A stretch of 62,806 bases of DNA from the NCBI GenBank assembly GCA_944324795.1, contig CALUXR010000009.1, positions 1-62,806 on the forward strand. Reading direction: 5' to 3'. Source of the stretch: an uncultured Acholeplasmatales bacterium. GTDB lineage: Bacteria; Bacillota_I; Bacilli_A; Acholeplasmatales; Anaeroplasmataceae. This document shows positions 1 through 62,806 of this stretch, one piece after another; within the stretch, counting starts at the first letter, position 1, and each line of letters starts with the position of its first letter. Position numbers and translations under genes: made by a program. The notes under the pieces are model-generated. The model had not been told where the DNA came from. It ran no database searches and saw only the letters and a list, made by a program, of their open reading frames with translations.

Positions 1-171
1 CATCTAAAATTATGACTGGTGTAATTCTTTTTTCAATATATAATCTTAAAAATTCTTTTTGAATGTTTAATAAATTTGTACATTTTTATATTGACATTAA
101 CAATAGTTTTTATAAAAAAGTGTTGAGCTTAACTTTATTTAAGTATATATATAAATATTTATAATCAAAAT

Positions 172-258
172 AAATGAATAAATGCCTTAACTATTATGAT
201 TATTAGTAAATCATAGTACTTGAGGACGTTTTAATTATTTATTATAATTTAACAAAAA
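172..258 (+). repeat. Hairpin-bearing element end, copy 1
   Basis: About 87 bases closely match the reverse complement of 54872-54959. The core at 184-227 is an imperfect hairpin whose 7-base arms (TATGATT type) flank a TTAGTAA-like loop; the outer arms are degraded here and better kept in copy 2. Similarity runs from AAATGAATAAA to AATTTAACAAAA and then stops. This looks like the end of a small mobile element or a terminator carried by one. The family was not identified. Confidence 0.65.
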
Positions 259-261
259 TAA

Positions 262-302
262 AAAGTCAGTTGGGAACCGACCAAAGTTTGCTAACTGACT
301 TT
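262..302 (-). terminator. Perfect 10-bp hairpin with T-run, terminator-like
   Basis: AAAGTCAGTT at 262-271 pairs perfectly with AACTGACTTT at 293-302 around a 21-base loop. On the minus strand it is followed by TTTTTATTTTTG, a Rho-independent signature. It sits between the repeated element end and a transposase fragment, so it may insulate that gene from outside transcription or be part of the mobile element. Confidence 0.6.
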
Positions 303-318
303 ATCAAAAGGCGGTATT

Positions 319-543
319 ATGATAACATTTAAGAGTTTAAATTTAAATATAGATGATACATTTAATTATAATAATTTGATAAAAGAATATGAAGAATATA
401 TTGATGATAATATGGGTAAGTTTACTTGCCCTTTTTGTTCTTCTTTAAATATGATTAAACATTCAACATATAATCGTAAATTTTTTCATCCTGAAAATTA
501 TGACGTTATTACAATAAAAATTCAAAGGCTTAAATTTTGCTAG
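319..543 (+). pseudogene. Truncated zinc-ribbon transposase N-terminus
   Basis: Encodes 74 residues. A zinc-ribbon-like CPFCSSLNMIKH with following basic residues and a segment ending in IQRLKF resemble the N-terminal domain (DUF6431 type) of some Firmicutes transposases. It stops just where a second Cys pair would be expected, and no DDE catalytic domain follows. The sequence downstream is unrelated (a winged-helix remnant). It is most likely a dead fragment. The family call is from motif memory only. Confidence 0.45.
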
Positions 544-552
544 GTGAAAAAT

Positions 553-705
553 GTTATCTGAAATGAAACATAATCCAAATATTACTAAGGCTAAACTAGT
601 CTTTTTAATCGGTATTAATGATATATCAATCAACAATAATATTAGGTATTTTAAGAAATAAAGGATATATAAAACGCATTGCTAAAAACAAAAACGGATA
701 TTAGG
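553..705 (+). pseudogene. Decayed winged-helix domain remnant
   Basis: From ATG 553 the frame reads as a winged helix (residues like LSEMKHNPNITKAKL, then a recognition-helix-like INDISINNNIRY). It then hits a stop, and the wing (RNKGYIKRIAKNKNGY) continues in another frame. Such tails occur at the C-terminus of AlbA_2/Schlafen-like and Fic-type proteins. At least one frameshift and loss of the N-terminus make it non-functional. Bases 706-838 hold nothing I can recognise. Confidence 0.5.
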
Positions 706-838
706 AGGGCGTTAAATAATCATGCATAAAGTTTATCGTCATTAAAAAAGGTAATGAATGCTAGTACTATTAGAAAAATGATTCTAGAAAAGCATGTCAT
801 TTGGAAATTATAGATAATAGAAAATAATCTCTTATAAA

Positions 839-869
839 AGTCTAATGCATTAAGTGTTAGGCTTTTTTT
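839..869 (+). terminator. Rho-independent terminator
   Basis: AGTCTAA (839-845) pairs with TTAGGCT (857-863, one G-T) and is followed by a T-run. It ends the decayed region and separates it from the gene starting at 929. Confidence 0.7.
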
Positions 870-928
870 ATTGACATTATAAATTTATTTAATTAAAATT
901 TAAGCAAATGAGATTAGAGGCGATATGA

Positions 929-3403
929 ATGTTATCATTAGTTATAATTTTAATTATATTAGAAATAGTAGTATTTTTAATATTGGTTGGTAGATTTTTA
1001 AAAAATTATTTTAAATATCGATATATAGGTAGTTTTACAATTTATTTAATAGCTTCTTACATATTATGTTTATTATTTAGTTTAATAACAAATATATATC
1101 CACCAGAAGGTTTAATCAATAATAATGAATTTGTGTTAGCTATTATGGTTTCTTTTTTTGACGCTATAAAGATGATGCTTTCAAGCTTTCAAACTGATAT
1201 CATAACATCTTATATAAATTCTAATATTATTTGGATGAATATCTTTGGGGCTGCTTACATTATCACCTCATTTATTGCTCTATTAGCTACATCAATTTCT
1301 GTTATTTTAATATTTATTAAAACATTAAAACCGAAAGCTAATAATTTTATTAGGAAAAATATCAGCAAGAAAAATAATGTATTTATATATACTGAAACAG
1401 ATGTTAAAATATCTTTAAAGTTAGCTAAACATTTAAGAGATAATGGATATGTTGTTAAAATAATATTATCAAGAGATTCACAAGAAAGTGGAAGTGGTCA
1501 AGAATTTAAAAAACAACTTACTATGGCTGGATTTGAAGTTTTAACAGAAAATTTATCTAGTAATTTTGCCTCATTTATTATTAAAAATAATTGGAAAATT
1601 AATAATGAAAAAGAAACTATAATATATGGTCTATTTAGTGATGATGAAAAAAACATTTCCTTTGCTAATCAATTTAAAAAAGCTATTTGCAATAGTAAAA
1701 TATATTATTTAACAGAAGTTAATAAAATAGCTTTAGATGATGAATTATATAATAAAATTAAAAATGAATATAATGAAATAAAAGATTATAAAATGGCTAA
1801 ACAAAGGGCTAAATTAATTAAAGATGTAGATGCTGTTAGAAATAATATTTATAATAATAAAAAATATTTAAATATAGAAGATAAAAATGAAATTAATAAA
1901 TTGCAAGAAGAAGAAAAAATAAGAATTAAAGAAGAAGATTATATGAGAATTAATAGATTAAAAGTATTTGTAAGTTACCAAGATTTTGATTGTAATTGTA
2001 TTTATAAATATAATTTAGAAACTAAAGGGATTATTAATTCAATATCTGAATATGATATTGTCTCTACTAATTTTATTATGGATAATCCTATTTCAAATTT
2101 TATTGATATAAATAAAATAATCAAAGAAAAAGAAATCAATTTAGGTTATATGAATGTTAATTTTTTAGGTTTTGGAAATGTAAATCAAGCCATATTTAAT
2201 AAAATGTTACAAGCATATCAATTATTTTCAGATAATGAATATCGAATAAATTATACAATTTCTGCATTTAATGCTAAAGAGATGGTAGAAGCTTATCGAA
2301 GTATATATTCTAATTATGAAAAGAAATTTGATAATGATAATTATTTAAAAGTTCCACATTTATATGATTTGAATATTGGCTTTGATAATATTGATTTAAA
2401 TAATATACATTTTATTGAACTTTATATTAAAAAAATGATTGAAGATAATAAACATTTTGTAGAAAATGGATTTGAAATGTTTGTTGTAGCTTGTAAAAAA
2501 AGTAATATGAATGCCCGTATTTCTTATTATTTAAGACAATCCATATTAAGTTTAGTTCCAGTTGAAAAAAGGAATAAAACTATTATTTTTACAAGAATGA
2601 GCAATAGCGAAACTATTGACATATTTAATAATAATGATTTTGTGTTTAGGCAAAATGAATTTCTTAAAGGTTTTAATTCACATAAATATTTAGAATTAAA
2701 TTGCCCTAGTTGTCCGATTGTTATAATGGGTGAAGATGCTTTTATAAGTGATTATGTTAATAATCATTATAATAAAGCAATGGAATTATCATTGAAAATG
2801 GATGCTTATCACATGATAAATTCCTTAAATATTGAACGTGATTCATTTGAAATTAAAAAATTTATTGCTGAACGAAAAATTAAATGGCAAAATACACCAA
2901 AAGAGCAAATCATGGTTAATATTTCACCATTTTATCAATTACGAGCTAAATTAAATGCTTTAGGTCTTGATTTAAATAGAGAATATAAAGTCGTTAATAA
3001 AGATAATAATATTATTTCAAAAGAACAATTTGATAAGATATTAAAAGAAATATTTAATGAAAATGATATTGATAAATATGGACTAAAAAGAACAGATAAT
3101 ATAATAGGAAAAAGAATATTAGAAATGGAACACAATAGATGGACTATGGCAGCCTATCTTGCATATCGTTATTTACCTTATGAAATAGACAAATTTAATC
3201 ATTCACCATTAAATACAAAAAATAAAGATTTAAAAGCACATATTTGTATGACTACTAATAAAGGATTAAAAGATTTAGAAAAATTAGTATTTAATAATCC
3301 TGAAATGACTAAAGAAGATAAAGAAGAAATTAAAAGAGTTGTTTATAGTTATGATTTAGATTTTTTAAATAATTTATTTGCTATATTAAATATAGAAAGT
3401 TAG
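929..3403 (+). CDS. Membrane protein with Rossmann-like regions and RyR-like C-terminus
   Basis: 824 residues; ATG with AGAGG 8 bases upstream. What is seen: three hydrophobic segments (about 3-25, 35-56, 104-135), a soluble Rossmann-like region (about 145-215), a charged helical stretch (about 285-345), a second glycine-rich NVNFLGFGNVNQ (about 408-420), and a C-terminal region containing EMEHNRW (about 730) and HICMTTNKGLKDLE. The last part resembles ryanodine-receptor (RyR) repeat domains. Family knowledge: bacterial RyR domains can be joined to TrkA-N-like Rossmann and membrane modules and have been proposed as nucleotide sensors. Inference: a membrane effector or channel-like protein gated by a nucleotide ligand. 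It heads an operon with two TIR-like/LRR genes, 7 bases before the first. The RyR assignment is the weakest step; the membrane topology is clear. Confidence 0.55.
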   Translation: MLSLVIILIILEIVVFLILVGRFLKNYFKYRYIGSFTIYLIASYILCLLFSLITNIYPPEGLINNNEFVLAIMVSFFDAIKMMLSSFQTDIITSYINSNIIWMNIFGAAYIITSFIALLATSISVILIFIKTLKPKANNFIRKNISKKNNVFIYTETDVKISLKLAKHLRDNGYVVKIILSRDSQESGSGQEFKKQLTMAGFEVLTENLSSNFASFIIKNNWKINNEKETIIYGLFSDDEKNISFANQFKKAICNSKIYYLTEVNKIALDDELYNKIKNEYNEIKDYKMAKQRAKLIKDVDAVRNNIYNNKKYLNIEDKNEINKLQEEEKIRIKEEDYMRINRLKVFVSYQDFDCNCIYKYNLETKGIINSISEYDIVSTNFIMDNPISNFIDINKIIKEKEINLGYMNVNFLGFGNVNQAIFNKMLQAYQLFSDNEYRINYTISAFNAKEMVEAYRSIYSNYEKKFDNDNYLKVPHLYDLNIGFDNIDLNNIHFIELYIKKMIEDNKHFVENGFEMFVVACKKSNMNARISYYLRQSILSLVPVEKRNKTIIFTRMSNSETIDIFNNNDFVFRQNEFLKGFNSHKYLELNCPSCPIVIMGEDAFISDYVNNHYNKAMELSLKMDAYHMINSLNIERDSFEIKKFIAERKIKWQNTPKEQIMVNISPFYQLRAKLNALGLDLNREYKVVNKDNNIISKEQFDKILKEIFNENDIDKYGLKRTDNIIGKRILEMEHNRWTMAAYLAYRYLPYEIDKFNHSPLNTKNKDLKAHICMTTNKGLKDLEKLVFNNPEMTKEDKEEIKRVVYSYDLDFLNNLFAILNIES

Positions 3404-3410
3404 GTGGAAT

Positions 3411-5024
3411 ATGTATACATTAACTGAAAAAATAAAATTAATTTTAGATTCTAAATCAATTGAAGAAGTTCAAGCAAAATCAATTATGCCAGAAACTAGA
3501 ATTACTAATGATTATTATTTTATTTCTTATTCACATAAAGATTATAAATTAGTTTTTCCTTTAATTTTAGAATTATTAGAAAAAGGATTAAATATTTGGT
3601 ATGATAGAGGATTAGAAAATGGTTTAAGTTGGTTAGACTATGTTAAGAAGAAAGTATATTCTTATGATTGTAAAGGAATAATATATTTTGTAAGTGATAA
3701 CTGCTTGGATTCTAAATCTTTAAATGAGGAATATTTATTATCTAGAAAATATAGTAAAAATTCAATTATATATTTATTAAACTGTAATTTTATAGATAAC
3801 TTATTTAACTATTTAGAAAATAAAAAGCTCGACTTAACTATATTTCTAAAAAATCTAGACAATGAGGAATTAAAATTAAAAGAAAATGAAATAGTATTTT
3901 TAAATGCCTTTTCAACAATTAGAGCATTTAAAGTATTAGATAATAATGATGGTATAGATAGTTTGATAGATAATGTTAAAAAGATGCCTTTACCTAAATT
4001 GATTGTTTATCAACAAGATGAAGTGTTAGAGGGATATTCAATAAAATATATTAGAGACCTTTCAATAAAAGAAGTTGAAATACCATCTCAATATAAAAAC
4101 GAAAAAGTCGTTGGATTAAAAGAGGGAGCATTTGCAAATTGTACATCATTAGAAAAAGTTATAATTGGAGATAATATAGTAGAAATTCGAGATTATGCTT
4201 TTTTCAATTGTTATAGTTTAAAGAAAGTTATATTTAATAATAAATCTGAATGTAACCTTAATTTATCTGCCTTTGAAGGCTGTTTAAATTTAAAATCTTT
4301 ATATATACCTAGAAACATTAACATATTAAATGATAGTGCTAGTCATTTAGAAAAAATTGAATTAGAAGGTAAGAGTGATGACATTATTAGTTTTTCAAAT
4401 TGCCCTAATTTAGAAACTTTAGTTTTAAATGATTGTGAAGTAATTGATAAAATTAGTAATTGTCCTAAATTAAAAAACATTACGATTCCTAATAATTGTA
4501 AGAAATTAAGACCTTATGCATTTAATAAACTGATAGGGTTAGATAGAATAACAATTCCTAAAAATGTTAAAAAGATTCCTAAAGGTTGTTTTAATGATTG
4601 CATAAATTTAAAAGAAATTGTTTTTAATTCATCCAAAATAGAAATAGAAAGTATGGCTTTTAGAAATTGTCAAAAAATAGAAAACATAACTATAGATAAT
4701 TTAACTAAAATAGAAGCTGAAGCTTTTATTGATTGTATTGATTTAAAATTTATAAATATTAAAAGTGATGTTTTATATTTATCAAACAATTCTTTTATTA
4801 ATTGTAATAATTTAAAAACAGCTTATTTAGATGTTAATAAATTAATTCATTTAGAAAGTAAAATAAATGAAGTTGAAAAAATTAAATATTTTGATTTATT
4901 GATATCATCTTTAAATATAATATATTTAACAAATAAAAAAATTAAGTTAAGTTCTAATTTTAAAGAAGTTATCTCAGATAAAGAAAATTATTATAAATTT
5001 GTGAGGGATGAAAATGGAAATTAA
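3411..5024 (+). CDS. TIR domain-BspA-type LRR protein
   Basis: 537 residues; RBS AGGTGG just before ATG. The N-terminal TIR-like domain (about 35-150) shows FISYSHKD (37-44), IWYDRGLENGLSW (62-74) and a late acidic NEEY (105-108) where the NADase Glu of TIR enzymes would fall. Residues about 215-510 are BspA-type (LRR_5) repeats such as EGAFANCTSLEKVIIGD. TIR domains in bacterial defence hydrolyse or cyclise NAD; LRRs recognise ligands or proteins. Inference: an LRR sensor coupled to a TIR signal generator. No signal peptide or transmembrane segment, so cytoplasmic. It lies between the membrane protein and a paralogue and overlaps the latter's start. Confidence 0.8.
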   Translation: MYTLTEKIKLILDSKSIEEVQAKSIMPETRITNDYYFISYSHKDYKLVFPLILELLEKGLNIWYDRGLENGLSWLDYVKKKVYSYDCKGIIYFVSDNCLDSKSLNEEYLLSRKYSKNSIIYLLNCNFIDNLFNYLENKKLDLTIFLKNLDNEELKLKENEIVFLNAFSTIRAFKVLDNNDGIDSLIDNVKKMPLPKLIVYQQDEVLEGYSIKYIRDLSIKEVEIPSQYKNEKVVGLKEGAFANCTSLEKVIIGDNIVEIRDYAFFNCYSLKKVIFNNKSECNLNLSAFEGCLNLKSLYIPRNINILNDSASHLEKIELEGKSDDIISFSNCPNLETLVLNDCEVIDKISNCPKLKNITIPNNCKKLRPYAFNKLIGLDRITIPKNVKKIPKGCFNDCINLKEIVFNSSKIEIESMAFRNCQKIENITIDNLTKIEAEAFIDCIDLKFINIKSDVLYLSNNSFINCNNLKTAYLDVNKLIHLESKINEVEKIKYFDLLISSLNIIYLTNKKIKLSSNFKEVISDKENYYKFVRDENGN

Positions 5025-6888
5025 AGATAAAATTGAACTAATAAAAAAATCCGTACAAATAGATAATAATATTAAAAATCTTTTACCTGAACCATTAAGT
5101 GATAAAGGGTATTACTATGTTTATTATCCTACTTCGTTATATAAGGAGGCATATATTGACATTTTAAATTACGATTATAACGATATTACTATTTTCTATG
5201 ATCGTAAGATTGAAAGTGGTAAAGATTATGAAAATTATTTATTAGATACTATTAAAGAATATAATTGTATTGGGGTGTTAATTTATTTAAATGAAGAAGC
5301 TATTAAAGACGAATTTTTATATAAATTAATGACTTATATTAATTATTATCACAAATCTTATTTTACTATAAATTATGCTAAAGAAAATGGAAAGACATTA
5401 TCAGGATATCAATTAGCTTTAAATTTAAATTTAGATTCAAATAAAATTAAACTTTATAAAAAAATGTTTGCAGATGAAATAACTTTTCTTCTTGGGAATG
5501 AAATTCTTGAGCAAAAAATAAAAGCAATTAAAGAGTTGAAAAAAGATAATTTATTCATATATAAAATTATTGATGGTAAAGCCGTTATAACAGGAATAAA
5601 AGATATATTTGTTTATGATTTAGTTATTCCTAAATATATAGAAGAAGATAATAATTTGTATGAAGTTGTAGCTATAGGATCTTTTGCCTTTGCTAATTTA
5701 CCTTTTTTAAAAAATATAATATTACCAGACAGTATAATTGAAGTTGGCGGTTATTATAAATTAAAAAAATTAGGTTTTGGCTATACTTTTTTAAATTGTA
5801 AGTCATTAAGAAAAATTTCTTTTCCAAAAGGATGCAAGAGAATCTACAATGAAGTTTTTACTGGTTGTACAAATCTTCGTAAAATTGATATTAGCAATGT
5901 TGAATATGTTAATCCTTCATTTTTAGGTGAAGATGATAAAAAATATTTAAAAGAGATATACGTTAACAATAATATTTATAAAATAAACGAAAAATATTGT
6001 GATAGATACTTTAATGATTATGATTTCGACTCTAATGTTCTGGTTTATAATTATACAGATTTAAGTGAACTTGAATCATTAACATTACCAACAGGGGCAA
6101 TATATATTTCAGATATAATAGTAGGTAATGAAAATATTAAAGAAATAATATTTAATGAAGATTATCTGGTGTATGATGAAGATGATGAAGATGATGAAGT
6201 ATTTGTTTTTTTAGAAGATGTTTTAAATTTAGAAAAATGTGATTTTAATAAAATTAAAACAAATAAAATCTTTAAGTTAAATATTTCTGATTGTCCTAAT
6301 ATCAAAGAAATAATTTTACCAGTTGCTAAAGGGTATGTTTTAGATTTTTTAAAAGGAAATAATCAAATTAAAGAAATACATATTAAACAAGAAACTAAGT
6401 TTTTACTTATTACTCATTTTAATAGAAAAGAAAAATTTCTTTTTAAGAAGATGATGAATAAGCTTAGCGAAGATGATGAAGAAGTGAAACACTTTAAAGG
6501 ATTAAACAAATTAAGTTTAGAAACAATAAAGATTGATAATCCTGATTGTTTAACTAGAAAAGGGTATATTTTTTATGCTAAAGAACATAAATTTAGTTAT
6601 AAAGAAATTAAAAATTATACTAAAATGACATATGAAACAGTAGATATTAAATTTTCTAAATTTAAACATTTTATTTTGAATATAGTTATGTTCATATTGT
6701 TAAAGATATCTCCTAATTTACGTAAAGAGATTTTAGATTTAAACTCATATTCTATAATTAATAGAAAAAATATCTGTTCAAGATTTGCAAATTTAAAAGA
6801 GATTCATCTTAAGAATAAAAAAATAAAAATTAAAGGGTTTAAATATGTTAAAGAAATAGATGGTTATTATTACTATAAGAGGAAATGA
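5014..6888 (+). CDS. Degenerate TIR-like-LRR protein, paralogue of preceding gene
   Basis: 624 residues from ATG 5014, which is better spaced from GAGGG than the in-frame ATG six bases earlier; it overlaps the preceding gene. The N-terminus mirrors its neighbour (a helix ending in LLPEP, then IFYDRKIESG and ECIG-like spacing), but the FISYSHKD box is replaced by YYVYYPTS, so TIR catalysis is doubtful. The remainder is divergent BspA-type LRRs (for example FTGCTNLRKIDIS) with an Asp/Glu-rich insert (DEDDEDDE) and a hydrophobic stretch near 550-567 (FILNIVMFILLKIS). Inference: a non-catalytic partner, decoy or regulator of the active TIR protein, created by duplication. Confidence 0.7.
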   Translation: MEIKDKIELIKKSVQIDNNIKNLLPEPLSDKGYYYVYYPTSLYKEAYIDILNYDYNDITIFYDRKIESGKDYENYLLDTIKEYNCIGVLIYLNEEAIKDEFLYKLMTYINYYHKSYFTINYAKENGKTLSGYQLALNLNLDSNKIKLYKKMFADEITFLLGNEILEQKIKAIKELKKDNLFIYKIIDGKAVITGIKDIFVYDLVIPKYIEEDNNLYEVVAIGSFAFANLPFLKNIILPDSIIEVGGYYKLKKLGFGYTFLNCKSLRKISFPKGCKRIYNEVFTGCTNLRKIDISNVEYVNPSFLGEDDKKYLKEIYVNNNIYKINEKYCDRYFNDYDFDSNVLVYNYTDLSELESLTLPTGAIYISDIIVGNENIKEIIFNEDYLVYDEDDEDDEVFVFLEDVLNLEKCDFNKIKTNKIFKLNISDCPNIKEIILPVAKGYVLDFLKGNNQIKEIHIKQETKFLLITHFNRKEKFLFKKMMNKLSEDDEEVKHFKGLNKLSLETIKIDNPDCLTRKGYIFYAKEHKFSYKEIKNYTKMTYETVDIKFSKFKHFILNIVMFILLKISPNLRKEILDLNSYSIINRKNICSRFANLKEIHLKNKKIKIKGFKYVKEIDGYYYYKRK

Positions 6889-6892
6889 ATAT

Positions 6893-7318
6893 ATGTTAGA
6901 TAAAGATTTATTAGAAATAAAAGAAAGCAATATTTTATTAGATGATAATAAAAGAATTAGAGAAGAAGTTTTTATAAAAGAACAAAAATTTAAAGATGAA
7001 TTTGATAAATTTGATTTAATCTCTGAACATGTTTTAATGTATTATAATAATAAAGCTATTGCCAATTTAAGATATTATTATGATGAAGATAAAGAGGCAT
7101 ATATCATAGGTAGAATATGTGTATTAAAAGATTATAGACATAATAATATAGGCAGTATCTTAATTAAATATGTTGAAAGTAAAATTAAAGGTAAAATCAT
7201 TATTGGGGCTCAAGAACAAGCCTTAAATTTTTATTTAACTTTAGGATATGTAAATAGTAATGATGTATATTATGATGAAGGCGTTAAACATATTTATGTT
7301 TATAAAGAAATAGCATAA
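6893..7318 (+). CDS. GNAT family N-acetyltransferase, ElaA-like
   Basis: 141 residues. I chose ATG 6893 (AAGAGG 10 bases upstream) rather than the in-frame ATG inside the previous gene. REEVFIKEQKF and a following FDLISEHV are typical of ElaA-like acetyltransferases; the acetyl-CoA loop is degenerate but recognisable (DYRHNNIGSILI), followed by ALNFYLTLGY. It transfers acetyl from acetyl-CoA to a small molecule or protein; the substrate is unknown. It starts 4 bases after the TIR paralogue, so is likely co-transcribed with it. Confidence 0.8.
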   Translation: MLDKDLLEIKESNILLDDNKRIREEVFIKEQKFKDEFDKFDLISEHVLMYYNNKAIANLRYYYDEDKEAYIIGRICVLKDYRHNNIGSILIKYVESKIKGKIIIGAQEQALNFYLTLGYVNSNDVYYDEGVKHIYVYKEIA

Positions 7319-7331
7319 TTAAGAGGTTTTT

Positions 7332-7949
7332 ATGAGTGAAAAAGATAGAATGTTAAGTGGTAAATTATATATAGCTAAAGATAATGAATTGGCTAAAATG
7401 AATAAAAAGAAAAATATATTGTTAAAAGAATTTAATGAAATTTTAGATTGTGAAAGAAGAAGTGAAATAATTAAAGAATTATTTGGTAATGTTGGGAAAA
7501 ATTATTATATTGAACCACCATTACATATGGATTATGGATGTAACACTTATATAGGTAATAATTTTTATGCCAATTGTGATTTAATTATTTTAGATGTGGC
7601 TAAAGTATTTATTGGTAATGATGTTTTTATAGGGCCTAGAGTTAATATTTTTACCGCTAGTCATCCTATTAGCAGCAAAATTAGAAATTTAAATTTAGAA
7701 TATGGTAAAGAAATTCATATTGGTAATAGTGTTTGGATTGGTGGTAATACTACTATTAATCCTGGGGTTACAATTGGTGATAATGTAGTCATTGGTTCTG
7801 GTTCAGTTGTTACAAAAGATATTCCAAATAATGTTATTGCGGCTGGTAATCCTTGTAAGGTTTTAAGAAAAATAACTGAAGAAGATGAACTATATTGGCA
7901 AAGTTTAGCTGATAAATATTATGAAGAAAAGGAGAATGAAAAGTGTTAG
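7332..7949 (+). CDS. Maltose/galactoside O-acetyltransferase-like protein
   Basis: 205 residues; RBS AAGAGG. The N-terminal cap (MLSGKLYIAKDNEL) and left-handed beta-helix hexapeptides, with catalytic-type His in FTASHP and the closing GVTIGDNVVIGSGSVVTKDI and AAGNPCKVLR, are standard for the LbH-MAT family. It acetylates sugars with acetyl-CoA and acts as a cytoplasmic trimer. Length is normal (about 200). Its stop overlaps the start of the Sir2 gene, implying coupled translation. Confidence 0.9.
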   Translation: MSEKDRMLSGKLYIAKDNELAKMNKKKNILLKEFNEILDCERRSEIIKELFGNVGKNYYIEPPLHMDYGCNTYIGNNFYANCDLIILDVAKVFIGNDVFIGPRVNIFTASHPISSKIRNLNLEYGKEIHIGNSVWIGGNTTINPGVTIGDNVVIGSGSVVTKDIPNNVIAAGNPCKVLRKITEEDELYWQSLADKYYEEKENEKC

Positions 7950-8521
7950 TTTTAGCTTTTACAGGGGCAGGTATTTCTAAACAAAGTGGAATATCTACTT
8001 TTATGGAAAGACCTGAGGTTAGAGAAAAATTATTTAGAGATTATGCTAACTCTCACCCTAAAGAATATAATAAAGTTATTAAAGAATTAAAAAATAGTAT
8101 GGTAAATGCTGTGCCTAATGATGCTCATTATGCTTTAGCGGAATATAGAGTTCCAATTATAACTATGAATATAGACGGACTTCATGAAAAGGCAGGCAGT
8201 GAAGTTTTAGCTCTACATGGAACATTACCTGATGATAGTGAATTAGATCATGCCTATATGCTTTATAATAAACCAGTTTTATATGGGGATCCTGCTCCTA
8301 ATTATCAAAAAGCATATCAAATAATTTCTAAAATGTATCCTGGTGATATATTGTTAGTCATAGGATGTTCATATCATACAGCAATTGCTTGTGATCTTAG
8401 AGATTTAGCTCATTCTAGAGGAGCAAAAGTTATTGAAATTAATGACGATGCTGCTCATAAAGTAAGAAAAGTTTTAGAAGAAATATATAAACCAAAATCT
8501 CATGGTTATGAAAATGATTAA
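7943..8521 (+). CDS. Short Sir2-family protein lacking the zinc module
   Basis: 192 residues; GTG start overlapping the upstream stop, with GGAG upstream. Sir2 landmarks are GAGISKQSGI (NAD loop), MNIDGLHEKAG (catalytic Asn-Asp), the active-site LHGT and the late VIGCS. The four zinc Cys of canonical sirtuins are absent and the protein is about 50 residues short. Sirtuins consume NAD in deacylation or ADP-ribosylation. Last gene of the operon, followed by a terminator. Presence beside TIR genes gives two potential NAD-using activities in one operon, but short Sir2 proteins also occur alone in Firmicutes. Confidence 0.8.
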   Translation: MLVLAFTGAGISKQSGISTFMERPEVREKLFRDYANSHPKEYNKVIKELKNSMVNAVPNDAHYALAEYRVPIITMNIDGLHEKAGSEVLALHGTLPDDSELDHAYMLYNKPVLYGDPAPNYQKAYQIISKMYPGDILLVIGCSYHTAIACDLRDLAHSRGAKVIEINDDAAHKVRKVLEEIYKPKSHGYEND

Positions 8522-8542
8522 GGCTTATTTAAGCCTTTTTTT
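8520..8542 (+). terminator. Terminator of the TIR-Sir2 operon
   Basis: AAGGCTT (8520-8526) and AAGCCTT (8531-8537) form a tight hairpin followed by T-residues, right at the Sir2 stop. Confidence 0.85.
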
Positions 8543-8545
8543 ATA

Positions 8546-8571
8546 AAAAAAAGAAACCATTTAAGGTTTCT
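8546..8571 (-). terminator. Terminator of the Lrp-like gene
   Basis: AGAAACC (8552-8558) pairs with GGTTTCT (8565-8571); on the minus strand the hairpin is followed by a T-run. With the preceding hairpin it closes the convergent operons. Confidence 0.8.
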
Positions 8572-9037
8572 AAAGTGGTATTGAGTCAGTATCTTTTTCA
8601 ATACCCATAACTATAGATGTTTCAACATTACTAACATTATCAATAGATGTTAATTTATTTAAGACAAAATCACGATAATCTGATAAGTCTTTAGCAATAA
8701 TTTTCATTAAGAAAGCTCCACCACCAGTTATCATATAACATTGTAAAACTTGAGGATTTTTAAGTGCATGACCTAAGAAGTCGTTTATTGCTTCTAAATT
8801 AATAATTTTTAATTCAACTTTAACGAATGCTAAAATATCATAACCTAATTTTTTTTCATTTAATATAGCGACTGTTCTTTTAATTAACCCTAATTTTGTT
8901 AAATTTTTAACCCTTAAAAGACAAGAACTAGGAGCTAAATTAATTCTACTTGCTAATTCTTTATTAGATATAGTGGCATCATCTTGTAAAATACGTAATA
9001 TTTGTTTATCATAATCATCTAATTTTAAACTTTCCAT
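8570..9037 (-). CDS. Lrp/AsnC family transcriptional regulator
   Basis: 155 residues from the ATG at 9037; a longer frame to 9091 is ruled out because the promoter TTGAAA-17-TATAAT lies inside it. N-terminal HTH (KQILRILQDDATISNKELASRI, with SSCLLRVKNL recognition helix) and C-terminal RAM/ACT-like sensor (FVKVEL, ITGGGAFLMKI, VMGIEKDT). Lrp proteins are octameric regulators that respond to amino acids. No obvious target is adjacent apart from its own promoter; the operon ends with its own terminator. Confidence 0.9.
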   Translation of the reverse strand: MESLKLDDYDKQILRILQDDATISNKELASRINLAPSSCLLRVKNLTKLGLIKRTVAILNEKKLGYDILAFVKVELKIINLEAINDFLGHALKNPQVLQCYMITGGGAFLMKIIAKDLSDYRDFVLNKLTSIDNVSNVETSIVMGIEKDTDSIPL

Positions 9038-9062
9038 AATATAACCGTTCCTTTCAACGTGA

Positions 9063-9091
9063 ATTATAGCAAATTTTATTAGATATTTCAA
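9063..9091 (-). promoter_or_regulatory. Promoter of the Lrp-like gene
   Basis: Minus-strand TTGAAA (9091-9086), 17-base spacer and TATAAT (9068-9063), ending about 25 bases before the chosen ATG. Confidence 0.75.
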
Positions 9092-9119
9092 TGTTTTTTT
9101 CGAATAATATTATAAAAAA

Positions 9120-9806
9120 TTATAATTTTAAAAAACTACTAAATTTAGTGTTGTTTGGAACTAATGATTTTAATAAAGGATAAAATACATCATCTTTTCT
9201 AATAGTTATAATATTAGTTATAGGTAAATCTTTATTGATATATTTAATAAGAGTCTCTTTAACTAAAGGATCATTAATGCTATTAAAATAAAAGAAGCCA
9301 ATAATATTTGTACTAAATTGATTCCTTATTATAATCAATCTTTTTTTGTTATAACTAATCAAATCGATACTAAGACGAATTTGTTTAAATTCATTGATAG
9401 ATTGAAGATATTCTCTATCTCTTATTTCATCATAATTTTTATTTAAATAATCTTTCATTTTATTATAAATATAACTAACATTGCGATCACTAATTTGAAT
9501 ATTATTTAAACTTAAATTATCACAAATTAATTCTCTAGAATAACCAAGTTCCTTATAATAATAAATAATAAAACAAACTTTAGTAGAATAGTGAATCCCT
9601 TTAAATGCAAATTTTAAAGCTGTTTGAGAAACATAAATGTGATCTTTACACTTAGGACAAATGTAACCTAAATTTTTAACAAAAGTAGTTTTACCTTGAG
9701 TAAAAGTTAATGTTTTAGCACTTACAGAATGTAAATATTTTAATTTAGTATTACATTTAGGGCAAATTAATATTTCAGGTTTATAATTTTTTCTAATTAA
9801 TTCCAT
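9120..9806 (-). CDS. Zinc-ribbon transposase-like protein
   Basis: 228 residues. Two Cys pairs (CPKCNTKLKY and CPKCKDHIYVS) form an N-terminal zinc ribbon, followed by a helical HTH-like region (ELGYSRELICDNLSLNNIQIS) and IRLSIDLISYNKKRLIII, which could be the first strand of an RNase H-like DDE core. Downstream acidic residues are not clear and the protein looks short for an active transposase. The start overlaps the previous stop (TAATG), so it is translated with two orphan genes instead of sitting inside an insertion sequence; no terminal inverted repeats were seen. It may be a domesticated or truncated transposase. Confidence 0.5.
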   Translation of the reverse strand: MELIRKNYKPEILICPKCNTKLKYLHSVSAKTLTFTQGKTTFVKNLGYICPKCKDHIYVSQTALKFAFKGIHYSTKVCFIIYYYKELGYSRELICDNLSLNNIQISDRNVSYIYNKMKDYLNKNYDEIRDREYLQSINEFKQIRLSIDLISYNKKRLIIIRNQFSTNIIGFFYFNSINDPLVKETLIKYINKDLPITNIITIRKDDVFYPLLKSLVPNNTKFSSFLKL

Positions 9807-10465
9807 TATTTATCACTATTTTCATTTATATTTTCTTTAAGTCCTAAATAATCTTCCTTCATTTTTTTTACATCATCACTAAATTCAATACTAGCAGTTA
9901 TTGCATTTGGTTCTATCAATATATTATTTTCATTATCATAATAATAAGCTTCATAATAAATATTTTTACCTTGAAAAGAGAAATCTGGTAAAGTTTGTAA
10001 TGCTTTATCATTATATTGTAAGAATATTTCTTGACCAATAAATCTTGTACAATTTTTTAAATTTAAATTAGAACTTTTTTGATTATTTTGTTCATTTGGA
10101 TTTAAATAAGCTTCAATATCAGTTATAACAATAACTTTATAAGCTGTTTTATCAGCAATTTTTAAATAAACATTACCATATATCGCCTTATTTTCTTTAA
10201 AACCATTTTTAATTAAATTATCCATCATTATACTTGGGTTAAAATTAAAAGATTTAGAAGGATATTTTTTAGGTTTAGGTTTAAATTTAATTGATAAGCT
10301 AATAGCTGTATTTAAAGAAAAAGTCATAATTAAAAAATCAATTACTAGAAAAATGATAATAACAGTTTTTTGAGTTACATATAAATTAATACATATTAAA
10401 GCAATTGCGATTGCTAATGTTATAGCAACAATTAACCAAGCTTGCCATTTTTTTATTTTTAACAT
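9806..10465 (-). CDS. Two-TM membrane protein of unknown function
   Basis: 219 residues; ATG with AAGGAGG, overlapping the upstream stop (TAATG). Two N-terminal transmembrane helices (about 10-28 and 35-56) are followed by a basic KFKPKPKKYPSK stretch and a soluble domain of about 150 residues, probably cytoplasmic by the positive-inside rule. I do not recognise the family. It is the middle gene of a three-gene coupled cassette. Confidence 0.7.
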   Translation of the reverse strand: MLKIKKWQAWLIVAITLAIAIALICINLYVTQKTVIIIFLVIDFLIMTFSLNTAISLSIKFKPKPKKYPSKSFNFNPSIMMDNLIKNGFKENKAIYGNVYLKIADKTAYKVIVITDIEAYLNPNEQNNQKSSNLNLKNCTRFIGQEIFLQYNDKALQTLPDFSFQGKNIYYEAYYYDNENNILIEPNAITASIEFSDDVKKMKEDYLGLKENINENSDK

Positions 10466-10968
10466 TAATAGTCCTCCTTATCATGACAACCTATATCAAA
10501 ATAAGCTATCGTTCTATAATATTTCATTAAATTAAAATCAAATTCAGGCAAAACATTATAATAATCTAAAACAACCTCAGTAGCGTTATATATTAAAATT
10601 TGTTGGTAACCTGTTTTTGTCAATATTGTATTTTCTTTAGCAAATTCTCTTGTTCTTAAAGTATTTTCTTCAATAATATAAATATTCATACTATGAATCA
10701 ATTTACTTTCTTCTAAAGTTAATAAATTGTTTTCTCTTAAATATTTATTAGTTGTTTTTTTAATATCAAAATTATCAAAATTAAATACAATCACAACTTT
10801 AAATAAATAATTTTCATAAATTCTAACCCTCAATATATAATCATCATTTTTATATATTGTACGATATTTAGTATATTCTAATTGATCATTGATATAGGTT
10901 ATAGGTTTTGAATCTAAAAAATCTATTCTTTTTAATATATTATCTTTTTCATTTTTTTTCAAAAGCAT
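10465..10968 (-). CDS. Hypothetical protein, first gene of orphan cassette
   Basis: 167 residues; ATG 10968 with AAGGTGG. Mixed alpha/beta, with no signal peptide or transmembrane helix; a beta-rich centre (YILRVRIYENYLFKVVIVFNF) and an acidic tail. The C-terminal part (YQQILIYNATEVVLDYYNVLP with a nearby FDFNLMKYYRTIAYFD) weakly resembles the end of the next protein (LPDFSFQGKNIYYEAYYYD), so the two may be related. Function unknown. Confidence 0.65.
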   Translation of the reverse strand: MLLKKNEKDNILKRIDFLDSKPITYINDQLEYTKYRTIYKNDDYILRVRIYENYLFKVVIVFNFDNFDIKKTTNKYLRENNLLTLEESKLIHSMNIYIIEENTLRTREFAKENTILTKTGYQQILIYNATEVVLDYYNVLPEFDFNLMKYYRTIAYFDIGCHDKEDY

Positions 10969-11060
10969 TATAATCCACCTTTCAAAAATATAATTTTGTC
11001 TTTTTATTATAACATAAATATGCTATAATGTCATAAGTATTTGAAAAGAGGAGGCTTAAA

Positions 11061-12080
11061 ATGATTAATGAACCAAAAAAAGTAACTAAAAATATGAAAA
11101 TTAGTTTAGTAGCCCCTAGTTTTGGCTGTACAACTGAACCTTATAAAACTCGTTTAGAAGAAGCGATTAAAATATTTAAAAATGTAGGTTATGAAGTAGT
11201 TGAAGGTGAAAATATTTATAAAGCAGAAGGGATTGCATCTTCAAACACACCAGAAGAAAGAGCTAAAGAATTTATGAATGCTTATGAATCTAATAGCGAT
11301 GTAATTATGTCTGTTGGTGGCGGAGAGTTGATGTGTGAAATATTGCCATATATCGACTTTAAGAAGATTAAGAGATTAAAGCCTAAATGGTTTATTGGCT
11401 TTTCTGATAATACTAATTTAACTTTTACATTAACTACTATTTGCAATATGGTTACAATTTATGGACCTTGTGCAACTAAGTTTTATTTATATCCTTTTAA
11501 ATATGATACGAAAGATACGCTAGCGTTATTAGAAGGTAAAAGAATATTAAGAGGTTATCCTCGCTATGAACTTAATTCGCTTGCAAGCGAAGAAAATCCT
11601 TTAGTTAAGCTAAATTTAACTGAAAGAAAAATTATTAAACCTTTCTTTTATAAAGGACCATTTTATGGGACTATGCTTGGTGGATGCCTAGATTGTTTAA
11701 TTAATATTTGTGGTACTAAATATGATAATGTAGCTAATTTTATTAATAAACATACAGGTATTATTTGGTATTTAGAAGCTTGTGATTTATCACCTCTTGG
11801 TATAAGAAGAGCGATATTTCAACTAAAAGAAGCTGGTTGGTTTAGAAAAGTAAAAGGATTCTTAATTGGTAGGCCATTGTGTAATGATGCCGAGATAATG
11901 GGTGTAGACAAATATACGGCTGTAATAGATATGTTACAAGACTTTAATGTTCCGATTTTAATGGATGTTGATCTAGGTCATTTAGCTCCTTCAATGCCAA
12001 TTAAAAATGGTGCTAAAGCATTAGTTAGCTATCAAGAAGGAAATATTAAGGTTGAATACTTAAAGAAATATAGACCATAA
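11061..12080 (+). CDS. S66 family peptidase (LD-carboxypeptidase/MccF-like)
   Basis: 339 residues; RBS GAGGAGG. Landmarks: early VAPSFG, SVGGGELMCEILPYID, GFSDNT with the nucleophile Ser (about 115), YLEACD with the catalytic Glu and DLGHLAPSMPIKNG with the catalytic His. S66 enzymes cleave murein tetrapeptide LD bonds or, in the MccF branch, inactivate peptidyl-nucleotide antibiotics such as microcin C7. The sequence pattern resembles the MccF branch, but I cannot separate the two with confidence. Single-gene unit with its own extended -10 promoter (TGCTATAAT, about 11020) and terminator. Confidence 0.88.
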   Translation: MINEPKKVTKNMKISLVAPSFGCTTEPYKTRLEEAIKIFKNVGYEVVEGENIYKAEGIASSNTPEERAKEFMNAYESNSDVIMSVGGGELMCEILPYIDFKKIKRLKPKWFIGFSDNTNLTFTLTTICNMVTIYGPCATKFYLYPFKYDTKDTLALLEGKRILRGYPRYELNSLASEENPLVKLNLTERKIIKPFFYKGPFYGTMLGGCLDCLINICGTKYDNVANFINKHTGIIWYLEACDLSPLGIRRAIFQLKEAGWFRKVKGFLIGRPLCNDAEIMGVDKYTAVIDMLQDFNVPILMDVDLGHLAPSMPIKNGAKALVSYQEGNIKVEYLKKYRP

Positions 12081-12097
12081 TTTGGCCTATATTTTTT
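12064..12097 (+). terminator. Terminator of the S66 peptidase gene
   Basis: ATATAGACC and GGCCTATAT arms (one mismatch) around ATAATT, followed by TTTTTATA. Confidence 0.7.
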
Positions 12098-12148
12098 ATA
12101 TATAAATGATATTAATTATTTTTTAAAATGTTTATAAAATAGTAGATA

Positions 12149-12170
12149 AAAAAGAAGCATGATGCTTCTT
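12149..12170 (-). terminator. Terminator of aroF-pheA
   Basis: AAGAAGCAT and ATGCTTCTT form a 9-bp hairpin; the minus-strand T-run follows directly after the pheA stop. Confidence 0.8.
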
Positions 12171-13149
12171 AATAATTACCAATTATTTTTAAATTTATAG
12201 TATCTTCTTTTATTTTAGTTAAAGCTCTAATTACATTAGAGCTTTTTATATTACCTAAGAAATCAATATAAAAATAATATTCAAATGGTTTATCCTTGAT
12301 AGGTCTTGATTCAATTCTAGTCATATTTAAATTATAATCTTTAATATCTTCTAAAATTTGAGCTAAAGAGCCTATTTCATGTTTTAAATTAAAGATAATA
12401 CTTATTTGTTTAGCATTTTCTCTAATTTCTAAATTTTTACTAATTACTAAAAATCTAGTTGTATTAGTAGAAGATTCATTAATATTTTGAGCTAAAATAT
12501 CTAAATCATATAATTTAGCACAACTTTTTGAACATATTGAACCAATACTTTTATCATTTAATTCTTTAATATATTTAGCACTAGCTGCAGTATTAGAATA
12601 TGTTCTTGAAATTATATTATGTTCTTTTAAAAATGATTTACTTTGCATTAAAGCTTGAGGATGAGAATAAACCATTTTAATATCAGCAAGTTTACTACCT
12701 TTTATTCCTAATAAGTTTTGATTGACTTTTATATTAGTATCTAAAATAATATAAAAACCATATTCTCTAATTAAATCATAGTTATCATTAATAGAACCAG
12801 TAGAACTATTTTCAATAGGTAATACGCCATAAGTTATTTCATCATTTTTGATTGCCTCAAAGACATCTTTAAAAGTATGATATTGTTTTAAAGGAATATT
12901 TTTGAATAATTTTGAACTAGCTTCATAGGCAAAAGCCCCTTCAACTCCCATATAACCTACAATAATGTTTTTTGGTGTATTGATAACTTTTAAATCTAAA
13001 TCTTTAATATTAGAATCATCTTTATATTGTTTGATTATTTTATTAGTTTGATTTATGAATTTATTAAGATAAATAGTTTGATCTAAATTGTTATTTGTAT
13101 CTTTTAAAATATTAGAAAATAGATTTTCTAATTCTTTTAATTTATTCAT
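12169..13149 (-). CDS. pheA: Prephenate dehydratase with ACT domain
   Basis: 326 residues from ATG 13149, overlapping the aroF stop. Converts prephenate to phenylpyruvate. Residues about 65-245 are the periplasmic-binding-like catalytic fold: GYMGVEGAFAYEAS, PIENSSTGSINDNYD and the substrate-contacting NTTRFLVI. The C-terminal ACT domain (about 250-326) has LKHEIGSLAQIL and the ESRP box (RIESRPIKDKPFEYYFYID), which confer phenylalanine feedback. The roughly 60-residue N-terminal helical region could be a reduced AroQ chorismate mutase, but it lacks motifs I can name. Co-transcribed with aroF behind a Phe T-box. Confidence 0.92.
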   Translation of the reverse strand: MNKLKELENLFSNILKDTNNNLDQTIYLNKFINQTNKIIKQYKDDSNIKDLDLKVINTPKNIIVGYMGVEGAFAYEASSKLFKNIPLKQYHTFKDVFEAIKNDEITYGVLPIENSSTGSINDNYDLIREYGFYIILDTNIKVNQNLLGIKGSKLADIKMVYSHPQALMQSKSFLKEHNIISRTYSNTAASAKYIKELNDKSIGSICSKSCAKLYDLDILAQNINESSTNTTRFLVISKNLEIRENAKQISIIFNLKHEIGSLAQILEDIKDYNLNMTRIESRPIKDKPFEYYFYIDFLGNIKSSNVIRALTKIKEDTINLKIIGNY

Positions 13150-14161
13150 ATTCTTTACCAAAAATAGCTGCTAATTTTTTAATATCTTGCATTAAAGAAT
13201 CATATTTATCAGGACGAAGTGATTGTGGACCATCTGATAATGCTTTTTCAGGGTCATTATGAACTTCAATCATTAAACCATCACAACCGGCAGCTATGCT
13301 CGCTTTAGCCATTGGAGGTACTAACCACCATTTACCACCTGCATGGCTTGGATCGATAATGATCGGTAAATGAGTTAATTTTTTAATAACAGGAATAGCC
13401 TGTAAATCAAGGGCATTTCTAGTATAAGTTTCAAAAGTTCTAATGCCACGTTCACACAAAATTACATTAGGATTACCGTTAGCCATAATATATTCAGCAG
13501 CCATAATCCATTCTTCATAAGTTGCAGATAGGCCGCGTTTTAATAAAACAGGTTTCTTAATTTCATGACCAACTCTTTTTAAAAGTGAGTAGTTTTGCAT
13601 ATTACGAGCACCAATTTGGACAATATCAACTTTTTCATTAAATAATTGAATATGTTCAGTGTCCATCAGTTCTGTACAAATTGGAAGACCTGTTTCTTCT
13701 TTAGCTTTTAATAATAAATTTAAAGCCTCTTCCCCCATACCTTGGAAAGAATAAGGACTAGTACGAGGTTTAAATGCTCCACCTCTTAAAATATTTGCCC
13801 CACTAGCTTTTACACTTCTAGCAACTTCAATAATTTGTTTTTCATTTTCAACACTACAAGGTCCGGCAATTAAACCTAAATGACCACCACCAATTTTAAC
13901 ACCACAAACATCAATAATTGTATCTTCAGGGTGGAAAGCTCTATTAGCTAATTTATATGGTTCACTGACACGCATTACATGATCGACAGCCTCATCGACT
14001 TCGATAGTCTTAGGATCAATAATAGTAGTATCACCAATTAAACCAATTATAGTTTGTTCAGTTCCTACGACAACGCTAGTTCTTACTCCTTGTTTTTCAA
14101 CTAAATTTTTAAGTCTTTCGACATCATCTTTGTTAGCAGTTTGTTTTAATACAACAATCAT
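13142..14161 (-). CDS. aroF: 3-deoxy-7-phosphoheptulonate synthase (AroF/AroAbeta type)
   Basis: 339 residues; RBS GAGAGG. First step of the shikimate pathway: PEP plus erythrose-4-phosphate to DAHP. An N-terminal ferredoxin-like regulatory domain (about 1-70, starting MIVVLKQTA) precedes the TIM barrel with AGPCSVEN, RGGAFKPRTSPYSFQG, LLKRG, CERGIRTFE and IIDPSHAGGKW. This is the short type-I-beta class found in Bacillus and Thermotoga. The T-box upstream ties entry into the pathway to charged tRNA-Phe. Confidence 0.95.
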   Translation of the reverse strand: MIVVLKQTANKDDVERLKNLVEKQGVRTSVVVGTEQTIIGLIGDTTIIDPKTIEVDEAVDHVMRVSEPYKLANRAFHPEDTIIDVCGVKIGGGHLGLIAGPCSVENEKQIIEVARSVKASGANILRGGAFKPRTSPYSFQGMGEEALNLLLKAKEETGLPICTELMDTEHIQLFNEKVDIVQIGARNMQNYSLLKRVGHEIKKPVLLKRGLSATYEEWIMAAEYIMANGNPNVILCERGIRTFETYTRNALDLQAIPVIKKLTHLPIIIDPSHAGGKWWLVPPMAKASIAAGCDGLMIEVHNDPEKALSDGPQSLRPDKYDSLMQDIKKLAAIFGKEYE

Positions 14162-14179
14162 TTTTTATACCTCTCTTTT

Positions 14180-14436
14180 TTTAAAATTAAAAAAGTCCCT
14201 CACCCACTAAAGGGCGAGAGACGCGTTACCACCTTTATTCATTTATAAGTCACCTTATAAATCTCAATAAGTATCAATCAATACTCATATGCTGTAACGG
14301 GCATTCCCGAAATAACCTACTTAATTCAGTTAATCACTCCAAGATGAATTCGTTATAATTTATAGTCTCTATCGCACCAAAACTAGAGCTCTCTTAATTA
14401 TAAAACTTATAACTACGTTTCTTTTCATAATGCTTA
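14180..14436 (-). ncRNA. T-box leader, Phe specifier
   Basis: The minus strand carries the canonical T-box AAAGGTGGTAACGCG (14236-14222) just before the terminator. Upstream is a long stem I region with AGAGAGCTCTAG-type features. The 3' side of the specifier loop reads AACGAATTCATC, giving specifier TTC (14348-14346), that is tRNA-Phe(GAA). Uncharged tRNA-Phe would stabilise the antiterminator and switch on aroF-pheA. The specifier was placed by pattern, not folding software. Confidence 0.88.
14190..14226 (-). terminator. T-box terminator/antiterminator hairpin
   Basis: On the minus strand an 11-bp stem (two wobbles), GTCTCTCGCCC with GGGTGAGGGAC, is followed by TTTTTT. The upstream T-box motif can pair alternatively to prevent it. 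Confidence 0.88.
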
Positions 14437-14441
14437 AATAT

Positions 14442-14470
14442 ATAATAAATTAATTTATTGATTTTGTCAA
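14442..14470 (-). promoter_or_regulatory. Promoter of the aroF-pheA T-box leader
   Basis: Minus-strand TTGACA (14470-14465), 17-base spacer and TATTAT (14447-14442). It starts immediately after the stop of the upstream minus-strand gene. Confidence 0.8.
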
Positions 14471-14914
14471 TTAATATTTTTTACGATAATATAAATAAGC
14501 TACAAAGTAAATAATAACGATTACTAAAGATTCAGATGCAATAACCATAAATATTAAAGGTTCTAAAAAACCACTAATGATTAAAGCTAAAGAATTAAAG
14601 AATAAGATAGTCTTTATAGTAAAATTTTGGGTTTTATTACGAATAAAAATATTTCTTTCATCGATAGCTTTAGTATATTGCATACTACAATATTCTTTTC
14701 TTGTAAGTATTAAGATATAACGTACTATTTTTAGAATAATACATATTTCATACAGAGCTACAACGAGATATCTTAAGACTAATACTTCAATATTAAAATT
14801 TTCTTTAATGAATGTTTCTAAAGGCGCTACTAGAACTATTGGAAGTAGTGTAGCTAGACACATTATGATTAGTTTAATTTTAGTAATTTTTTTAAAATAA
14901 GCTAAACTTTGCAT
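14471..14914 (-). CDS. Integral membrane protein paired with small HTH regulator
   Basis: 147 residues; RBS GGAGG. Four hydrophobic helices (about 12-32, 43-66, 98-117, 121-141) with a basic loop. No family named with confidence; HTH-plus-small-membrane-protein pairs of this kind are common in Firmicutes and often act on stress or bacteriocin response. It starts 2 bases after the HTH gene's end. Confidence 0.65.
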   Translation of the reverse strand: MQSLAYFKKITKIKLIIMCLATLLPIVLVAPLETFIKENFNIEVLVLRYLVVALYEICIILKIVRYILILTRKEYCSMQYTKAIDERNIFIRNKTQNFTIKTILFFNSLALIISGFLEPLIFMVIASESLVIVIIYFVAYLYYRKKY

Positions 14915-14915
14915 A

Positions 14916-15113
14916 TTAGTTTTCCTCCAAAAAGAAAATATCTTCTACGTGTACGTTAAATATTTTAGCTAATTTTAAAGCTAAAGGAAGGGAAGCAATG
15001 TAGCGACCTTGTTCAATTGAAATAATTGTTTGTCTTGTAACACCAAGAGCTTTAGCTAAAGCCTCCTGGGTCATTTTAGCTTTTTTGCGATAAAAATAAA
15101 CTTTATTATCCAT
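14916..15113 (-). CDS. Small XRE-family HTH regulator
   Basis: 65 residues. The whole protein is one HTH_3 domain: RKKAKMTQEALAKALGVTRQ, then SIEQGRYIASLPLALKLAKIF. Its ATG overlaps the pepF stop (TAATG), so translation is coupled. It likely regulates the operon or its membrane-protein partner. Confidence 0.88.
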   Translation of the reverse strand: MDNKVYFYRKKAKMTQEALAKALGVTRQTIISIEQGRYIASLPLALKLAKIFNVHVEDIFFLEEN

Positions 15114-16801
15114 TATATCTTTATCCTTTCTATTATAGGCACTAAAGAATCAATGATATTTTTAATGGTATTCATATCAAAAGGAGAAGAAAGGCCAACC
15201 TCTTTAATCAATTGTAAGAAAGGCATTGTTCCTCCTAAACTACATAATTTTAAATATCTATTCCAAGCATTACTATGATCTTTTAAATCTTCTAAATAAA
15301 ATTCAAGGGCACAAATTTGAGCTAGTGCATAATCGATATAGTAAAATGGTGATCCAAAAATATGACTTTGACGATACCAGAAAGTACCACTAGCTGTGAA
15401 ATTACATTCACCATAATCGCGCCAAGGTAGATAGATTTGTTCTAATTCCTGCCAAATCTTTTTTCGCCAAGCCTGATCTTTATCAGGATTTTCATATACT
15501 AAATGTTGAAAATGGTCAACAGCTAAAGAATAAGGTAAAAAAGTAATAGCTTCAGACATATGTGAATGAATATATTTTAATGTATCGTCGCTAAAGAAAC
15601 TAGAAAGCCAAGGATAAGCAAAGAATTCCATGGCTGTAGAATGAATTTCTGCAGCTTCATAAGTTGGGAAAATTAAATCTTTATTGGCTATAAATTTATT
15701 TGCATAATAAGATTCAAAAGCATGACCAGCCTCATGAGTCAATACATTAATATCATCTTTTGTACCATTGAAATTAGCAAAGATAAATGGTGAATCATAT
15801 TTTGTAAAGTGAGTACAATAACCACCACCCATTTTACCAGGTTTAGTATCTAGACTCATAAGTTCATTATCTAACATAAATTTAAAAAATTCAGAAGTTT
15901 CATTAGACATTTCTTGATACATTTTTAAAGCTTTATTAACTAATTCATCTTTATTACCTTTTGGCATAGGATCTCCATCAATATAATTTAGGGAAAAATC
16001 ATACCAATAAGGCTTTTTAATGCCTAATCTTGATGATTGTTTGTCATATAATTTACTAGCTAAAGGCATTACATATTTTTTTAGATTATCTCTAAATTCA
16101 CTAACCATTTTAGCATCATAATCAATTCTATTAAGTCTTAAATAGCCTAATTCTATAAAATTATTAAAACCTAACTTTTTAGCTATTTTATCTCTTACAT
16201 TTACTAATTCTGTATAAATATTACCTATTGTTTCATCATTTTCTTTATAAAAATTATCGACCGCTAAAGCGGCATTCCTTCTAATGTTTCTATCTAAATT
16301 ATGGCTATATAAAGCCATTTGTGATAGGTTGTTGATTTTGCCATCAAATGGTATTTTAGCTCCAGCAATCAAAATATCATAATCGTTTTCTAATTTAGAT
16401 TCTAAGATTAATAAATCGATTATTTCTTCATTAAATGTTTTAGCTTTAATTTGTAATTTTAATATATAATATTGACCATATGTTTCTTTTATAAAATTGA
16501 TTTCAGAATGATTCAACAAAACATTATTAAAATTATTTGTTATATTATCTATTAAAGGAGATATTTCACAAATATAATTATATTCTTTAGTATAATATTC
16601 ATCAAACGTATCGATTGTATGTCTAACTTCAGCTAAGGCCATATTAGTAGTAACATCAATATAATTTTTATCATAAGAATCTATTAATTTTTTTAAATTA
16701 GAATGAATAGTTGTTTTTTTAATTTCTTCAATTATAGCATTTTGTTTAAGTTGATATTCTTTTATATCTATATGCTTATAAGGCATATCATTAAATTTCA
16801 T
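15113..16801 (-). CDS. M3 family oligoendopeptidase (PepF-like)
   Basis: 562 residues; RBS AGGAGG. Zinc metallopeptidase with HEAGH (about residue 354) and a downstream Glu in EAAEIHSTAME as third ligand, plus the C-terminal YRQSHIF and PFYYIDYALAQICALEF typical of M3 oligoendopeptidases. It degrades cytoplasmic oligopeptides. Length is usual (550-600). It starts 9 bases after degV and is coupled to the HTH gene. Confidence 0.93.
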   Translation of the reverse strand: MKFNDMPYKHIDIKEYQLKQNAIIEEIKKTTIHSNLKKLIDSYDKNYIDVTTNMALAEVRHTIDTFDEYYTKEYNYICEISPLIDNITNNFNNVLLNHSEINFIKETYGQYYILKLQIKAKTFNEEIIDLLILESKLENDYDILIAGAKIPFDGKINNLSQMALYSHNLDRNIRRNAALAVDNFYKENDETIGNIYTELVNVRDKIAKKLGFNNFIELGYLRLNRIDYDAKMVSEFRDNLKKYVMPLASKLYDKQSSRLGIKKPYWYDFSLNYIDGDPMPKGNKDELVNKALKMYQEMSNETSEFFKFMLDNELMSLDTKPGKMGGGYCTHFTKYDSPFIFANFNGTKDDINVLTHEAGHAFESYYANKFIANKDLIFPTYEAAEIHSTAMEFFAYPWLSSFFSDDTLKYIHSHMSEAITFLPYSLAVDHFQHLVYENPDKDQAWRKKIWQELEQIYLPWRDYGECNFTASGTFWYRQSHIFGSPFYYIDYALAQICALEFYLEDLKDHSNAWNRYLKLCSLGGTMPFLQLIKEVGLSSPFDMNTIKNIIDSLVPIIERIKI

Positions 16802-16810
16802 ATGTGCCTC

Positions 16811-17662
16811 CTATTTTAATACGTACAAAATACCAATAGTTCCTTTACCACAATGAGATGAAATAACACAACCAGCATTACTAGTATAAATATTGATCTT
16901 TGTAGGTAGTATTTTTTTAAGTTCATCAACTAAATATGAACAATCATCATAATTTAGGGAATGAGTGACAAAGATATTTTCTATTTCTAGATAAGGTAGA
17001 TCATTTTTAACCATATTTAACATGACATTTAAGGCATTAATCATTTTACCTCGTGGTTTAGGTCCGACGCTCATTTTACCATTTCTAACTTCAATAATTG
17101 GTTTAATTTTAAAAACTTTTCCAACTAAATTAGTAAGACCACTACACCTTCCCCCTTTATATAAATAATCAAGGGTTGGAATAACAAATTGGCTTCTTAC
17201 ATTTTCACGATATTTTAAAATATCGGCAGTAATTTCAGCTAAATTTTTTCCTTCATCTCTTAATTTAGCTATTCTTAAAAGTTGTAAGCCTATCCCAGTA
17301 GATAAATTCATAGAATCGATAATACTAATATGTTCGACATCAAGTTCTTCGCTAGCTAGTCTTGCATTATTATATGTTGAAGACATTGATTTAGATATAC
17401 CCATATAAATAATATCAAAGCCTTGATTTAAATATTCTTGAAAAGTTTCTAAAAAAGTTTGAAAAGATATAGCTGATGTTTTAGGTAACATTTCATATTC
17501 ATTAACTTTATCATATAAAATATCAGTTGTAATATCTACACCATCTAAATAAGATTTGTCTTTAAAATTGACAAATAAAGGTATAACTTTAATGTCATAT
17601 TTTAAAATTAAATCTTTTGGTAAATCACAAGTAGAATCAGTAATAATTTTAATTTTGTACAT
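16811..17662 (-). CDS. DegV family fatty-acid-binding protein
   Basis: 283 residues; RBS AAGGAGG. Landmarks KIITDSTCDLPKD, IYMGISKSMSSTYNNA, SIIDSMNLSTGIG and the C-terminal CVISSHCGKGTIGILY. DegV (FakB-like) proteins bind a fatty acid and present it to FakA kinase for phosphorylation and entry into phospholipid synthesis. No fakA is nearby. First gene of a four-gene minus-strand operon. Confidence 0.9.
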   Translation of the reverse strand: MYKIKIITDSTCDLPKDLILKYDIKVIPLFVNFKDKSYLDGVDITTDILYDKVNEYEMLPKTSAISFQTFLETFQEYLNQGFDIIYMGISKSMSSTYNNARLASEELDVEHISIIDSMNLSTGIGLQLLRIAKLRDEGKNLAEITADILKYRENVRSQFVIPTLDYLYKGGRCSGLTNLVGKVFKIKPIIEVRNGKMSVGPKPRGKMINALNVMLNMVKNDLPYLEIENIFVTHSLNYDDCSYLVDELKKILPTKINIYTSNAGCVISSHCGKGTIGILYVLK

Positions 17663-17786
17663 AAATGTGCCCTCCTTATTTTATAAAAATTATACAATAA
17701 ATTTAACTTTAAGTAAACTTAACAAATTGTATTATTTAAGACAAGTTAGTAAAAAAATGTTATAATGTAAAAGTGGAGTGATAATT

Positions 17787-19109
17787 ATGAAGGCAATAGT
17801 AGTAGGAATAAATTTAAAAGGTGAATATTTTGATTTAGATTATTCTTTACATGAACTTAAAAGTTTAGCTGAAACATTAGATTATGAAATTGTTTATAAT
17901 ATTAGACAAGCTAAAGATAAGCCAGATAAAGCTACATTTATTGGCAAAGGTAAGGTTTTAGAATTAAAAGAATTATGTCAAAATTATAATGCAGATATTG
18001 TTATATTTGATGATGTTTTAACACCTGTTCAAAATAGAAATTTAGAAGAAATATTACAAGTAAAAGTGATAGATCGAACTTATTTAATATTAGAAATTTT
18101 CGCGAAAAGAGCTAAAACAAAAGAAGCAAAATTAGAAATAGCTCTAGCAAAAGATAGGTATTTAATGTCACGTATTGGTCTTTTAAGAGAAGAAGAATCG
18201 CGAAGTGGTGGAGCTAGTGGAAGCTTAAGCAATAAAGGTAGTGGAGAAACTCAACAAGAGTTAGATCGTAGACATTTAAGTGAAGAAATAGTAAGATTAG
18301 AACAAAATTTAAAAGAAATTAGAGAAAGAAAATTGAATCAAATTGAGCGTAGAAAGAAAAATAGTATTCCGATTGTTTCTTTAGTTGGTTATACAAATGC
18401 TGGTAAAAGTTCAACTATGAATTCATTAATTACCTATTTAAGTCAAAATGATAATAAAAAAGTGTTAGAAAAAGATTGTTTATTCGCAACTTTAGATACC
18501 TATTCTAGAAAATTATGTATTAATAATTTAAATTTTATATTAACAGATACAATAGGTTTTATTTCTAAATTGCCAACAACATTAGTATATTCATTTTATT
18601 ATACATTAGAAGAAGTAAAAAATAGTGATTTAATTATTTATGTTATAGATATTTCAAGCCCTTACGCTTTAGTTGAATTTGAAATAACTTATAAGGTATT
18701 AGAACAAATAGGAGCTAATAATATTCCTTTTATTGTAGCATTTACTAAAATTGATAAATTGACAGATAATAAAACTACGTTGCCACCACAAATTTTAGGT
18801 TTTATGAGTAGAAATATTAAAGAAAATATAAGTTATAAAGAATATCGTTTTACTTTTATTAATAATAAAGATAAAATAGGAATTGATCATTTAGCAGAAG
18901 CTATATTTAATGAACTTAGTTTAAATTATATGCATTTAAATTTAAATGTTCCTTATAGTGATGGTAAAACTATTAATTTAATTGAAGAACATGCCCAAAT
19001 AATATCTAAAACCTATTTAACTGATTATATATTATATGATATTATGACTGATGAAAAATATTATCCTTTATATGCCAAATATGAAAATGATATTCAAGTT
19101 ATAAATTAA
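17787..19109 (+). CDS. hflX: Ribosome-associated GTPase HflX
   Basis: 440 residues; ATG 17787 follows GGAG at the right spacing, so the GTG nine bases earlier is discarded. The N-terminal domain contains ATFIGKGKVLELKEL and PVQNRNLEE, then GSGETQQELDRR, followed by the G domain: GYTNAGKSS (G1), DTIGF (G3) and FTKID (G4). HflX splits or rescues stalled ribosomes under stress. Divergent from degV, with its own TATAAT promoter near 17761. Confidence 0.95.
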   Translation: MKAIVVGINLKGEYFDLDYSLHELKSLAETLDYEIVYNIRQAKDKPDKATFIGKGKVLELKELCQNYNADIVIFDDVLTPVQNRNLEEILQVKVIDRTYLILEIFAKRAKTKEAKLEIALAKDRYLMSRIGLLREEESRSGGASGSLSNKGSGETQQELDRRHLSEEIVRLEQNLKEIRERKLNQIERRKKNSIPIVSLVGYTNAGKSSTMNSLITYLSQNDNKKVLEKDCLFATLDTYSRKLCINNLNFILTDTIGFISKLPTTLVYSFYYTLEEVKNSDLIIYVIDISSPYALVEFEITYKVLEQIGANNIPFIVAFTKIDKLTDNKTTLPPQILGFMSRNIKENISYKEYRFTFINNKDKIGIDHLAEAIFNELSLNYMHLNLNVPYSDGKTINLIEEHAQIISKTYLTDYILYDIMTDEKYYPLYAKYENDIQVIN

Positions 19110-19141
19110 AAGACACCACAGATTTAATTTGTGGTGTCTTT
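19109..19141. terminator. Bidirectional terminator between hflX and the ABC exporter
   Basis: AAAGACACCACA (19109-19120) pairs perfectly with TGTGGTGTCTTT (19130-19141); T-residues follow on each strand. Confidence 0.85.
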
Positions 19142-19146
19142 AATTA

Positions 19147-21009
19147 TTAATCTAGTTCTAATGCCCCAGTATAAAGTTTATAATAAATACCTTTCTTTTC
19201 TAACAATTCTTTATGCGTACCCCGTTCTATTATTTTACCATGTTCAAGTACCATAATAGCATTAGCATTTTTAATAGTTGATAATCTATGTGCTATCATA
19301 AAGACAGTTCTACCTTCCATCAATTTATCCATTCCTTTTTCTACAAGTGATTCTGTTCTTGTATCGATAGAAGATGTAGCTTCATCAAGTATTAAAACAG
19401 GAGTATTAGCGATCATAGCTCTAGCAATAGATAGAAGTTGACGTTGTCCTTGTGATAAATTAGCACCATCAGCTTTAATAAAGGTATTATAACCATCTGG
19501 TAAACGTCTGATAAAATTATCAGCATTAGCTAATTTAGCTGCCATAATAACTTCATCATCTGTCGCATCTAGTTTGCCATATTTAATATTATCTTTAATT
19601 GTACCTGTAAATAAATGGGTATCTTGCAAAACTATACCTAGTGATTGTCTTAAATCATGTTTTTTTATTTGTCTAATATCTATACCATCATATGTAATAG
19701 TACCATCAGCAATTTCATAAAAACGATTAATAAGATTAGTAATAGTAGTTTTACCAGCTCCGGTTGAACCAACAAAAGCTATTTTTTGAGCCGGTTTAGC
19801 ATATAATGATAAATCAGTTAAAATAGGTTTGTCTTTATAATAAGAAAAATCAACATTATAAAATCTTACATCTCCTTGTAATTTAACTAATGTATCATCA
19901 CTTTTTTTCCAAGCCCATAAATCAGTTTTTTCATTAACTTCAATTAAAGTACCATTATTTTCTTTAACATTAACTAAGGTAATATTACCATCATCTATCT
20001 CCGCTTCTTCATCAATTAGTTTGAAGATTCTCTCAGCACCAGCCATACCACCTAGTAAAAGATTAGCTTGTTGAGTAAATTGATTTATAGGCATTGTACC
20101 TTGTCTTACAAATACTAAATAGGCACTAATACCACCAACACTAAAGGTAATGCCAAATAGAGGATGTATTGTTAACATAGCTCCTATTATAGCAACAACG
20201 GCGTAATTGATATAAGAAATACTTACAACAAAAGGTACCATTGAAAAAGAATAGCGAAGAGCATTTTCTCCAACTTCTTTTAAGAATTTATTTTGTTTTG
20301 CAAATTCTAAAATATTTTCTTCTTCATGATTAAAAACTTTAACTACTTTTTGGCCAGACAAACTTTCTTCAACAAAGCCATTTAATTTAGCCATAGCTGC
20401 TTGTTGTTTTTCAAAATTTTGTTTTGCTTTTTTACTTGCATTTAAGACATAAAAGAAGATAATGATATAAAAAATTGTACAGATAATTGATAATATCCAA
20501 TTTAATACAAAAATTAAAACGAATAATCCTACAATTTGAATAAAGTTAGAAATTAGCATAGCAAAGGCATTATTCATAGCATCAGCCAGCATATCTATAT
20601 CATTAGTATAAGTTGACATAATTTGACCATGGGTTTGATGATCAAAGAAAGCTAAAGGTAGAGTTTCCATTTTAGCAAACATATCTTTTCTTAATTCATA
20701 GATTACTTTTTGAGCTAAATAAATCATTATTTGGGTATAACCAAGAGTTGATAATGCCCCTACAATATAGATACTTGCTTCTAAAATAATAGCTTGCCAT
20801 AAGTTCTCAAATTTATCACTATTAGGATCAGCAAAATTATCAATGATTGGTTGGAACATATAAGTACCAAGTAAATTAGCTAGGGCTGATAAGGTGACAA
20901 GTATTGCGATTATCAATAATAATATTTTATGTTTTCCTAAATAATGAAGGAATTTTTTTAAAGTATCTTTCAAATCTTTAGGTCTTTTACTTTGAAGAAT
21001 CGGTGGCAT
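19147..21009 (-). CDS. ABC exporter half-transporter, consensus ATPase subunit
   Basis: 620 residues from ATG 21009 (AGGGGG 8 bases upstream; a GTG lies three codons earlier). Six transmembrane helices (about 35-320), then the NBD with Walker A GSTGAGKT, signature LSQGQRQ, Walker B LILDEATSS with catalytic Glu, and switch His in IAHRLST. It overlaps the partner gene. It would form a heterodimeric multidrug-type exporter of the LmrCD or TM287/288 kind. Confidence 0.93.
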   Translation of the reverse strand: MPPILQSKRPKDLKDTLKKFLHYLGKHKILLLIIAILVTLSALANLLGTYMFQPIIDNFADPNSDKFENLWQAIILEASIYIVGALSTLGYTQIMIYLAQKVIYELRKDMFAKMETLPLAFFDHQTHGQIMSTYTNDIDMLADAMNNAFAMLISNFIQIVGLFVLIFVLNWILSIICTIFYIIIFFYVLNASKKAKQNFEKQQAAMAKLNGFVEESLSGQKVVKVFNHEEENILEFAKQNKFLKEVGENALRYSFSMVPFVVSISYINYAVVAIIGAMLTIHPLFGITFSVGGISAYLVFVRQGTMPINQFTQQANLLLGGMAGAERIFKLIDEEAEIDDGNITLVNVKENNGTLIEVNEKTDLWAWKKSDDTLVKLQGDVRFYNVDFSYYKDKPILTDLSLYAKPAQKIAFVGSTGAGKTTITNLINRFYEIADGTITYDGIDIRQIKKHDLRQSLGIVLQDTHLFTGTIKDNIKYGKLDATDDEVIMAAKLANADNFIRRLPDGYNTFIKADGANLSQGQRQLLSIARAMIANTPVLILDEATSSIDTRTESLVEKGMDKLMEGRTVFMIAHRLSTIKNANAIMVLEHGKIIERGTHKELLEKKGIYYKLYTGALELD

Positions 21010-22759
21010 CAACAACACCCCCTAACTGTGTATTATATAATTCTTGATAGATTTCATTACGTTTCAACAGTTCTTCATGAGTACCTATATCAGAAATAGT
21101 ACCATTATCTAAAATGATAATCATATCAGCTCCCATAACGGAAGTGATTCTTTGAGCAATTATAATATTAGTTAAGTTTTTTAGTTCTCTAATATTACTT
21201 AAAATTTTTCTTTCTGTTTCCATATCACAAGCACTAGTTGAATCATCAAAAATAATAATTTTAGGATTTTTTAATAGTGCTCTTGCAATACATAATCTTT
21301 GTTTCTGACCACCTGAAACATTGACGCCACCTTGACCGAGATCATAATCTAAACCTCCAGGTAGGCGATTTAAAAATTCATCGACACAAGCTAGTTTACA
21401 AGCATTTAGAAGTTCTAGATCACTAGCATTAGGATTTCCCCATTTTAAATTATCTCTAACAGTTCCGGTAAATAATACATTATTTTGTAAGACAATAGAA
21501 ATATTATCTCTTAAACTTTTTAAATTATATTCTTTAACATTTTTATCATCAATTAAAACTTCCCCTTTACTAACATCATAAAGACGAAGAATTAAAGATA
21601 CTAAAGTTGATTTAGCACTACCTGTGCCTCCAAGAATACCTACGCTCATACCATCTTTAATATGTAAATTAATATTAGATAAAACATATTCTAAACTGTT
21701 TTCTTTATATTTAAAATAAACATTATTAAAATCAATTTTCCCTTTTTTTATTTCTTTTATACCATTTAGATTTTCACTTATTGTTGGACTTTCAACAAAT
21801 ATTTCTTTTAATCTTGAAGATGAGGCAAATGAACGATTAATTAATAAGAAAATATTTGAAAACATCATTAATGAGTTTAATACTTGTAAAATATATGATA
21901 ATAAAGCAGCTAAGGTTCCTGCTTGTAAAGTTTCATTATGAACAGCAAGAGAACCACAATATAAAATAGCAGTAGTAACACTATACATTACAAGTTGAAA
22001 AGAAGGTTGATTTAATTGAGCCACTCTAAAAGTAAATTTTGTTACATCCATTACTTTAGTATTAGCTTTATTAAATTTTTCTTTTTCAAAATCTTCTCTA
22101 ACATAACTTTTAACAGTCCTAATAGCATTAACATTTTCTCTTACAACTAAATTAACATCATCTAAACTTTTTTGTAAAATACTATATTTAGGGGCGGTTT
22201 TTTTAACAATAATAAATAAAATTATAGCTAAAACAGGTACGCCACACAAGAAAATCCAAGCAATGTTAGGAGCCATTATAAAAGATAGACCTACACCCAT
22301 AATTAGCATGATAGGTGCTCTACAAGATGGTCTAATTCCACCGGCTAGAGTATTTTGCATAATTTGAACATCGTTTGTAACTCTAGTTATTAGGGAAGCT
22401 GGTTCGAAATGATCAATATTTGCGAAACTATAAGTTTGAATCTTTTTAAAAGTTTCCTCCCTTAATTTATAAGAAAAGCTTGTTACTAATTTAGCATTAG
22501 CTCTTGAATAAAGGTGTCCGGTTACAAGACTTATAATAGCACAACCAATAATTAAACAACCATTTAATAATATTTGGTTCATATCTTGATTTTCAACACC
22601 TTTATTAATGATATCTCGCATTAAAAAAGGAATAATCAGTTCAAAAACTGTTTCAATTATTACAAGAATTAGGGTGATTATTAAATCTTTTTTATAATAT
22701 TTTAAATATTTTAAAATATATATTAGGTCCTTCATAAAACTATCTATTGACCTTATCAA
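20987..22759 (-). CDS. ABC exporter half-transporter, degenerate-site subunit
   Basis: 590 residues from TTG 22759; an in-frame ATG at 22735 is an alternative (AGGAGG sits only 3 bases before the TTG, 27 before the ATG). Six transmembrane helices, then Walker A GGTGSAKS (Ala replaces the usual Gly before Lys), signature VSGGQKQR and Walker B IIIFDDSTS, where Asp replaces the catalytic Glu. This is the signature of asymmetric heterodimers with one inactive ATP site. It overlaps both the aminotransferase gene and its partner. Confidence 0.92.
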   Translation of the reverse strand: MIRSIDSFMKDLIYILKYLKYYKKDLIITLILVIIETVFELIIPFLMRDIINKGVENQDMNQILLNGCLIIGCAIISLVTGHLYSRANAKLVTSFSYKLREETFKKIQTYSFANIDHFEPASLITRVTNDVQIMQNTLAGGIRPSCRAPIMLIMGVGLSFIMAPNIAWIFLCGVPVLAIILFIIVKKTAPKYSILQKSLDDVNLVVRENVNAIRTVKSYVREDFEKEKFNKANTKVMDVTKFTFRVAQLNQPSFQLVMYSVTTAILYCGSLAVHNETLQAGTLAALLSYILQVLNSLMMFSNIFLLINRSFASSSRLKEIFVESPTISENLNGIKEIKKGKIDFNNVYFKYKENSLEYVLSNINLHIKDGMSVGILGGTGSAKSTLVSLILRLYDVSKGEVLIDDKNVKEYNLKSLRDNISIVLQNNVLFTGTVRDNLKWGNPNASDLELLNACKLACVDEFLNRLPGGLDYDLGQGGVNVSGGQKQRLCIARALLKNPKIIIFDDSTSACDMETERKILSNIRELKNLTNIIIAQRITSVMGADMIIILDNGTISDIGTHEELLKRNEIYQELYNTQLGGVVDATDSSK

Positions 22760-23987
22760 TAGCCTCCTTTATAAGTTTTGGTAATACTTTACAATGTTCT
22801 TCACTAATTGAACAAATTGCAATGCGCATAGCCCCACCTAGAGGAATAATATGAGCACCTTTTTTAACTAATTCTTCATAAACTAAATCATCATTAGGAC
22901 AAACAATAGTAACAAAAAAACCACACTTAAATGGTAAAGTTTTTAAACCAACTTCATTAGCACTATTAATAAAAGCTAAAGAACGTTTTTTAATAAAAGC
23001 AGTAACTTCATCTAGTTCAGCTTTAAATTCACTTAAATAAGGTTCCTCACCTAAAACTTTACTAATTAAATACATGCCATAAGTAGTAGACATACTATAT
23101 TTTGTCCTAGCGCTAAATTGACATGCATTAGTAAAATCATCAATTGCTTCTTTAGATTTACTAAGACCTATCATAGCGCCAATTCTAAGGCCATATAAGC
23201 CTAGAGTTTTAGAGCCACTAAATCCTAAAACAACTAAAACATTTTCATTTAATAATCTAAAATTATAGATATTTTCTCTAGCATAATCTCTACCTTTAAT
23301 ATCGTAGTCTATATAGGCCATATCATATAGTAAAATAAATGGATGGTCTTCACTAGCAACCTCATTAATTATTTCTATTAATCCTAACCACTCTTCTTTA
23401 GTTAAAGAATAACCAGTAGGATTTTGACAAGGATCATTAATAACAAATAATATACGATCTTGTGTTTTTAAGATATTTTTAAATGTTTCTTTAATATGAG
23501 CTAAATCAAAAGTACCATTTTCATTAAACATATTATATGTTTTATAACCTAGATAATTTTCATATGCCATTTGAATATAATTAGTCCACATATGATTAGG
23601 TAATAAAACATTTTCCCCAGCATTTAAATAATTTGAAAAAGTATTACTAACTGCCCCACTTCCCCCTGGGGTAGCTATTATAGATATATATTCGTTTTCT
23701 TTAAAATAATCTAAATGCTTATCAAATACCCATTTTAATACTGCGTCACAATAAGGTTTAATACCAATAGTATTTGTATAAGGATACTTTTCCTCGTCAC
23801 TCATTGTAGCTTCTGCCTTACTAACACTTCTAAAAGTATAAAATTTTTCATCTTCATCATAAAGCATACCAATAGTAGCATTAATAACACTTTTATCTTT
23901 AGCTTTAGCAGCTTTAGCTACTCCAGCTAATGTAATAATATTAGAACGTTCTTTTTTATCAATTGAATGATCAACTAGAATACGCAT
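22740..23987 (-). CDS. Class I/II PLP-dependent aminotransferase, aromatic/aspartate type
   Basis: 415 residues; RBS AGGAGG. PLP-lysine motif GFSGSKTLGLYGLRIG, NDPCQNPTGYSL for the cofactor Asn-Pro, and YDMAYIDYD. It moves amino groups between amino acids and 2-oxo acids; the TyrB/AspC-like pattern fits aromatic or aspartate substrates. It overlaps the start of the ABC exporter gene, an odd partner, so co-expression may only be positional. Extended -10 promoter (TGCTATAAT) about 24018. Confidence 0.88.
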   Translation of the reverse strand: MRILVDHSIDKKERSNIITLAGVAKAAKAKDKSVINATIGMLYDEDEKFYTFRSVSKAEATMSDEEKYPYTNTIGIKPYCDAVLKWVFDKHLDYFKENEYISIIATPGGSGAVSNTFSNYLNAGENVLLPNHMWTNYIQMAYENYLGYKTYNMFNENGTFDLAHIKETFKNILKTQDRILFVINDPCQNPTGYSLTKEEWLGLIEIINEVASEDHPFILLYDMAYIDYDIKGRDYARENIYNFRLLNENVLVVLGFSGSKTLGLYGLRIGAMIGLSKSKEAIDDFTNACQFSARTKYSMSTTYGMYLISKVLGEEPYLSEFKAELDEVTAFIKKRSLAFINSANEVGLKTLPFKCGFFVTIVCPNDDLVYEELVKKGAHIIPLGGAMRIAICSISEEHCKVLPKLIKEAIDKVNR

Positions 23988-24074
23988 GTCTAAAAACCTC
24001 CTTTTTATAGTACTTAATTATAGCATAAAATAGTATAATATAGCTAAAAAAATTAAGTTCTATCATCATTTATT

Positions 24075-24103
24075 TTTACTTTATCTTAATATTATGATAT
24101 AAT
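24075..24103 (+). promoter_or_regulatory. lysS promoter
   Basis: TTTACT (24075-24080), 17-base spacer, TATAAT (24098-24103). Confidence 0.7.
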
Positions 24104-24124
24104 TTTAAAGAATGGAGTGAAATT

Positions 24125-25615
24125 ATGGAACAAAATTTAAGTGAACAAGAAAAAATAAGAAGAGAGAAATTAAATTATTTAAAAGATAAAGGGATTGAAC
24201 CTTTTGGACATAAATATCTAAGAACTGATGATTCTAAATCAATTTTAGAAAAATTTGATAAATACACTAAAGAAGAATTAGAAGAAAAGAAATTTGAAGT
24301 TAGTGTAGCTGGTAGAATGATTTCTAAAAGAAGACAAGGAAAAATTGGCTTTATTAATTTACAAGATAAATATGGTAATGTTCAATGTTATATTGCTAAA
24401 GATATGATTGGTGAAGATATGTATGATGTCTTTATTAAATCTGATATTGGTGATATTTTAGGTATTAAAGGTTATATTATGAGGACTAATACTAACCAAT
24501 TAACAGTTAAATGTGAAGAATTTACACATTTAGCAAAGGCTTTACGTCCTTTACCAGAAAAATTTCATGGCCTACAAGATGTAGAAGAAGCAAGACGTCG
24601 TCGCTATGTTGATTTAATTGTTAATGAAGATTCAAGAAGAGTTGCCTTTATGCGCCCTAGAATAATAAGAGCTGTTCAACATTTCTTTGATGGTAATGGC
24701 TTTACAGAAGTTGAAACTCCTGTTTTACAACCTATTTTAGGTGGGGCGGCTGCTCGTCCTTTCGTCACTCATCATAACGCTCTTGATATGGAATTTTATC
24801 TACGTATCGCAACGGAATTACCTTTAAAGAGATTAATTGTTGGTGGTATGGAAAGAGTATATGAAATTGGTCGTTTATTTAGAAATGAAGGTGTTGATGC
24901 TAAACATAACCCTGAATTTACAACTGTTGAAGCATATCAAGCTTATGCTGATATGTATGATATGATGGATTTGATTGAAAATTTCTTTAAATCAGTATGT
25001 ATGGAAGTTTTAGGTACAACAACAGTTGAATTTGATGGACATACTTATGATTTATCTAAATTTAAACGTGTTCATATGGTAGATGCAATTAAGGAAAAAA
25101 CAGGCGTAGATTTCTGGAAAGAAATGACATTTGCAGAGGCAAAAGAAATTGCTAAAGCTCATAATGTTGAAGTTCCTAATCATTTTACAGGGGTTGGCCA
25201 TATCATTAATGCATTCTTTGAAAAATATTGTGAAGACGATTTAATTGAACCAACTTTAGTTTATGGTCATCCGGTTGAAATATCACCTCTTGCTAAACGT
25301 AATCCTAAAGATATGCGCTTTACAGATCGTTTTGAATGTTATATTGGTTGTACTGAATATTGTAATGCTTTTAGTGAATTAAATGATCCGATTGACCAAT
25401 TAAATCGTTTTGAAGAACAATTAGAAGAAAGAAAACTTGGTAATGATGAAGCTTGTGAAATTGATAATGATTTCGTTGAAGCTTTAGAATATGGTATGCC
25501 TCCTACAGGTGGTATTGGGATTGGAATTGACCGTTTAGTAATGTTATTAACAGGTAAAACTAATATTCGTGATATTATTTTATTCCCACATAATAGACAA
25601 AGAGGCAAAAATTAA
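24125..25615 (+). CDS. lysS: Lysyl-tRNA synthetase, class II
   Basis: 496 residues. Anticodon-binding OB fold (about 55-150; [19 protein letters not shown]), then the class II core with motif 1 around [11 protein letters not shown], motif 2 [15 protein letters not shown], and motif 3 [12 protein letters not shown]. Charges tRNA-Lys. Normal length. The next gene's ATG overlaps its stop region. Confidence 0.97.
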
Positions 25616-26238
25616 TGGATATCTTTACTGATTATGCTAATTGGAAAATAGAAAAATATGATTTAATTACAACTTTAAAAGAAATAGATAGTCTAATTAT
25701 AATCCGCTATTTAAATGTTTTAGCTGTTTTAGATTATTTATATGATATAGTTGTAGAAAAGAAAAGAAAATTAACAGAAGATGAAGAATATATATTTAGT
25801 ATTGGTTTTGAATATTTAGATAATAATTTTATAACTATTGAAGAACTATTAAGAACTTATTTCAACAACAATTTTAAAGAAATGGAACAATGTTCAAAAA
25901 CTATCAATTTATTACTTTATACCTTAGATTTTGAAGAAGAATTATTAAATAGTGTTTCTGATGATGATCTAACTTTACAATCTGATTTAAAAAAATTAGA
26001 AGATTTTGAAGATTCTGTTGATGAATATTTAAAAAATAAAATAAATGTAAATGATGCAATGTTTGTTAAACTTGATGAAATAGTAGAAAAAATATTTAAC
26101 AAAAGACGTATTGAAATTCATCCAATTGATTCTATTTTCTATGAAATAGCAGAAGAATATAATTTAATTGCTAGTGAAAAAGATGTATATAATGATTTTA
26201 TTAATGAAATGATAGCTAATGATAAGAATAGCAAATAA
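25615..26238 (+). CDS. Hypothetical acidic protein
   Basis: 207 residues, highly acidic and helical, no transmembrane segment or signal peptide. The ATG immediately follows the lysS stop (TTAATGG), so it is translationally coupled to lysS. Family unknown; it contains repeated Asp/Glu-rich segments (DFEEELLNSVSDDD). Confidence 0.7.
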   Translation: MDIFTDYANWKIEKYDLITTLKEIDSLIIIRYLNVLAVLDYLYDIVVEKKRKLTEDEEYIFSIGFEYLDNNFITIEELLRTYFNNNFKEMEQCSKTINLLLYTLDFEEELLNSVSDDDLTLQSDLKKLEDFEDSVDEYLKNKINVNDAMFVKLDEIVEKIFNKRRIEIHPIDSIFYEIAEEYNLIASEKDVYNDFINEMIANDKNSK

Positions 26239-26737
26239 ATTAGATATAGATAGCATTTTAGATATTGTAAAAGATGCAAGAAGACAAATAAAAAAATTAG
26301 GGTTTAGACAATGGGAAGAAGATAGCAATTATCCAAATTATGATACTTTTTTAAAGGATATCTTAAATAAAGAATTATATGTTTTTGATATTAAAGGGAA
26401 AGTAGTAGGGTTTATAGCGATATGTAAAGGTATTAATCTAGACTATAATAATATTAAAGGATTATGGCTTAGTAATGCTAAATATTATACTATTCATCGT
26501 TTAGCTGTTAAAGGTGATTATCGTAATTTAGGAATAGGCAGTAAACTTATTGAATTCGCTAAAGAAAAAGCTATTAAAGATAATATTAATTTAAGAATTG
26601 ATACTCATAATCTTAATGTACCAATGAAGAATTTAATTAAAAAAGAAGGATTTATATATTGTGGAATTATAACTCTTCAAGATGAAAAAATAGAACCATT
26701 AAGAGATGCTTTTGAAATAATTTTAAGTAAAAAATAA
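26219..26737 (+). CDS. GNAT family N-acetyltransferase
   Basis: 172 residues. Overlaps the previous gene by 20 bases and lacks a clear RBS, so coupling is likely. Landmarks: IRIANKLDIDSILDIV (N-terminal strand and helix), YTIHRLAVKGDYRNLGIGSKL (acetyl-CoA loop, Q/RxxGxG/A) and FIYCGII. Substrate unknown. Confidence 0.85.
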   Translation: MIRIANKLDIDSILDIVKDARRQIKKLGFRQWEEDSNYPNYDTFLKDILNKELYVFDIKGKVVGFIAICKGINLDYNNIKGLWLSNAKYYTIHRLAVKGDYRNLGIGSKLIEFAKEKAIKDNINLRIDTHNLNVPMKNLIKKEGFIYCGIITLQDEKIEPLRDAFEIILSKK

Positions 26738-26766
26738 AGGAGAAATTTTAATCTCCTTGTTTTTTA
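26737..26766 (+). terminator. Terminator after the GNAT gene
   Basis: AAGGAGA (26737-26743) and TCTCCTT (26752-26758) with a downstream T-run. Confidence 0.85.
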
Positions 26767-26776
26767 TTATAGTCTT

Positions 26777-27075
26777 CTATTTATTTACAATTTTCCAATA
26801 TCCATCTTTGTTAGAACCAACTCGAACAACTAATCCCATATCAATTAATGAATTTATAACTCTTTGTATAGTTTTTTTCTGATTTATTAATATTTTCAGT
26901 CATTTCTTTTTTAGTATTATCTGATATTTGTTGTCCTTTAACAAAATCATTATCATCAATTCCAAAATAAAGAGTTCCTTTTGTATGTTTATTTAATATT
27001 GCAGAAATAGCTTCCATTGCATCTTTCTTTTCACCTGTTGTAAGTTTAAATTCAACTTGTTCTGTTTCTTTTCAA
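26777..27075 (-). pseudogene. Decayed AlbA_2 (Schlafen-like) DNA-binding protein
   Basis: Read on the minus strand, one frame gives an AlbA_2-type start (ETEQVEFKLTTGEKK, then ISAILNKHTKGTLYFGIDDN). The next frame gives a C-terminal winged helix (KTIQRVINSLIDMGLVVRVG, ending DGYWKIVNK before a stop). The central ATPase-like part is gone, so this is an internal deletion with a frameshift. No start codon or RBS was found. Confidence 0.7.
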
Positions 27076-27473
27076 ATTAACCAATTCTATAATTATTAAA
27101 TGTCTAGATAATTTTCTATTAGTCTTGTTTTTTTAATTAAATAAACTAATTTATGATAATAATTCAATAATTATCGTAAACATATAAATCATAATAAGAA
27201 AAATATGATAATCTTCATCAAATTAACTAAACAATTTTGTTTTAGAACAAATTAAACAAATAAATGTTAATGACAAAGCTATTAATAAAGCTGGTCTATA
27301 AAAAACATTAAAACTATTGAATTCACAGCATGAAAAAAGAGTATTAGATTATACCATCAATGTAACATCTAATACTCTTATTTTATTGATTTAATACTTT
27401 AATGTTTGAAGATCTAATATTGTTGTTCAAAGTTTTAATACTTCTAATTTATAATTTTAACCTTAAAATAATA
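27076..27473. other. Gene-poor region with a further decayed coding fragment
   Basis: From about 27225 the plus strand reads as a peptide-like stretch (LEQIKQINVNDKAINKAGL, stop, then KTLKLLNSQHEKRVLDYTIN) with an internal stop, suggesting the end of a lost gene. It leads into a 12-bp hairpin at 27338-27378. Nothing else is recognisable. Confidence 0.45.
27338..27386. terminator. Strong 12-bp hairpin, terminator-like
   Basis: AGAGTATTAGAT (27338-27349) pairs perfectly with ATCTAATACTCT (27367-27378), followed by TATTTTATT. The loop is 17 bases, longer than usual, so it could also be a trace of a mobile element. Confidence 0.6.
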
Positions 27474-28526
27474 CTAAGATTTTAAAGAAACTTTTTTATT
27501 ATGTTCTTCATTATAAATAGAAGTATAAAAATTTAACCATAACTTACTAACATTTTCTTTACTATAGAATGTAGCTATATTTTTAGACTTTAAGCTATAT
27601 TCGTTGTATAATTCTTTATCATCAGCTAAATTATTAATTATATTAGAAAATTCTATAACATTATTACCCTTTAAATAATTATCTTTTAAGATATCTTTAT
27701 ATAAATCTAAATCTCTTAAAACAATTGGCTTATAAGAATTAGAAGCTTCTAAAATACTCATCGGGAATAATTCATTATATGATGGCATAAATAGACAATT
27801 TGCCATATTGAACATTTTATTCATTTCTTTTCTTGGTATAATTCCTAAAAAATGTAAGTTTTTAAATGGTGGATTATCAACAATTTCTTTTAATTCTTTA
27901 TAACCATCAGTTATAACACTAAAACTAAAACCACCACACCAAACAAACTCAATATCAGGGTTATTTTTAGCCACTTCAACAAAATCTAGAACCCCTTTTC
28001 TAGTTTGAACTTGTCCACAGCCTAGGACAACAAATTTATTTGTTTCAATATTATATTTTTTTCTAGTGTCAATAATTTCTTCATTATTTAAAGGGTGGAA
28101 ATCTTCTTTAGATACATAATTAGGAATATATTTAATATGGTCTTTTTTAATGCCTAGTTTAGTAAGAGGTTCAATAAAGATTGGATTTACTACGACAACA
28201 TAATCAGCTTTTTTATAAAAATTAATAACATATTTTTTAAAAAACCAAAATATTGGTTTAGGTAATTTAATAGAACCATCTAAGGTTTCAGGTAGGAAAT
28301 GGCAGTAGATAACTCTAATGCCTTTTTTCTTTTTAAAACGTAGATAAAAACTAGGGTTAACACTATGGACATGAATTATATCGGCTTTTTTATGTGAATT
28401 GATAACTACATCAAAGTATTCGCTAAGTTCATCTTTAATTAGTCTTACTTGTTCAATATAAGCACTACCTACACCTTGGCCATCAACACTATCAGCTTTA
28501 GATAAAACATTTATTTTTATTTTCAT
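27474..28526 (-). CDS. GT4 glycosyltransferase, glycolipid-type
   Basis: 350 residues; RBS AAGGAG. GT-B fold: N-terminal region with ADIIHVHSVNP and VIYCHFLPETLDG, C-terminal GT4 domain with VVLGCGQVQTRKGVLDF, HFLGIIPRKEMNKMF, and the EX7E motif ELFPMSILE. The pattern resembles diacylglycerol glucosyltransferases that build membrane glycolipids, an inference supported by a flippase-like gene and GT8 at 32-34 kb. Acts at the cytoplasmic membrane face. Confidence 0.82.
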   Translation of the reverse strand: MKIKINVLSKADSVDGQGVGSAYIEQVRLIKDELSEYFDVVINSHKKADIIHVHSVNPSFYLRFKKKKGIRVIYCHFLPETLDGSIKLPKPIFWFFKKYVINFYKKADYVVVVNPIFIEPLTKLGIKKDHIKYIPNYVSKEDFHPLNNEEIIDTRKKYNIETNKFVVLGCGQVQTRKGVLDFVEVAKNNPDIEFVWCGGFSFSVITDGYKELKEIVDNPPFKNLHFLGIIPRKEMNKMFNMANCLFMPSYNELFPMSILEASNSYKPIVLRDLDLYKDILKDNYLKGNNVIEFSNIINNLADDKELYNEYSLKSKNIATFYSKENVSKLWLNFYTSIYNEEHNKKVSLKS

Positions 28527-28545
28527 AATATCTCCTTTTATTTAA

Positions 28546-28571
28546 AAAACTGTCCCTAAAGAGACAGTTTA
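28546..28571 (-). terminator. Terminator of the fba-rpiB unit
   Basis: Minus-strand AAACTGTCTC and its partner GACAGTTT form the stem, with a T-run. It separates the rpiB-like gene from the glycosyltransferase. Confidence 0.8.
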
Positions 28572-28575
28572 ATAA

Positions 28576-29214
28576 TTAAAGTCCTAAAACTTTTTTGCAG
28601 TAGTCTTTAATAGGACCATCTTTAGCATCAGTAAAGAAATTATTTTTAAATGAATCGCGATCAATTGTTTCTTTTAAGAAATTTTGGTCGATATGTTCTA
28701 AAATATATAACATATCATGGTGAGTTATTTCTTTAACACTATCTAAAATCTTTTTATTAGTTTGTTCAGGAATAGCTCTTTCACGAGGATAACCTTGACC
28801 TTTAGGACCATTGAATAATTTTTCAAAACAATATTCTAAATTAAGTTCAGCACCCCAACCAAATCCTTTAGCAAATGGGAAAGCAACAGCATTACCATCA
28901 TTTATTTGGTTGAACATATATGCATCAGATGGATCAACTATATGACCACAAAGCACATTAGGGAAAGAGTTTAAAGCAAGCATAGCTCCTTCGCCAGTAC
29001 CACAACCAGTAACAATAAAGTCACATGCACCTGAATTTAATAAAATTGCTGCAAGTAAGCCATTTTGAACATAAGTTAATGATTTATCATCGGCATTGAA
29101 CATACCATAATTTTTAACACTATGGCCGTATTTTTCAGCTACATTTTGTAAAGTAGTAAAAATAAGTTCATTTTTACTAGCTTGAGAATTTTCATTTATT
29201 AATACAATACGCAT
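28576..29214 (-). CDS. RpiB/LacAB family sugar-phosphate isomerase
   Basis: 212 residues. N-terminal MRIVLINENSQ and DFIVTGCGTGEGAMLA place it in the RpiB family; the 60-residue C-terminal extension with GYPRERA is typical of Firmicutes members. It isomerises ribose-5-phosphate/ribulose-5-phosphate or a related sugar phosphate. Directly downstream of fba (13-base gap), linking glycolysis and pentose phosphates. Confidence 0.88.
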   Translation of the reverse strand: MRIVLINENSQASKNELIFTTLQNVAEKYGHSVKNYGMFNADDKSLTYVQNGLLAAILLNSGACDFIVTGCGTGEGAMLALNSFPNVLCGHIVDPSDAYMFNQINDGNAVAFPFAKGFGWGAELNLEYCFEKLFNGPKGQGYPRERAIPEQTNKKILDSVKEITHHDMLYILEHIDQNFLKETIDRDSFKNNFFTDAKDGPIKDYCKKVLGL

Positions 29215-29227
29215 ATTTAATCCCTAA

Positions 29228-30097
29228 TTAAAATGCCTTTCCTACTGAACCAAATACTTCCATTTTTTCTTTAACTAATTCTTTAATAGCTTCAGTACCA
29301 GGTGCTAATAATTTACGTGGATCGAAACCTTTACCTTCTTTATCTTTACCAGCTTCAATATACTTTCTTGTTGCAGCAGCGAAGGCTAATTGACATTCAG
29401 TATTAACATTAATTTTACAAACACCAAGGCTGATAGCTTCTTTAATCATATCTTCAGGAATACCAGTACCGCCATGTAATACAAGTGGCATACCAGGACA
29501 TTTTTCTTTAATATTTTCTAATACATCGAATCTTAAACCAGGCCAATTTTCAGGATAAACACCATGAATATTACCAATACCAGCAGCCAACATATCGATA
29601 CCAAGAGAAGCAATTTTATGGCATTCTTCAGGATCAGCACATTCACCCATACTTACAACACCATCTTCTTCACCACCGATGCCGCCAACTTCAGCTTCAA
29701 CAGAAGCATTATATTTTTTAGCTAATTCTACAATTTCAACAGTTTTTTCTATGTTTTCAGCAAATGGGTAGTGAGAACCATCAAACATAACAGAAGTATA
29801 GCCAGCTTCTAAAGCTTTTTTAGCTCCTTCATATGTACCATGGTCTAAATGTAAGGCAACAGGTACTGTAATATTTAATGTTTCAACCATAGCTTTAACC
29901 ATAGCAGCTACAACTTTAAAACCAGTCATATATTTATTAGCTCCTTCAGAAACACCAAGCATAACTGGTGATTTAGCTTCTTCAGCAGCTAAAAGGATAG
30001 CTTTAGTCCATTCTAAATTATTGATATTGAATGCACCAACAGCATAATGACCTTCCTTTGCTTTTTTAATCATTTCTTTTGCATTTACTAGTGGCAT
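29228..30097 (-). CDS. fba: Class II fructose-1,6-bisphosphate aldolase
   Basis: 289 residues; RBS TAGGAGG. Zinc-dependent class II aldolase: HLDHGTYEGAKKALEAGY with metal-binding His, FDGSHYPFAENI, EAEVGGIGGEEDG, and LVLHGGTGIPEDMI. Splits fructose-1,6-bisphosphate in glycolysis. Normal length. Promoter TTGAAA-17-TATAAT directly upstream. Confidence 0.95.
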   Translation of the reverse strand: MPLVNAKEMIKKAKEGHYAVGAFNINNLEWTKAILLAAEEAKSPVMLGVSEGANKYMTGFKVVAAMVKAMVETLNITVPVALHLDHGTYEGAKKALEAGYTSVMFDGSHYPFAENIEKTVEIVELAKKYNASVEAEVGGIGGEEDGVVSMGECADPEECHKIASLGIDMLAAGIGNIHGVYPENWPGLRFDVLENIKEKCPGMPLVLHGGTGIPEDMIKEAISLGVCKINVNTECQLAFAAATRKYIEAGKDKEGKGFDPRKLLAPGTEAIKELVKEKMEVFGSVGKAF

Positions 30098-30128
30098 AAT
30101 TAATTCCTCCTAATTTTTTACCGCATTC

Positions 30129-30157
30129 ATTATATATTAAAAACATTTCTTTTTCAA
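30129..30157 (-). promoter_or_regulatory. fba promoter
   Basis: Minus-strand TTGAAA (30157-30152), 17-base spacer, TATAAT (30134-30129). Confidence 0.75.
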
Positions 30158-30230
30158 CTTTTAAGGCTTTAAAAATGTTAAGAAATATTAAAACCAATAT
30201 TTTTGAACTAATTTTTGATTTAAATTAAAA

Positions 30231-30271
30231 ATAAAAAGTCAATACCTAGTAAAGACTAGATTTTGACTCTT
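30231..30271 (-). terminator. pyrG terminator
   Basis: Nested arms AGTCAA/TTGACT and ATCTAGT/ACTAGGT around CTTT, then TTTTTA, read on the minus strand. Confidence 0.8.
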
Positions 30272-30274
30272 TTC

Positions 30275-31952
<1,678 letters not shown>

Positions 31953-31958
31953 TTATCG

Positions 31959-31987
31959 ATTATATTAAAAATAAGCTTTAAAATCAA
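31959..31987 (-). promoter_or_regulatory. pyrG promoter
   Basis: TTGATT (31987-31982), 17-base spacer, TATAAT (31964-31959), then CGATAA before the GGGC start. Confidence 0.8.
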
Positions 31988-32002
31988 TAAAAATTTACAT
32001 TT

Positions 32003-32818
32003 TTATATTAATTTTGGCAATGTTGGAAATAATTTATGATATTCATCATAGATATCATCAAAATCATGAATTTTTAAAAAATTATGGACTTGTCCTACTT
32101 GCCATTGCTTAACATTATATATTTTAAAGAATGGTAGATATCTAACACCTTTATTAAAATGTTTAATAACAGTATCTGGTTTTATTTTCCTTTGTTCATT
32201 AAAGCGCATTGGCATATATACTCTATATTTAGATAATTTATATAGAGCTGTTTGATCACTAAAAAATAATTTTTCTTGTTTCAATAATTCAATAGCATTA
32301 TCAAATAAATTAGTTTCTTTAACTTTTTTCATATTTATATATAAAACACCAGAATTAAAATAATCACGATGTAACCAAAAACGCCCCATATAATCTAGAC
32401 AAACACCAATTTCAGCATTAGAAATATCAATTGTATTGAATTCTTCAAGCGACATATGGCACATTGTATCAGCATCTAAATAAATCAATTTATCACAATC
32501 TATATATCTAGCTAAAAATAAACGAGTTAATGAAGCAGGACTATAGGCTGGATTTTTATTAGGACTATTAGCAAATTCTTTAATAAATTCACTAGCAATA
32601 TCATAATAAGAAACCAAGCTGTTAGGACTTTTGTTTTGTACGACATCTCTTAATAAATTTACGCTAGATTCAGGGATTTTTTCTCCATCATGCCATGGAA
32701 CTTCAATCGTCATAATATGAATATGAACAGGAGTTTTAGTATATTTTAAAATACTTAAAACATTTAAACATATTCCTTTAAATATCTTGTTGTCCCCTGT
32801 TAGTAATACATGTATCAT
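32003..32818 (-). CDS. GT8 family glycosyltransferase
   Basis: 271 residues. The metal-binding DXD-type motif is LIYLDADTMCH, with YFNSGVLYINMKK and DQTALY following, the hallmarks of GT8 (LPS/general stress type) enzymes that use UDP-glucose or UDP-galactose. The start overlaps the previous gene by 41 bases. Likely works with the membrane protein upstream on a cell-envelope glycan. Confidence 0.85.
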   Translation of the reverse strand: MIHVLLTGDNKIFKGICLNVLSILKYTKTPVHIHIMTIEVPWHDGEKIPESSVNLLRDVVQNKSPNSLVSYYDIASEFIKEFANSPNKNPAYSPASLTRLFLARYIDCDKLIYLDADTMCHMSLEEFNTIDISNAEIGVCLDYMGRFWLHRDYFNSGVLYINMKKVKETNLFDNAIELLKQEKLFFSDQTALYKLSKYRVYMPMRFNEQRKIKPDTVIKHFNKGVRYLPFFKIYNVKQWQVGQVHNFLKIHDFDDIYDEYHKLFPTLPKLI

Positions 32819-33938
32819 TTATAACTGACTCCTTTTTTCTATTATGTTTAACTTTTATTTCAAATATGATATAAGATATAGCACTTATAAGCATTAAAAA
32901 ATAATAAGTAATTCCTCGCCAAATAAGCATACCAGCAGAACCGATACTAGCAGTGACACCAGCAAAAGTTGTAAAAATAGTAGTAAAAGCAATCTCAATA
33001 CCACCAGTTCCACCTGGAGTAGGAACCCATACCATTGTAGTAATAGCAAATGCACTAGCAAGCATTATTAGTGGTAACATATTCCAAGCTAGTGAAACAT
33101 CAAGTGAGCGAAGTATAAAGAATGGAATTGCATAATAGAATACTAAAGCTAAACCTCTAATTAAAATTGCCCCAATGAATGTCCAAACATGGGAAAATAT
33201 TTCTTTTGAAGCTGTTTGAGCATTTGCACAATAATTATCAAAAATTGGAACTAATTTAGTTAAAAATTTACCTAAAAATTTTATTTTACATAAAGATAAT
33301 AATATTTTTTTAAAGAAATCACGAATAAATTTACAAGTAGCCATTAAAATCATAAAAACTAATGTAAAGAAATTCATAGCAAATCCAAGTCCTACCATCC
33401 AGACAGTAGAAGGAGTAAAATTAGCACTAAATTTACCATAGAAAACTAAAGCTGCAATAGCAAAAGCATTTGTAGCAATCATATAAGCAACAAAATTAGT
33501 TAAAATTAATCCTGTTGATTCAGCAGCCGTTATTTTTCTTTTAGTATATAAATATATTTGAATAGGTTGACCACCTGTTGAAAATGGGGTAATACCATTA
33601 AAAAAATGTTCAGTATATCCTATTAAATATGAATCAATAAAATGATGTTTTAAATTTTTGGCTTTAGCGATTAAACATAAAGAAAATGGCCAAATTAAAG
33701 TATATAAAATTAAGCATGCTATAGCTATACCCAAATCTTTTAAGTTGGCATTTTGCATTGTATGCCATACTTCAGATATATCTTGAAAACTTAATAATAT
33801 AGTGAATGTAACGGCTGATATTAATAAAACAATCAATATTTCAGCAATTAATTTCTTTTTATTTATTGGTTTCTTTTCTTTATTTTTTGAATTATTAATT
33901 AAATCTTCATTGTTATTTTCAATGTTTTTTTCAGTCAT
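32778..33938 (-). CDS. YbhN/LPG-synthase-TM family (flippase-like) protein
   Basis: 386 residues; the second of two adjacent ATGs (33938) fits AGGTGA spacing best. The ORF could be read further upstream but would then run into the tRNA gene. A charged N-terminus is followed by eight or so transmembrane helices; the conserved WVPTPGGTGGIEIAFT identifies the lysylphosphatidylglycerol synthase transmembrane (UPF0104) family. Members move or anchor lipids and glycolipids. Confidence 0.85.
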   Translation of the reverse strand: MTEKNIENNNEDLINNSKNKEKKPINKKKLIAEILIVLLISAVTFTILLSFQDISEVWHTMQNANLKDLGIAIACLILYTLIWPFSLCLIAKAKNLKHHFIDSYLIGYTEHFFNGITPFSTGGQPIQIYLYTKRKITAAESTGLILTNFVAYMIATNAFAIAALVFYGKFSANFTPSTVWMVGLGFAMNFFTLVFMILMATCKFIRDFFKKILLSLCKIKFLGKFLTKLVPIFDNYCANAQTASKEIFSHVWTFIGAILIRGLALVFYYAIPFFILRSLDVSLAWNMLPLIMLASAFAITTMVWVPTPGGTGGIEIAFTTIFTTFAGVTASIGSAGMLIWRGITYYFLMLISAISYIIFEIKVKHNRKKESVINDTCITNRGQQDI

Positions 33939-33960
33939 CATATCACCTAAAAATAAAAAA

Positions 33961-34034
33961 TGGTGCCCCAACCAAGAATCGAACTTGGATTTAAGCATTA
34001 CCATTGCTTCGTTTTACCATTAAACTAAAAGGGC
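33961..34034 (-). tRNA. tRNA-Thr(GGT)
   Basis: 74 bases including encoded CCA. D-stem GTTT/AAAC, anticodon stem AAGCA/TGCTT with loop ATGGTAA (anticodon GGT), T-arm CCAAG-TTCGATT-CTTGG. The acceptor stem pairs at positions 1-5 (one wobble), but positions 6-67 and 7-66 are both U-U. All other features and a strong promoter support a real gene. A degenerate copy is possible. Confidence 0.75.
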
Positions 34035-34042
34035 CTAGTTGA

Positions 34043-34071
34043 ATTATAGCAATTCTAATAGCTAATTGCAA
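34043..34071 (-). promoter_or_regulatory. tRNA-Thr promoter
   Basis: TTGCAA (34071-34066), 17-base spacer, TATAAT (34048-34043); 8 bases later the tRNA begins. Confidence 0.75.
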
Positions 34072-34146
34072 GAAATAAAAACTTATAAAATAGTGTAGAC
34101 TTTAATTGTTTACAGTGCTATAATCATAATGCTCGGAGGTAAAAAA

Positions 34147-34734
34147 ATGAATAAAAAAATATCTATTATTTTAAGCTTAGTTTTAGTATTATTCGCTATT
34201 ATAAGTATAATTGTACCAGCTATTAGTATTACAACTACTAGTTCATTAGATAATACTAAAGACACGACAAATATTTATCTATATGACATTGTTGGAGGTA
34301 TTTCATTAGTTGGTGGTTCGATCACTACATTTACTATAATGAGTCTATTAGTACCATGCTTAATTATTTTATGTGCGGTTGGGGTTATTTTTGACAATAA
34401 AGTTATTAAATTTGTTTTAGCAACAATAGCTTTAGTTTTAGTTATTTATTTTGCAATTTTACATAATAGATGTCAAGATTTAGTTGACAAAGATAGTACT
34501 AGTGAAACTTTAAGTTTAGCAGGTATTATAATGCTTACTGTTTCTCTAACATTAGATTTATTAGGTTATGTAATTATTGAATATTTTGACAAAATTGTTA
34601 CATTAATTAATAGTCAAAAAAGTGTTTCTTTAGAAGATAGATTAAATGAATTAAATTCTTTAAAAGAAAAAGATTTAATTACGGAAGATGAATATTTAAA
34701 ACTAAGAAGTGAGGCATTAAATGAGAAAAATTAA
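34147..34734 (+). CDS. Membrane protein with C-terminal SHOCT-like tail
   Basis: 195 residues; ATG 34147 has GGAGGT at ideal spacing. Four transmembrane helices (about 5-27, 60-80, 85-105, 120-142) and a short cytoplasmic tail, LNELNSLKEKDLITEDEYLKLR, that matches the SHOCT (short C-terminal) domain. Preceded by TAGACT-17-TATAAT. Function unknown; overlaps the next gene. Confidence 0.72.
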   Translation: MNKKISIILSLVLVLFAIISIIVPAISITTTSSLDNTKDTTNIYLYDIVGGISLVGGSITTFTIMSLLVPCLIILCAVGVIFDNKVIKFVLATIALVLVIYFAILHNRCQDLVDKDSTSETLSLAGIIMLTVSLTLDLLGYVIIEYFDKIVTLINSQKSVSLEDRLNELNSLKEKDLITEDEYLKLRSEALNEKN

Positions 34735-35164
34735 TTCAATTTTATGGCTTGTTTCTACGATTTTTCTTATTATTGCATTTGTAACGCCGACACATGGTTT
34801 ATATGCTGAAAATAGCGAAGACATTATAGGTGGTATTCAAGATATCAATACCGATGTTGAAAAAATTAATTTATTAACTACGATATTTGATACATCTAAT
34901 CTATTATTAATTGCTTTATTTTCTTTAATTGGAGCATCTATTTTACAAATTCATTTAAATAATAAGTCTGCTAGATTAATATTTACAATAATTAATCTTG
35001 TATTAATAATTTTTACATTTTTAAAATGTATTCCGGTTTTAGAAGATTTTAAAGATCAAACTATTTATGCATTATATTTTGGTTTTTTTAGTATTTTAAT
35101 TAGTATTGGTCTTTATCTTATTATTGATATTTTAAATATTTTAATGCTTTTTATAAAAAAATAA
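34721..35164 (+). CDS. Small integral membrane protein
   Basis: 147 residues; overlaps the upstream gene. Hydrophobic helices about 7-24, 55-75, 82-102 and 115-140, with a polar, acidic outer loop (about 28-50). Not recognised. Forms a two-gene unit with the SHOCT protein and is followed by a terminator. Confidence 0.7.
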   Translation: MRKINSILWLVSTIFLIIAFVTPTHGLYAENSEDIIGGIQDINTDVEKINLLTTIFDTSNLLLIALFSLIGASILQIHLNNKSARLIFTIINLVLIIFTFLKCIPVLEDFKDQTIYALYFGFFSILISIGLYLIIDILNILMLFIKK

Positions 35165-35169
35165 ATGTT

Positions 35170-35201
35170 TACCTCATTATTAAGTTAATGAGGTTTTTTA
35201 T
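35170..35201 (+). terminator. Terminator before nifJ
   Basis: CCTCATT and AATGAGG arms around ATTAAGTT, then TTTTTTATTT. Confidence 0.85.
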
Positions 35202-35268
35202 TTAAAAATTATATTTTTAAAAAATAGTAAAAACTATATTTTTATTACATTTTTTAAGCCAAATGATG

Positions 35269-35297
35269 TTGAAAAAACGTTATCTTAGATTTATAAT
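35269..35297 (+). promoter_or_regulatory. nifJ promoter
   Basis: TTGAAA (35269-35274), 17-base spacer, TATAAT (35292-35297). It lies inside the longer open frame, which excludes upstream starts. Confidence 0.8.
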
Positions 35298-35328
35298 ATT
35301 ATTGATATCTCATATCAAGGAGGAAATT

Positions 35329-38300
35329 ATGAGTCAAGATAAAAAAAGAATGGCAGTCGATGGTAACTATGCTGCTGCTTATGCTGCCTACGCTTTTACA
35401 GAGGTAGCTGGTATCTACCCTATTACTCCGTCATCACCAATGGCTGAGTATACAGATGAATGGGCTGCACAAGGTAAGAAAAACTTATTTGGTATGCCTG
35501 TTAAAATTGTAGAGATGCAATCAGAAGGAGGCGCTGCTGGTACAGTTCATGGTTCATTACAAGCAGGTGCTTTAACTACAACTTATACTGCATCTCAAGG
35601 TTTATTATTAAAAATTCCTAACATGTATAAAATCGCTGGTGAATGTTTACCAGGTGTTATCCATGTTTCTGCACGTGCTTTAGCTGCTCAATCACTATCT
35701 ATCTTTGGTGATCATCAAGATGTTATGGCATGTCGTCAAACTGGTTTTGCTATGCTTTGCTCATCTTCAGTTCAAGAAGTTATGGATTTAGCTGGTGTTG
35801 CACACTTATCAGCTATTAAAGCAAGCATTCCATTCTTACATTTCTTTGATGGTTTTAGAACTTCTCATGAAGTTAATACTATTGAAGCTATTGATTATTC
35901 AGTATATGACAAGTTATTAGATAAAGAAGCTGTTGCTAAATTTAGAGCTAATGCCCTAAATCCTGCTTTCCCTAAAACTCGTGGTACTGCTCAAAATGAT
36001 GATGTTTATTTCCAAACTAGACAATTACAAGCTTTACAATATGCTAAAGTTCCAGCAATTGTTAAAGATTATATGGAAAAAATTTCTGAAGCTACAGGCC
36101 GCAACTATGCTCCTTATGTATATTATGGTGCTAAAGATGCAACTGATGTAATTGTAGCTATGGGTAGTGTTACTCAAACAGCTCAAGAAGTAGTTGATTA
36201 TTTAACAGCTAAAGGTGAAAAAGTTGGTTTAATGATCGTTCATTTATATCGTCCTTTTGCTAAAGAATATTTCCTTGAAGCTATGCCTAAGACAGTTAAG
36301 AGAATTGCTGTATTAGATAGAACAATTGAACAAGGTTCAGTTGGAGAACCATTATATTTAGATGTACGTTCATTATATTATGGTGCAGAAAAAGCTCCAT
36401 TAATCATTGGTGGTATTTATGGTTTATCATCAAAAGATACTACACCAGATATGGTTTATGCTGTTTATAAGAATTTAGCAAGTAAAGATCCTAAGAATCA
36501 ATTTACATTAGGTATTAATGATGATTTAGGTCATACATCACTTGATTATTCTGAACATATTGATACAGCTGATAAAGATACTACAGAATTATTATTCTTC
36601 GGTTTAGGTTCTGATGGTACTGTTGGTGCATGCAAAAATATTTCTAAGATTGTTGGTGACTATACTGATTTATATGCTCAATCATATGCTGCATATGATA
36701 GTAAAAAATCAGGTGGTTCAACTCGTTTACATTTACGTTTTGGTAAAAACCCAATCAGATCTACATATTTAGTAAATAACCCTCACTTTGTATCATGTTC
36801 ACTTGATGCATATTTAAAGAAATTTGATATGATCGCAGGTCTTCGTGAAGGTGGCACATTCTTATTAAATACTGTAGCTACTCCTGAACAAATTGAAGAA
36901 CTATTACCTAATTCATATAAGAAGATATTAGCTGAACGTCATGCTAAATTCTATATTATTAACGCATATCAAGCTGCTCGTGAATGTGGTTTCCGTCCAG
37001 GTCTTGGTGTTAATACAGTAATGCAATCTGCATTCTTCAAATTAAATCAAAATGTAATGCCTTATGATGAAGCTTTAGTTCATATGAAAGAATTTGCTAC
37101 TAAGACATATATGAAGAAAGGTGAAGATGTTGTAAAACAAAATCATTTAGCTATTGATCTTGGTGGTTCTCGTTTAGTTGAAATTGAAGTTAAACCTGAA
37201 TGGGCTAAATTAGATGCAACTAAGAAAGAAGTTGTTGATGAATCTAAACCTAAATTCGTAAGAGAAATTGCAGAAGTTATCGATTCAATTAAAGGTGATT
37301 CATTACCTGTTTCTGTATTTAAAGATTATTTAGATGGTCATATGCCTCAAGGTACAGCTGCCTATGAAAAACGTGGTGTAGCTACAGATGTTCCAGCTTG
37401 GAATCCTGAAGCTTGTATCCAATGTAATCAATGTGCATTTGCTTGTCCTCATGCATGTATTCGTCCATTCTTATTAGATGAAAAAGAAGCAGCTGCTGCT
37501 CCAAGCAATGCTAAATTATTAGATGCAACAGGCTTTAAAGGTTATAAATATGCTATTTCTGTATCAGTACTTGATTGTACAGGTTGTGGTGTATGTTTAA
37601 CTGTATGTCCTGGTAAACCACAAAAGAATGCTGATGGTACTGTTACTAAAGTTAAAGCTCTTACTAGTCATCCTATTGCTGCTGCAAGAGAAAATGGTGA
37701 AGTTGAATTAGCTGACTACTACTATAACCATGTAACATATAAATCAGATGTTGCTGGTAAAAAGAATGCTAAGAATGTTCAATTTGCTAAACCATTATTT
37801 GAATTTAGTGGTGCTTGTGGTGGTTGTGGTGAAACTCCATATGTTAAAGCTGTAGCTCAATTATTTGGTAATAGAATGATGGTAGCTAATGCTACAGGTT
37901 GTTCTTCAATTTATTCTGGTTCATATCCATCAAGTCCATATACAACTGATGCAAATGGCCGTGGTCCAGCTTGGGCTAACTCATTATTTGAAGATAATGC
38001 TGAATTTGGTTTTGGTATGGAAGTTGCATATACTACTATGCGTGACCGCTTACAAACAGTTATGGTTAATAATTATGATAATATGCCAGCTGATGTTAAA
38101 GCATTATGTGAAGATTGGGTTGCTCATCGTGAAGAAGGTGACTATACTTTAGCTCTAGCTCCAAAATTAGAAGCTGCAATTAGTTCTATTAATGAACCAT
38201 ATGCTAAAGAAATCTTAGCTTTAAAACAATACTTCGTTAAATCATCTCAATGGATTATTGGTGGTGATGGTTGGGCTTATGATATTGGTTATGGTGGTTT

Positions 38301-38907
38301 AGATCATGTTATCGCTAATAATCAAGATGTAAATATTTTAGTTCTTGATACTGAAGTTTACTCTAATACTGGTGGTCAAGCTTCTAAATCTAGCCGTTTA
38401 GGTGCAATAGCTAAATTCGCTGCTGCAGGTAAACCTACAAAGAAGAAAGATTTAGCATCAATCGCTATGAGTTATGGTCATGTATATGTTGCTCAAATTT
38501 GTCATGGTTATAACCAAAATCAAGTAATTAAAGCATTACAAGAAGCTGAAGCTTATCATGGTCCATCTATTGTTATTGCTTATGCTCCATGTATCGCTCA
38601 TAATATTAAGAAAGGCTTATTTATGAGTCAAAATGAAGCTAAATTAGCTACAGAATGTGGTTATTGGCCAACATTCAGATTTAATCCTGATTTAGCTAAA
38701 GAAGGCAAGAACCCATTCACTCTTGATTCTAAAGAACCAGATTGGGATAAATATGAAGCATTCTTATTAAATGAAGGCCGTTATGCTCAATTAACTAAGA
38801 TTAATCCTGATCATGCAAAAGAATTATTAGATTTAAATAAAACTGATGCACAACGTCGTTATGCTAGATATAAAAAGATGGCAGAAGACCCACATTATGA
38901 AGGATAA
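35329..38907 (+). CDS. nifJ: Pyruvate:ferredoxin (flavodoxin) oxidoreductase
   Basis: 1192 residues; ATG 35329 with AAGGAGG. Homodimeric PFOR: N-terminal domain (AAYAFTEVAGIYPITPSSPM), domain II/III, two 4Fe-4S ferredoxin motifs (CIQCNQCAFACPHACIRP and CTGCGVCLTVCPGKP), a proximal cluster motif CGGCGETPY, and the TPP-binding GGDGWAYDIGYGGLDHV. Oxidises pyruvate with CoA to acetyl-CoA, CO2 and reduced ferredoxin, the central step of anaerobic metabolism. Full length, codon use strongly biased to high expression. Confidence 0.98.
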   Translation: MSQDKKRMAVDGNYAAAYAAYAFTEVAGIYPITPSSPMAEYTDEWAAQGKKNLFGMPVKIVEMQSEGGAAGTVHGSLQAGALTTTYTASQGLLLKIPNMYKIAGECLPGVIHVSARALAAQSLSIFGDHQDVMACRQTGFAMLCSSSVQEVMDLAGVAHLSAIKASIPFLHFFDGFRTSHEVNTIEAIDYSVYDKLLDKEAVAKFRANALNPAFPKTRGTAQNDDVYFQTRQLQALQYAKVPAIVKDYMEKISEATGRNYAPYVYYGAKDATDVIVAMGSVTQTAQEVVDYLTAKGEKVGLMIVHLYRPFAKEYFLEAMPKTVKRIAVLDRTIEQGSVGEPLYLDVRSLYYGAEKAPLIIGGIYGLSSKDTTPDMVYAVYKNLASKDPKNQFTLGINDDLGHTSLDYSEHIDTADKDTTELLFFGLGSDGTVGACKNISKIVGDYTDLYAQSYAAYDSKKSGGSTRLHLRFGKNPIRSTYLVNNPHFVSCSLDAYLKKFDMIAGLREGGTFLLNTVATPEQIEELLPNSYKKILAERHAKFYIINAYQAARECGFRPGLGVNTVMQSAFFKLNQNVMPYDEALVHMKEFATKTYMKKGEDVVKQNHLAIDLGGSRLVEIEVKPEWAKLDATKKEVVDESKPKFVREIAEVIDSIKGDSLPVSVFKDYLDGHMPQGTAAYEKRGVATDVPAWNPEACIQCNQCAFACPHACIRPFLLDEKEAAAAPSNAKLLDATGFKGYKYAISVSVLDCTGCGVCLTVCPGKPQKNADGTVTKVKALTSHPIAAARENGEVELADYYYNHVTYKSDVAGKKNAKNVQFAKPLFEFSGACGGCGETPYVKAVAQLFGNRMMVANATGCSSIYSGSYPSSPYTTDANGRGPAWANSLFEDNAEFGFGMEVAYTTMRDRLQTVMVNNYDNMPADVKALCEDWVAHREEGDYTLALAPKLEAAISSINEPYAKEILALKQYFVKSSQWIIGGDGWAYDIGYGGLDHVIANNQDVNILVLDTEVYSNTGGQASKSSRLGAIAKFAAAGKPTKKKDLASIAMSYGHVYVAQICHGYNQNQVIKALQEAEAYHGPSIVIAYAPCIAHNIKKGLFMSQNEAKLATECGYWPTFRFNPDLAKEGKNPFTLDSKEPDWDKYEAFLLNEGRYAQLTKINPDHAKELLDLNKTDAQRRYARYKKMAEDPHYEG

Positions 38908-38930
38908 TTAATACAAATATAATCTTTGAT

Positions 38931-38964
38931 GATAGCTCTCTATTTTAGGGAGCTATCTTTTTTA
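38931..38964 (+). terminator. nifJ terminator
   Basis: GATAGCTC (38931-38938) and GAGCTATC (38950-38957), then TTTTTT. Confidence 0.88.
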
Positions 38965-39034
38965 AATTTATAGATATAAAAATATTATTATTTTAATTTT
39001 ACTAATAAATGTCTATCTATTAATAATTTTTTTA

Positions 39035-39063
39035 TTGCTTAGAAAAATTAATAATATTATAAT
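39035..39063 (+). promoter_or_regulatory. Promoter of the sugar cassette
   Basis: TTGCTT, 17-base spacer, TATAAT (39058-39063), directly before GAGGTG. Confidence 0.65.
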
Positions 39064-39082
39064 TATTGTAGAGGTGTTAAGA

Positions 39083-40087
39083 ATGTATATTAAATATGAC
39101 GAATTAAAAAAAACATTAAAAGAAATATTAATGAGTAGAAATATTAAAGAAGATAGAGCTGATATTTTAGCTACTATTTTTACTAATAATAGCCTAGATG
39201 GTGTCTCATCACATGGAACAAATAGATTTCCACGTTTTATTAGTTATGTAGATAAAAAAGAGGTTGATGTTAATAGTATTCCTAAAGTTGTATTTAATTT
39301 TAATGGTTTTGTAAGGATGGATGGAAAAATGGGGATTGGCCCATTAAATGCCTATATTGCGATGGAAAAAGCCTGTGATTTAGCATTAGAATTTGGTATA
39401 GGAATCGTCGCTTTAAAAAACACTAATCATTGGATGCGTGGTGGAACTTATGGTTATTTAGCTTGTGATAGAGGTTTAGTTGGTATTTGTTTTTCTAATA
39501 CTACTGCTAATATGGTTGCTTATAAAGCAAAAGAACCTAAACTTGGTAATAATCCGCTTGTTATAGCTATTCCAAGAAATAATAACGAACATGTTGTTTT
39601 AGATTTTGCTATTAGCCAATATTCTTATGGTAAAGTTTCTAGTACTCTTTTAGATAATAAAATGTTAGAAGTACCTGGAGGTTATGATGAAGAAGGAAAT
39701 TTATCAAATGATCCAGAAAAAATACTCAAAACACGCGCTTTTTTACCTGTTGGATATTATAAAGGTGCTGGCCTTTCTTTAGTTTTAGATTTAATGGCTA
39801 CAATCTTTAGTGCTGGTAATAGTGTAAGTAAAGTTACAAGTTTTGGTGATGAGATTGGCTTATCTCAAGTGTTTATAGCTATTGATCCTAATAGAGCTAA
39901 TAATAAAGAATTGACAGATAAAATGATTGAAGATATTTTAATTGATTTTAAAAATGCAAAAACTTTTGATGGCAGTGAAGTGTCATATCCTGGTGAAAAT
40001 ACAATTTTAAGAAGAAAAGAAAATTTAGAAAAAGGAATAAGAGTAGTAGACAGCGTATGGGAAGAAGTTTTAGCCTTAAAGAAATAG
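39083..40087 (+). CDS. Ldh_2 family oxidoreductase, 2,3-diketo-L-gulonate reductase-like
   Basis: 334 residues; ATG 39083 with GAGGTG. NAD(P)-dependent malate/L-lactate dehydrogenase fold: SSHGTNRFPRF, TNHWMRGGTYGYLA, LDFAISQYSYGK and GAGLSLVLDLMA. Closest in style to YiaK/DlgD, which reduces diketogulonate. Its two neighbours (a HAD phosphatase and an FGGY kinase) form a short sugar-acid route reminiscent of the yia operon. Confidence 0.82.
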   Translation: MYIKYDELKKTLKEILMSRNIKEDRADILATIFTNNSLDGVSSHGTNRFPRFISYVDKKEVDVNSIPKVVFNFNGFVRMDGKMGIGPLNAYIAMEKACDLALEFGIGIVALKNTNHWMRGGTYGYLACDRGLVGICFSNTTANMVAYKAKEPKLGNNPLVIAIPRNNNEHVVLDFAISQYSYGKVSSTLLDNKMLEVPGGYDEEGNLSNDPEKILKTRAFLPVGYYKGAGLSLVLDLMATIFSAGNSVSKVTSFGDEIGLSQVFIAIDPNRANNKELTDKMIEDILIDFKNAKTFDGSEVSYPGENTILRRKENLEKGIRVVDSVWEEVLALKK

Positions 40088-40710
40088 ATTTAGTTATTTT
40101 CGATATGGACGGAGTAATGTTTGATACTGAAAAATTAGCTGAAAAAATTTGGTTTAAGATTTTAACTAGTCATAATTTAGAAGTTAAAAAAGAATTTTTA
40201 GATGCTATTAAAGGTAGAAACATTTTAGATTCTAAAAAAATATTTAATTCTTATTATGAAACTGATATTGATTTTATTGATTTAAAAAATATAAGAAATA
40301 AAAAGCTTGTTGAGGAATTAAGATGTAATGGTGTTCCTTTAAAAAAAGGAATTAAAGAATGTTTAGAATATTTAAGAAAAGAAAATAAATTATTAGCAGT
40401 TGCTTCATCAAGTGATAAAAAATTAATATTAGATAATTTAAAAGATACAAAATTATTAACATATTTTAATTATATTGTTAGTGGTGAAGATTTTGAAAAA
40501 TCTAAACCAAATCCAGATATTTTTTTAAATGTGGCTAAATATTTTAATATTGATGTTAAAAGATGTGTAGTAATAGAAGATAGTAAAGCTGGTGTTGAAG
40601 CTGCATTAAATGCTAATATGAATATAATTTGGATTCCTGATTTAGTCAATTTTGAAATTGATGATAAAGTTATTAAATTTTCAAGCTTGCTTGATATAAT
40701 AGATTTATAG
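40057..40710 (+). CDS. HAD family phosphatase (beta-phosphoglucomutase-like)
   Basis: 217 residues. Nucleophile motif FDMDGVMFDTE, cap domain, SSSDKK motif II, and GEDFEKSKPNPDIF plus VIEDSKAGVEAALNA (motifs III and IV). Overlaps the previous gene by 31 bases with only a weak RBS, so coupled translation is likely. Hydrolyses or moves phosphate on a small sugar phosphate. Confidence 0.85.
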   Translation: MGRSFSLKEIDLVIFDMDGVMFDTEKLAEKIWFKILTSHNLEVKKEFLDAIKGRNILDSKKIFNSYYETDIDFIDLKNIRNKKLVEELRCNGVPLKKGIKECLEYLRKENKLLAVASSSDKKLILDNLKDTKLLTYFNYIVSGEDFEKSKPNPDIFLNVAKYFNIDVKRCVVIEDSKAGVEAALNANMNIIWIPDLVNFEIDDKVIKFSSLLDIIDL

Positions 40711-40718
40711 AGGTTTAT

Positions 40719-42143
40719 ATGTATTTAGGAATTGATTTAGGTACAAGTGGATTAAAAGCTTTAATAAGTGATGATGAAGGTAAAATAATTGAAAGTTCAA
40801 GTGCTAGTTATGATGTATCTTATGTTGAAAATAATGGGACTGAACAAGACCCTGAAATTTGGATTAAAGCTTTAGATAAAGTGTTAATTGAATTAAAAAA
40901 CTATTTAAAAGAAGTTAAAGCTTTAGCTATTTCAGGTCAAATGCATGGTCTTGTGATTTTAGATAAATTTGATAATGTTATTAGGCCTTGTATTTTATGG
41001 AATGATGGTAGAACAATTAAAGAAAATAATTTATTAAATATAGATAAAGAATTTATATATGATAATACTGCAAATATAAGTTATAGTGGTTTTACTTTAC
41101 CTAAACTTTTATGGCTTTATAATAATGAAAGAGATAATTTTAATAAAATAAATAAAATAATGTTACCAAAAGATTATTTAATTTATTATTTGACAGGTAA
41201 TTTTGTCTCTGATTATACTGATATGTCAGGAACTTTACTTTTAGATGTCAAAAATAGATGTTATAACAAGGAAATGTTAAAACTAGCTAAAATTGAAATA
41301 TCACAATTGCCTATTTTAAAAGAAAGTTATGAAGTTGTAGGTTTAATAAAACCTGAACTATCTTTAAAATATGGTTTTAATAATACTAAAGTTGCGACTG
41401 GAGGCGCAGATAATGCTCTTGCAGCACTAGGTACAGGGACAATTAAAGAAGGATATTGTAATATTAGTCTTGGAACTAGTGGAACTATTTTAATACCTAT
41501 TAAAGAAGTTAAAAAAATAAATAGTTATGGCCTTCATATATTTTCTCATATTAAAGATAGTTATATTATGGGGTGTATATTAAGTGCGGCAAATTGTCGT
41601 AAATGGTGGCTAGAAGATGTTTTAAAGACAAATGATTATTTAGCTGATGAAAATGAAATGATAAATGTCGATACAGCTGATCTATATTTTTTACCATACC
41701 TACAAGGAGAAAGAAGTCCTCATAATAATCCTCTTGCTAAAGGGGCTTTTATTGGTTTAACTAATAATACAACTAAAGCTATGATGTCTAAAGCTATTTT
41801 AGAAGGTGTTGGTTTTGCTTTATATGATTCATATCAAATAGTAAAAGCATCAGGAATTAAAATAAATAATTTAACAATTTGTGGTGGTGGCAGTAAATCA
41901 AAATTATGGTGTCAAATAATAGCTGATATCTTTAATATGGAAGTTAAAACTCTAGCTAATGAACAAGGGCCTAGCTTTGGAGCTATTATTCTAGCAATGA
42001 TTGCAGATAATAAAATAACATTAGAAGATGTAGATAAATTAGTTAATTATACTAATATTTATTATCCTAAATTTGATTATTCTAATAAATATAAATATTA
42101 TAAAAAACTTTATCCAGCTTTAAAAAATGTCTTTAATAGTTAG
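40719..42143 (+). CDS. FGGY carbohydrate kinase, xylulokinase-like
   Basis: 474 residues; RBS AGAGG. FGGY features: IDLGTSGLKALISD, SGQMHGLVILD, PCILWNDGRT, TGGADNALAALGTG and TICGGGSKSKLWCQIIAD. The GQMHGL and LWNDGR patterns favour xylulose-type substrates (XylB/LyxK). Phosphorylates a ketopentose with ATP. Last gene of the cassette. Confidence 0.88.
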   Translation: MYLGIDLGTSGLKALISDDEGKIIESSSASYDVSYVENNGTEQDPEIWIKALDKVLIELKNYLKEVKALAISGQMHGLVILDKFDNVIRPCILWNDGRTIKENNLLNIDKEFIYDNTANISYSGFTLPKLLWLYNNERDNFNKINKIMLPKDYLIYYLTGNFVSDYTDMSGTLLLDVKNRCYNKEMLKLAKIEISQLPILKESYEVVGLIKPELSLKYGFNNTKVATGGADNALAALGTGTIKEGYCNISLGTSGTILIPIKEVKKINSYGLHIFSHIKDSYIMGCILSAANCRKWWLEDVLKTNDYLADENEMINVDTADLYFLPYLQGERSPHNNPLAKGAFIGLTNNTTKAMMSKAILEGVGFALYDSYQIVKASGIKINNLTICGGGSKSKLWCQIIADIFNMEVKTLANEQGPSFGAIILAMIADNKITLEDVDKLVNYTNIYYPKFDYSNKYKYYKKLYPALKNVFNS

Positions 42144-42172
42144 TGCCGATTTGGTGCTAACTTTTTTCTTTA
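42139..42172 (+). terminator. Terminator of the sugar cassette
   Basis: TTAGTGCC and GGTGCTAA (two G-T wobbles) around GATTT, then CTTTTTTC. Confidence 0.7.
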
Positions 42173-42218
42173 CAAAAATAATGTTTATAATATAATTAAA
42201 TTACAAGGTGGGATTAAT

Positions 42219-43073
42219 ATGAATATTGGTGAAATAATTAAGCAAAAAAGACTTGAAAAAAATATGTCTCAAGCTGATTTAGCTAAATTAATATATGTCA
42301 AAAGGCAAACGATATCAAAATATGAAAACGGCTTAAGAGAGCCAGATTTAAATACTTTTTTTAAAATATGTAATATATTAGATATCGATATTAATTTATT
42401 AAAAAATAAAAAAGAAAAAAATAAAATAAATAAAGATAAAATCTTAATCCTTATAGAAATAGGTATTATGATATTCACTTTTTTATCTATCTTAATTTTA
42501 CCAACTTTTAATCCTGAAATTATACCTTGTCATTATGATATTAATTTAAATCCTGATAGATATGGTTCATATTTAGAACTTTATATATTTTTTATAGTAT
42601 TATTTCCAGAAATTATCTTATTTTTAGTATTTAATTTAGCTGTTAAAGATAATATTAATTCTTTAATATATCATATTCCTATTATAATATTAGATATATT
42701 TTTATTAATATTAAGTTTATTTTTTATTTTACTTAATATTAAATATACAACTTTAATAATCATTAGAATATCATTAATTTTATTATTTATATTAACATTA
42801 ATATTATCTATATTTATGAATCCTTTTATAAATAAAAAACCAAATATTTATTTTGGTTATAGAACATATAATAGTATTAATTATCCTGATATTTGGTTTA
42901 AAGGAAATTTATTAGCTAGTATAATTGGAATATTATTTAGTTTAATATTTATAATAGTTTTAATTTATGTTTCTAATTTGAAATTTTTATATGCTTTATT
43001 TGGTTTATTTTTATATATTCCTTTAATTATATTTGAATATAAAATAAATAAAAAACGACTTGCAAAAAAATAA
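42219..43073 (+). CDS. HTH-DUF1648-SdpI-like membrane protein
   Basis: 284 residues. N-terminal XRE HTH (MSQADLAKLIYVKRQTISKY, residues about 16-60), then six transmembrane helices. PEIIPCHYDINLNPDRYGS matches the DUF1648 motif and PNIYFGYRTYNSINYPDIWF the SdpI/YhfL-like tail. SdpI is the immunity/signal protein of the Bacillus killing factor SDP; there it works with a separate regulator, whereas here the DNA-binding domain is fused. No toxin gene was seen adjacent. Promoter TTTACA-16-TATAAT. Confidence 0.82.
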   Translation: MNIGEIIKQKRLEKNMSQADLAKLIYVKRQTISKYENGLREPDLNTFFKICNILDIDINLLKNKKEKNKINKDKILILIEIGIMIFTFLSILILPTFNPEIIPCHYDINLNPDRYGSYLELYIFFIVLFPEIILFLVFNLAVKDNINSLIYHIPIIILDIFLLILSLFFILLNIKYTTLIIIRISLILLFILTLILSIFMNPFINKKPNIYFGYRTYNSINYPDIWFKGNLLASIIGILFSLIFIIVLIYVSNLKFLYALFGLFLYIPLIIFEYKINKKRLAKK

Positions 43074-43109
43074 TAATTTGTTAAAATAAATGCGTTTAAA
43101 TAATTAATA

Positions 43110-43214
43110 AATAAGGGAGTAGTTTGCCTTTAGGTGATTGGTCTACATAATGGTTTACCAGGCTCAATCTTAAAAAACGAGACTTATGCTAGTTTTAGCA
43201 TAGGTCTTTTTACA
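43110..43214 (+). ncRNA. yybP-ykoY manganese riboswitch with terminator
   Basis: Between the HTH gene and mntP, sequence GGGAGTAGTTTGCC, then CTACATAATGG, ACCAGGCTCAATC and AAAAAACGAGAC follow the yybP-ykoY consensus (GGGAGUAG...CCGGGCUC...GAGACC). It ends in the stem GACTTATGCTA/TAGCATAGGTC (43181-43206) with a T-run. Placed in front of a manganese efflux gene, as in other Firmicutes. Manganese would block the terminator and switch mntP on. Confidence 0.85.
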
Positions 43215-43229
43215 TTTTTGGAGGAATTT

Positions 43230-43802
43230 ATGGATTTTAATTTTTATATGCAAAGTATCTTATTTGGATTTGGTTTAGCTGCCGATGCTTCTGCTGTATC
43301 GATGGCTAATGGATTAGAAGAAAACAAAATGAAGCCTCATAAAATGTTATTTATAGCTTTTATGTTTGCTTTTTTTCAAGCTGGTATGCCTTTAATAGGC
43401 TATTTTGTTGGTCATGCTTTTATTGATTATATTGAACCATTTATCCCTTGGATAGCTTTAATATTATTAGGGTTTTTAGGATTAAAGATGATAATAGATG
43501 GTATTAAAAAGAAAGAAGATAAAGATGAAATAAAAAAATTAACAATTAAAACAATCTTTATTCAGGCTGTCGCAACATCAATAGATGCATTATCTGTCGG
43601 CTTAACATTTTCAAATTATTCAAACTTAGAAGCAGTTATATGTTGTTTAATTATAGCGATAGTCACTTTTATTTTATCTTTAATATGCATTATAATAGGT
43701 AAAAAATTTGGAACAAAATTTGAAAATAAAGCAGTTATTGCAGGTGGTATTATATTAATTATTATAGGTTTTGAAATATTTATTTCTAGTTTTATAGGAT
43801 AA
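43230..43802 (+). CDS. mntP: Manganese efflux pump MntP
   Basis: 190 residues; ATG 43230 with GGAGG. A longer open frame upstream lies in the riboswitch and is not coding. Six transmembrane helices, with paired motifs LAADASAVSMANGLE and ATSIDALSVGLTF that hold the essential Asp residues. Exports excess Mn2+. Confidence 0.95.
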   Translation: MDFNFYMQSILFGFGLAADASAVSMANGLEENKMKPHKMLFIAFMFAFFQAGMPLIGYFVGHAFIDYIEPFIPWIALILLGFLGLKMIIDGIKKKEDKDEIKKLTIKTIFIQAVATSIDALSVGLTFSNYSNLEAVICCLIIAIVTFILSLICIIIGKKFGTKFENKAVIAGGIILIIIGFEIFISSFIG

Positions 43803-43807
43803 TTATC

Positions 43808-43838
43808 TTGTTAAGGTATTAAATCTTAACATTTTTTA
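43808..43838 (+). terminator. mntP terminator
   Basis: TGTTAAG and CTTAACA arms around GTATTAAAT, followed by TTTTTTA. Confidence 0.8.
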
Positions 43839-43918
43839 TTATAATTATAATAAAAATATGGAAAAATGAGACTTTTTATTGTCTTATTTATAAAAAAGGA
43901 ATAAGGGGAGAGGTGGCA

Positions 43919-44428
43919 ATGTTTAAAGATGAAAAAAATATAATATTAGAATTAAAAAAAGGAAATGAAAAAGCATTTAATATTATTTATCATGAATATT
44001 ATAAATTGATTTTTTATATTATTTATAATATGGTTTATGATTATGAATTAGCTAATGATTTAACAACTGATACATTTATTCAAATGTATAAAAAAATAGA
44101 GCTTCATGATATAAATAAATCTTTTAAATATTGGTTAGTTACAATAGCTAAAAATCTCACTAAAAATTATTTAAAAACGAATATTAAAAATAATAAGTTG
44201 ATTATAAATGAAGATTTAGTTGATGAAAGTCCTGATAATAATAATGAATTATCTAGTTTATTAAATGAATGTAAAAAGCTATTAACACCTTTAGAATTTG
44301 ATATTTTAAATTATCACATTATATTTAATATGACATATGTTGATATTGGCCTTATTTGTAACATTTCAAAGTCTGAAGCACATAGAATTTATAAAAAAGC
44401 TATAGCTAAGTTACAGGCTGGATTGTAG
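43919..44428 (+). CDS. ECF-type sigma factor
   Basis: 169 residues; ATG 43919 with GAGAGG, three codons after a GTG I reject. Sigma region 2: ANDLTTDTFIQMYKKIELHD and KYWLVTIAKNLTKNYLK; sigma region 4: LTPLEFDILNYHIIFNMTYV followed by SEAHRIYKKAIAKLQ. Directs RNA polymerase to stress or envelope genes. The neighbouring second gene looks like a broken anti-sigma factor, so this sigma may be unleashed or regulated differently. Confidence 0.88.
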   Translation: MFKDEKNIILELKKGNEKAFNIIYHEYYKLIFYIIYNMVYDYELANDLTTDTFIQMYKKIELHDINKSFKYWLVTIAKNLTKNYLKTNIKNNKLIINEDLVDESPDNNNELSSLLNECKKLLTPLEFDILNYHIIFNMTYVDIGLICNISKSEAHRIYKKAIAKLQAGL

Positions 44429-44436
44429 GTGATAAG

Positions 44437-45171
44437 ATGAAAAAATTTGATAAAAGAAAATATGAAGAAGAATTTATAAATAAATATGAGGCTAAAAATG
44501 AATATAATAAGGCTAAGGAACAATTAATATTTACTAGCAATCAACAATTTAATTATAAAAAAGTTCCTAGGAAAAGAAGAATTATATAAATAAGTTCAAT
44601 ACTATTATTAGCTAGTATAATTATATTTTTATCTATTATTTTAAATCTCCCTAAAGCTAATAATTCATTAACATATTTAAAAATGGATGTTGTAGAAACT
44701 AATTTAAAAAACAATATTAATCCTAATATTTTAGCGAATATTGAGGGATTATTACCTGAAAAAGAAGAAAATGAATTGAAATATTTTGCTAAACCAAATT
44801 CAAAAATTTTAATTGCAATATATTTAAACAATCCTAATAATTATGAAATTCTACCATCAATAGATAAGAAAATGTATATTAATAAAATAGGTAGGTATTG
44901 GGATAATAAAATGGTAGAAATAGATATAGTAGGTTTAAATGAAGATAGAAATATAGCTTTATTTGGTGAATGTAAATATAGTAAGCATAAAGTTGGTTTA
45001 AATATTTTATATGAATTAGAAAATAAAGTAAAAAAAGTTAATGAATTAAATAAATATAGTAATAAATATTATGTTTTATTTAGTATAAGTGTATTTAGCG
45101 ATGATTTAATTTCTTTAAGTAAAGAAAGAAAAGATTCAATTCTAATTGAAGGTATAGAAGAATATAGATAA
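44437..45171 (+). pseudogene. Interrupted anti-sigma-like gene joined to a DUF234-like tail
   Basis: ATG 44437 has a good AGGTGA RBS 9 bases after the sigma stop. Residues 1-50 (basic, helical, no transmembrane segment) end at an in-frame TAA (44587-44589). Removing that stop restores one frame to 45171: a transmembrane helix (SSILLLASIIIFLSIIL), an extracellular-like domain, then GRYWDNKMVEIDIVG and IALFGECKYSKHKVGLNIL, typical of DUF234 at the C-terminus of AAA ATPases. So an anti-sigma membrane protein has been fused to an ATPase tail by deletion or insertion. The frame from ATG 44683 could express 162 residues of the tail. Confidence 0.6.
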
Positions 45172-45198
45172 GACATTACAAATTTTAGTTCTAACTCT

Positions 45199-45326
45199 AA
45201 GAAACGTGAAAATATGTCATTAAAAAATTAAAGAAACGTGAAAAAACAGTCAAAAAATATTTAAGAAAGGTGAAAATGGACCTTTAAAATATTTAAGAAA
45301 CGTGATAAAATCATATTGGTGATGAT
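45199..45326 (+). repeat. Four AAGAAACGTG direct repeats at exact 32-base spacing
   Basis: AAGAAACGTG (or AAGAAAGGTG) starts at 45199, 45231, 45263 and 45295, each 32 bases apart, about three helical turns. Units share the 10-14 base core and an A/T-rich remainder. They lie between the DUF234-like fragment and the AAA ATPase start. Could be an operator, a cassette border or recombination product. Confidence 0.8.
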
Positions 45327-45328
45327 GA

Positions 45329-46675
45329 ATGAGAAGAAAAATATATGATTTGATGAAGGAATGGAAGGAAAAGGAAAATGGAACTAGTGCTTTAATGATT
45401 GATGGTGCGCGTAGAGTCGGAAAAAGTTATATTGTAGAAGAATTTGCTAAAAAAGAATATAAATCATATATATTGATTGATTTTAATAAAGCCGATGATA
45501 TTATTATGAATTTATTTGATGATTTAACAAATTTAGATATTATTTTTCAATTATTAGAAGAAATATATAAAGTTAAATTATATGAGCGAGAATCTTTAAT
45601 AATATTTGATGAAGTTGAATTATGTAAAAAAGCTAGAAGAGCTATTAAATATTTAGTAGCTGATGGTAGATATGATTATATAGAAACAGGCTCTTTATTA
45701 TCTATAAAACAAAATGTAGAAGGAATAGTTATACCATCTGAAGAAAGACATTTAGAGCTTAATCCTTTTGATTTTGAAGAGTTTTGTTGGGCTTTAGGTG
45801 AAGAAACGATTTGTGATTTAATTAGAGAATGTTTTAAAAAGAAAATATCAGTAGGTCCTGTTTTACATAGAAGATGTATGTTATTATTTAGAAAATATTT
45901 AATAGTTGGAGGAATGCCACAAGCTATCTTAACATATTTAACTAGCAATAGTTTTTCAGAAACTGATAAAATGAAACGTAATATTTTAAAACTTTATCGT
46001 GATGATGTTAGTAAATATGCCTATGGCTATGAATATAAAGTTAAGAGTATTTTTGATGAAATACCTAGTGCTTTAAGTAGGCATGAAAAGAAATTTAGAT
46101 TAGCTGATATAGATAAAAATGCTAGATTTAGAGATTATGAAAGTGCCTTTTTTTGGCTTGATGACGCGATGATTGTAAATATTTGTTTTAATACAACTAA
46201 TCCTATGTTAGGTCTTAATTTAAATAGAGATAGAATCTCTTTAAAATGTTATATGGCTGATACAGGTCTTTTAATTAGTCATGCTTTTGATGAAAAAATG
46301 ATTGCTTCTAATGATTTATATGTAAAAATATTATTTGATAAAGTAGAAGTTAATTTAGGAATGATTTATGAAAACGTAGTAGCTCAAATGTTAAAGGCAA
46401 ATGGCTATAAACTTTATTTTTATAGTAATTATAGCAAAATTAATGAAGATAAGATGGAAATTGATTTTTTAATTACTAATAATAATATAACTAATAGGCA
46501 TAATTTAATACCTATTGAAGTTAAGTCTAGCAATAAAATTTCTTTGACTTCATTGAATAAATTTATAAAAAAATATAATGAACAACTAGCTATACCATAT
46601 GTTATTTATAATGGTGAATTTAAGATGGAAAACAATATTATTTATATTCCTTATTATATGGTTATAAGTCTTTAG
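45329..46675 (+). CDS. AAA_14 ATPase with DUF4143 domain
   Basis: 448 residues. N-terminal AAA: Walker A GARRVGKSY, Walker B LIIFDEVEL, sensor-like ETGSLLSI. HLELNPFDFEEF marks the AAA_14 family; the C-terminal DUF4143 domain ends with a nuclease-like PIEVKSSN (restriction-endonuclease-like fold). Function in cells is unresolved, proposed to be a mobile or defence-like ATPase. GTGATG precedes the ATG; the 32-base repeats lie immediately upstream. Confidence 0.88.
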   Translation: MRRKIYDLMKEWKEKENGTSALMIDGARRVGKSYIVEEFAKKEYKSYILIDFNKADDIIMNLFDDLTNLDIIFQLLEEIYKVKLYERESLIIFDEVELCKKARRAIKYLVADGRYDYIETGSLLSIKQNVEGIVIPSEERHLELNPFDFEEFCWALGEETICDLIRECFKKKISVGPVLHRRCMLLFRKYLIVGGMPQAILTYLTSNSFSETDKMKRNILKLYRDDVSKYAYGYEYKVKSIFDEIPSALSRHEKKFRLADIDKNARFRDYESAFFWLDDAMIVNICFNTTNPMLGLNLNRDRISLKCYMADTGLLISHAFDEKMIASNDLYVKILFDKVEVNLGMIYENVVAQMLKANGYKLYFYSNYSKINEDKMEIDFLITNNNITNRHNLIPIEVKSSNKISLTSLNKFIKKYNEQLAIPYVIYNGEFKMENNIIYIPYYMVISL

Positions 46676-46709
46676 TGTTTAGTTATGTTAATAAAAATAA
46701 ATATTTTAA

Positions 46710-46738
46710 TTGCAAGTTGAATTTAATTATGATATATT
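46710..46738 (+). promoter_or_regulatory. Promoter of the preQ1-regulated operon
   Basis: TTGCAA (46710-46715), 17-base spacer, TATATT (46733-46738). Confidence 0.7.
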
Positions 46739-46755
46739 AAGTAAGGTTTTTTAAC

Positions 46756-46828
46756 CAGACAGTTCGTGACCATCCTGTCTATAAACAAAACTAGGGAAAG
46801 ATGGGCGCATTGGCGCTTTTTTTCTTAG
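46756..46828 (+). ncRNA. PreQ1-I riboswitch with terminator
   Basis: P1 arms AGACAG (46757-46762) and CTGTCT (46775-46780), loop TTCGTGACCATC, then an A-rich tail ATAAACAAAACTAGGG whose CUA-type end closes the pseudoknot. A GGCGC/GCGC stem with T-run follows as expression platform. Aptamer form matches class I preQ1 (a 34-45-nt H-type pseudoknot). Confidence 0.82.
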
Positions 46829-46861
46829 CATGGCACAAATTTAATTGTGAGAGGAAAAAAC

Positions 46862-47614
46862 ATGTTAGAAAAAATTAAAAAAGAATTAATTGAATTTAAA
46901 TTATTATTAAGATCTGTTCCAAATGCGGTAGTTGTTTTATTTGTTGCGGCTATTATAGCGATGAATCTACTTGCTAATAAAAGTATTAATTTAAATGTTA
47001 GTTGGTTAGCATTAGATTGTGGATTTATAGTCTCTTGGTTTGCTTTTTTAGCTATGGATATTATAACTAAACATTTTGGGCCTAAAGCGGCTACAGAAAT
47101 ATCTATATTTGCAATATTTATTAATTTATTAATATGCTTATTTTTATTTTTAGGAAGTTTAATTCCTGGCACTTGGGGAGAATCATATGTAGTTGGTAGT
47201 GAAGATGTTATTAATAATGCTTTAAATAATACATTTGGTGGAACTTGGTATGTTTTACTTGGTTCTACAATTGCCTTTATAGTTTCAGCTATAGTAAATA
47301 ATTTTACAAATTATGGCATAGGTAAGCTATTTAAACGTAATCCTGATAGTCTTCCTGCATATATTAGTAGAACCTATATTTCAACAGCTTTAGGTCAATT
47401 TGTAGATAATTTATTGTTTGCATTAATTGTAAGTCATATCTTTTTTGGTTGGTCATTTTTACAATGTCTAATGTGTTCAATAACAGGAATGATAGTAGAA
47501 TTAATATGTGAAATGTTGTTTTCTTATATCGGTTATTATATAAGCAATAAGTGGCGTAAAGAAAATGTTGGAAAATTATATTTTGATTATAAAAAGGAGA
47601 ATAATTTAAAATGA
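46862..47614 (+). CDS. Queuosine precursor transporter (YhhQ/VUT family)
   Basis: 250 residues; ATG 46862 has AGAGG upstream. Six or so transmembrane helices (about 20-40, 50-70, 80-105, 140-160, 175-200, 210-235). Motifs FLAMDIITKHFGPKAATEIS and YISRTYISTALGQFVDNLLF are characteristic of the DUF165/YhhQ family, which takes up queuosine precursors. The preQ1 riboswitch directly upstream confirms the substrate. Confidence 0.92.
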   Translation: MLEKIKKELIEFKLLLRSVPNAVVVLFVAAIIAMNLLANKSINLNVSWLALDCGFIVSWFAFLAMDIITKHFGPKAATEISIFAIFINLLICLFLFLGSLIPGTWGESYVVGSEDVINNALNNTFGGTWYVLLGSTIAFIVSAIVNNFTNYGIGKLFKRNPDSLPAYISRTYISTALGQFVDNLLFALIVSHIFFGWSFLQCLMCSITGMIVELICEMLFSYIGYYISNKWRKENVGKLYFDYKKENNLK

Positions 47615-48258
47615 AAATATTAGTAACAGGAACCTCTAGAGGCATAGGTAAGGCAATAGCGTTAAAGTTTTTAAAAGAAGGACATCAAGTAATTGGTTTT
47701 GATATTTTAGAATCTTCAATAAATGATTCAAATTATGAACATTATATTTGTGATATTTATAATTCAAATTTGCCTGATGTTTGTGATGTTGATATTTTAA
47801 TTAATAATGCAGGTGCTCAAAATAGTATTGATGATATTGATATTAATTTAAAAGGTACTATTAGAGTAACAGAAAAATATGCCTTTAATAAAAATATAAG
47901 AAGTGTTTTATTTATTGCTTCATCAAGTGCACGTACAGGGGCTGAATTTCCTTATTACGCTGCAAGTAAAGGTGGTATTTTAGCATATATGAAAAATGTA
48001 GCTATGAGACTTGCAAAATATGGGGCAACTTCAAATAGTTTATCTCCTGGTGGAGTTATTACGGAATTAAATGATCATATTATTAATGATCCTAAATTAT
48101 ATAAAGAAGTATTAGATGAAACGATGTTAAATAAATGGGCTAGTGTTGAAGAAATTGCTGATTGGGCTTATTTTGTTACAATTATTAATAAATCGATGAC
48201 TGCTGAAGATATTTTAATCGATAATGGCGAAGCTAGTAAATTTAATTTTGTTTGGTAA
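47611..48258 (+). CDS. Short-chain dehydrogenase/reductase
   Basis: 215 residues; AAGGAG RBS, ATGA overlap with the transporter. Rossmann TGTSRGIGKAIALKF, NNAG motif (INNAGAQN), catalytic Ser in IASSSAR and YxxxK (YYAASKG). NAD(P)-linked oxidation or reduction of an unknown substrate. Being in the preQ1 operon, it may act on a queuosine-related compound, but this is only inference. Confidence 0.88.
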   Translation: MKILVTGTSRGIGKAIALKFLKEGHQVIGFDILESSINDSNYEHYICDIYNSNLPDVCDVDILINNAGAQNSIDDIDINLKGTIRVTEKYAFNKNIRSVLFIASSSARTGAEFPYYAASKGGILAYMKNVAMRLAKYGATSNSLSPGGVITELNDHIINDPKLYKEVLDETMLNKWASVEEIADWAYFVTIINKSMTAEDILIDNGEASKFNFVW

Positions 48259-48289
48259 GGTTTGGAAATTCTAAACCTTTTTTCTTTTT
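48257..48289 (+). terminator. Terminator of the preQ1 operon
   Basis: AAGGTTT and AAACCTT arms around GGAAATTCT, followed by a T-run. Confidence 0.8.
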
Positions 48290-48346
48290 TTATTTAGAAA
48301 TAGATAAAAATATGGTAAAATATGTACAATAAAAGGGGAAATTATA

Positions 48347-49603
48347 ATGAATAAAGATGCTTTATTTACTAAAATTTTAAAAAGTGAATTAATTGTAGCG
48401 ATGGGATGTACTGAACCGATTGCGATAAGTTTATGTGCTGCTAAATTAAGGGATGTTTTAGGTAATGTTCCTGAAAATGTTGATGCTTATATTTGTGGAA
48501 ATATTATTAAAAATGCTAAATCAGTAACTGTTCCTAATACTGATGGATTAAAAGGAATTGAAGCGGCTATATGTGCGGGAATTGTAGCTAGTAATCCAAG
48601 TTTAGAATTAGAAATATTATCAAAATTAAATAAATTTGACATTAGAAATATTAATGATTTAGTAGAGAAAAAAATAGTACATATTAAATTAGCTACATCT
48701 TGTAAAACATTATATATTAAACTTATAGGAAAATATAAAAATGATGAAGTAGAGGTAGTATTAGAAGATTTGCATAATAATATTACCTATATTAGAAAAA
48801 ATAAAGATATTTTATTAAATAAAGCTGACATATTAGAACAAAAACAACAAGAATATGGTTATTTAAATGTATGTGATATTATAGATTTTGCTAATAATTG
48901 TAATTTAGAAGAATTAAAACCATATTTAAAAAAACAACTTGATTATAATTTTGCAATTGCTAAAGAAGGTATGAGTGGTAAATATGGTGCTTCTATTGGT
49001 AAAATATTATTAGAACAAGCAACAACTACTAAAGATAAAGCGAAAGCTTATGCCGCGAGTGCTTCTGATGCTAGAATGGCAGGATGTGATATGCCTGTAG
49101 TTATTATCTCTGGTAGTGGTAATCAAGGAATAACAACATCAGTACCATTAATGATATATGCTATAGAAAATAATATTAATGAAGAAAAATTATTACGTTC
49201 TTTAATAGTTAGTGATTTAATTGCTTTAGAAGAAAAGAAAGATATTGGTAGACTTTCAGCTTTTTGTGGGGCAATTAGTGCCGGAGCAGCAGCGGCAGCA
49301 GGTATTACTTATATGCTTGGTGGTAGTGTTGAAGCTGTAGCTCATACTATTGTTAATGCTTTAGCGATCAGCTCTGGTGTTATTTGTGATGGTGCTAAAT
49401 CATCATGTGCTGGTAAGATTGTTTTAGGTTTAGAAGCTGGTTTTATTGGCTATAACATGTATATACATCATAAAGAATTTAAAGCTGGTGAAGGTATTGT
49501 TACTAAAGGTGTAGATAATACAATCAAAAATGTAGGTAGATTAGCAAGTAAAGGAATGAAGGAAACTGATAAAGAAATACTTGATATGATGCTTGAAGAT
49601 TAA
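48347..49603 (+). CDS. L-cysteine desulfidase family protein (UPF0597/CyuA-like)
   Basis: 418 residues; RBS AGGGG. Iron-sulfur enzyme family with conserved MGCTEPIA, cysteine-bearing CKTLYI, GSGNQGITTSVPLM, CGAISAGAAAAAG and CDGAKSSCAGKI. Members release sulfide, ammonia and pyruvate from L-cysteine. Single gene with its own promoter and terminator; there is no adjacent transporter or regulator. Confidence 0.88.
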   Translation: MNKDALFTKILKSELIVAMGCTEPIAISLCAAKLRDVLGNVPENVDAYICGNIIKNAKSVTVPNTDGLKGIEAAICAGIVASNPSLELEILSKLNKFDIRNINDLVEKKIVHIKLATSCKTLYIKLIGKYKNDEVEVVLEDLHNNITYIRKNKDILLNKADILEQKQQEYGYLNVCDIIDFANNCNLEELKPYLKKQLDYNFAIAKEGMSGKYGASIGKILLEQATTTKDKAKAYAASASDARMAGCDMPVVIISGSGNQGITTSVPLMIYAIENNINEEKLLRSLIVSDLIALEEKKDIGRLSAFCGAISAGAAAAAGITYMLGGSVEAVAHTIVNALAISSGVICDGAKSSCAGKIVLGLEAGFIGYNMYIHHKEFKAGEGIVTKGVDNTIKNVGRLASKGMKETDKEILDMMLED

Positions 49604-49615
49604 TTAGGTTAAATT

Positions 49616-49651
49616 AAAATGCCTCTTTAGTTTAAAACTTTAGAGGCATTT
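49616..49651. terminator. Bidirectional terminator between cyuA-like and mscL
   Basis: AAATGCCTCT and AGAGGCATTT form a perfect 10-bp stem, with T-residues on both strands. Confidence 0.88.
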
Positions 49652-49655
49652 ATAA

Positions 49656-50153
49656 TTATTTATTTTCTTTTTCTTTTAATGAATCTCTAATTTCTCTTAA
49701 TAATAGAACTTCTTCACTAGGTTTAGGTTCTGGTGCAGGAGCAGCAGGTTTTTGTGCTTCTTCCTTTTTAGCTAATTCTTTTCTCTTATTATTTAAAGTA
49801 GTAAATACTTTTAAGATAATAAATAGAATAATTGCGATTAAGATGAAATTGATAATAGCATTAATTAAGATTCCCCAATTAATTACATTAACTACATCGG
49901 CATTATATGTAACACCCCAATATTCAATAGTATTAACTGTTTCATCAGTAGCTTTAGCTTGTTCAGGATTTAAAACTGTTACTAAACCATCTAAACCAGC
50001 AGGTACAGCTAGTGTTACAATTGGCATTAAAATATTGTTAACGATTGCGTTTACTATAGCTGTAAAAGCACTAGCGATAACAACACCGACAGCCATATCA
50101 ATTACATTACCACGAGAAATGAATTTTTTAAATTCTTGCCATAATTTTTTCAT
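49656..50153 (-). CDS. mscL: Large-conductance mechanosensitive channel MscL
   Basis: 165 residues; AAAGGA RBS. N-terminal WQEFKKFISRGNVIDMAVGV, pore helix TM1, second transmembrane helix (about 90-115), and cytoplasmic C-terminal bundle ending LLLREIRDSLKEK. A Pro/Ala/Glu-rich linker (KKEEAQKPAAPAPEPKPS) makes it longer than the usual 130-150 residues. Emergency osmotic release valve. Confidence 0.95.
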   Translation of the reverse strand: MKKLWQEFKKFISRGNVIDMAVGVVIASAFTAIVNAIVNNILMPIVTLAVPAGLDGLVTVLNPEQAKATDETVNTIEYWGVTYNADVVNVINWGILINAIINFILIAIILFIILKVFTTLNNKRKELAKKEEAQKPAAPAPEPKPSEEVLLLREIRDSLKEKENK

Positions 50154-50328
50154 TTTCTTTTTCCTTTCTTTAAGACAAAGAAATTATAACTTTTTTTAAA
50201 AATAAAGCAACATTTAATTTGAAAAAATATAATATATGATACAATATAGAAAATAATGTTTTTTAAACATATGTTTTAATTTATTATATTTATTATATTA
50301 ACAAATAATAACACGAGTGAGGTATAAA

Positions 50329-50964
50329 ATGAAAATTCCAGAATTAAAAAATCAATTAAAAAAGATTAATAATGCTAATTTAGAATATATTTTTATTCAA
50401 GCATATAAGAAATTAAAGAATGATAAAAAAGAAGAAATTGATCAACTTATATTAAGTAAGGATCCTAAAGATGTAGTTATTAAAAAAGTAGAAGAAACAA
50501 TGCCATTAGGTCCATTATTAAATGAAATAGAAGAATTTATAATAGATGCTTATGAAGGTGCTTTTGTAAGAAGAAAAAAGAATAGTAAATTAAAAAGAAC
50601 ATGGCGAAGTTATGTTAAAAATTGTATTATTAGATTATTAGAAGTTAAAAATGATGATCCTTTATTTTATGAAGCTAAAAGTATGGTTTTAGATCTAATT
50701 AATTTAATGTTTTATGCTTCAGGTCATTATGTATTTAGTTATACAGAAAGTGGTATAAGTGGCCTTAATATTAGTCTTCTAGATACTTATAATACTGTTG
50801 CTGATCAATTAATATATGATTCAATAAATAAAGATTATAGTTTTGAACTTTTAGAAGAGAAAACAAGAAATATTTATAATATAGCTAAAACATCATATTC
50901 TTTAATAGATTATAGCTGTTATGATGAAAAATTAAAAGAAGCAAAAGAAGTTTTAAATAAATAA
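50329..50964 (+). CDS. Hypothetical soluble protein
   Basis: 211 residues from ATG 50329 (AGG about 7 bases upstream; a GTG four codons earlier is less likely). Mixed-helical, no transmembrane segment or signal peptide. KKVEETMPLGPLLNEIEEFI and RTWRSYVKNCIIRLL are conserved-looking but unrecognised. Single gene. Confidence 0.7.
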   Translation: MKIPELKNQLKKINNANLEYIFIQAYKKLKNDKKEEIDQLILSKDPKDVVIKKVEETMPLGPLLNEIEEFIIDAYEGAFVRRKKNSKLKRTWRSYVKNCIIRLLEVKNDDPLFYEAKSMVLDLINLMFYASGHYVFSYTESGISGLNISLLDTYNTVADQLIYDSINKDYSFELLEEKTRNIYNIAKTSYSLIDYSCYDEKLKEAKEVLNK

Positions 50965-50966
50965 AA

Positions 50967-50993
50967 ATTCAGCTTAAAAGCTGATTTTTTTAA
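50967..50993. terminator. Bidirectional terminator between hypothetical gene and LysR gene
   Basis: TCAGCTT and AGCTGA arms around AAA, then TTTTTTT; the LysR stop lies inside the element's 3' side. Confidence 0.75.
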
Positions 50994-51880
50994 TGGACTA
51001 AATCATTATAAATTGAAACTATATCATTTAAGATATATTCATATTCAAAATTTTTAGGAAAAATAATATTTATTTGTCTAGACATATTAAAATTAGCTAT
51101 TGGTCTAATTTGTAAAGTCTTATTTTTAATTTCATGATAACAAGCACTTTTAGGCAAAATAGAAACTCCTCTATTATGGGAAACTAAATCTTTAATAGTG
51201 GCAATATTATCTAATTCTAAAATAACATTAAAATCATTTAACGATAGATTAACATTATTAAGACTAGCTTCAAAGAGAGTAGTAGTTTGACTATTAGTTG
51301 AACGAAGAATTAAATTTTCATTTTTTAAATCATTTATATTAATAATTTTATTATTAGCTAGATGATTACCATTAGCTAAAACAGTTACTAAACTATCGGT
51401 ATCTAATAGAATTGAATTATATTTTTTAGAAGGAATAACACCTTCGACTATAGCTAAATCTATTTCATATGATTGTAATTTATCATAAAGATTTTTTATA
51501 GTATTAGAAATAATTTTTATTCTAGTCCCTTTATTTTTAGCACAATAACTGGCCAAAACTTCAGCTATTGCATTAGATTCTGAAGTGTGAGAAACACCTA
51601 TAATTAAACTCTTTTTTTGTTTTTTCTCGTCATCAATTTTTAATTCTAATTCTTTATAAAGAGAATTAATCCTTTTAGCATATTTAATTAAAACTTGACC
51701 TTCTTCAGTTATTTTTAATTCCTTATTAGCTTTATTAAATATTTTTATATTATATTCATCTTCTAGAACTTTAATTTGTTGACTTACAGCTGGTTGAGTT
51801 AAACCTAGTTCATTAGCAGCTGCAGTAAAACTTTTTAATTCAGCTAATTTTAATAATGTTTGAAATTTTTGATCGATCAT
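50990..51880 (-). CDS. LysR family transcriptional regulator
   Basis: 296 residues from ATG 51880 (GAGGG 6 bases upstream; the ATG two codons earlier is too close). N-terminal HTH LAELKSFTAAANELGLTQPA, VSQQIKVLEDEYNIKIF, then the PBP2-like effector domain (ILIIGVSHTSESNAI, DLAIVEG). Transcribed away from a cation:proton antiporter, 115 bases apart; it may control that gene. Confidence 0.93.
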   Translation of the reverse strand: MIDQKFQTLLKLAELKSFTAAANELGLTQPAVSQQIKVLEDEYNIKIFNKANKELKITEEGQVLIKYAKRINSLYKELELKIDDEKKQKKSLIIGVSHTSESNAIAEVLASYCAKNKGTRIKIISNTIKNLYDKLQSYEIDLAIVEGVIPSKKYNSILLDTDSLVTVLANGNHLANNKIININDLKNENLILRSTNSQTTTLFEASLNNVNLSLNDFNVILELDNIATIKDLVSHNRGVSILPKSACYHEIKNKTLQIRPIANFNMSRQINIIFPKNFEYEYILNDIVSIYNDLVH

Positions 51881-51994
51881 ATACATCCCTCTTATAAGAA
51901 AAAATTATATAAGTATAAAAAACTATTAGTTTTATTTATATTTTTAATTGCTATAATAATAGCACAATTAAATTGTAAAGAAAAGAGGAATAAT

Positions 51995-53263
51995 ATGAAC
52001 TTATGTAGATTTTATACTGATAAAGGGGCTTCAACAATTTTGATCTCTTTAGCTATTATATTTTTAACAGGATTTCTTTTATCTAAAATAACTAAATTAT
52101 TAAAATTACCAAATGTTACAGCATATATTTTAGCAGGTGTTATAATAGGCCCATATGCTTTAGATTTAATCCCCCATTATGTTATAGATAATATGGATTT
52201 CTTAAGTGATTTAGCACTTGGTTTTATTGCTTTTGGAGTTGGCAAATTCTTTAAAAAAGAAGTTATTAAGGAAACAGGAACTAAAGTTATATTAATAACG
52301 ATATCAGAAGCAGTATTAGCGGGAGTACTTGTTATGGGAGTAACTTACCTGTTTTTTTCTAATTTAGGCTTTAATTTTGCTTTACTATTAGGAGCTATTG
52401 CTACAGCTACAGCCCCTGCTTCAACAATGATGACTATCAAAGAATATAAAGCGAAAGGAGAATTTGTAAATACATTATTACAAGTTGTAGCTTTAGATGA
52501 TGTCGTATGCTTACTTTTATTTAGTGTAGCTACAGCGGTAGCATCAAGTACTAATAATGGTTTTAATATAGCAAGTGTATTATTACCAATTTTATATAAT
52601 TTTATTTTCTTAATAATTGGTTTTTTAATAGGTTTAATATTACCAATGCTTATGAAAAAAAGAAGTAAAAATTCAAAAATGATTATTGTTATTGCCTCAA
52701 TTTGTATAATATCTGGTACAGCAAGTTTGCTTGATATTTCTCCTCTTTTATCTTGTATGTTACTCGGTGCTACTTATTTAAATAAAACAAAAGATGAAGA
52801 AATATTTAATTCAATTTCGCAATTTGAACCACCTATTATGTTAGCCTTTTTCGTAATGTCTGGTATGAATATGAATATTGCTGCATTTAAAGTAGTGGGT
52901 GTTGTTGGTATTGTATATTTTATAGTTCGTTTAATAGGAAAATATTTAGGTACATATATAAGTGCTAAAGCAACCAATTCATCAAAAGAAATAAAAAATT
53001 ATTTAGGTTTTGCCTTAGCGCCTCAGGCTGGTGTTGCTATAGGGCTTGCCTTTTTAGCTAATAGAATATTACCAAGCGATGTTGGAGAAACTTTTTTAAC
53101 AGTCATTCTATGCTCTTCTGTTCTATATGAATTGATTGGACCAATACTTGCAAAATTTGCATTATTTAAGAGCAAATCCATAGATTTAAGTGATGTAAAA
53201 AAACAAGTAGAAATTAGTGAAAGTAAAGATGCAATAAAAGATTTGAAATTAGCAAAAAAGTAA
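51995..53263 (+). CDS. CPA2 family cation:proton antiporter
   Basis: 422 residues; ATG 51995 with AAGAGGA. A far longer open frame starting at 51860 crosses the promoter region and is not used. About 12 transmembrane helices; VVALDDVVCLLLFSVATA includes the ion-binding Asp-Asp pair of CPA2/NapA-type exchangers, and FGVGKFFKKE-type loops follow TM. Likely exchanges Na+ or K+ for H+. Divergent LysR gene may regulate it. Confidence 0.9.
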   Translation: MNLCRFYTDKGASTILISLAIIFLTGFLLSKITKLLKLPNVTAYILAGVIIGPYALDLIPHYVIDNMDFLSDLALGFIAFGVGKFFKKEVIKETGTKVILITISEAVLAGVLVMGVTYLFFSNLGFNFALLLGAIATATAPASTMMTIKEYKAKGEFVNTLLQVVALDDVVCLLLFSVATAVASSTNNGFNIASVLLPILYNFIFLIIGFLIGLILPMLMKKRSKNSKMIIVIASICIISGTASLLDISPLLSCMLLGATYLNKTKDEEIFNSISQFEPPIMLAFFVMSGMNMNIAAFKVVGVVGIVYFIVRLIGKYLGTYISAKATNSSKEIKNYLGFALAPQAGVAIGLAFLANRILPSDVGETFLTVILCSSVLYELIGPILAKFALFKSKSIDLSDVKKQVEISESKDAIKDLKLAKK

Positions 53264-53329
53264 AAAAGAACAAAAGAGAACAACATAATATATGCTCTAT
53301 GTATTATAATGATACATGAGGTGAACTTT

Positions 53330-53941
53330 ATGTTGTTAAAAGATAAACTTAAAGAACTGCGCAAAAATAAAAATCTATCACAAGAACAAGTAGCTAAATT
53401 ATTATTAGTTAGTAGATCAACTTATGCTAAATGGGAAAATGGTTTAAGAATTCCTCAAAATTATTATTTAGAAAATTTAGCTAAAATATATGAAATTGAA
53501 ATAACAGACTTTTTTGATATTAAAGATACTAAAATATTAGCTTTAGATGTAAATAGTAAACTTAATAAATTGATATTTGGTTTTATGTTAACAATTATTG
53601 ATTTAATTATAATATTATCATCAATTTTATATTTTTTTAAGATTTATAGTACTAATTGTATTGATTTATTAAATACTGATAAAGGAGCTTTCTATATTAC
53701 ATATAGTTTATCAGATATGAATTGTAACTATTATCCTTTAATATCACTAATCATTAATTTTACTTTTATAATATTAACTATCTTTTTATATTTTTCATAT
53801 AATAAAAAGTTCTTTAAAATATTTAAAATTTTAACAATTATAGTTTTCTTTATTAGTATTACATTTGTTGTTTTAGCCTTTTTATCAGGAAGATTTATGT
53901 TAGTAAAATGGCTTGCAGATAATTTATTATTAGAGGTGTAA
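53330..53941 (+). CDS. HTH-membrane protein (XRE N-terminus, four TM)
   Basis: 203 residues; ATG 53330 with GAGGTGA. XRE HTH (LRKNKNLSQEQVAKLLLVSR, residues about 8-60) joined to transmembrane helices at about 80-103, 137-159 and 165-190. Similar in plan to the HTH-SdpI-like protein at 42219. It starts a two-gene unit with a lipoprotein 2 bases on. Confidence 0.82.
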   Translation: MLLKDKLKELRKNKNLSQEQVAKLLLVSRSTYAKWENGLRIPQNYYLENLAKIYEIEITDFFDIKDTKILALDVNSKLNKLIFGFMLTIIDLIIILSSILYFFKIYSTNCIDLLNTDKGAFYITYSLSDMNCNYYPLISLIINFTFIILTIFLYFSYNKKFFKIFKILTIIVFFISITFVVLAFLSGRFMLVKWLADNLLLEV

Positions 53942-53942
53942 G

Positions 53943-54746
53943 ATGAAAAAAATATTATGTTTAGCTTTAATTTGTTTAATTTTTTTAGTTGGTTGTAAAG
54001 AAGAAATAGAAGAAATACCATTTTGGGATTTTTTAGAAAATTATATAGTTATTTTTAATAATGCAAATGGAAAAGAAGAATATAAATATTTTATTTATGA
54101 AGAAATTAGTTATGATAGTGAAGATGGAAATATAACAACAAATATCTATAAATATAATAGTGAAAAATATTATGTTAATGTAATAAAAAGATTAGAAGAT
54201 AAAAATGGGAATTTTATAGGCGAATATAATCAAATTGCTTATATAGAAGATAATAATTATTATTGTTTTTTAAACACAAAATTAAAAAATCGCGAAATTA
54301 AGAAATATTTTACATGTGATGAAACTTATAATCCATATGATAATATATATTTAATTAATGAGCATATCGAAGCTTTTGAAAATGCTCTTGATATCAGTGT
54401 TTTAACTGACCGTTTAGATTATTATAAAAAGCAATTTATGAATGGTGAAGATATTATAGCTCATCAAAAAGAATTGATACCTTATTATAATGATAATGAT
54501 AATTTAACATTACAAATTAATTTTACAGATGATTATGAAGAAGGAGTGGTTAAAGAAACGAAGAAAGAAATGATATTTAATAATGATTCAATTATTGAAA
54601 ATAATTCTTTTTATGAAAATGGTGAATATATATTAAAGAAATATGATGATGAAACAAAAGTAGATATTTTAATTCCTAATAGTAGTGAATATGAATTACT
54701 TGATAAAATGTATATAACTATCGTACCTTATTTTAATTATATTTAA
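53943..54746 (+). CDS. Lipoprotein of unknown function
   Basis: 267 residues. Signal peptide with lipobox (LVGC, Cys about residue 18), acylated at the cytoplasmic membrane outer face. The mature part is acidic with repeated Tyr/Asn-rich strands (YNQIAYIEDNNYYCF). No domain recognised. RBS GAGGTG in the preceding gene's end; likely partner of the HTH-membrane protein. Confidence 0.85.
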   Translation: MKKILCLALICLIFLVGCKEEIEEIPFWDFLENYIVIFNNANGKEEYKYFIYEEISYDSEDGNITTNIYKYNSEKYYVNVIKRLEDKNGNFIGEYNQIAYIEDNNYYCFLNTKLKNREIKKYFTCDETYNPYDNIYLINEHIEAFENALDISVLTDRLDYYKKQFMNGEDIIAHQKELIPYYNDNDNLTLQINFTDDYEEGVVKETKKEMIFNNDSIIENNSFYENGEYILKKYDDETKVDILIPNSSEYELLDKMYITIVPYFNYI

Positions 54747-55213
54747 CATTTTTATTTGTGTAGGTTTAAGTATAAATAATTATAATCATAACGTATTCTA
54801 AATTAGAGAGTCCATTATTAGCTTTATTTAATTGCTTTAGTTTTTTATATTCTTTAATATCTATAATAGATCTTTTGTTAAATTAAACTAGATAATTAAA
54901 ATGTCCTTAAGTACTATGATTTACTAACAATCATAATAATTAAGGACTTTTATTCATTTCTAATGGTAAAAGGTAATAAAAAGTTGAAAAGAATTTTGCT
55001 GGAAAACTAAAACATATTATTAATATATTTACAAATTTATAAGAAAATTATAAAATTCATTTAACGTTGTCCTAAATTATAAAAATGGAGGTTAAAACAT
55101 AGTAGCTAGAGGAGTGTTCCTTGATATTGATACTGCTATCTTTACTTTTAAAATAGGTGGTCAAACATATTGTTCAATGAGATGGTAAATAAAGTAGAAA
55201 AGAGCTAGAATTT
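54747..55213. other. Intergenic region with element copy 2 and decayed fragments
   Basis: Holds the hairpin element (54872-54959). Immediately beside it, on the minus strand, is a peptide-like remnant (RSIIDIKEYKKLKQLNKANN, from 54873). At 55097-55187 a plus-strand fragment (ARGVFLDIDTAIFTFKIGGQ) lacks a start. No intact gene found. Confidence 0.5.
54872..54959 (-). repeat. Hairpin-bearing element end, copy 2
   Basis: Inverted relative to copy 1 (172-258) and closely similar over its length. Its hairpin (54903-54947) is better preserved: GTCCTTAA/TTAAGGAC outer arms, TATGATT/AATCATA inner arms, loop TACTAAC, followed on the plus strand by TTTTATT. A decayed minus-strand coding fragment begins at its inner edge. 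Confidence 0.7.
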
Positions 55214-55369
55214 TCACATTCTGCTGATACTAAATATGCCATATCGAATCGTATAAAAAACCCAATTATAAACAGTAAAAGATATAATAGCTAATACGGA
55301 TAAAAATGCAAATATAACCGTTCTCTTGTTATAATCATTCTTTAGTTTTTTAAAAATTTCTTTAATCAC
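55214..55369 (-). pseudogene. Truncated membrane protein after TetR gene
   Basis: GTG start overlapping the TetR stop (AAGTGATTAAAG). Encodes 51 residues: basic start (IKEIFKKLKNDYNKRTVIFA) and one transmembrane helix (about 19-39), then an early TGA. The N-terminus resembles membrane proteins that follow TetR genes in Firmicutes, normally several times longer. Likely truncated by the event that left the fragments upstream. Confidence 0.6.
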
Positions 55370-55944
55370 TTTTTAACTATTAATCCTTTAATAAAATCAG
55401 AGACTTCCTGAACAGGAATTTTGCAATCATCATAAACCCAATCAAATACTATAGAAGTTAGTCCAGAAATATAAAAATCCATTAAATATTTATGCCATTT
55501 TTCATCTAATCCAAATCTGTTCATAATTGGTACAAATAGTTTTCTAAACATTTGCTCGTAAGTTTTGTTTGCATTGAATAGTTGAGGATGATTCTTCAAC
55601 ACTTTATAAATATTCTTGTTTTCTTTTATAAAATTTAAATATGGAATTAAATTATCATCATTAATTAACAATAAATCCTCTAGGTTGTCTTTTGAAATAA
55701 TAGTGGTCTCATTTTCTTTTGACTCAAAATGAGAGTTAAATGATAGGTTCAATGATTTGATAGTTTCTTCTAATAAATCATTCATATTTGAATAATGTAA
55801 ATAAAATGTTGATCTATTTACATTCGCAATATGACATATTTCCTTGATTGTGATATATTCAAATTCTTTAGTTTCTAAAAGCGTAATGAGTGCATCATTC
55901 ATTTTTTTGGCGGTATTAAAGTATTTACTTTCATTTTTATTCAT
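55366..55944 (-). CDS. TetR/AcrR family regulator
   Basis: 192 residues; AAGGTG RBS. N-terminal HTH (YITIKEICHIANVNRSTFYLHYSN, about residues 25-50), then a helical ligand domain with LEDLLLINDDN, ending in FIKGLIVKK. Represses its own operon or a nearby pump. Codon and base use look slightly different from neighbours, in keeping with a transferred cassette. Confidence 0.88.
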   Translation of the reverse strand: MNKNESKYFNTAKKMNDALITLLETKEFEYITIKEICHIANVNRSTFYLHYSNMNDLLEETIKSLNLSFNSHFESKENETTIISKDNLEDLLLINDDNLIPYLNFIKENKNIYKVLKNHPQLFNANKTYEQMFRKLFVPIMNRFGLDEKWHKYLMDFYISGLTSIVFDWVYDDCKIPVQEVSDFIKGLIVKK

Positions 55945-55962
55945 GTTTGATGCACCTTCTTT

Positions 55963-56319
55963 CTACTCTTCAGAGATTTCTTTTGCCAATTCTGTAATCT
56001 CAAATGCGTATTTTTCTTTTCTTGACTTTAATATTTTCAAATAAGCTAGATAATTAACACCACATCCAATAAATCCAACAACTCCAAGAATTATTCCTAA
56101 CACTAATCCAGTTGTACCACTTAGACCAAAATCTGTCATTATCATACTCATTCCTGCTCCTGCAATTAAAGCACAAATAGTTCCAGATGTAAAAGCAAAA
56201 ATATTAGCAGGTCTTTTTACTTTTTGATCCAATTTCCTTAATTGAACCACCTTTGTAGTTGTTTTTGGTGCATATTCTTCCGCGATACGCTTTGCGTAAA
56301 CTTTATCTAAATTTTCCAT
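55963..56319 (-). CDS. Small two-TM membrane protein in TetR operon
   Basis: 118 residues; AAGGAGG RBS. A charged N-terminus (VYAKRIAEEYAPKTTTKVVQ) precedes two transmembrane helices (about 40-62 and 67-92) and a helical charged tail (KSRKEKYAFEITELAKEISE). Found in pairs with TetR regulators in other Firmicutes; role unknown. 18 bases before TetR. Confidence 0.75.
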   Translation of the reverse strand: MENLDKVYAKRIAEEYAPKTTTKVVQLRKLDQKVKRPANIFAFTSGTICALIAGAGMSMIMTDFGLSGTTGLVLGIILGVVGFIGCGVNYLAYLKILKSRKEKYAFEITELAKEISEE

Positions 56320-56665
56320 TTTATATCCTCCTTGTCCTTTGACAAAAATAGAATATCATTAAGAAAAATAGTTCTAAACAACACGTTTTCAAAAAAATGT
56401 CTATTTCACTAAATTATAATTAGCTTCAATTAAAACCCCATTACTTGTATTATTTATTAATTATTTTGACAAAAACAAATAATCTGAATATTCAGTAGCA
56501 ACAAAAAACCAACTTTGTGATTGATTCTTGATGTTATTTAATTATTGAATATTCATTCTTTAATTTGAAGGTTAGGCATTAATCTTGACTAACAGCTCAG
56601 GATTTTGTGTTAAAATGATTAATTCAACTATCAATTGCGGGACTTCAATCCTTATAACAAGGCGT
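56320..56665. other. Intergenic region before the tRNA-Arg terminator
   Basis: Nothing coding found. A TTGACT (about 56586) followed by TTAAAAT and several short inverted repeats (ATTGAATATTCATTC-like) are visible, without a clear feature. Confidence 0.5.
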
Positions 56666-56702
56666 AAAAAGGCTTGATACCTTAATTTCGTTGTATCAAA
56701 CC
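56666..56702 (-). terminator. tRNA-Arg terminator
   Basis: Minus-strand GGTTTGATAC pairs with GTATCAAGCC (one G-T), followed by TTTTT. It lies 14 bases after the tRNA 3' end. Confidence 0.78.
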
Positions 56703-56715
56703 TATGCTTTCAATA

Positions 56716-56791
56716 TGGCGCTTGGGATGGGGGTCGAACCCATAATCTTTCGCTTAGGAGGCGAATGCATTTTCCTTTGTGCTACCCGAGC
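56716..56791 (-). tRNA. tRNA-Arg(CCT)
   Basis: 76 bases including encoded CCA. Anticodon stem TTCGC/GCGAA with loop CTCCTAA gives anticodon CCT; T-arm ATGGG-TTCGACC-CCCAT; acceptor GCTCGGG with CCCAAGC has one C-A mismatch at position 4. Promoter TATAAT about 56813-56818. tRNA-Arg genes are favoured integration sites, but I see no integrase here. Confidence 0.85.
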
Positions 56792-56946
56792 TTTTTGTAT
56801 TTTTTGCTTCTTAATTATAATACATTGCCGCCTTTTTAGCAACATTGTAAGAATTTTTACTAATTTAAATATAGAATGTTTTTTGGAAATGAATTTAATT
56901 TTATTTTAGTTTTAAGATTGGAAAAAGGATAAAAGAAGTATTATTA

Positions 56947-57002
56947 GTTTACGATGTAGTTTACAAATGTATCTTGACAAAGTTTACAATATAGTTTACT
57001 AT
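56947..57002 (+). promoter_or_regulatory. fic promoter with four GTTTAC boxes
   Basis: GTTTAC at 56947, 56959, 56982 and 56994 (two pairs, 12 bases apart) surround the -35 TTGACA (56974-56979); the -10 TACTAT is 56997-57002. The downstream pair overlaps the spacer and the -10, a typical place for an operator. Confidence 0.75.
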
Positions 57003-57017
57003 TTAGCTGGTGATTTT

Positions 57018-58208
57018 ATGACTAATGAAGAAATATTAATTTTTTGCTTAAATAATGAAAAATATTTAACAAATACTGATTTAAGAATGAATTCTAAATA
57101 CAATATATTATTAAATAGGGATGAACTATTTAATTTTAATAGGTATAAAGATGAAATTAATAATGATTTTAAGGTTGTTTTACCTTTAGTGAGTTTTAAT
57201 AGTAAAAATCTTTATTATTATAAAGCTAAAGAATTAGTTAATACTTTAGCTGATTTTGCAAGCTATTTTAGTGATACGTTTAGTATTAATGATGCTGAAG
57301 TTATATTATCACAAATGTTATCAGAACTTGAAGGTACACTTAAAATTGAAGGTGTTAATACTACACGTAAAGAAATTTTGACTATTTGTAATACAGGTAA
57401 TATTAAGAATATTAATGACCAAATTATTTTTAATATGTTTAAAGGGTATGAATTTATAAATAAGAAACCAGCTTTTAATAAAGAAAATATTTATAAACTA
57501 TATAATACATTAAGTTATAAATCTTTAAAAGAAACTGATGTTTTAAAATATTATTACCGAGATGGTTTAGTTTATGTTAGTAATTATGAAGGATGCCCAG
57601 TCCCTTTAATTAATGAGGCCATGAATTCTTTAATTGATTTTGTTAATAATAGTTTAGCTAAAGATAGCATTTTAACTTCTTTAATAGTTCATTATTATAT
57701 AGTGTATATTCATCCTTATTTTGATTTTAATGGTAGAATGGCTAGAATGTCTAGCCTATGGATTAATAATTTATATAGTGATAATCCGTTCTTTTTAAGT
57801 GAAGCTATTAATGATGATAAGTTAAATTATTATAAAGCAATTAGTAATACACGAGATAGTTTTAATGACTTAACTTATTTTTTAATCTATTTATTAAAAT
57901 TAGCTAATAAGTATTATTTGTTATATAAAAATTTATTTAATATAGAAAGTAATTTTAAAGCAAATGGTGAAGGCTTAAATCAAACGGAAATATATTATCT
58001 TAAAAGAATTTTAATTAATAAAGATAAGGGTTATTTTAATTATAAGGACTTCTTAAAATATGCTGGTATTAATATTACTAAGCAAGGTGCTTTAAAGATT
58101 TTAAATGCTTTTTGTGATTTGGGTTTACTTGCAAGTAAAATTAATAAAAAGAAGGAAAAAGTATTTTTAGTTAATGATGAAATTATTAGTTATAAAATGT
58201 GTAATTAA
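57018..58208 (+). CDS. Fic family protein, self-inhibited type
   Basis: 396 residues; ATG 57018 with GGTGA, inside a longer frame that crosses the promoter. Inhibitory motif TLKIEG at 107-112 fits (S/T)xxxE(G/N), and the catalytic HPYFDFNGRMAR (232-243) is HxFx(D/E)xNGRxxR with Phe in place of Gly. Fic enzymes transfer AMP (or related groups) to Tyr/Ser/Thr of target proteins. The C-terminus (NITKQGALKILNAFCDLGLL) is a winged helix that could bind its own promoter boxes. No separate antitoxin gene seen. Confidence 0.88.
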   Translation: MTNEEILIFCLNNEKYLTNTDLRMNSKYNILLNRDELFNFNRYKDEINNDFKVVLPLVSFNSKNLYYYKAKELVNTLADFASYFSDTFSINDAEVILSQMLSELEGTLKIEGVNTTRKEILTICNTGNIKNINDQIIFNMFKGYEFINKKPAFNKENIYKLYNTLSYKSLKETDVLKYYYRDGLVYVSNYEGCPVPLINEAMNSLIDFVNNSLAKDSILTSLIVHYYIVYIHPYFDFNGRMARMSSLWINNLYSDNPFFLSEAINDDKLNYYKAISNTRDSFNDLTYFLIYLLKLANKYYLLYKNLFNIESNFKANGEGLNQTEIYYLKRILINKDKGYFNYKDFLKYAGINITKQGALKILNAFCDLGLLASKINKKKEKVFLVNDEIISYKMCN

Positions 58209-58328
58209 ACTTAGATTTCAAGAAATTAATATATTTGTATAAATAACATAATAACTAGATTTTTCATTTACACATAGTCGGTGTGTCTTAAAATATTAAA
58301 AATAATGAAAAAACTGGTTATTTTTTTG

Positions 58329-58356
58329 TTGACTTATTAATTTTTATTAGTATAAT
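58329..58356 (+). promoter_or_regulatory. str operon promoter
   Basis: TTGACT at about 58329-58334, 16-base spacer, TATAAT at about 58351-58356. Confidence 0.75.
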
Positions 58357-58371
58357 ACGTTTGTCTGTGAA

Positions 58372-58396
58372 AAAAGTGAATTAATTTATCACTTTT
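58372..58396 (+). promoter_or_regulatory. Leader hairpin before rpsL
   Basis: AAAAGTGA (58372-58379) and TCACTTTT (58389-58396) pair perfectly, 5 bases before the AAGGAG RBS. Could mediate ribosomal-protein feedback or shape translation start; unproven. Confidence 0.55.
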
Positions 58397-58412
58397 AGAA
58401 AGGAGAAAAAAT

Positions 58413-58829
58413 ATGCCAACTATAGAACAATTAGTACGTAAAGGAAGACAAGATAAGGTAACAAAGTCTAAATCACCTTCATTAGGGATTAACTTTAATT
58501 CTTTAGAAAAGAAATATACAAATTTACCTTCTCCTCAAAAACGTGGAGTTTGTACTCGTGTTACAACTATGACACCTAAAAAACCTAACTCAGCATTACG
58601 TAAATATGCCCGTGTTCGTTTAACTAACGGTATTGAAGTAACAGCTTATATTCCAGGTATTGGTCACAGTTTACAAGAACATAGTACTGTATTAATCCGT
58701 GGTGGACGTGTTAAGGATCTACCTGGTGTTCGTTATCATATCATTCGTGGTGCCTTAGATACAACTGGTGTTGCTAATCGTATGCAAAGCCGTTCTAAAT
58801 ATGGTGCTAAGAGACCAAAACAAAAATAA
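58413..58829 (+). CDS. rpsL: 30S ribosomal protein S12
   Basis: 138 residues; AAGGAG RBS. Universal S12 features, including [11 protein letters not shown] and [14 protein letters not shown]. The Lys residues that change in streptomycin-resistant mutants are wild-type here. First gene of the str operon (rpsL-rpsG-fusA-tuf). Confidence 0.98.
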
Positions 58830-58863
58830 TTATTACATATTAATATAAAAGGAGGAAAAGAAG

Positions 58864-59334
58864 ATGCCTCGTAAGGGTCATATCGCAAAAAGAGACGTGC
58901 TTCCTGATCCAATATATAATTCAAAAGTTGTTACTAGAGCAATTAACGCAATTATGTTAGAAGGTAAAAAAGGAACAGCACAAACTATATTCTATAACGC
59001 TTTAGAACGCGTTAAAAATCAAACTGGTTCTGATGCTCTTGAAGTATTCAATAAAGCATTAGAAAATGTTATGCCAGTTTTAGAAGTTAAGAGCCGTCGT
59101 ATTGGTGGTCAAAATTATCAAGTACCTATCGAAGTTCGTCCTGAACGTAGACAAACTTTAGCTTTAAGATGGTTAGTTCGTTATGCTAGACTTAGAAACG
59201 ATAAAACTATGGAAGAAAAATTAGCTAAAGAAATTATGGATGCAGCTAATGGTACTGGTGGTGCATTCAAGAAAAAAGAAGATACACATAGAATGGCTGA
59301 AGCTAATAAAGCTTTCGCACATTATCGTTGGTAA
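58864..59334 (+). CDS. rpsG: 30S ribosomal protein S7
   Basis: 156 residues; AAGGAGG RBS. Landmarks [40 protein letters not shown] and the C-terminal [13 protein letters not shown]. Binds the 3' major domain of 16S rRNA and starts small-subunit head assembly. Confidence 0.98.
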
Positions 59335-59358
59335 TTTTATTTCAGGAGAGATTTAACT

Positions 59359-61431
59359 ATGCCAAGACAATATTCTTTAGAACATACAAGAAATATCGGT
59401 ATCATGGCTCATATTGATGCTGGTAAAACTACAACTACTGAACGTATCTTATTCCATACAAAAAAGATTCACAAGATTGGGGAAACTCACGATGGTGCTT
59501 CAACAATGGACTGGATGGTTCAAGAACAAGAACGTGGTATTACTATTACATCTGCTGCTACAACAGCTATATGGCATGATTATCGTGTTAATATCATCGA
59601 CACTCCAGGACACGTAGACTTCACAGTTGAAGTTCAACGTTCTCTAAGAGTATTAGATGGTGCTGTTACTGTATTAGATGGTCAAGCTGGTGTTGAACCA
59701 CAAACTGAAACTGTATGGCGTCAAGCTACAGATTATGAAGTACCTCGTATTGTATTCGTTAACAAAATGGATAAAATCGGTGCTGATTTTGAATATTCTG
59801 TAAATACAATTCATGACCGTTTAGGTGCTTGTGCCGCAGCTATTCAATGGCCAATTGGTGCTGAAGATCAATTTAAAGGTCAATGTGATTTAATCACTAT
59901 GAAAGCTTACATCTATGATGGTGGTCAAGCCGAAGATTATAAAGAAGTAGAAATTCCTGCTGAATTAGTTGACATTTGTCAAGAAAAAAGAGATTTATTA
60001 TTAGATACATTATCACAATTTGATGATGAATTAGCTATGATGTATCTTGAAGGTGAAGAAATTCCTGTTGAAAAGATTAAAGAAGTTATTCGTAAAGCTA
60101 CTCTATCTGTTCAATTCTTCCCTGTACTTTGTGGTTCAGCATTCAAAAATATGGGCGTTAAGAAAGTGCTAGATGCAGTTATTGATTACTTACCTAGCCC
60201 ACTTGATATTAAAAAAACTATCGCACATAGAGATGATGGAACTACATTTGAACTTGATGCTAATGATAATGGTGAATTTGCAGCTTTAGCATTTAAAGTT
60301 GTAACAGATCCATTTATTGGTAAATTAACATACTTTAGAGTATATTCAGGTCATTGTACTTCTGGTTCTTATGTTAAAAATACAACTAAGAATGTAAAAG
60401 AAAGACTTGGTCGTATTATGCAAATGCATGCTAATCACCGTGAAGAAATTAAAGAAGTTTATTCTGGTGATATCGCTGCTGCAGTAGGCTTTAAAAATAC
60501 AACAACTGGTGATACTTTAACTGATGAAAAGGGTGATTTCATCCTTGAAAAAATGGTATTCCCAGAACCAGTTATTAGTGTTGCTGTTGAACCTAAAACT
60601 AAAGCTGACCAAGATAAGATGACAGCTGCTTTAATTAAGCTTGCTGAAGAAGATCCTACATTTAAAACATATACTGATTCTGAAACTGGTCAAACTATCA
60701 TTGCTGGTATGGGTGAATTACACTTAGATATTATCGTTGATAGAATGAAGAGAGAATTTAACGTTGTTGCTAATGTTGGTGCTCCTCAAGTATCTTATCG
60801 TGAAACAATTACTCAAGCAGGTGATTGTGAAGGTAAATTCATCCGTCAATCTGGTGGTCGTGGTCAATATGGTCATGTATGGATCAAATTTGAACCAAAT
60901 CAAGATAAAGGTTATGAATTTGTTGATAATATCGTTGGTGGTGTTATTCCTCGTGAATACATCCCTGTTGTAGATAAAGGATTACAAGAAGCTCTTCCTA
61001 ATGGTATCTTAGCTGGATATCCATTAATTGATATTAAAGCTACATTATTTGATGGTTCATACCATGAAGTCGATTCATCTGAAGCAGCCTTCAAGGTAGC
61101 AGCATCATTAGCCTTAAAAGCGGCTAAAGAAAAATGTAAGCCAGTATTATTAGAACCTATTATGGAAGTTGACGTTACTGTACCAGAAGAATATATCGGT
61201 AACGTAATTGGGGATTTAACAAGCCGTCGTGGCCGTCTAGATTCTCAAGAAAAACGTGGTAATGGTGTTAAAATTAGAGCATATGTTCCACTAGCAGAAA
61301 TGTTTGGTTATGCTACAAGCCTTCGTTCAAATTCACAAGGTCGTGGTAACTTCACAATGCAAACTCACCATTATGAAGCTTGTCCAAAAGCTATTCAAGA
61401 AGAAATTATTAAAGCTAGAGGAAAAATTTAG
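59359..61431 (+). CDS. fusA: Elongation factor G
   Basis: 690 residues; AGGAGAG RBS. G domain motifs AHIDAGKTT (G1), RGITITSA (G2), DTPGHVDF (G3) and NKMDK (G4), followed by domains II-V including [12 protein letters not shown] and [13 protein letters not shown]. Translocase of protein synthesis; complete. Confidence 0.98.
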
Positions 61432-61516
61432 GTTTTACTTGATTTTACCTACCTGATAATGTAAAATATTATATGGTAAAAAAAGAAAGGAAAAAAATTT
61501 AAGGAGATATTTAATT

Positions 61517-62701
61517 ATGGCAAAGGAAAAATATGTACGTACAAAACCACATGTTAATATCGGTACTATTGGTCACGTTGACCATGGTAAAACAACATTA
61601 ACTGCAGCTATTACAAGCGTATTATCTAAAAAAGGTTTAGCTCAAGCTAAAGCTTATGATGCAATTGATGCTGCTCCAGAAGAAAAAGCACGTGGTATAA
61701 CTATTAACTCAGCTCACGTTGAGTATGAAACTGAAACTCGTCACTATGCGCACGTTGACTGCCCAGGACATGCCGACTATGTAAAGAACATGATTACTGG
61801 TGCTGCTCAAATGGATGGTGCTATCTTAGTTATCGCAGCTACTGATGGTCCTATGGCACAAACTCGTGAACACATCTTACTTGCTCGTCAAGTTGGTGTA
61901 CCTAGAATTGTTGTATTCTTAAATAAATGTGATATGGTTGATGATGAAGAATTAATCGACTTAGTAGAAATGGATACACGTGAATTATTAAATGAATATG
62001 GTTTCCCTGGTGATGATACTCCAATCGTTCGTGGTTCAGCACTTGGTGCTTTAAATGGCGATCCAAAATGGGTAGAAAAAGTAGAAGAATTAATGAACAT
62101 CGTTGATGAATATATTCCTACTCCAGTTCGTGAAACTGATAAACCATTCTTAATGCCTATCGAAGATGTATTCACAATCACTGGTCGTGGTACAGTTGTT
62201 ACTGGACGTGTTGAACGTGGTACAGTTAAATTAGGTGATCCTGTAGAAATCGTTGGTATTCATGATACTCAATCTACAGTAGTAACTGGTGTTGAAATGT
62301 TCCGTAAATTATTAGACCAAGCTGAAGCTGGTGATAATATTGGTGTATTATTACGTGGTATCGCTCGTGAACAAGTTCAACGTGGTCAAGTTTTAGCTAA
62401 ACCAAAATCAGTTCACCCACATAAAAAATTCAAAGCTCAAGTTTATGTTTTAACTAAAGAAGAAGGTGGCCGTCATACAGCATTCTTCTCAGGTTATCGT
62501 CCTCAATTCTATTTCCGTACTACTGATGTTACTGGTATTATTACATTAGAACCAGGTACAGAAATGGTAATGCCTGGCGATAATACAGTTATGACTGTTG
62601 AATTAATTCACCCAATCGCTATTGAAAATGGTACTAAATTCTCAATTCGTGAAGGTGGTCACACTGTAGGTGCTGGTTCAGTTACTGAAATTATTGAATA
62701 A
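61517..62701 (+). CDS. tuf: Elongation factor Tu
   Basis: 394 residues; [31 protein letters not shown] and NKCDM are GTP-binding motifs; [16 protein letters not shown] begins domain II. Delivers aminoacyl-tRNA to the ribosome. Codon use shows very high expression. Separated from fusA by 85 bases containing a small hairpin, ATTTTAC/GTAAAAT. Confidence 0.98.
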
Positions 62702-62708
62702 TATTATT

Positions 62709-62732
62709 AAAGAAGACTTAGGTCTTCTTTCA
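62709..62732 (+). terminator. str operon terminator, first hairpin
   Basis: AAAGAAGAC and GTCTTCTTT arms follow the tuf stop by 8 bases; only a short T-run. Confidence 0.75.
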
Positions 62733-62744
62733 GACTGTTGACAA

Positions 62745-62780
62745 AAAGACATATTTTTAAAAGAATATGTCTTTTTTGTT
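62745..62780 (+). terminator. Second tandem terminator
   Basis: AAAGACATATT and AATATGTCTTT arms around TTTAAAAG, followed by a T-run. It is preceded by TTGACA, so a leader hairpin for a downstream gene is possible, but the window ends too soon to say. Confidence 0.65.
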
Positions 62781-62806
62781 TGTTAAAACAATAAGTGTAA
62801 AGAAAA

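What the first reader, a model, noticed from the sequence alone, without database searches (positions are those of the whole stretch)
45199..45326. Four direct repeats with exact 32-base period before an AAA_14/DUF4143 gene
AAGAAACGTG-type cores begin at 45199, 45231, 45263 and 45295. The rest of each unit is only A/T-rich, so the period and core are what is conserved. Thirty-two bases is about three DNA turns, placing the cores on one helical face. Both flanks are parts of the same ATPase family (DUF234 fragment, AAA_14), so it may be a cassette boundary, an operator array or a recombination hotspot.
Basis: seen in the sequence. Interest (0 to 1): 0.62.

Follow-up and report, generated by a model that had tools for sequence, protein, structure and literature searches.

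The report
Private promoter repeats of defence ATPase genes
The four repeats are real, and they are one case of a rule found across several bacterial phyla: this abundant, untested family of candidate phage-defence genes carries, in front of each gene, its own evenly spaced row of repeats whose sequence follows the DNA-reading part of the protein that the gene makes, which suggests that each protein controls its own switch.

Summary
Four AAGAAA[C/G]GTGA cores begin at 45199, 45231, 45263 and 45295, exactly 32 bp apart, just before the AAA_14/DUF4143 gene at 45329. The array is one case of a family rule. Of 110 family genes picked by protein alone, 60% have strong upstream direct repeats, against 1.3% of 150 control genes. 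The spacing goes with clade. In the window's clade (190 genes, several phyla) 160 have strong repeats, 158 of them at 32-34 bp. In a second clade all 43 genes peak at exactly 23 or 46 bp. Another clade (26 genes) has none at either spacing. Cores differ between paralogs, point one way (GTG on the coding strand in 106 arrays, CAC in 2), overlap the promoter, and in three genomes searched lie essentially only at their own gene. Across 155 genes, array similarity follows the protein's winged helix (partial r 0.29; largest of 500 permutations 0.135), not the ATPase or nuclease parts; Arg268 of the recognition helix goes with GTG. Best reading: each ATPase-nuclease, a candidate defence protein (PDC-S01), reads a private operator array and controls its own promoter, probably by repression. 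Binding and repression are inferred. A cassette end or recombination hotspot is not supported.

The parts
45199..45212 (+). array copy 1, core AAGAAACGTGAAAA
   Evidence: sequence; TRF; genome-wide pattern search
45231..45244 (+). array copy 2, core AAGAAACGTGAAAA
45263..45276 (+). array copy 3, core AAGAAAGGTGAAAA
45295..45308 (+). array copy 4, core AAGAAACGTGATAA, overlapping the extended -10 of a predicted promoter
45283..45311 (+). predicted sigma-70-type promoter TTTAAA-17-TAAAAT with TG before the second hexamer; a second candidate is 45261-45290. Both lie within the array region. Consensus match only
   Evidence: 6 found, 3.9 +/- 2.3 expected, so weak alone; phase-locked -10 hexamers next to GTG across the clade
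45318..45323 (+). Shine-Dalgarno-like GGTGAT before the ATG
   Evidence: sequence; inference
45329..46675 (+). AAA_14/DUF4143 ATPase gene (448 aa), PADLOC candidate PDC-S01
   Evidence: Pfam, PADLOC, AlphaFold2 pLDDT 90, pTM 0.91
45386..45787 (+). AAA+ ATPase domain (Walker A GARRVGKS, Walker B DE)
46025..46258 (+). codons 233-310: winged helix-turn-helix (helices 235-250 and 267-279, strands 283-289 and 300-309), the part that co-varies with the array
46259..46672 (+). C-terminal PD-(D/E)XK-type nuclease part (E348, E377-x-D379, E397-x-K399)
   Evidence: conserved columns; fold assignment of the family from PMC12988326

Best explanation
The array is a private, directional operator array. The AAA+-winged-helix-nuclease protein encoded at 45329-46675 binds the four cores through its own winged helix, one protomer or protomer pair per copy, side by side in one direction through the oligomerisation of its AAA+ domains, and so covers the -35/-10 region of its own promoter and keeps its own expression low. 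Paralogs in the same genome carry different array sequences, so most should ignore each other's operators. Shown: the arrays, their family specificity, spacing, orientation and place, their near-restriction to their own gene in three genomes searched, and their co-variation with the winged helix. Inferred: physical binding, cooperative assembly, the sign (repression rather than activation) and relief of repression during infection or stress.
For: Family specificity: z>3 repeats in 60% of 110 family upstreams against 1.3% of 150 controls, Mann-Whitney p=1e-18. Clade-specific period: tree; 160/190 with z>3, of which 158 at 32-34 bp and one each at 29 and 35; 43/43 at exactly 23 or 46 bp in the second clade. 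Copies conserved in a 16-nt core (92%) but not in the spacers (49%); GTG on the coding strand in 106 arrays, CAC in 2; last core ends at a median of 25 nt before the ATG. -10-like hexamers enriched right after GTG (20/47 and 24/64 genes against about 2 per offset), -35-like ones 17 bp before them; best promoter overlaps the array in 61/86 against 35 expected. Sites essentially only at their own gene in three genomes. Array similarity goes with winged-helix identity after control for the rest of the protein: peak partial r 0.29 at residues 245-269, 99% of permutation maxima below 0.107, largest 0.135; holds below 50% and 40% identity and in two separate sets. R/K268 in 100 of 107 GTG arrays against 16 of 46 others. 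Best PDB fold matches are archaeal Orc1/Cdc6 bound to origin DNA. Also in named strains: Segatella copri DSM 18205 (3 copies, 33 bp), Agathobacter rectalis DFI.5.28 (4 copies, 33 bp), Parabacteroides distasonis F1-28 (2 copies, 66 bp).
Against: No binding or expression data. In the 23-bp clade the co-variation has no peak at the winged helix (43 genes). With GTG against residue 268 the number of phylogenetically independent pairs is small (about 4.5 for, 0.6 against; median p 0.22). A smaller co-variation peak lies in residues 345-385. About 16% of the clade lacks a strong array, many of them in one 431-aa group. One paralog of the window gene (C18:38327, 59% identical) has a similar core, so insulation is not complete. 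The promoter calls are consensus matches.
Confidence: 0.68

Rival explanations
1. The protein binds the array through its winged helix, but as an activator or as an assembly platform (a nucleation site for an Orc1-like AAA+ spiral that holds the nuclease inactive until a trigger), with regulation of transcription secondary.
For: AAA+-winged-helix fold closest to Orc1/Cdc6 bound to origin DNA, then Apaf1, MalT and Avs STAND proteins; rigid directional spacing. 23 and 33 bp are 69 and 51 degrees past whole turns (10.5 bp per turn), near the 60 degrees per subunit of an AAA+ spiral (arithmetic, inference).
Against: The arrays sit at the promoter in most genes and the core lies between -35 and -10, the usual place for a repressor.
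Confidence: 0.2
2. The array is bound by a separate host factor, and the link to the gene family is one of gene context only.
For: No binding data. RptR shows that a separate small repressor can act through promoter direct repeats in a defence island (PMC12255303).
Against: Each paralog has its own core and the core tracks the encoded winged helix, also across phyla; an unlinked factor would not follow the gene's own protein into Bacteroidales, Clostridia and Spirochaetes.
Confidence: 0.06
3. The array is the end of a mobile cassette or a recombination or cleavage site of the nuclease.
For: The genes turn over: G005 lacks the 42.2-46.7 kb stretch, G001 has another member before the same transporter gene; upstream flanks 96% identical over 540 nt precede members of different clades in G029 and G021 (L118, L140).
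Against: No copy at the 3' end (1/149) and few further upstream (6/155); no further sites in two other genomes and two isolated single hits in this one; diverged spacers.
Confidence: 0.05
4. RNA-level element: the repeats are leader RNA elements or Shine-Dalgarno decoys (AAGAAAGGTGA resembles a ribosome-binding sequence).
For: The last copies can be transcribed; GTG recalls GGTG.
Against: No stable or unusual fold (z -0.54), no Rfam match at gathering threshold; cores without GTG keep the same period; first copies start about 107 nt before the ATG at the median; same rule in Bacteroidales.
Confidence: 0.04

Closest known systems
RptR and its three promoter direct repeats (EPEC defence island; PMC12255303)
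   Same: A handful of direct repeats overlapping the -10 of a phage-defence locus, used for self-repression; more than one repeat needed for full effect.
   Different: RptR is a separate 9-kDa repressor acting as a dimer on 9-bp repeats with a palindromic core of one sequence; here the likely reader is the ATPase-nuclease itself, units are asymmetric, 23 or 33 bp apart, and differ between paralogs.
PDC-S01 candidate defence genes (PADLOC; PMC12988326)
   Same: The window protein matches three PDC-S01 models over its full length (best 6e-110); ATPase fused to a PD-(D/E)XK nuclease.
   Different: PDC-S01 is described only as an unvalidated single-gene candidate; the passages read in two papers mention no upstream array, private operator or winged-helix reading.
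Archaeal Orc1/Cdc6 with origin recognition boxes
   Same: AAA+ plus winged helix; best fold matches. That such proteins bind repeats near their own gene is from memory.
   Different: No nuclease domain in Orc1/Cdc6; here many paralogs in one bacterial genome, each with private repeats at its promoter, and no sign of an origin.
DnaA-box or iteron arrays of plasmid replication initiators (from memory)
   Same: Directional arrays of near-identical sites next to the initiator gene, with self-control.
   Different: No replicon function seen here; the proteins belong to another family.

Membership tests
PDC-S01 (PADLOC candidate defence family) | full-length match to PDC-S01 profile | tested here: met
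   E 6.3e-110, residues 1-448 of 448
PDC-S01 (PADLOC candidate defence family) | protects against phage | not testable with these tools
AAA_14 / DUF4143 ATPase | Walker A/B and DUF4143 domain | tested here: met
   Pfam above cut-off; invariant GxxxxGK, DE
PD-(D/E)XK nuclease | E...ExD...ExK motif | tested here: met
   E348, E377-x-D379, E397-x-K399; E348 and K399 invariant, E377 and E397 at least 90% in 46 sequences; no nuclease test
Autoregulatory operator array | sites overlap the gene's own promoter | tested here: met
   61/86 against 35 expected; phase-locked -10 hexamers; in the window only consensus matches
Autoregulatory operator array | gene product recognises the site | tested here: inconclusive
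   strong co-variation with the winged helix in the 33-bp clade, none localised in the 23-bp clade; binding not testable here
Autoregulatory operator array | binding represses the promoter | not testable with these tools
   needs a reporter assay
Transposon or cassette end | matching repeat at the other end | tested here: not met
   1/149 genes with a copy downstream
Known RNA element (Rfam) | match at gathering threshold | tested here: not met
   none in 44000-47500

The most novel reading that the evidence does not exclude
A very abundant family of candidate defence ATPase-nucleases uses a clade-fixed repeat grid (33 or 23 bp, near one AAA+ subunit step) as a loading site for a directional Orc1-like AAA+ assembly on its own promoter, with array and winged helix co-diversifying so that many paralogs in one cell stay mutually insulated, and with loss of that assembly (for example through phage interference or titration by incoming copies) releasing and arming the nuclease.
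Probability: 0.22. Interest if true: 0.88.

Novelty: new variant of a known kind. Interest (0 to 1): 0.74.

Why it matters
PDC-S01 is reported as the fourth most common defence candidate across prokaryotes and has no known mechanism (PMC12988326). A predicted binding site for a large share of this family, with the reading head located to one helix and cultured strains that carry clear examples, makes binding, specificity and regulation directly testable. It also offers a natural set of orthogonal operator-reader pairs, and a way to ask how a genome keeps a dozen or more similar nuclease genes under separate control.

Tried and rejected
Known RNA element: no Rfam match at gathering threshold, no unusual fold. 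Coding repeat: periods of 32, 34 and 23 are not multiples of 3. Mobile end: no 3' copy. Regulon: no or almost no further sites in three genomes. Shared upstream flanks between loci as proof of insertion: partly confounded by an interspersed terminator-like element found before several family genes (L073, L078, L081, L137, L141, L165), so not used, apart from the long L118/L140 match. Winged-helix co-variation in the 23-bp clade: no peak. Searches for a description of the arrays found none in the held papers; preprints and most subscription journals are not held.

Full report
WHAT IS THERE. Four cores begin at 45199, 45231, 45263 and 45295 with an exact 32-bp step. The array is the top tandem repeat of the window and stands 9 sd above shuffles. 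It ends 20 nt before an AAA_14/DUF4143 gene (45329-46675). The core pattern occurs nowhere else in the 1.70-Mb genome except for two isolated single hits. The genome holds 17 DUF4143 matches and more than 20 AAA_14 matches, several of them broken. Read by eye, most of the upstream regions of these genes have direct repeats of their own, with other sequences.

IS IT A FAMILY RULE? I collected 110 family genes from 55 genomes of the same taxonomic family, chosen by protein alone, and scored the best direct repeat in the 160 nt before each ATG against dinucleotide shuffles. 60% have z>3 against 1.3% of 150 control genes from the same loci. On a protein tree the spacing belongs to clades: 56 genes with 32-34 bp (49 by the strict rule), 11 genes with 23 bp (one seen at 46), and a clade of 26 genes in which none is at either spacing (two scored at 60 bp and one at 19). 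With more relatives, from other families of the order and phylum and from Bacteroidales, Clostridia, Spirochaetes, Lentisphaeria, Myxococcales and Succinivibrionaceae genomes, 160 of 190 genes of the window's clade have z>3; 158 of these peaks lie at 32-34 bp (126 at 33), one at 35 and one at 29. In the second clade 43 of 43 genes peak at exactly 23 or 46 bp, 41 with z>3. Of the 30 weak members of the window's clade, eight of the clearest exceptions are 431-432-aa proteins.

ANATOMY. Arrays have 2-4 copies by the rule used. Between neighbouring copies the best 16 nt agree at 92%, the rest at 49%; GTG is phase-locked on the coding strand in 106 of 158 arrays and CAC in 2; the last core ends at a median of 25 nt before the ATG. 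-10-like hexamers pile up right after GTG and -35-like ones 17 bp before them; the best promoter overlaps the array in 61 of 86 genes against 35 expected. In the window a TTTAAA-17-TAAAAT promoter with TG before the -10 overlaps copy 4, but this is a weak match alone. There is no array copy behind the gene (1 of 149). Sites of two other arrays occur only at their own gene in their genomes and not in this one.

WHO READS IT? AlphaFold2 gives a confident model (pLDDT 90, pTM 0.91): AAA+ domain, helical linker, winged helix (about 233-310), nuclease part. Nearest solved folds are archaeal Orc1/Cdc6 on origin DNA, then Apaf1, MalT and Avs STAND proteins, with low TM-scores. For 155 genes I compared array similarity with local protein similarity after removing overall similarity: the signal peaks at the winged helix (partial r 0.29 at residues 245-269), against a largest permutation maximum of 0.135, and the ATPase, linker and nuclease regions as wholes are near zero. 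It holds for pairs below 50% and 40% identity and in two separate sets. At residue 268, on the recognition helix, R or K is present in 100 of 107 proteins with a GTG array and 16 of 46 without; phylogenetically independent pairs point the same way but are few.

MECHANISM. The simplest account is that each protein binds its own array, several protomers in one direction, and covers its own promoter. Shown: array, place, spacing, orientation, family link, co-variation, near-restriction of sites to the own gene. Inferred: binding, assembly, repression, and release on infection. The 33- and 23-bp steps are 51 and 69 degrees past whole turns at 10.5 bp per turn, close to the 60 degrees between subunits of an AAA+ spiral; this is arithmetic and suggestion, not evidence.

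COMPARISON. PADLOC files the protein as PDC-S01, a single-gene candidate, reported as the fourth most common defence across prokaryotes, with validation pending for most such candidates (PMC12988326), and the most frequent single locus in rumen genomes (PMC13356809). The nearest working precedent is RptR, a separate 9-kDa repressor on three 9-bp promoter repeats of a defence island (PMC12255303). I found no description of the present arrays in the held papers. The kind of thing (self-control through promoter repeats) is known; what is new is that an ATPase-nuclease family of this size carries clade-fixed, paralog-specific arrays that follow its own winged helix.

MOBILITY. The gene is accessory: in G005 a sugar-kinase-like gene (the homologue of window 40719-42143, named by eye) directly precedes the same transporter gene, without the stretch that holds this gene and its upstream neighbours, and G001 has a 35%-identical member there. 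In G029 and G021 a 540-nt upstream flank, 96% identical, precedes members of different clades. This speaks for turnover, not for the array as an end. Relatives occur on plasmids, including Segatella copri DSM 18205, whose gene has three copies (TCAAAACGTGAGAAA twice, TCATAACGTGATAAA once) 33 bp apart, and on phage-labelled contigs from faeces without annotation.

LIMITS.

Noticed in passing
window 44437-45171: After an ECF-type sigma factor gene (43913-44428) the frame starts like a short anti-sigma-like membrane protein, has an in-frame TAA at 44587-44589, and runs on into the C-terminal nuclease part of a DUF234 ATPase: a decayed, chimaeric remnant.
   Followed up: partly
window 46754-46800: A PreQ1-I-like riboswitch (27.6 bits, gathering score 39, E 7e-4 in a search of 261 bases) lies before the Vut_1 transporter gene; its leader is conserved in related genomes.
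   Followed up: partly
L023 and L028, upstream of the DUF234-type ATPase genes at G000 C3:68389 and C10:20755: DUF234-type relatives also have repeat-like, partly palindromic sequences before the gene (for example TTTACTTTRAAGTAAAT), read by eye only.
   Followed up: no
L099, L100, L103, L003, L070: A further DUF4143 clade has CATTCCTAAAA-like repeats 40 bp apart in some members; L003 and L070 have a 60-bp spacing.
   Followed up: no
L073, L078, L081, L137, L141, L165: A terminator-like element (AAGCAGGACTTCTCACCCTGCTTTTTATTTT and variants) is scattered before several family genes in different genomes.
   Followed up: no
G312, G381, G319, G339 and others: Relatives with several in-frame TGA codons, as expected in genomes that read TGA as Trp.
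   Followed up: no
protein residues 345-385 (window 46361-46483): A second, smaller co-variation peak with the array lies at the start of the nuclease part; a second DNA contact is possible.
   Followed up: no
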